A stretch of 13,854 nt of DNA, from assembly GCA_018241165.1 (NCBI GenBank), contig JAFEEK010000181.1, positions 1-13,854 of the forward strand, read 5' to 3'. A program made the position numbers and the translations under genes. Source of the stretch: Pseudomonadota bacterium. Lineage in GTDB: Bacteria > Pseudomonadota > Gammaproteobacteria > Xanthomonadales > Rhodanobacteraceae. Below the pieces are notes generated by a model. It ran no database searches. It saw only the letters and a list, made by a program, of their open reading frames with translations, and had not been told where the DNA came from. Shown here piece after piece: positions 1 to 13,854 of the stretch (its first letter is position 1; each line of letters begins with the position of its first letter).

Positions 1-167
1 AGGCCGAGCAGGTGGCGCAACAGCGTGCTTTTTCCGGAACCCGATCCGCCCATGATCACGCGGATCTCGCCGGCGTTCACCGCAAAATCCACGCCGTTGA
101 GAATGCGCCGCCGCCCGTACCAGGCCTCGAGTTTCTCTACGTCGATCAGTGGCTTGGCGGCATTCAT
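1..167 (-). CDS. mlaF: ABC transporter ATP-binding protein, MlaF-type (N-terminal part, runs off left edge)
   Basis: Only the first 55 codons are present. The translation starts MNAAKPLIDVEKLEAWYGRR and reaches a clear Walker A motif, GGSGSGKST, at about residues 41-49, followed by LLRHLLG. This is the nucleotide-binding subunit of an ABC importer/exporter. Because it follows an MlaE-type permease, I assign it to the MlaFE lipid-transport family, which moves phospholipid between inner and outer membrane with an MCE-domain partner. The ATG (167-165) overlaps the TGA of the permease gene (166-164) as ATGA, so translation is probably coupled; no strong ribosome binding site is visible. The MCE (MlaD-like) partner would lie beyond the left edge. 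The family is certain at the ABC-ATPase level; the MlaF assignment rests on context. Confidence 0.85.
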   Translation of the reverse strand, partial: MNAAKPLIDVEKLEAWYGRRRILNGVDFAVNAGEIRVIMGGSGSGKSTLLRHLLG

Positions 168-961
168 CGGTTGAGGAAAAACGAAAAAATCATGTCGACC
201 ACGATGATCCAGCAGATCGACAACACCACGGCGCGCGTGGTCGCACGGCCCACGCCTTCGGCGCCACCGGCCACGGAAAATCCCGTACTCACGCCGATCA
301 GGGTGATGAGCACGGCGAACACCGCGGACTTGGCGACGCCCTGCCAGACATCGCCCGCCGTCAACAACGACAAGGTTTGCATGATGTACGCCGCCGGCGT
401 GACGTTGAGCGCGGGCGAGGCATACAGTGCCGCGCCGGCAATGGAGACGGCATCGGCAAGAATCGTGAGCGCCGGCAGCATGACCAGCATGGCGATCAGG
501 GCCGGTGCGGCGAGGTAACGTACCGGCTCGATGCCCATCGTCGCCAATGCATCGACTTCCTGCGACACGCTCATCGAACCGATGCGCGCGGCCAGCGCGG
601 AACCCGAGCGTCCGGCGACGAGGATCGCGGTGATCAGTGCGCCGAATTCGCGCGTTACCGATTTCGCCACCGCGACCACGACCTGCGATTGCGCGCCGAA
701 GGCGGACAAAGCGGCGATGAACTGGATGCCAAGCATGATGCCGATGGTCAGCGCCAGCAGGACGACGATGGGCAGCGCATCCACGCCTATCTGGCGCATC
801 TGTTCGGCGACCGCACGCGGCCGCAGCGGCTGGCCGATGCGCCAGCCGGCGAAGGAAAAGTACAGGCTCTCGCCGAGCAACACCGCGGCGTAACCCATGC
901 CGGCGAGCGAACCGATGGTGGCGCGGCCGAGGGATTCGAGCGGGCGGACAATGACGTTCAT
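164..961 (-). CDS. mlaE: MlaE-type lipid ABC transporter permease
   Basis: This 265-residue integral membrane protein has the MlaE/TtgB permease hallmark at about residues 105-140: REFGALITAILVAGRSGSAL followed by AARIGSM and QEVDAL. About five hydrophobic segments are visible (near 60-85, 108-118, 150-180, 205-235, 243-263). In the family this subunit forms the inner-membrane channel of an MCE-type phospholipid transporter with an MlaF ATPase. The start ATG at 961 has a purine-rich AAAGGA about 11 bases upstream. It overlaps the ATPase gene by 4 bases. It is the only junction in this minus-strand cluster preceded by a long spacer (215 bases, with hairpins), so it may have its own transcription signal. 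Several paralogous MlaE systems occur in this bacterial group, so this copy need not be the canonical Mla locus. Confidence 0.9.
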   Translation of the reverse strand: MNVIVRPLESLGRATIGSLAGMGYAAVLLGESLYFSFAGWRIGQPLRPRAVAEQMRQIGVDALPIVVLLALTIGIMLGIQFIAALSAFGAQSQVVVAVAKSVTREFGALITAILVAGRSGSALAARIGSMSVSQEVDALATMGIEPVRYLAAPALIAMLVMLPALTILADAVSIAGAALYASPALNVTPAAYIMQTLSLLTAGDVWQGVAKSAVFAVLITLIGVSTGFSVAGGAEGVGRATTRAVVLSICWIIVVDMIFSFFLNR

Positions 962-1176
962 GGCTTAGCCCATCCTTTCCACAATGCGCCCGGGATAATG
1001 CACAAAACGAACACCCCCTTCGGCACGAAGGGGGTCGATGCGCAGCATCGGGGGGATGCCCAAAAAGAACATCCCCCTCAATCCCCCTTCCTGCGGAAGG
1101 GGGAAGCCGAACCCCTCTCCCGCAAGCGGGAGAGCGGGCAAGAGCAGCACCTCTATAACGGCTGGATTCGTGCGAG
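962..1176. other. Spacer between STAS gene and mlaE, hairpin-rich, no gene
   Basis: This 215-base stretch contains no credible gene. A 71-codon open frame on the minus strand is simply the translation of the palindromic repeats. On the minus strand, hairpin 1013-1035 is followed by a modestly T-rich run (GTTCGTTTTGTG), so it could act as a weak terminator or attenuator between the STAS gene and mlaE. A CATTAT hexamer at 1000-995 on the minus strand is a possible -10 box for mlaE, but no matching -35 is visible. Confidence 0.6.
1013..1134. repeat. Cluster of palindromic repeats (three strong hairpins, two weaker)
   Basis: There are three near-perfect stem-loops. The first is at 1013-1035 (10-base arms, ACCCCCTTCG, loop GCA). 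The second is at 1082-1104 (10-base arms, TCCCCCTTCC, loop TGC). The third is at 1115-1134 (9-base arms, CTCTCCCGC, loop AA). Between the first two lie a smaller hairpin at 1036-1050 (CGATGC/GCATCG) and a pair of 8-base arms at 1051-1058 and 1070-1077 (GGGGGATG/CATCCCCC). The third hairpin shares the core CCCGC-AA-GCGGG with the repeats inside the ATP-grasp gene at the right end of the window, so it appears to belong to a dispersed palindromic family. Such elements are common between genes in this group and can stabilise or end transcripts. Confidence 0.85.
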
Positions 1177-1515
1177 TCATGCCACTCGCGCCTCATCAAC
1201 GCCGGCAAACATCGGAAACACCTTGTCCAGTCGCGCCAGTTGCAGCACCGCCAGCACCGGCTTGCTGGCCGCGATCAGGCCGAAGCGTTTGTTCGTGCTG
1301 CGCGCGCGCTGGAAGCCTTCGACCAATGCGGCGATGCCGGACGAATCGATGTAGCCGACTTGCGACAATTCCACGCCAACACCGCCACGACCGAGCGCGG
1401 CAAGGATCGCATCGCGCACCTGCTGCGACCACGACAGATCGACCTCGCCCGACACGCGCACCAGCACGTAGCCGCCGAGATCCTCGCTGCCGCAGGCATT
1501 GCCCGTGTCGTTCAT
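1177..1515 (-). CDS. STAS-domain protein, anti-sigma factor antagonist type (SpoIIAA/RsbV or MlaB-like)
   Basis: The gene encodes 112 residues, essentially one STAS domain. The strand-and-helix pattern VLVRVSGEVDLSWSQQVRDA is followed by the phosphorylation-site motif YIDSSGIAALVEG, where SpoIIAA/RsbV proteins carry the serine phosphorylated by their HATPase kinase. I chose the ATG at 1515 because it forms an ATGA overlap with the stop of the upstream gene and because sequence further upstream is not STAS-like. The upstream neighbour carries both a PP2C phosphatase and an RsbW-like kinase domain, the expected enzymes for this substrate. The downstream neighbours are mlaE and mlaF, whose known systems use a STAS subunit (MlaB) to control the transporter. 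Which partner it serves cannot be decided from sequence. Confidence 0.9.
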   Translation of the reverse strand: MNDTGNACGSEDLGGYVLVRVSGEVDLSWSQQVRDAILAALGRGGVGVELSQVGYIDSSGIAALVEGFQRARSTNKRFGLIAASKPVLAVLQLARLDKVFPMFAGVDEARVA

Positions 1516-3191
1516 TCCTTGTCCCCGAAATCGATGCGCTTGTGCATGCGCAGGATATTGCCCTGCCCGTCCGCGGCCGGTTCCAGCTTCCAGTCGTCCA
1601 TCGTCATCGCGATGAACGGCAGGCCGAGTCCGCCCGGTTTGCATTCGGACAGGTCGCGCGGTTTCAGGCTTGCCGGATCGACCGTCGGCGCATGATCGCG
1701 CAATTCGAACGCGAGCATATCGCGCTCACGCGCCACGTGCAGCGCGATGCGGCGCGTGCATTCGCCGCCGTAGGCATGCCGGATGACATTCGTGCAGGCC
1801 TCGTCCACGGCGAGCACGAGCTGGTCGCGCAATTCCGGCGCGACGCCTTGTGCGTCCAGCGCGTGCCGCAACGCCGCGCGCACGCTGCGCATCTGCGCCG
1901 ACTGTGCGGGAAATTCCAGGTCCAACAAGGTGTGCGCGTGTGCGCCGCAGGGTTCCTGCAACAGCAGCAGGGTCGTGTCGTCGACCAGGTGCAGGCGTTT
2001 GAGATCCCCTACGACGGCACGCAAGCGCGCTTCGGGCATCAGCGCGGCGTGCCCGGCGATCAGGCCGCGCAGTCCGGCTTCGCCGAGCCTGTCGCTGGCG
2101 CCGGTGCGCACGTCGGTCGCGCCATCGGAAAACAGATACAACGCGCGTGCACCGAGCGTGAATTCGCGTTCGCCGTAGTCCGCTTCGGCAAGGATTCCCA
2201 GTGGCGGCCCGTCGGCGGGAAGTTCCTCGAACGCCTTGCCATCGTGCAGCAAGGCCGGCGGAAATCCGGCACTTGCCAGTGCCACCGTGCCGCTGGCGCG
2301 ATCGTATTGACCAACCGCGGCGCAGACGAAGCGCCCGTCCTGCGCGGTTCGGCACAGTTCCGCATTTACTTGCGCCAACCACACCGCCGGCGCCGGCGCA
2401 TGCGCACCGACCCAACGCAGCATGCTCGCCACGCGCACCATCAAGAACGCCGCATCCAGGCCCTTGCCGGAAACATCGCCGATCACGAACGCGAGGCGAC
2501 CATCGGGCAGATCGAAGAAATCGTAGAAGTCGCCGGAAATCTCGTGCGCCGGCAGGTTCACGCCGCGGATCGGGAAATCGCCGCGCCGGCGTCTGGGCAG
2601 CATGGATTTCTGCATGCGCCGTGCAAGCTCCAGCTCACGCTTGATGCGCTGCTGTTCGACCAGGCCATGCGCAAGTTGCGCGTTGCCGATCGCCAGCACC
2701 GCCGGCGCGGCGACGAGGCGCAGGATTTCCGCATCATCTTCATCGAACAGGCCGCCATCGCGGCGGTTGATGACTTCCAGAGCGCCGATCGGCCCGCGCG
2801 CGTTGGAAAGGGGCGTGCACAGGATCGAGCGCGTGACAAAACCGGTTTCCGCATCCACGCGCACGTTGACGCGCGCATCGCAGCTGGCATCGCGCACGAT
2901 CTGGGTGGCGTTGTCGGCGACACAGCGCCCGACCACGCCCTGGCCCACGGCAAGTTTGAGTCCGGTGATGTCGACCGGGCCGACGCAGATGCGGCACTCG
3001 ATGAGGCCGGCGCGATCGAGCAGGAACAGGCTCGCGGCCTCGGCCTGCATGAAATCGGCGATGCGCGTGACCGCCATGTCCAGGGTTTCGCGCAGATCCA
3101 GCGATTGCGCCAGCGCCTGGCTCAGTTCCGCAAGAAAGCGCAGCGCGTGCCGCTCCCCGCCACCCGCCGCAGCGAGCGGGACCGCGTTCAC
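1512..3191 (-). CDS. GAF - PP2C (SpoIIE/RsbU) phosphatase - HATPase (RsbW-like) fusion regulator
   Basis: This 559-residue cytosolic protein has three domains. A GAF sensor domain spans about 33-175. A SpoIIE-type PP2C phosphatase spans about 210-412, with metal-binding aspartates in GDFYD (221, 224), IGDVSGKG (239), SDGATD (356) and VDDTT (404-405). An RsbW-like histidine-kinase ATPase fold spans about 425-553, with an N box (E464, N468 in DEACTNVIRHAYGG) and a glycine box (GGLGL, 520-524). A helical linker at 176-198 joins GAF to PP2C. In the families, PP2C dephosphorylates and HATPase phosphorylates a STAS antagonist, and the next gene encodes one. The start is GTG at 3191, forming a GTGA overlap with pssA; the next gene overlaps by ATGA. 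The usual D-x-G of the ATPase domain reads DHA (499-501), a possible weakening. Confidence 0.92.
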   Translation of the reverse strand: MNAVPLAAAGGGERHALRFLAELSQALAQSLDLRETLDMAVTRIADFMQAEAASLFLLDRAGLIECRICVGPVDITGLKLAVGQGVVGRCVADNATQIVRDASCDARVNVRVDAETGFVTRSILCTPLSNARGPIGALEVINRRDGGLFDEDDAEILRLVAAPAVLAIGNAQLAHGLVEQQRIKRELELARRMQKSMLPRRRRGDFPIRGVNLPAHEISGDFYDFFDLPDGRLAFVIGDVSGKGLDAAFLMVRVASMLRWVGAHAPAPAVWLAQVNAELCRTAQDGRFVCAAVGQYDRASGTVALASAGFPPALLHDGKAFEELPADGPPLGILAEADYGEREFTLGARALYLFSDGATDVRTGASDRLGEAGLRGLIAGHAALMPEARLRAVVGDLKRLHLVDDTTLLLLQEPCGAHAHTLLDLEFPAQSAQMRSVRAALRHALDAQGVAPELRDQLVLAVDEACTNVIRHAYGGECTRRIALHVARERDMLAFELRDHAPTVDPASLKPRDLSECKPGGLGLPFIAMTMDDWKLEPAADGQGNILRMHKRIDFGDKE

Positions 3192-3976
3192 GGCGCGGGC
3201 GGCTCCGCGGCGCGCGGTTCATGCCGGCCGCGCGCGCGCGCGCGACCCCACAGCGTGACGATCGGCCCGGACAGCGCGTACAGCGCGGCGATGCCGAACA
3301 ACACGCGCGGCGGATTCACCGCCAGACCGACGAAAACCAGCACGATCAGGATCAGCCAGACGAACGGTACCTTGTCCGAGCGCGGCCACGACTTGAAGCT
3401 GTAGTAGCGGAAGCGGCTGACCATCAGCAATCCGGCGACGATCGCCACGAACGGGGTGATGAACTGCACCTGTGCGCCGGTCAGGCCCAGGTCGAGTACC
3501 GTCCAGACATAGGACATGACCAGACCCGCACCGGCAGGGATCGCCAGGCCCTGGAAAAATTGCTTGTCGGCGACGCCAACCTGGGTGTTGAAACGCGCCA
3601 GGCGCAGCGCGCCGCAGGCCGCGAAGATGAACGCGGCCGCCCAGCCGAATTTGCCCCAGGCGGCGCCATGCTCCTTGAGCGACTCCAGCGACCACACGTA
3701 CAGGACCAGCGCCGGCGCGACCCCGAAACTGACCAGGTCCGAGAGCGAGTCGTACTGCACGCCGAATTCGCTTTGCGTGTTGGTCAGGCGCGCGACGCGG
3801 CCATCCAGTCCATCGAACACGGCCGCGACGAAGATCGCGACCACCGCATCCGCATACTGCCCGCCGATGGCAGCGATGATGGCGTAGAAACCTGCGAACA
3901 TCGCGCCCGTGGTGAGCAGGTTCGGCAACAGGTAAATGCCGCGATGCGGTTTCGGCTGGTTGGATGGCACGTCCAT
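3188..3976 (-). CDS. pssA: CDP-diacylglycerol--serine O-phosphatidyltransferase (phosphatidylserine synthase, type II)
   Basis: This 262-residue membrane enzyme makes phosphatidylserine from CDP-diacylglycerol and serine, the first committed step to phosphatidylethanolamine. The CDP-alcohol phosphotransferase signature D-G-x2-A-R-x8-G-x3-D-x3-D is complete: D58, G59, A62, R63, G72, D76, D80. The N-terminal motif RGIYLLPNLLTTGAMFAGFY is typical of the integral-membrane (Bacillus-type) PssA, unlike the peripheral E. coli enzyme. About seven to eight hydrophobic segments follow, and the tail after residue 245 is Arg/Pro-rich and probably cytosolic. ATG at 3976 has GGGGA just upstream. It is the first gene of the minus-strand cluster and its stop overlaps the GTG of the GAF-PP2C regulator. 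A (CG)8 tract lies in its last codons. Confidence 0.95.
   Translation of the reverse strand: MDVPSNQPKPHRGIYLLPNLLTTGAMFAGFYAIIAAIGGQYADAVVAIFVAAVFDGLDGRVARLTNTQSEFGVQYDSLSDLVSFGVAPALVLYVWSLESLKEHGAAWGKFGWAAAFIFAACGALRLARFNTQVGVADKQFFQGLAIPAGAGLVMSYVWTVLDLGLTGAQVQFITPFVAIVAGLLMVSRFRYYSFKSWPRSDKVPFVWLILIVLVFVGLAVNPPRVLFGIAALYALSGPIVTLWGRARARGRHEPRAAEPPAP
3229..3244. repeat. (CG)8 dinucleotide tract within the 3' end of pssA
   Basis: Eight uninterrupted CG dinucleotides encode part of the Arg/Ala-rich tail (GRARARGR) of the phosphatidylserine synthase, about 40 bases before its stop codon. Alternating CG tracts can adopt Z-DNA and are prone to slippage. Any slip would change the tail and shift the stop relative to the overlapping regulator start. 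Confidence 0.8.
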
Positions 3977-4006
3977 CGCGTCCCCGTAAGTTCAAGCGTC
4001 GCCGGC

Positions 4007-4012
4007 AGTTTA
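4007..4012 (-). promoter_or_regulatory. Possible -10 box for the pssA cluster
   Basis: On the minus strand the hexamer TAAACT lies 31 bases upstream of the pssA ATG and matches TATAAT at 4 of 6 positions. No convincing -35 hexamer is found 16-18 bases further upstream, so this is a weak call. Confidence 0.3.
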
Positions 4013-4036
4013 CCGCAAGGCTGCGCCGGAACACGC

Positions 4037-4065
4037 TTTTCCGGCAGGTACCCTTGTGGCATAGT
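4037..4065 (+). promoter_or_regulatory. Possible promoter for the DUF4124 genes
   Basis: TTTTCC (4037-4042) and CATAGT (4060-4065) are separated by 17 bases and match the sigma-70 consensus at 3 of 6 and 4 of 6 positions. They lie about 60 bases before the ATG at 4126. The spacing is ideal but the hexamers are poor. Confidence 0.3.
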
Positions 4066-4125
4066 GCCTGCCGCAACAGGGGCAACATTGGGAGGCGCCG
4101 GCCCGGTCGGCGCGGGAGAAAGTCG

Positions 4126-4569
4126 ATGAACCGCAAACTGGTGTTGCTGGTCCTGTCCTGTTTCACGATTGGCGCGTACGCGACCGACCAGCAGGTGTAC
4201 AAGTGGACGGATGCCGGCGGCGTCGTGCATTTTTCCGACGCGCCTCCGCCCAAGGATGCCAAGGACGTGCAACTGATGCGGGTGAGCGGCAGCGACCGCC
4301 CGCGCAACGTCGACAGCACGCCGAACTCCGAAACCGGCAGCAATCCGGAAGGCGAGAACGGCGGCGCGCCCGCCGCTGCGCCAGCCGACCCCAAGGACGC
4401 CAACGCCAAGGCCTGCGCCACCGCGCGCAACAACCTCGACCTGCTGCAGAGCAAGATGCCGGTCAGCGTCACCGGCGCGGATGGCAAGCCGATCCCGCTC
4501 GACGACAAGGCGCGCGCCGCGCAGGTCGCCGCTGCCAATGCGAACATCGAGCTGTACTGCAAGCCGTAA
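4126..4569 (+). CDS. Exported DUF4124-domain protein
   Basis: The gene encodes 147 residues. An N-terminal signal peptide (MNRKLVLLVLSCFTIGAYA, likely cleaved after AYA at about residue 19) precedes the DUF4124 pattern QVYKWTDAGGVVHFSDAPPP at about 22-41. This is the short 'KW.D..G..h.sd.pP' fold found in many gammaproteobacterial envelope proteins of unknown function. A Gly/Pro/Ala-rich linker follows (about 60-88), then a helical C-terminal part with two cysteines (C92 and C145) that could form a disulfide in the periplasm. GGGAGA upstream of ATG 4126 is a good ribosome binding site. The open frame continues upstream but without signal-peptide character. It precedes a second, smaller DUF4124 gene, which suggests a pair. 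Its biochemical role is unknown. Confidence 0.85.
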   Translation: MNRKLVLLVLSCFTIGAYATDQQVYKWTDAGGVVHFSDAPPPKDAKDVQLMRVSGSDRPRNVDSTPNSETGSNPEGENGGAPAAAPADPKDANAKACATARNNLDLLQSKMPVSVTGADGKPIPLDDKARAAQVAAANANIELYCKP

Positions 4570-4846
4570 TCCGCCGCGCGCGCAAGGCCGCGCCTTGCTC
4601 GCGTTGATCGTCCTGCTCGCGCTGGCCGCCGCGGCGTGGTGGTATTTCGCACCGCACACCCTGCCCGATTTCGTGCAGCGTCAGTTGCCGGCATCGCCAT
4701 TGGCCAATCCGCCGCTGTACGAATGGCGCGACGCGCAGGGTCGTCTGCACGTGACCGACACGCCGCCCACCGACCGGCCCTACAAGACCGTGCATTTCGA
4801 TCCGAAGGCGAACGTGCTGCCAAAAGGCGTCGCGCCGAACAAGTAA
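4538..4846 (+). CDS. Membrane-anchored DUF4124-domain protein (start uncertain)
   Basis: The protein has one hydrophobic anchor (LLALIVLLALAAAAWWYF), then a short DUF4124 segment, LYEWRDAQGRLHVTDTPP, and ends VLPKGVAPNK. This is the same repeat-like fold as in the gene before it, here tethered by an uncleaved N-terminal helix with the domain probably periplasmic. The start is ambiguous. ATG 4538 gives 102 residues with an Arg-rich cytosolic N-terminus but overlaps the previous gene by 32 bases without a clear ribosome binding site. TTG 4595 gives 83 residues beginning directly at the membrane helix, and has AAGG at 4584-4587 with 7-base spacing. No ATG or GTG lies between the previous stop and the helix. 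The frame and the domain are convincing; the function is unknown. Confidence 0.7.
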   Translation: MRTSSCTASRNPPRAQGRALLALIVLLALAAAAWWYFAPHTLPDFVQRQLPASPLANPPLYEWRDAQGRLHVTDTPPTDRPYKTVHFDPKANVLPKGVAPNK

Positions 4847-4862
4847 CCTTGTCGCCGGCTGC

Positions 4863-4868
4863 TACAAT
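4863..4868 (+). promoter_or_regulatory. -10 box of a likely proS promoter
   Basis: TACAAT, a 5 of 6 match to TATAAT, lies 32 bases before the proS ATG in the short spacer after the DUF4124 gene. No good -35 hexamer is seen about 17 bases upstream (CAAGTA at 4840-4845), so activity may be modest or factor-dependent. Confidence 0.5.
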
Positions 4869-4900
4869 CGCCGATTCCCGTTCGCGATCATTCGTTTGCC

Positions 4901-6601
4901 ATGCGCCTTTCAAAATTCCATCTCGCCACCGTCAAGGAAGTCCCCGCCGACGCGGAAATCGCCAGCCACCGCTTGATGCTGCGCGCAGGCATGCTGCGCA
5001 AGCTCGGCGCCGGTCTGTACACTTGGTCGCCGCTGGGCCTGAAGGTGCTCAAGAAGGTCGAGGCCATCGTGCGCGAAGAAATGGATCGCGCCGGCGCGCT
5101 GGAAGTGGTCATGCCGACGGTGCAACCGCGCGAGTTGTGGGACGAAACCGGACGTTGGCAGAAGTTCGGCCCGCAATTGCTGAAGATCAAGGATCGCAAG
5201 GAGGCCGAATACTGCTACGCGCCGACCGCCGAAGAAGTCGTGACCGACTTCGCCCGCGGCGAGCTGAAGAGCTACAAGCAGTTGCCGGTGAATTTCTACC
5301 AGATCAACACGAAGTTCCGCGACGAGATCCGTCCGCGCTTCGGCGTGATGCGTGCCCGCGAGTTCCTGATGAAGGATGCGTATTCCTTCCATCTCGATGA
5401 AGAAGGACTGCGCCGCGAATACGACAACATGTACGCGACGTATGCGCGCATCTTCACGCGCCTCGGACTCGCCTTCCGCGCCGTCGCCGCCGACACCGGC
5501 GCGATCGGCGGCAGCCGCAGCAACGAATTCCAGGTGCTGGCCGACTCGGGCGAGGACGCGCTGGTGTTTTCGGATGGCTCCGATTACGCGGCCAACGTCG
5601 AACTCGCCACCGCGCTCGCGCCCGCACCGCGCCCTGCTGCGGCTGAATCGATGCATGAAGTACCGACGCCGGGCAAGTCCACCTGCGCCGATGTCGCCGC
5701 GTTGTTGCGCATCGACATCAAGCGCACGGTGAAATCCGTCTGCGTGATGGGCAGCGACGGCTTTGTTCTCGCGCTGGTGCGCGGCGACCACGAGGTCAAC
5801 GAGGTCAAGCTGCAAAAAATCGCTGGCCTCGCCGAGTATCGATTGGCCAACGAAGCCGAAATCCTCGATGCGCTCGGCGCCAAGCCCGGCTACCTGGGTC
5901 CGGTCGGGTGCGATCGCAAGAAAGTGCATGTGGTCGCCGACCGCGACGTCGCCGCGATGGCCGACTTCGTTGTCGGCGCGAACAAGGTCGATTTCCACAT
6001 CGCCGGCGTCAACTGGGGCCGCGACCTGCCCGAACCCGAGACGATCGCCGACATCCGCAAGGCCATCGAAGGCGATGCGTCGCCGGACGGCAAGGGTACG
6101 CTGCGCATCGCGCGTGGCATCGAAGTCGGCCACGTGTTCGCGCTCGGCACGAAGTATTCCGAGGCGATGGACGCAACCGTGCTCGATGCCGACGGCAAGA
6201 GCCGCCCGATGCAGATGGGCTGCTACGGCATCGGCGTGTCGCGCATCGTCGCCGCGGCGATCGAACAGAACCATGACGACGCGGGCATCGTCTGGCCCGA
6301 GCCGATGGCGCCGTGGCGCGTGGCTGTGTGCATGATCAATCCGAAGAACGACGCCAAGGTCAACGAAGCAGCGACCGCGCTGTACGATGAACTGAATTCG
6401 CGTGGCATCGAAACCTGCCTCGACGACCGCGGCCTGCGCCCGGGCGCGATGTTCGCCGACATCGAACTGATCGGCATTCCGCACCGGGTCGTGGTGTCCG
6501 AACGCGGTCTGGCTGCCGGCACGTTCGAGTACCGCGGTCGCCGCGACGCCGAAAGCCGCAATCTCACGCGCGAGGAGCTATTCGGACTGTTCGCCAGGTA
6601 G
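4901..6601 (+). CDS. proS: Prolyl-tRNA synthetase (bacterial type, with editing domain)
   Basis: This cytosolic class II synthetase of 566 residues charges tRNA(Pro). The start [20 protein letters not shown] is typical of the family. The catalytic core shows the substrate loop PTAEE (108-112), motif 2 around [17 protein letters not shown] (139-155), and motif 3 around [18 protein letters not shown] (439-456) with R448. Between motifs 2 and 3 is the INS editing domain (about 224-408), which clears mischarged alanyl-tRNA(Pro). It includes a lysine in TVKSVCV (K278) and a histidine in DFHIAGVNW (H366), at the places of the editing residues in the E. coli enzyme. The anticodon-binding domain covers about 470-566. 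Full length, no defects. It has its own -10 box and ends ahead of an inverted REP pair. Confidence 0.98.
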
Positions 6602-6609
6602 GACAACGC

Positions 6610-6693
6610 AGGGCGGGAGGAGCGAAGCGCATCCCGCCTTGCGGTTCAATATCGATGGCGGGATACGCCGCTGCGCGGCTGCTCCCGCCCTAC
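6610..6693. repeat. Inverted pair of REP-like elements (GTAG type) between convergent genes
   Basis: Two imperfect palindromes lie head to head. The plus-strand unit (6610-6638) begins AGGGCGGGAG and ends TCCCGCC. The minus-strand unit (6657-6693, read right to left) begins GTAGGGCGGGAG and ends TCCCGCC. The GTAG tetranucleotide before the stem is the mark of REP sequences mobilised by REP-associated tyrosine transposases. The outer arms, AGGGCGGGAG (6610-6619) and CTCCCGCCCT (6682-6691), are perfectly complementary, so the whole 84-base block can fold as one structure. It sits exactly between the stop codons of proS and the convergent minus-strand gene and probably serves as a bidirectional 3' end or transcript stabiliser. 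No transposase gene is in the window. Confidence 0.8.
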
Positions 6694-6712
6694 TCGAGTC
6701 CGACTCCGACCG

Positions 6713-7579
6713 CTATTTCTTGATCAAGCCCTTGACCCGATCGATCCACGACGGACCAGCATCGGGTTTCGATTCCTTCACCACCGGCTTGGCGAAACGG
6801 CCGGTCAGGCTCTGTTCCTGTTTCATTCGCGCCAGATCGGCTTTTTGCTGTTCGCTGATCTTGGATTCCCAGCGGCGCTTGATCTGGTCCTGCTGCACCT
6901 TGGTGCGCAGTTGCGCACGGAACGAATCCGAAAGCGCTTCCTGGAACAGGTTGCTGTCCTCGCGCATCAGGTAGCGGCCGATCGCGTCGAACGTCGATTC
7001 GTTGAGTTGGGCGGCGGGAACATTCTTGGTCGCCGTGCCCAGCGAATCGAAATTGACGAAATTCATGCGCACCGCGGCGCTGTCCGCATCGGCGGAAAAC
7101 GTGGCCGTCATCGGGATGCGGCCCTTGGCGTTGAATTTCGCCGAAACCACTTCGCCGTTGCCATCCTTCTTCGGCTCGAGCAAGCCGCCAAGGTGGTAGC
7201 GCTGGAACGCGCCAGCCACGGTCTTGACCTTGCTCGCGCCGATCACCTCGACGGTGGGGCATTCCTCGCTGGCCACCAGGCACGGGAAGCCAAGAACAAT
7301 CTCGCGCGAGCCCGGCTGCTGGCTGGACTTGAGGTCGTACTCGTGCTCGATGTAGCCGACGATGTCGCCATAGCCGACCAGGGCAAAGCGCAGTTGTTTC
7401 TTCGGTTGCAGGAGCTTGAGGTTGGCGACGAGCTTGCCGAGGAATTCGTGCAGCGCGTTCATGCCCGGCTCGAGCTGGGTGCGGAAGACTTCCTCGCGCT
7501 GCGACTTGCGCTTCTGCTCGTCGTCGGCGCTGGCCTTGCGCTGCTGCGCCTGTTGTTCGAGTTCGTCGAGCAGTCCCAC
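6713..7579 (-). CDS. Conserved-looking cytosolic protein of unknown function
   Basis: The gene encodes 288 residues with no signal peptide and no membrane segment. I do not recognise a named domain with confidence. The N-terminus (about 4-45, starting MGLLDELEQQAQQRKASADD) is charged and probably coiled-coil. The middle (about 60-200) is mixed alpha/beta and contains LRFALVGYGDIVGYIEHEYD and one cysteine pair in FPCLVASEECP. The C-terminal 80 residues are again helical, rich in Gln/Lys/Arg, ending PSWIDRVKGLIKK, an amphipathic tail that might touch membranes. The start is GTG at 7579, chosen because AAGGGGA lies 8 bases upstream and no in-frame ATG is near. It converges on proS and diverges from the H-NS gene. 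Codon use fits the neighbours, so it is a resident gene. Confidence 0.8.
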   Translation of the reverse strand: MGLLDELEQQAQQRKASADDEQKRKSQREEVFRTQLEPGMNALHEFLGKLVANLKLLQPKKQLRFALVGYGDIVGYIEHEYDLKSSQQPGSREIVLGFPCLVASEECPTVEVIGASKVKTVAGAFQRYHLGGLLEPKKDGNGEVVSAKFNAKGRIPMTATFSADADSAAVRMNFVNFDSLGTATKNVPAAQLNESTFDAIGRYLMREDSNLFQEALSDSFRAQLRTKVQQDQIKRRWESKISEQQKADLARMKQEQSLTGRFAKPVVKESKPDAGPSWIDRVKGLIKK

Positions 7580-7630
7580 GGAACCATCCCCTTGCGCCGA
7601 CCCGGACGGGCGGCGTTCGCCACGCGCGCT

Positions 7631-7659
7631 AACTTAAGTCCAATGCCCGCCGCTTGCAA
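7631..7659 (-). promoter_or_regulatory. Possible promoter for the unknown minus-strand gene
   Basis: On the minus strand TTGCAA (7659-7654) and TAAGTT (7636-7631) are separated by 17 bases, with 4 of 6 and 3 of 6 consensus matches. They lie about 50 bases ahead of the GTG start at 7579. Confidence 0.35.
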
Positions 7660-7690
7660 GCGCAAAGCCCGCGGAGTGCGCATGCGGTCA

Positions 7691-7751
7691 CCATCGGCAG
7701 ACACCTGAATTAGCCGGCGCTTTGATTATTCGCCAGCCGATGGCATGCTAT
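7691..7751 (+). promoter_or_regulatory. Putative H-NS gene promoter region with inverted repeat
   Basis: CCATCGGC (7691-7698) and GCCGATGG (7736-7743) are perfect 8-base inverted repeats 37 bases apart. The sequence adjoining each arm can extend the pairing (GCATG at 7680-7684 with CATGC at 7744-7748) after a 6-base bulge. Between the arms is TTGATT (7722-7727), a possible -35. TGCTAT (7746-7751), 18 bases on, is a weak -10. The interval is locally AT-richer (TTTGATTATT), as expected for a site bound by H-NS itself. The arrangement would place an operator or cruciform over the promoter of the nucleoid-protein gene. The rest of the spacer 7580-7809 shows no gene. Confidence 0.35.
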
Positions 7752-7809
7752 TGGCGTGCGTTTTAGTCGCGCATTCGAATTCAAACCAACGATTACGGAA
7801 ATCCTAGCA

Positions 7810-8127
7810 ATGGCCATTGAACTGAAGAATCTCAACAAAAAAGAACTCGCCGAACTTGCCCAGCGCGTTGCCTCGCGCAGCCGCGAACTGGACGCCGAGG
7901 AAATCGACAAGGTCCGCGCCGAAGTGCGCACCTTCGCCAAGAGGAAAGGCTATACCATCGAACAATTGTTCGGCGGCCGCGGCCGCAAAGGCAAGCGCGG
8001 CAAGGCTGCGCCGAAGTACCGCAATCCGGCGGATCCGTCGCAGACCTGGTCCGGGCGCGGCAAGCGTCCGCGCTGGTTCAATGCCGCATTGAAAGCCGGC
8101 AAACGCGAAAAAGACCTGTTGATTTGA
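7810..8127 (+). CDS. H-NS family nucleoid-associated protein
   Basis: This is a 105-residue DNA-binding protein of the H-NS histone-like family. The N-terminal half (about 1-55) is an oligomerising helix region, MAIELKNLNKKELAELAQRV onward. A basic Gly/Arg/Lys linker, GGRGRKGKRGK (55-65), follows. The C-terminal DNA-binding segment carries the family core YRNPADPSQTWSGRGKRPRW (70-89), where the RGKRPRW-type loop inserts in the minor groove of AT-rich DNA. Family members silence horizontally acquired genes and shape the nucleoid. ATG 7810 has GGAA 9 bases upstream, and the frame upstream of it does not look like H-NS. It is followed within 20 bases by a strong terminator, so it is monocistronic. 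The short spacer and separate promoter indicate independent control. Confidence 0.95.
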   Translation: MAIELKNLNKKELAELAQRVASRSRELDAEEIDKVRAEVRTFAKRKGYTIEQLFGGRGRKGKRGKAAPKYRNPADPSQTWSGRGKRPRWFNAALKAGKREKDLLI

Positions 8128-8145
8128 CGATGCAAAACGCTGCGC

Positions 8146-8174
8146 AAAAATGCCGGCTTTTCGCCGGCATTTTT
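8146..8174. terminator. Bidirectional intrinsic terminator
   Basis: A perfect 12-base stem is formed by AAAAATGCCGGC (8146-8157) and GCCGGCATTTTT (8163-8174) around the loop TTTTC. The A-run on one side and T-run on the other make it work on both strands. It ends the H-NS gene (plus) and the amidase-exporter operon (minus), whose stop codons lie 18 and 7 bases away. Confidence 0.95.
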
Positions 8175-8181
8175 GTCTGCG

Positions 8182-9426
8182 TCACAAGCTGCGTCGGGGC
8201 GCGATCAGCAAGTCACCGAACAGCAATCCCGCGACCAGCGCGACCAGGATCGCGAGCAGGGTAAAGCCCACGTCCAGACCCTGCGAGACGTCGCGTTCGA
8301 ACATCAGCGACAAGGTGCGGAATCCGACGCTGCCCGGGACCAGCAGGATCACGCCGGGTTCGCGCACGAGTGCGCCGGGCCGGCGGGCGATGCGCGCGTA
8401 GAGATTGCTCGATGCGCCGATCGCAAGGCCTGCGAGGAATACGCCGAAATCCGGACTGAACGCGGAACTGCCGTAATAGGCGATCACGTAACCCAGCGCG
8501 GCCGATGCCATCACCAGCGGATAGTCGCGGCGCGCGGCCTGGAACAGCACCGCAAACGACAGGCAGCCGCAACCCAGCGCCACCCACTGCGCCCAATCCG
8601 GCACCGCGAGTAAGGTCGATGCCTGCGGCGTCCAGTGCAGCGCCAGCGCGATTTGCGTCGCCGCCAGCGTGCCGAAGGCAAGCTTGAGCAGGCTCATCAT
8701 CGCGCCGGCCAGTCGCGCCACGCCGGAAGCCAGGTGCTGCATCGACAATTCGCGCACCGCCGTGGTCAGGCTCAAGCCGGGCAGCAGCACGATCAACGCG
8801 GCGAGCACGACCGCCTTGACGTTCAACGGCACGAAGAACGCGGCGACCGCGCTGGCGATCAGGGTGGCGAACAACGCCGAGATCGCCTCGAAGCTCGCGG
8901 AGAGGCGCGGGCGGCCCTCGCTCGCCAACGCGACCACGCCGATCAACACGCCAATGACCCCGGCGACAAGAATGTCCATCCAGGTCGAATGCAGGATCGC
9001 CGCGACCGCGGCCGCGGCCACGCCGTAACTCATGGACGTGACGACGCGATTGCGCACGTTGCGACGGCGATGGATGACGCGCAACCGGCGCGCGCCTTCG
9101 CCGATGTCCAGCGTGCCGTCGATCACGCGGTCGGCGATGGCATCCACGTCGCACAGGCGGCGCAGGTTCACGTCGCCCGGCGCCATGCGGATCACCTGGG
9201 TGTGTTCGCTCAACGCGTCCTCATCGTGTCCGCGCGCGCTGAACGAAAGGATCAGCGCAGTCGGCGTGGACAGGCTGTTGCAGTTCAGGCCCAGGCGGGC
9301 GCTGACGCTGTCGATCGCCGCCTCCAGGCGCGGCGCGGCCGCGCCGTACTGGTGCAGGCGCCGCGCCAGCTCGACCACGAAGCGCATGCGTGCCGCGGTA
9401 TCGGCGGGGTTGGTCGGGACGTTCAC
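8182..9426 (-). CDS. ThrE-family threonine/serine-type amino-acid exporter
   Basis: This 414-residue membrane protein has the two-part ThrE architecture. The cytosolic N-terminus (about 1-128) carries the family pattern of [20 protein letters not shown] and later [11 protein letters not shown]. About ten hydrophobic helices follow (131 to the C-terminus), in two sets of about five, matching ThrE plus ThrE_2 modules in one chain. The reference family exports L-threonine and L-serine using the proton motive force; the substrate here is not proved. I chose GTG 9426 because it makes a GTGA overlap with the stop of the amidase gene and because the upstream in-frame extension translates the amidase 3' end. 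The operon ends at the 8146-8174 terminator. Coupling to an amidase suggests export of an amidase product such as a released amino acid. Confidence 0.88.
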
Positions 9427-10808
9427 GGATCGCCCACCGGATAGTCGGGCGTCGTATCCAGTGCGGCCGCGCAAACCGCGGCCAGCTCGAGCAAGCGCAG
9501 GTCCGAACCCGGAGCGCCCATGAGCTGCAAGCCGGCCGGCAATCCGTTCGCAGTCAGGCCCATCGGCAGGCTCAGCGCCGGACAGCCGGAAAGATTCGCG
9601 AACGCGGTGAAATCGGCCTGATCGACCGGGGCAGATTCGCCATGCGCAAACGCGACCTGCGGCGTTGTCGGCGTGACCAGCACGTCGACATCGGCAAACA
9701 GACGACGCGCCTTGAGCACGGCGGCGTCGACGACACGATCGGCAACTGCATAGTCGGCAGCGGACTTGCCGCGCGCATAGTCGAGCATGCGCGCAAGCCG
9801 CGGCGAAACGCCGGCCAGTACATCGGCGGGAAACGCGCCGAGCATCTCCGCTTCGATCAGGAGCAATCCCGCGCGGCGCGCGGCGGGCATCGGGAAATCC
9901 GCGAAATCGACGATGCGCCGGTCCGGCAAGGCATGCGTGAGCGCATCGAGCGCGTGCGCGAACACGGCCGCCACGCCATCGCTCGCGCCCCAGGCACGCA
10001 CATCGGCAAGGACGCCGACGCGAAGTTTCCCCGGCTCCCAGTCCGGCAGGTCGGGCTCGACGCGACGGCGGCGCGAGCGCGGATCGGCCGCGTCGTAGCC
10101 GGCAAGCACGTGGTAGAGCACGCCCAGATCATCGACCCCACGCGCGAGCAGGCCGACGCAATCCAGCCGGCGCGCCGCCGGTTTGATTCCGCGCAGCGAT
10201 ATCTCGCCGGAAGTCGGTTTGAATCCGTAAACCCCGCAATAGCTGGCCGGAATGCGGATCGAGCCGAGCGTATCCGTGCCGATCGCCGCCGTACACAATC
10301 CGGCCGCCACCGCAGCCGCACTGCCTGCCGACGAACCGCCGGGCGAAAATCCGTGTCGCCACGGATTTTGCACATCGCCGAAGTGGGGGTTTTCCCCGTC
10401 CGCGCCCGGGCCTTCGTCCATGCCGGTCTTGCCGAGGATGACCGCACCGGCGCCGCGCAGGCGCTCGATCACGGCCGCATCGCGCACAGCAGGCGTACGC
10501 GCGCCGGGCAGGCCCGCGTGGCTCGGCATTCCGGCCACGTCGATATTGTCCTTGATCGCGAGCGCAACGCCGTCGAGGCGCCCGATCGCCTTGCCCTGGG
10601 CGCGGCGCGCGTCCGCTTCGCGCGCCTGCGCGGATGCGCCGTTCGCGTCGACGGCGACGAACGCGTTGGCGCGCGCGCCGGACTGCGCGATGGCGTCCAG
10701 GTACGTCCGCGTCGACTGCGCCGCTTCGGTCGCGCCTGTCGCGAGCCAATGCAAAATCTGGCAAAGCGTCGCGCCGCGCCATTGCCGTTCTGTTATCGTT
10801 TGCGTCAT
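9423..10808 (-). CDS. Amidase-signature family hydrolase
   Basis: This 461-residue, probably cytosolic enzyme hydrolyses an amide bond; the exact substrate cannot be read from sequence. The amidase-signature Ser-cisSer-Lys triad is present: K86 in [11 protein letters not shown]159 in [14 protein letters not shown], and the nucleophile S183 in [17 protein letters not shown]. The usual G before GS is L here, and the usual GGSSSG reads GGSSAG; both are tolerated variants. The C-terminal part ([11 protein letters not shown] near 400) is also typical. It differs from GatA in context (no gatB or gatC). ATG 10808 has GGGGAG 8 bases upstream. The ThrE-type exporter gene follows with a GTGA overlap, and a GntR/HutC regulator diverges 27 bases away and probably controls it. 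Confidence 0.92.
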
Positions 10809-10821
10809 CGACTGCTCCCCT

Positions 10822-10834
10822 ATCGGTCGCCGAT
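10822..10834. promoter_or_regulatory. Candidate GntR operator (perfect 5-3-5 palindrome)
   Basis: ATCGG-TCG-CCGAT fills the middle of the 27-base spacer between the divergent amidase and regulator genes. Its right edge overlaps the putative amidase -10 box (10838-10833) and lies 1 base before the regulator ATG. Binding here could repress both genes. The sequence differs from well-known HutC-type sites, so the assignment is positional. Confidence 0.45.
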
Positions 10835-10838
10835 TATG
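10833..10838 (-). promoter_or_regulatory. -10 box of the amidase-exporter operon
   Basis: On the minus strand this reads CATAAT, a 5 of 6 match to TATAAT, 24 bases ahead of the amidase ATG. It physically overlaps the ATG start codon of the divergent regulator (10836). No good -35 is visible upstream, inside the regulator gene. Confidence 0.45.
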
Positions 10839-11633
10839 CCGCAAGCGAACGCCGACGCCGCCACCAAGCCCGACACGCCGCGCGGGCTGCGTTCGTCGCG
10901 CCTGCCGCGCTACCTGCAGGTGTCGGAGACCCTGCGCGAGGAAATCCGCCGCGGCGACCATCCGGTCGGCAAGAATTTCCCGACCGAGATGTCGCTGTGC
11001 AAGCGTTTCAAGATCAGCCGTTTCACCGCGCGCGCCGCGTTGCAACTGCTCACCGACCAGGGCCTTATCCTGCGCCGGCGCGGCGCCGGCACCCTGGTGC
11101 GCAGCGCGGAAACGCGCGTGACCTACGAACAGCACGTGCGTTCGATCGACGACCTTTTGCAGTACACCAACGCAACCGGCTTCCAGTTTCTGCATACCGA
11201 CCGCGTGCCCGCCGACGCGGTGCTGGCCGGATGGCTCAATGTCAGCGCCGGGACCGAATGCCTGCACCTGCACGGCATCCGCTATCACCGGCGCAGCCAA
11301 TTGCCGTATTGCCTCGGCGAAGTTTACCGGCGCGCGAGCTGGCAGGGCCTGCCGCAAGGCTATGAGCGCATGGAAGACGCCATGCGCCACCTGATCGAGG
11401 AAAAATTCCAGGAGCGCATCGGCAAAGTGGAACAATCCCTGTCCGCGGTATCGATCACCGAGGAACAGGCGCACGAGTTGAAAGTGCGTGCCGACACGCC
11501 GGGATTTCGCAGCGTGCGCCGCTATTTCGACATCAAGGGCCGGCTCGTGCTGGTCGCCGTGACCTTGCACCCCGGCCACGCCTTCAGCTACTTCACCAAG
11601 TACGAGCGCATGGATCCGGCGATGCGGGTTTGA
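10836..11633 (+). CDS. GntR family transcriptional regulator, HutC/UTRA type
   Basis: The protein has 265 residues. After a 20-residue polar leader, the GntR winged-helix domain covers about 24-90: [20 protein letters not shown], then [27 protein letters not shown] and the wing residues RRRGAGTLV. The UTRA ligand-binding domain (about 97-255) follows, with the typical VYRRA strand region and the C-terminal [15 protein letters not shown] segment. Such proteins are usually ligand-released repressors of the adjacent operon, here the amidase and ThrE-type exporter. ATG 10836 is the only usable start before the DNA-binding domain. It lacks a visible ribosome binding site, and the spacer to the divergent amidase is only 27 bases, so its mRNA may have a very short or no leader. 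Confidence 0.93.
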
Positions 11634-11653
11634 CCGGAACGGATCCGACCGGT

Positions 11654-11682
11654 TTGCCGACGCCCGCGCAAAACCGGACAAT
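11654..11682 (+). promoter_or_regulatory. Candidate promoter for ETF:ubiquinone oxidoreductase gene
   Basis: TTGCCG (11654-11659) and GACAAT (11677-11682) lie 17 bases apart and each match consensus at 4 of 6 positions. They sit in the 76-base spacer after the GntR gene, 27 bases before the ATG at 11710, with AAGGAA (11697-11702) as ribosome binding site. Confidence 0.5.
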
Positions 11683-11709
11683 CGCCGCATCGATGCAAGG
11701 AATCGGGGC

Positions 11710-13311
11710 ATGAGCGAACGCGAAGCGATGGAATACGACGTGGTCGTGGTCGGCGCCGGACCTGCGGGTCTGGCGTTCGCGATCCGCGCCAAGCAGATCA
11801 AGCCGGATCTTCGCGTGTGCGTGATCGAGAAGGCATCCACGGTCGGCGCGCAGATTCTTTCGGGCGCGGTGATCGAGCCCGAACCCCTGAACGAGCTGCT
11901 GCCTGAGTGGGGCAAGAATCCGCCGCCAATCTGCGTGCCGGCGGCACACGACGAATTCTGGTGGCTGCGCGACGCCACGCGCGCGACCCGGCTACCCACG
12001 CCGCCGCAGATGCACAACCGCGGCAACTTCATCGTCTCCCTCGGCGCGCTGTGCGCGTGGCTGGCGCCGCAAGCCGAAGCGCTGGGCGTGGAAATCTATC
12101 CCGGTTTCGCCGCGGCGGAACCGTTTTTCAACACCGACGGTTCGGTCGGCGGCGTGCGCATCGGCGACATGGGCGTGGCCAAAGACGGATCGCACAAATC
12201 CGGCTACACGCAAGGCATCGACATCAAGGCGCCGGTCACCGTGCTGGCCGAAGGCTGCCGCGGGTCACTCACGAAGCAACTCATCGCGAAGTACAAACTC
12301 GATGCAAATTCCGATCCGCAAACCTTCGGCATCGGCATCAAGGAACTGTGGCAACTGCCGGCCGGGCGCGCGGAACCGGGCAAGATCGTGCACAGCGTCG
12401 GCTGGCCGCTGGACGATTGCACCTACGGCGGCAGTTTTCTGTATCACCTGGACAAGGATCGCGTCGCGATCGGATTCGTTGCGGGCCTCGACTACGACGA
12501 TCCGGATTTCAAACCCTGGGAAGCGTTCCAGCAACTGAAAAATCATGCGCGGATCAAACCGCTGCTCGAAGGCGGGACGATCCTATCCGCCGGCGCACGC
12601 GCCATCGTCGAGGGCGGCTATCAATCGCTGCCGAAATGCGAGATGCCCGGCGCGATCCTGATCGGCGATTGCGCGGGACTCGTCAACGTGCCCAAGATCA
12701 AGGGCACGCATCAGGCCATGCGTTCGGGCATGCTCGCCGCCGAGCACATCATCGCGACGAATAAACCTGAGGGCTGGGACGCGAAACTGCGCGCCTCCGC
12801 CGTGATGAAGGAATTGCGCCGCGTGCGCAATATCCGCCCTGGATTCCGCAAGGGCTTCGTCGTCGGCATGCTCAACGCGGGCTGGGAAACCGTGACCGCC
12901 GGATTCTCGCCGTGGACGCTGCGCAATCACGCCGACTATTCGTCGTTGCTGAAACTCGGTACGTTCGAAGAACCCAAGCGCGGCTGGATCGAGCGCACGC
13001 TGCCGCCGCGCGATCGATTGGCTTCTGTCTATTTCGCCTCAACCCAGCACGACGAGGACCAGCCAATCCACCTCAAGGTGCCTGACACCAGCATCTGCGT
13101 CGGCCGTTGCGTGACCGAGTATCAAAATCCGTGCACGCGCTTCTGTCCCGCCGGCGTCTACGAAATGGTCAAGGACGAAAATGGATTGCGCTTGCAGATC
13201 AATGCCGCCAACTGCGTGCACTGCAAGACCTGCGACATCAAGGATCCGTACGAAAACATCAACTGGACCACGCCCGAAGGCGGCTCCGGGCCGAACTATC
13301 AGAATCTGTAG
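11710..13311 (+). CDS. Electron transfer flavoprotein:ubiquinone oxidoreductase (ETF-QO)
   Basis: This 533-residue inner-membrane-associated flavoprotein passes electrons from reduced ETF (fatty-acid and amino-acid oxidation) to ubiquinone. The N-terminal FAD-binding motif is [10 protein letters not shown] (11-20). A second FAD segment, [18 protein letters not shown], occurs near 315-335. The C-terminal ferredoxin-like part holds the 4Fe-4S ligands C479 (CPAGVYE) and C502, C505, C508 ([19 protein letters not shown]), the same pattern as mitochondrial ETFDH; the end [10 protein letters not shown] is also diagnostic. Length and domains are complete. ATG 11710 is supported by AAGGAA 7 bases upstream. 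The genes for the ETF alpha and beta subunits are not in this window. The next gene begins 2 bases after the stop, so co-transcription is likely, though a functional link is not obvious. Confidence 0.97.
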
Positions 13312-13313
13312 CC

Positions 13314-13854
13314 ATGACCTGCATTGCCCTGGTCACCGCCGCTGCCGCGCGCGCGCTGGACGAAGACCTCGCGCCGCTCGAAGCGGCGTTGCGCGAACTC
13401 GGCGCGGATGTCGCACTCGTCGATTGGGACGACGCCAGCGTGGACTGGTCGCGTTTCGATCTGGCCCTGCTGCGCTCGCCATGGGACTACATGCATCGCC
13501 TGCCGGAATTTCTCGCTTGGGCCGAACGTGCGTCGGCGCAGACGAGCTTGCACAATCCATTGCCCGTGATCCGCTGGAATACCGACAAGCATTATTTGCG
13601 CGATCTGGAAAAATCCGGTGTGGCGATCGTGCCGAGCGTGTTTGTCGAGCCGGGAGAGGATGCGCGAGCTGCGATCGAGGCGTTTTTGGAACGCGTCCCC
13701 CATCCGCCTTCGGCACCTTCCCCCGCGAGCGGGGGAAGGGAAAAGATCGAAGCTGCGGCACCTTCCCCCGCAAGCGGGGGAAGGAAAAACTTTGATGAGT
13801 TCGTGGTCAAGCCCGCGATCGGCGCGGGCTCGCGCGATGCGCAGCGCTACCATC
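13314..13854 (+). CDS. ATP-grasp ligase, RimK/glutathione-synthetase-like (partial, with in-frame repeat insert)
   Basis: The open frame runs 180 codons from ATG 13314 to the right edge without a stop. Residues 1-125 look like the pre-ATP-grasp region of prokaryotic RimK/glutathione-synthetase-like ligases: MTCIALVTAAAARALDEDLA, VDWSRFDLALLRSPWDYMHR, then NPLPVIRWNTDKHYLRDL. The ATP-grasp core begins at FVVKPAIGAGSRDAQRYH (163-180), where K166 is the expected ATP-contacting lysine. Between them, residues about 129-158 are two 15-residue units sharing APSPASGGR (134-142 and 149-157), encoded by tandem palindromic DNA repeats, which I take as an insertion. The frame is preserved, so the gene may still be functional, but an early pseudogene cannot be excluded without the rest. 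The acceptor substrate is unknown. It follows the ETF-QO gene by 2 bases. Confidence 0.85.
   Translation, partial: MTCIALVTAAAARALDEDLAPLEAALRELGADVALVDWDDASVDWSRFDLALLRSPWDYMHRLPEFLAWAERASAQTSLHNPLPVIRWNTDKHYLRDLEKSGVAIVPSVFVEPGEDARAAIEAFLERVPHPPSAPSPASGGREKIEAAAPSPASGGRKNFDEFVVKPAIGAGSRDAQRYH
13716..13784. repeat. Two tandem 45-base palindromic repeat units inside a coding region
   Basis: Copy 1 is at 13716-13739 and copy 2 at 13761-13784. Each is a perfect stem of 11 bases (CCTTCCCCCGC with GCGGGGGAAGG) around a 2-base loop, GA in copy 1 and AA in copy 2. They are exactly 45 bases apart, so both are read in the same phase and give APSPASGGR twice. The core matches the intergenic hairpin at 1115-1134. 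Confidence 0.92.

What the first reader, a model, noticed from the sequence alone, without database searches (positions are those of the whole stretch)
13701..13790. In-frame tandem palindromic elements inserted in an ATP-grasp enzyme gene
Two hairpin-forming repeats with 11-base perfect arms sit in the coding sequence just before the ATP-binding lysine. Their period is exactly 45 bases, so both copies keep the frame and add about 30 residues (APSPASGGR twice) at a likely surface loop. Protein-coding palindromic elements are well known from Rickettsia but unusual elsewhere. If the gene is intact, this is a repeat that spreads through coding sequence without destroying the host protein. The stems would also form strong mRNA hairpins during translation.
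Basis: partly seen in the sequence, partly recalled or inferred. Interest (0 to 1): 0.75.

Follow-up and report, generated by a model that had tools for sequence, protein, structure and literature searches.

The report
In-frame palindromic elements in bacterial genes
A short palindromic DNA repeat has spread through this bacterium's genome and into its protein-coding genes without breaking the reading frame, adding a probably floppy stretch to the proteins, and some relatives carry similar inserts in the very same loop of the enzyme found here.

Summary
Window 13697-13789 holds two copies of a ~48-base palindromic element, in frame, in a DcsG-like ATP-grasp gene; they add 30 residues. The nearest homologue, P0002, lacks them. 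The gene runs off the contig, so this copy cannot be shown intact, but open full-length relatives carry the same kind of insert.

It belongs to a family: 57 core palindromes in the genome, 0 in the reversed control. Of 55 copies read, 17 lie in frame inside 15 conserved genes (DnaE-like, ValS, FtsY, ManC, ThiL, HrpB, MurU and others); I found none out of frame inside a gene. Aligned congeners lack the insert in ManC, FtsY and MurU.

Among 305 homologue rows, 34 (31 different loops) have at least 7 extra residues in one loop, 3 elsewhere; the tree needs at least 10 state changes on starred branches. The loop is predicted disordered.

In-frame intragenic REPs are published (Rickettsia RPEs; GTAG/CGTC REPs elsewhere), so the kind is known. 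New here: no GTAG/CGTC tag, no Y1 transposase found in the element-rich congeners, a coding-enriched subtype, repeated use of one loop. How it moves is not shown.

The parts
13314..13854 (+). first 180 codons of a DcsG-like ATP-grasp ligase gene, cut by the contig end
   Evidence: the fold of relative P0006 matches DcsG 6jil
13697..13744 (+). first in-frame type A palindromic element (CCCCCATCC leader, small hairpin, main palindrome, GGGAAAA tail)
13706..13714 (+). small hairpin, GCC-TTC-GGC
   Evidence: 21 of 26 copies score a perfect 3-5 bp stem here, five arm sequences
13716..13739 (+). main palindrome, 11-base arms, loop GA
13753..13789 (+). second element, without the CCCCCATCCGCC leader; 92% identical over 37 bases to the first
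13761..13784 (+). main palindrome of the second element, loop AA
1115..1134 (.). member of the T subtype (CTCTCCCGC-AA-GCGGGAGAG); coding signal on one side only

Best explanation
The two hairpins are copies of a small, probably non-autonomous mobile palindromic element (about 48-52 bases: a CCCCC(A/T)TCC leader, a 3-5 bp hairpin, a 20-24 base palindrome, a GGGAAAA-like tail). Shown: it is multi-copy, lies in frame in many unrelated conserved genes in both orientations and several frames, and aligned relatives lack it at some of these sites. Inferred: it inserts widely; because its sequence is nearly free of stops, an insertion that keeps the phase and lands in a tolerant surface loop survives while others are purged. 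In the DcsG-like enzyme one loop, just before the strand carrying the presumed ATP-site lysine, tolerates inserts so well that it has been filled repeatedly in related lineages. The added peptide is most likely a neutral disordered loop. The mobilising enzyme is unknown.
For: 57 core copies against 0 reversed. Of 55 copies read (52 of the 57 exact ones and 3 near-matches), 17 lie in frame in 15 conserved genes; the only two copies with coding signal on one strand in different frames lie between genes. The congener genes I aligned lack the insert in ManC (5 of 5), MurU (5 of 5) and FtsY (3 of 3). P0001 sits with five insert-free rows at support 99; its nearest row P0002 (95% over 131 columns) has none. 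34 of 305 homologue rows (31 different loops) carry at least 7 extra residues in this loop, 3 rows elsewhere; at least 10 state changes are forced by starred branches. Open frames with palindromic DNA in this loop: L060, L070, L077, L108 (arms of 10-11 bases in L070, L077 and L108, a decayed copy with 5-base arms in L060); P0121 stands for 58 contigs. Residues 133-143 of P0006 have pLDDT under 50 in a model of mean 87. The small hairpin keeps pairing with five arm sequences, including GGTC/GACC.
Against: The window's own gene is truncated by the contig end. P0014, a relative with two element-like peptides, does not continue into the conserved VVKP part and looks frameshifted. The tree counts changes and cannot tell gain from loss; it is a FastTree tree, whose stars treekit's own notes advise trusting less. 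ValS, HrpB, ThiL and PgeF are length-variable at the site in relatives, so no clean empty site is seen there. No target-site duplication and no enzyme was shown. 5 of 57 exact copies were not read. Nothing shows that the peptides are made.
Confidence: 0.8

Rival explanations
1. The elements are REPs/REPINs spread by a RAYT (Y1 tyrosine transposase) that was lost or not assembled here.
For: 28 of 55 copies read stand within 130 bases of another, as in REPINs. Outside the genus, the four searched genomes with 59-136 core copies (G047, G048, G049, G057) all have Y1_Tnp matches.
Against: PF01797 finds nothing in G000 nor in the six other congeners with 12-49 copies (0 of 7); 5 of the 9 congeners with 8 or fewer copies have a match, 2 of them below the curated cut-off. 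Several other genomes have matches and no copies. No GTAG or CGTC tag at the ends of 22 aligned copies. Several of these assemblies are incomplete.
Confidence: 0.25
2. One ancient insertion in the loop of the ATP-grasp gene, inherited and mostly lost, rather than repeated insertion.
For: Several relatives of P0033 share nearly the same HPPSAPSPASGGR insert; the insert label is clustered on the tree (0 of 200 shuffles as low).
Against: At least three peptide types occupy the loop (PSAPSPASGGR, LTPTLSPRGRG, RPAATLSHEGRG); at least 10 changes on starred branches; P0001 lies among insert-free rows and its two palindromes still have perfect arms.
Confidence: 0.12
3. The insert is selected: its mRNA hairpin or the added peptide tunes the gene product.
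For: The strand folds better than all 200 shuffles (-54.8 kcal/mol, z -5.3); recurrent filling of one loop.
Against: Most homologue rows lack it; frames and sequences differ; related copies sit in 14 other unrelated genes.
Confidence: 0.08
4. The gene is a decaying pseudogene or an assembly artefact.
For: Draft assembly of 515 contigs; the contig ends 65 bases after the second element; P0014 looks broken.
Against: Open frame; coding signal in the same frame on both sides of the first copy (the second is too near the contig end to score); other genomes and metagenomes show in-frame inserts in the same loop.
Confidence: 0.05

Closest known systems
Rickettsia palindromic elements (RPE)
   Same: Palindromic repeats inserted in frame in many unrelated conserved genes (PMC2229807 and PMC10969869, passages seen)
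   Different: The main RPEs are given as 105-146 bp or ~150 bp; this element is about 48-52 bp, in another bacterial class. RPE-4 and RPE-6 are said to correspond to REPs of the tagged kind. No RPE sequence was compared here.
GTAG- and CGTC-tagged REPs, including intragenic ones (PMC3733652)
   Same: Short palindromes, singles and dimers, some inside conserved genes; different REPs in recB of two Xanthomonas species lie about at the same site
   Different: No GTAG or CGTC tag at either end in 22 aligned copies; a second small hairpin; no Y1 transposase found in the element-rich congeners
RAYT-associated REPs / REPINs
   Same: Copies often stand in pairs; the pairs I read in detail are inverted (4, 5, partly the same ones)
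   Different: No RAYT found in this genome; the Xanthomonas and Stenotrophomonas REPs in the passages seen of PMC2817692 have GTAG near their start
Rhizobial mosaic element (RIME-like)
   Same: 198 plasmid records hold some match to a G000 pair, 109 of them Sinorhizobium or Rhizobium; the one copy I read, in S. meliloti pSymB (110 bases), has both half-types
   Different: No record covers 80% of the query; in that copy the halves stand inside-out relative to G000. The name RIME for it rests on recall; the founding paper is not held.

Membership tests
GTAG/CGTC REP superfamilies | GTAG or CGTC tag at one end of the palindrome | tested here: not met
   22 of 26 type A copies aligned with flanks: ends are CCCCC(A/T)TCC-like and GGGAAAA-like
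RAYT-mobilised REP/REPIN | a Y1 tyrosine transposase (PF01797) in the genome | tested here: not met
   0 in G000 and 0 in six other element-rich congeners; assemblies are incomplete, and four element-rich genomes outside the genus do have matches
RAYT-mobilised REP/REPIN | inverted pairs of palindromes at short distance | tested here: met
   28 of 55 copies have a neighbour within 130 bases; pairs read are inverted, the window's pair is direct; 16 of 20 C-subtype copies are single (counted by hand)
Rickettsia palindromic element | insertion in frame inside unrelated conserved genes | tested here: met
   17 palindromes in 15 genes
Rickettsia palindromic element | length of the main RPEs, 105-146 bp | tested here: not met
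   about 48-52 bp; RPE size from PMC2229807; RPE-4 and RPE-6 are likened to tagged REPs
Rickettsia palindromic element | sequence homology to an RPE family | not tested
   no RPE sequence was fetched
Rhizobial RIME | the published two-palindrome sequence | tested here: inconclusive
   one Sinorhizobium copy has the same two half-types in another order; the RIME definition could not be read
D-cycloserine synthetase DcsG (host gene) | score above the NCBIfam equivalog cut-off NF058666 | tested here: not met
   relatives P0006 328 and P0004 332 bits against 360
D-cycloserine synthetase DcsG (host gene) | DcsG fold | tested here: met
   model of relative P0006: 6jil_A TM 0.88/0.92, 41% identity

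The most novel reading that the evidence does not exclude
A palindromic element subtype (TCCCCCGC core, mostly single copies) adapted to live inside coding sequence: the window's copy is open in all six frames, it is moved in this genus by something other than a Y1 transposase, and it repeatedly colonises the same permissive protein loops in different lineages.
Probability: 0.35. Interest if true: 0.75.

Novelty: new variant of a known kind. Interest (0 to 1): 0.55.

Why it matters
It offers a dense natural experiment on how mobile DNA writes new peptides into what look like working proteins: 15 conserved genes in one small genome, including DnaE-like, ValS and FtsY, and one enzyme loop filled again and again in related lineages. 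That makes it testable which protein sites tolerate insertion and how such elements move without a known transposase.

Tried and rejected
Rfam scan of the window: 0 matches. Pfam on P0001 and on P0006: nothing above cut-off, although the protein search lists PF27100 for them. A search of papers for the palindrome letters gave 83 papers; the 25 listed looked unrelated by title, one on transfer insertion sites (PMC7771070) was not opened. Paper searches on protein-coding palindromic elements, REP/RAYT, RIME and Rhodanobacteraceae gave no paper on this family among the rows listed (listings, with the passages named elsewhere). A clean tandem duplication was considered and rejected (37 bases match, not 45). 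The Aat copy (L150) was left out of the in-gene count because it lies upstream of the domain. ORFs for Pfam were chosen by length; not all spanning ORFs were scanned. One search aligned 22 of 26 type A copies; L145, L153, L170 and the second window copy were left out. In one search two copies (L143, L168) were mis-anchored by my script; both read GCC-TTC-GGC by eye. Plasmid copy: no annotation; phages: one record with a partial match.

Full report
Observation. The window is contig C90 of a draft genome of 2.45 Mb in 515 contigs, 90% complete. Many homologues come from records named Rudaea, Tahibacter, Dokdonella and other Rhodanobacteraceae. At 13697-13789 two palindromic elements sit in frame in an ATP-grasp gene that starts at 13314 and is cut by the contig end. 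The palindromes are 13716-13739 and 13761-13784, each with 11-base arms. The core pattern occurs at 57 places in the genome and at 0 in the reversed control.

The element. Twenty-two of 26 type A copies, aligned with flanks, share a CCCCC(A/T)TCC-like leader, a small hairpin, ACCT, the main palindrome and a GGGAAAA-like tail. In the script, 21 of 26 copies have a perfect 3-5 bp stem with a 3-base loop at the small hairpin (shuffled letters: 1.7%); arms are GCC, GGCC, GCCC, GGCCC and GGTC, so pairing is kept while sequence and length change. Two more copies (L143, L168), mis-anchored by the script, read the same by eye; three lack it (L150, L170, the second window copy). The window's first copy is open in all six frames; a type B half is open in five of six. 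This second half-type, CCCTCACCCCAACCC plus palindrome, faces type A in inverted pairs.

In-gene copies. I read 55 palindromes: 52 of the 57 exact ones and 3 near-matches. By Pfam, NCBIfam, codon usage and relatives, 17 lie in frame inside 15 genes: the ATP-grasp gene (2), a peptidase S9, ValS, HrpB, ManC, FtsY, PgeF, ThiL, a multicopper oxidase, MurU, an FAD monooxygenase, an E2 acyltransferase linker (2), a DNA polymerase III alpha subunit (DnaE-like), GcvP and a protein with a DUF6537 domain, indolepyruvate oxidoreductase-like. The codon-usage script alone in frame, 33 with coding signal on one side, 4 on opposite strands, 2 on the same strand in different frames, 2 neither and 1 at an edge. 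The 2 different-frame cases lie between genes, with a stop before and a start after the element. FtsY, the two E2 copies and the second window copy were added to the 13 from domain, open-frame and alignment evidence. The TCCCCC subtype is in coding sequence in 12 of 20 copies, against 4 of 34 for TCTCCC (Fisher p = 4e-4; the mixed PgeF copy left out), and single copies more often than those with a neighbour within 130 bases, 13 of 27 against 4 of 28 (p = 0.009). I classed the copies myself and entered the counts by hand, so these p-values are descriptive. The method could miss decayed, out-of-frame genes.

Empty sites. Of the congener genes I aligned (a choice among those found), the insert is absent for ManC in 5 of 5, MurU 5 of 5 and FtsY 3 of 3; further FtsY matches were not aligned. 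In the FAD monooxygenase two relatives (G007, G001) carry a similar insert at the same site, G006 lacks it and G003 has a shorter, different stretch. ThiL has a similar insert in G009. ValS, HrpB, ThiL and PgeF are length-variable here and show no clean empty site.

The ATP-grasp loop. P0002-P0005 lack residues about 129-158. Of 308 rows assembled (235 proteins, 73 of 80 loci), 262 have a plain loop, 23 a type A insert, 4 type B, 5 a third type (RPAATLSHEGRG), 3 other long loops, and 11 were not resolved by the pattern: 9 of these are plain by eye, P0014 and P0112 carry element-like peptides. Three loci repeat the loop of a listed protein. Among 305 aligned rows, 34 have an insertion of at least 7 residues at this loop (31 different loops; P0187 and P0209 are not clearly element-derived, and P0090's insert fell below the threshold), against 3 rows elsewhere (L075, P0056, P0223, the last also in the 34); 15 N-terminal extensions were left aside. 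Both protein searches used insert-bearing queries, so 34 is not a frequency. In the scan by conserved peptides, 4 of 66 loci with a resolved loop carry a palindromic insert, 14 of 80 unresolved. On a FastTree tree without the loop, the insert label needs 26 changes, at least 10 forced by starred branches; P0001 sits with five insert-free rows (support 99), nearest P0002. Gains and losses are not separated. In 30 loci from own and related genomes the loop was read in 24; palindromic inserts are in 3 (own, G009, G011).

Structure. The model of P0006 (mean pLDDT 87) has residues 133-143, within its insert, below 50, between a helix and the strand with the VVKP lysine. The best fold match is DcsG, 6jil, though the NCBIfam DcsG cut-off is not reached, so the substrate is not claimed. 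That this lysine binds ATP is recall. The two palindromes of the window strand can pair strongly with each other.

Movement. PF01797 is not found in G000 nor in the six other congeners with 12-49 core copies, while 5 of 9 congeners with 8 or fewer copies have a match, 2 below cut-off. Against this, the four searched genomes of the order with 59-136 copies all have matches. So a RAYT is not supported for this genus but not excluded for the wider family. A G000 pair finds matches in 198 plasmid records, 109 of them Sinorhizobium or Rhizobium, none covering 80% of it; the one copy I read has both half-types in another order. Likening it to RIME is recall.

Known work. RPEs in Rickettsia are the classic case (PMC2229807, PMC10969869, passages). 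[quoted passage not shown]). The present family lacks those tags. I found no paper on it in the searches named in Tried and rejected, which cover only open-licence papers.

Verdict. A real, in-frame, mobile-looking palindromic family with many coding insertions and a recurrently used loop; a new variant of a known kind.

Noticed in passing
window 1014-1134: Just beyond the MlaE-like gene (164-961, minus) lie three palindromes in 120 bases: CCCCCTTCG-GCA-CGAAGGGGG, CCCCCTTCC-TGC-GGAAGGGGG and the T-subtype CTCTCCCGC-AA-GCGGGAGAG; the first two look like other repeat families.
   Followed up: no
G000:C131:1008-1475 and G000:C221:3299-3748 (L305): Two PgeF-like genes in one draft genome (the second 80% identical to the query piece), with different stretches at the same loop: paralogues or strain mixture.
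   Followed up: partly
L075 (after residue 243 of the reference P0004): A 33-residue insert with an element-like peptide in a second loop of the ATP-grasp family.
   Followed up: no
P0014: A homologue with two element-like peptides in the loop that does not continue into the conserved VVKP part, perhaps an insertion that shifted the frame.
   Followed up: no
G047, G048, G049, G057: Genomes of the order with 59-136 core palindromes; whether those also enter genes was not examined.
   Followed up: no
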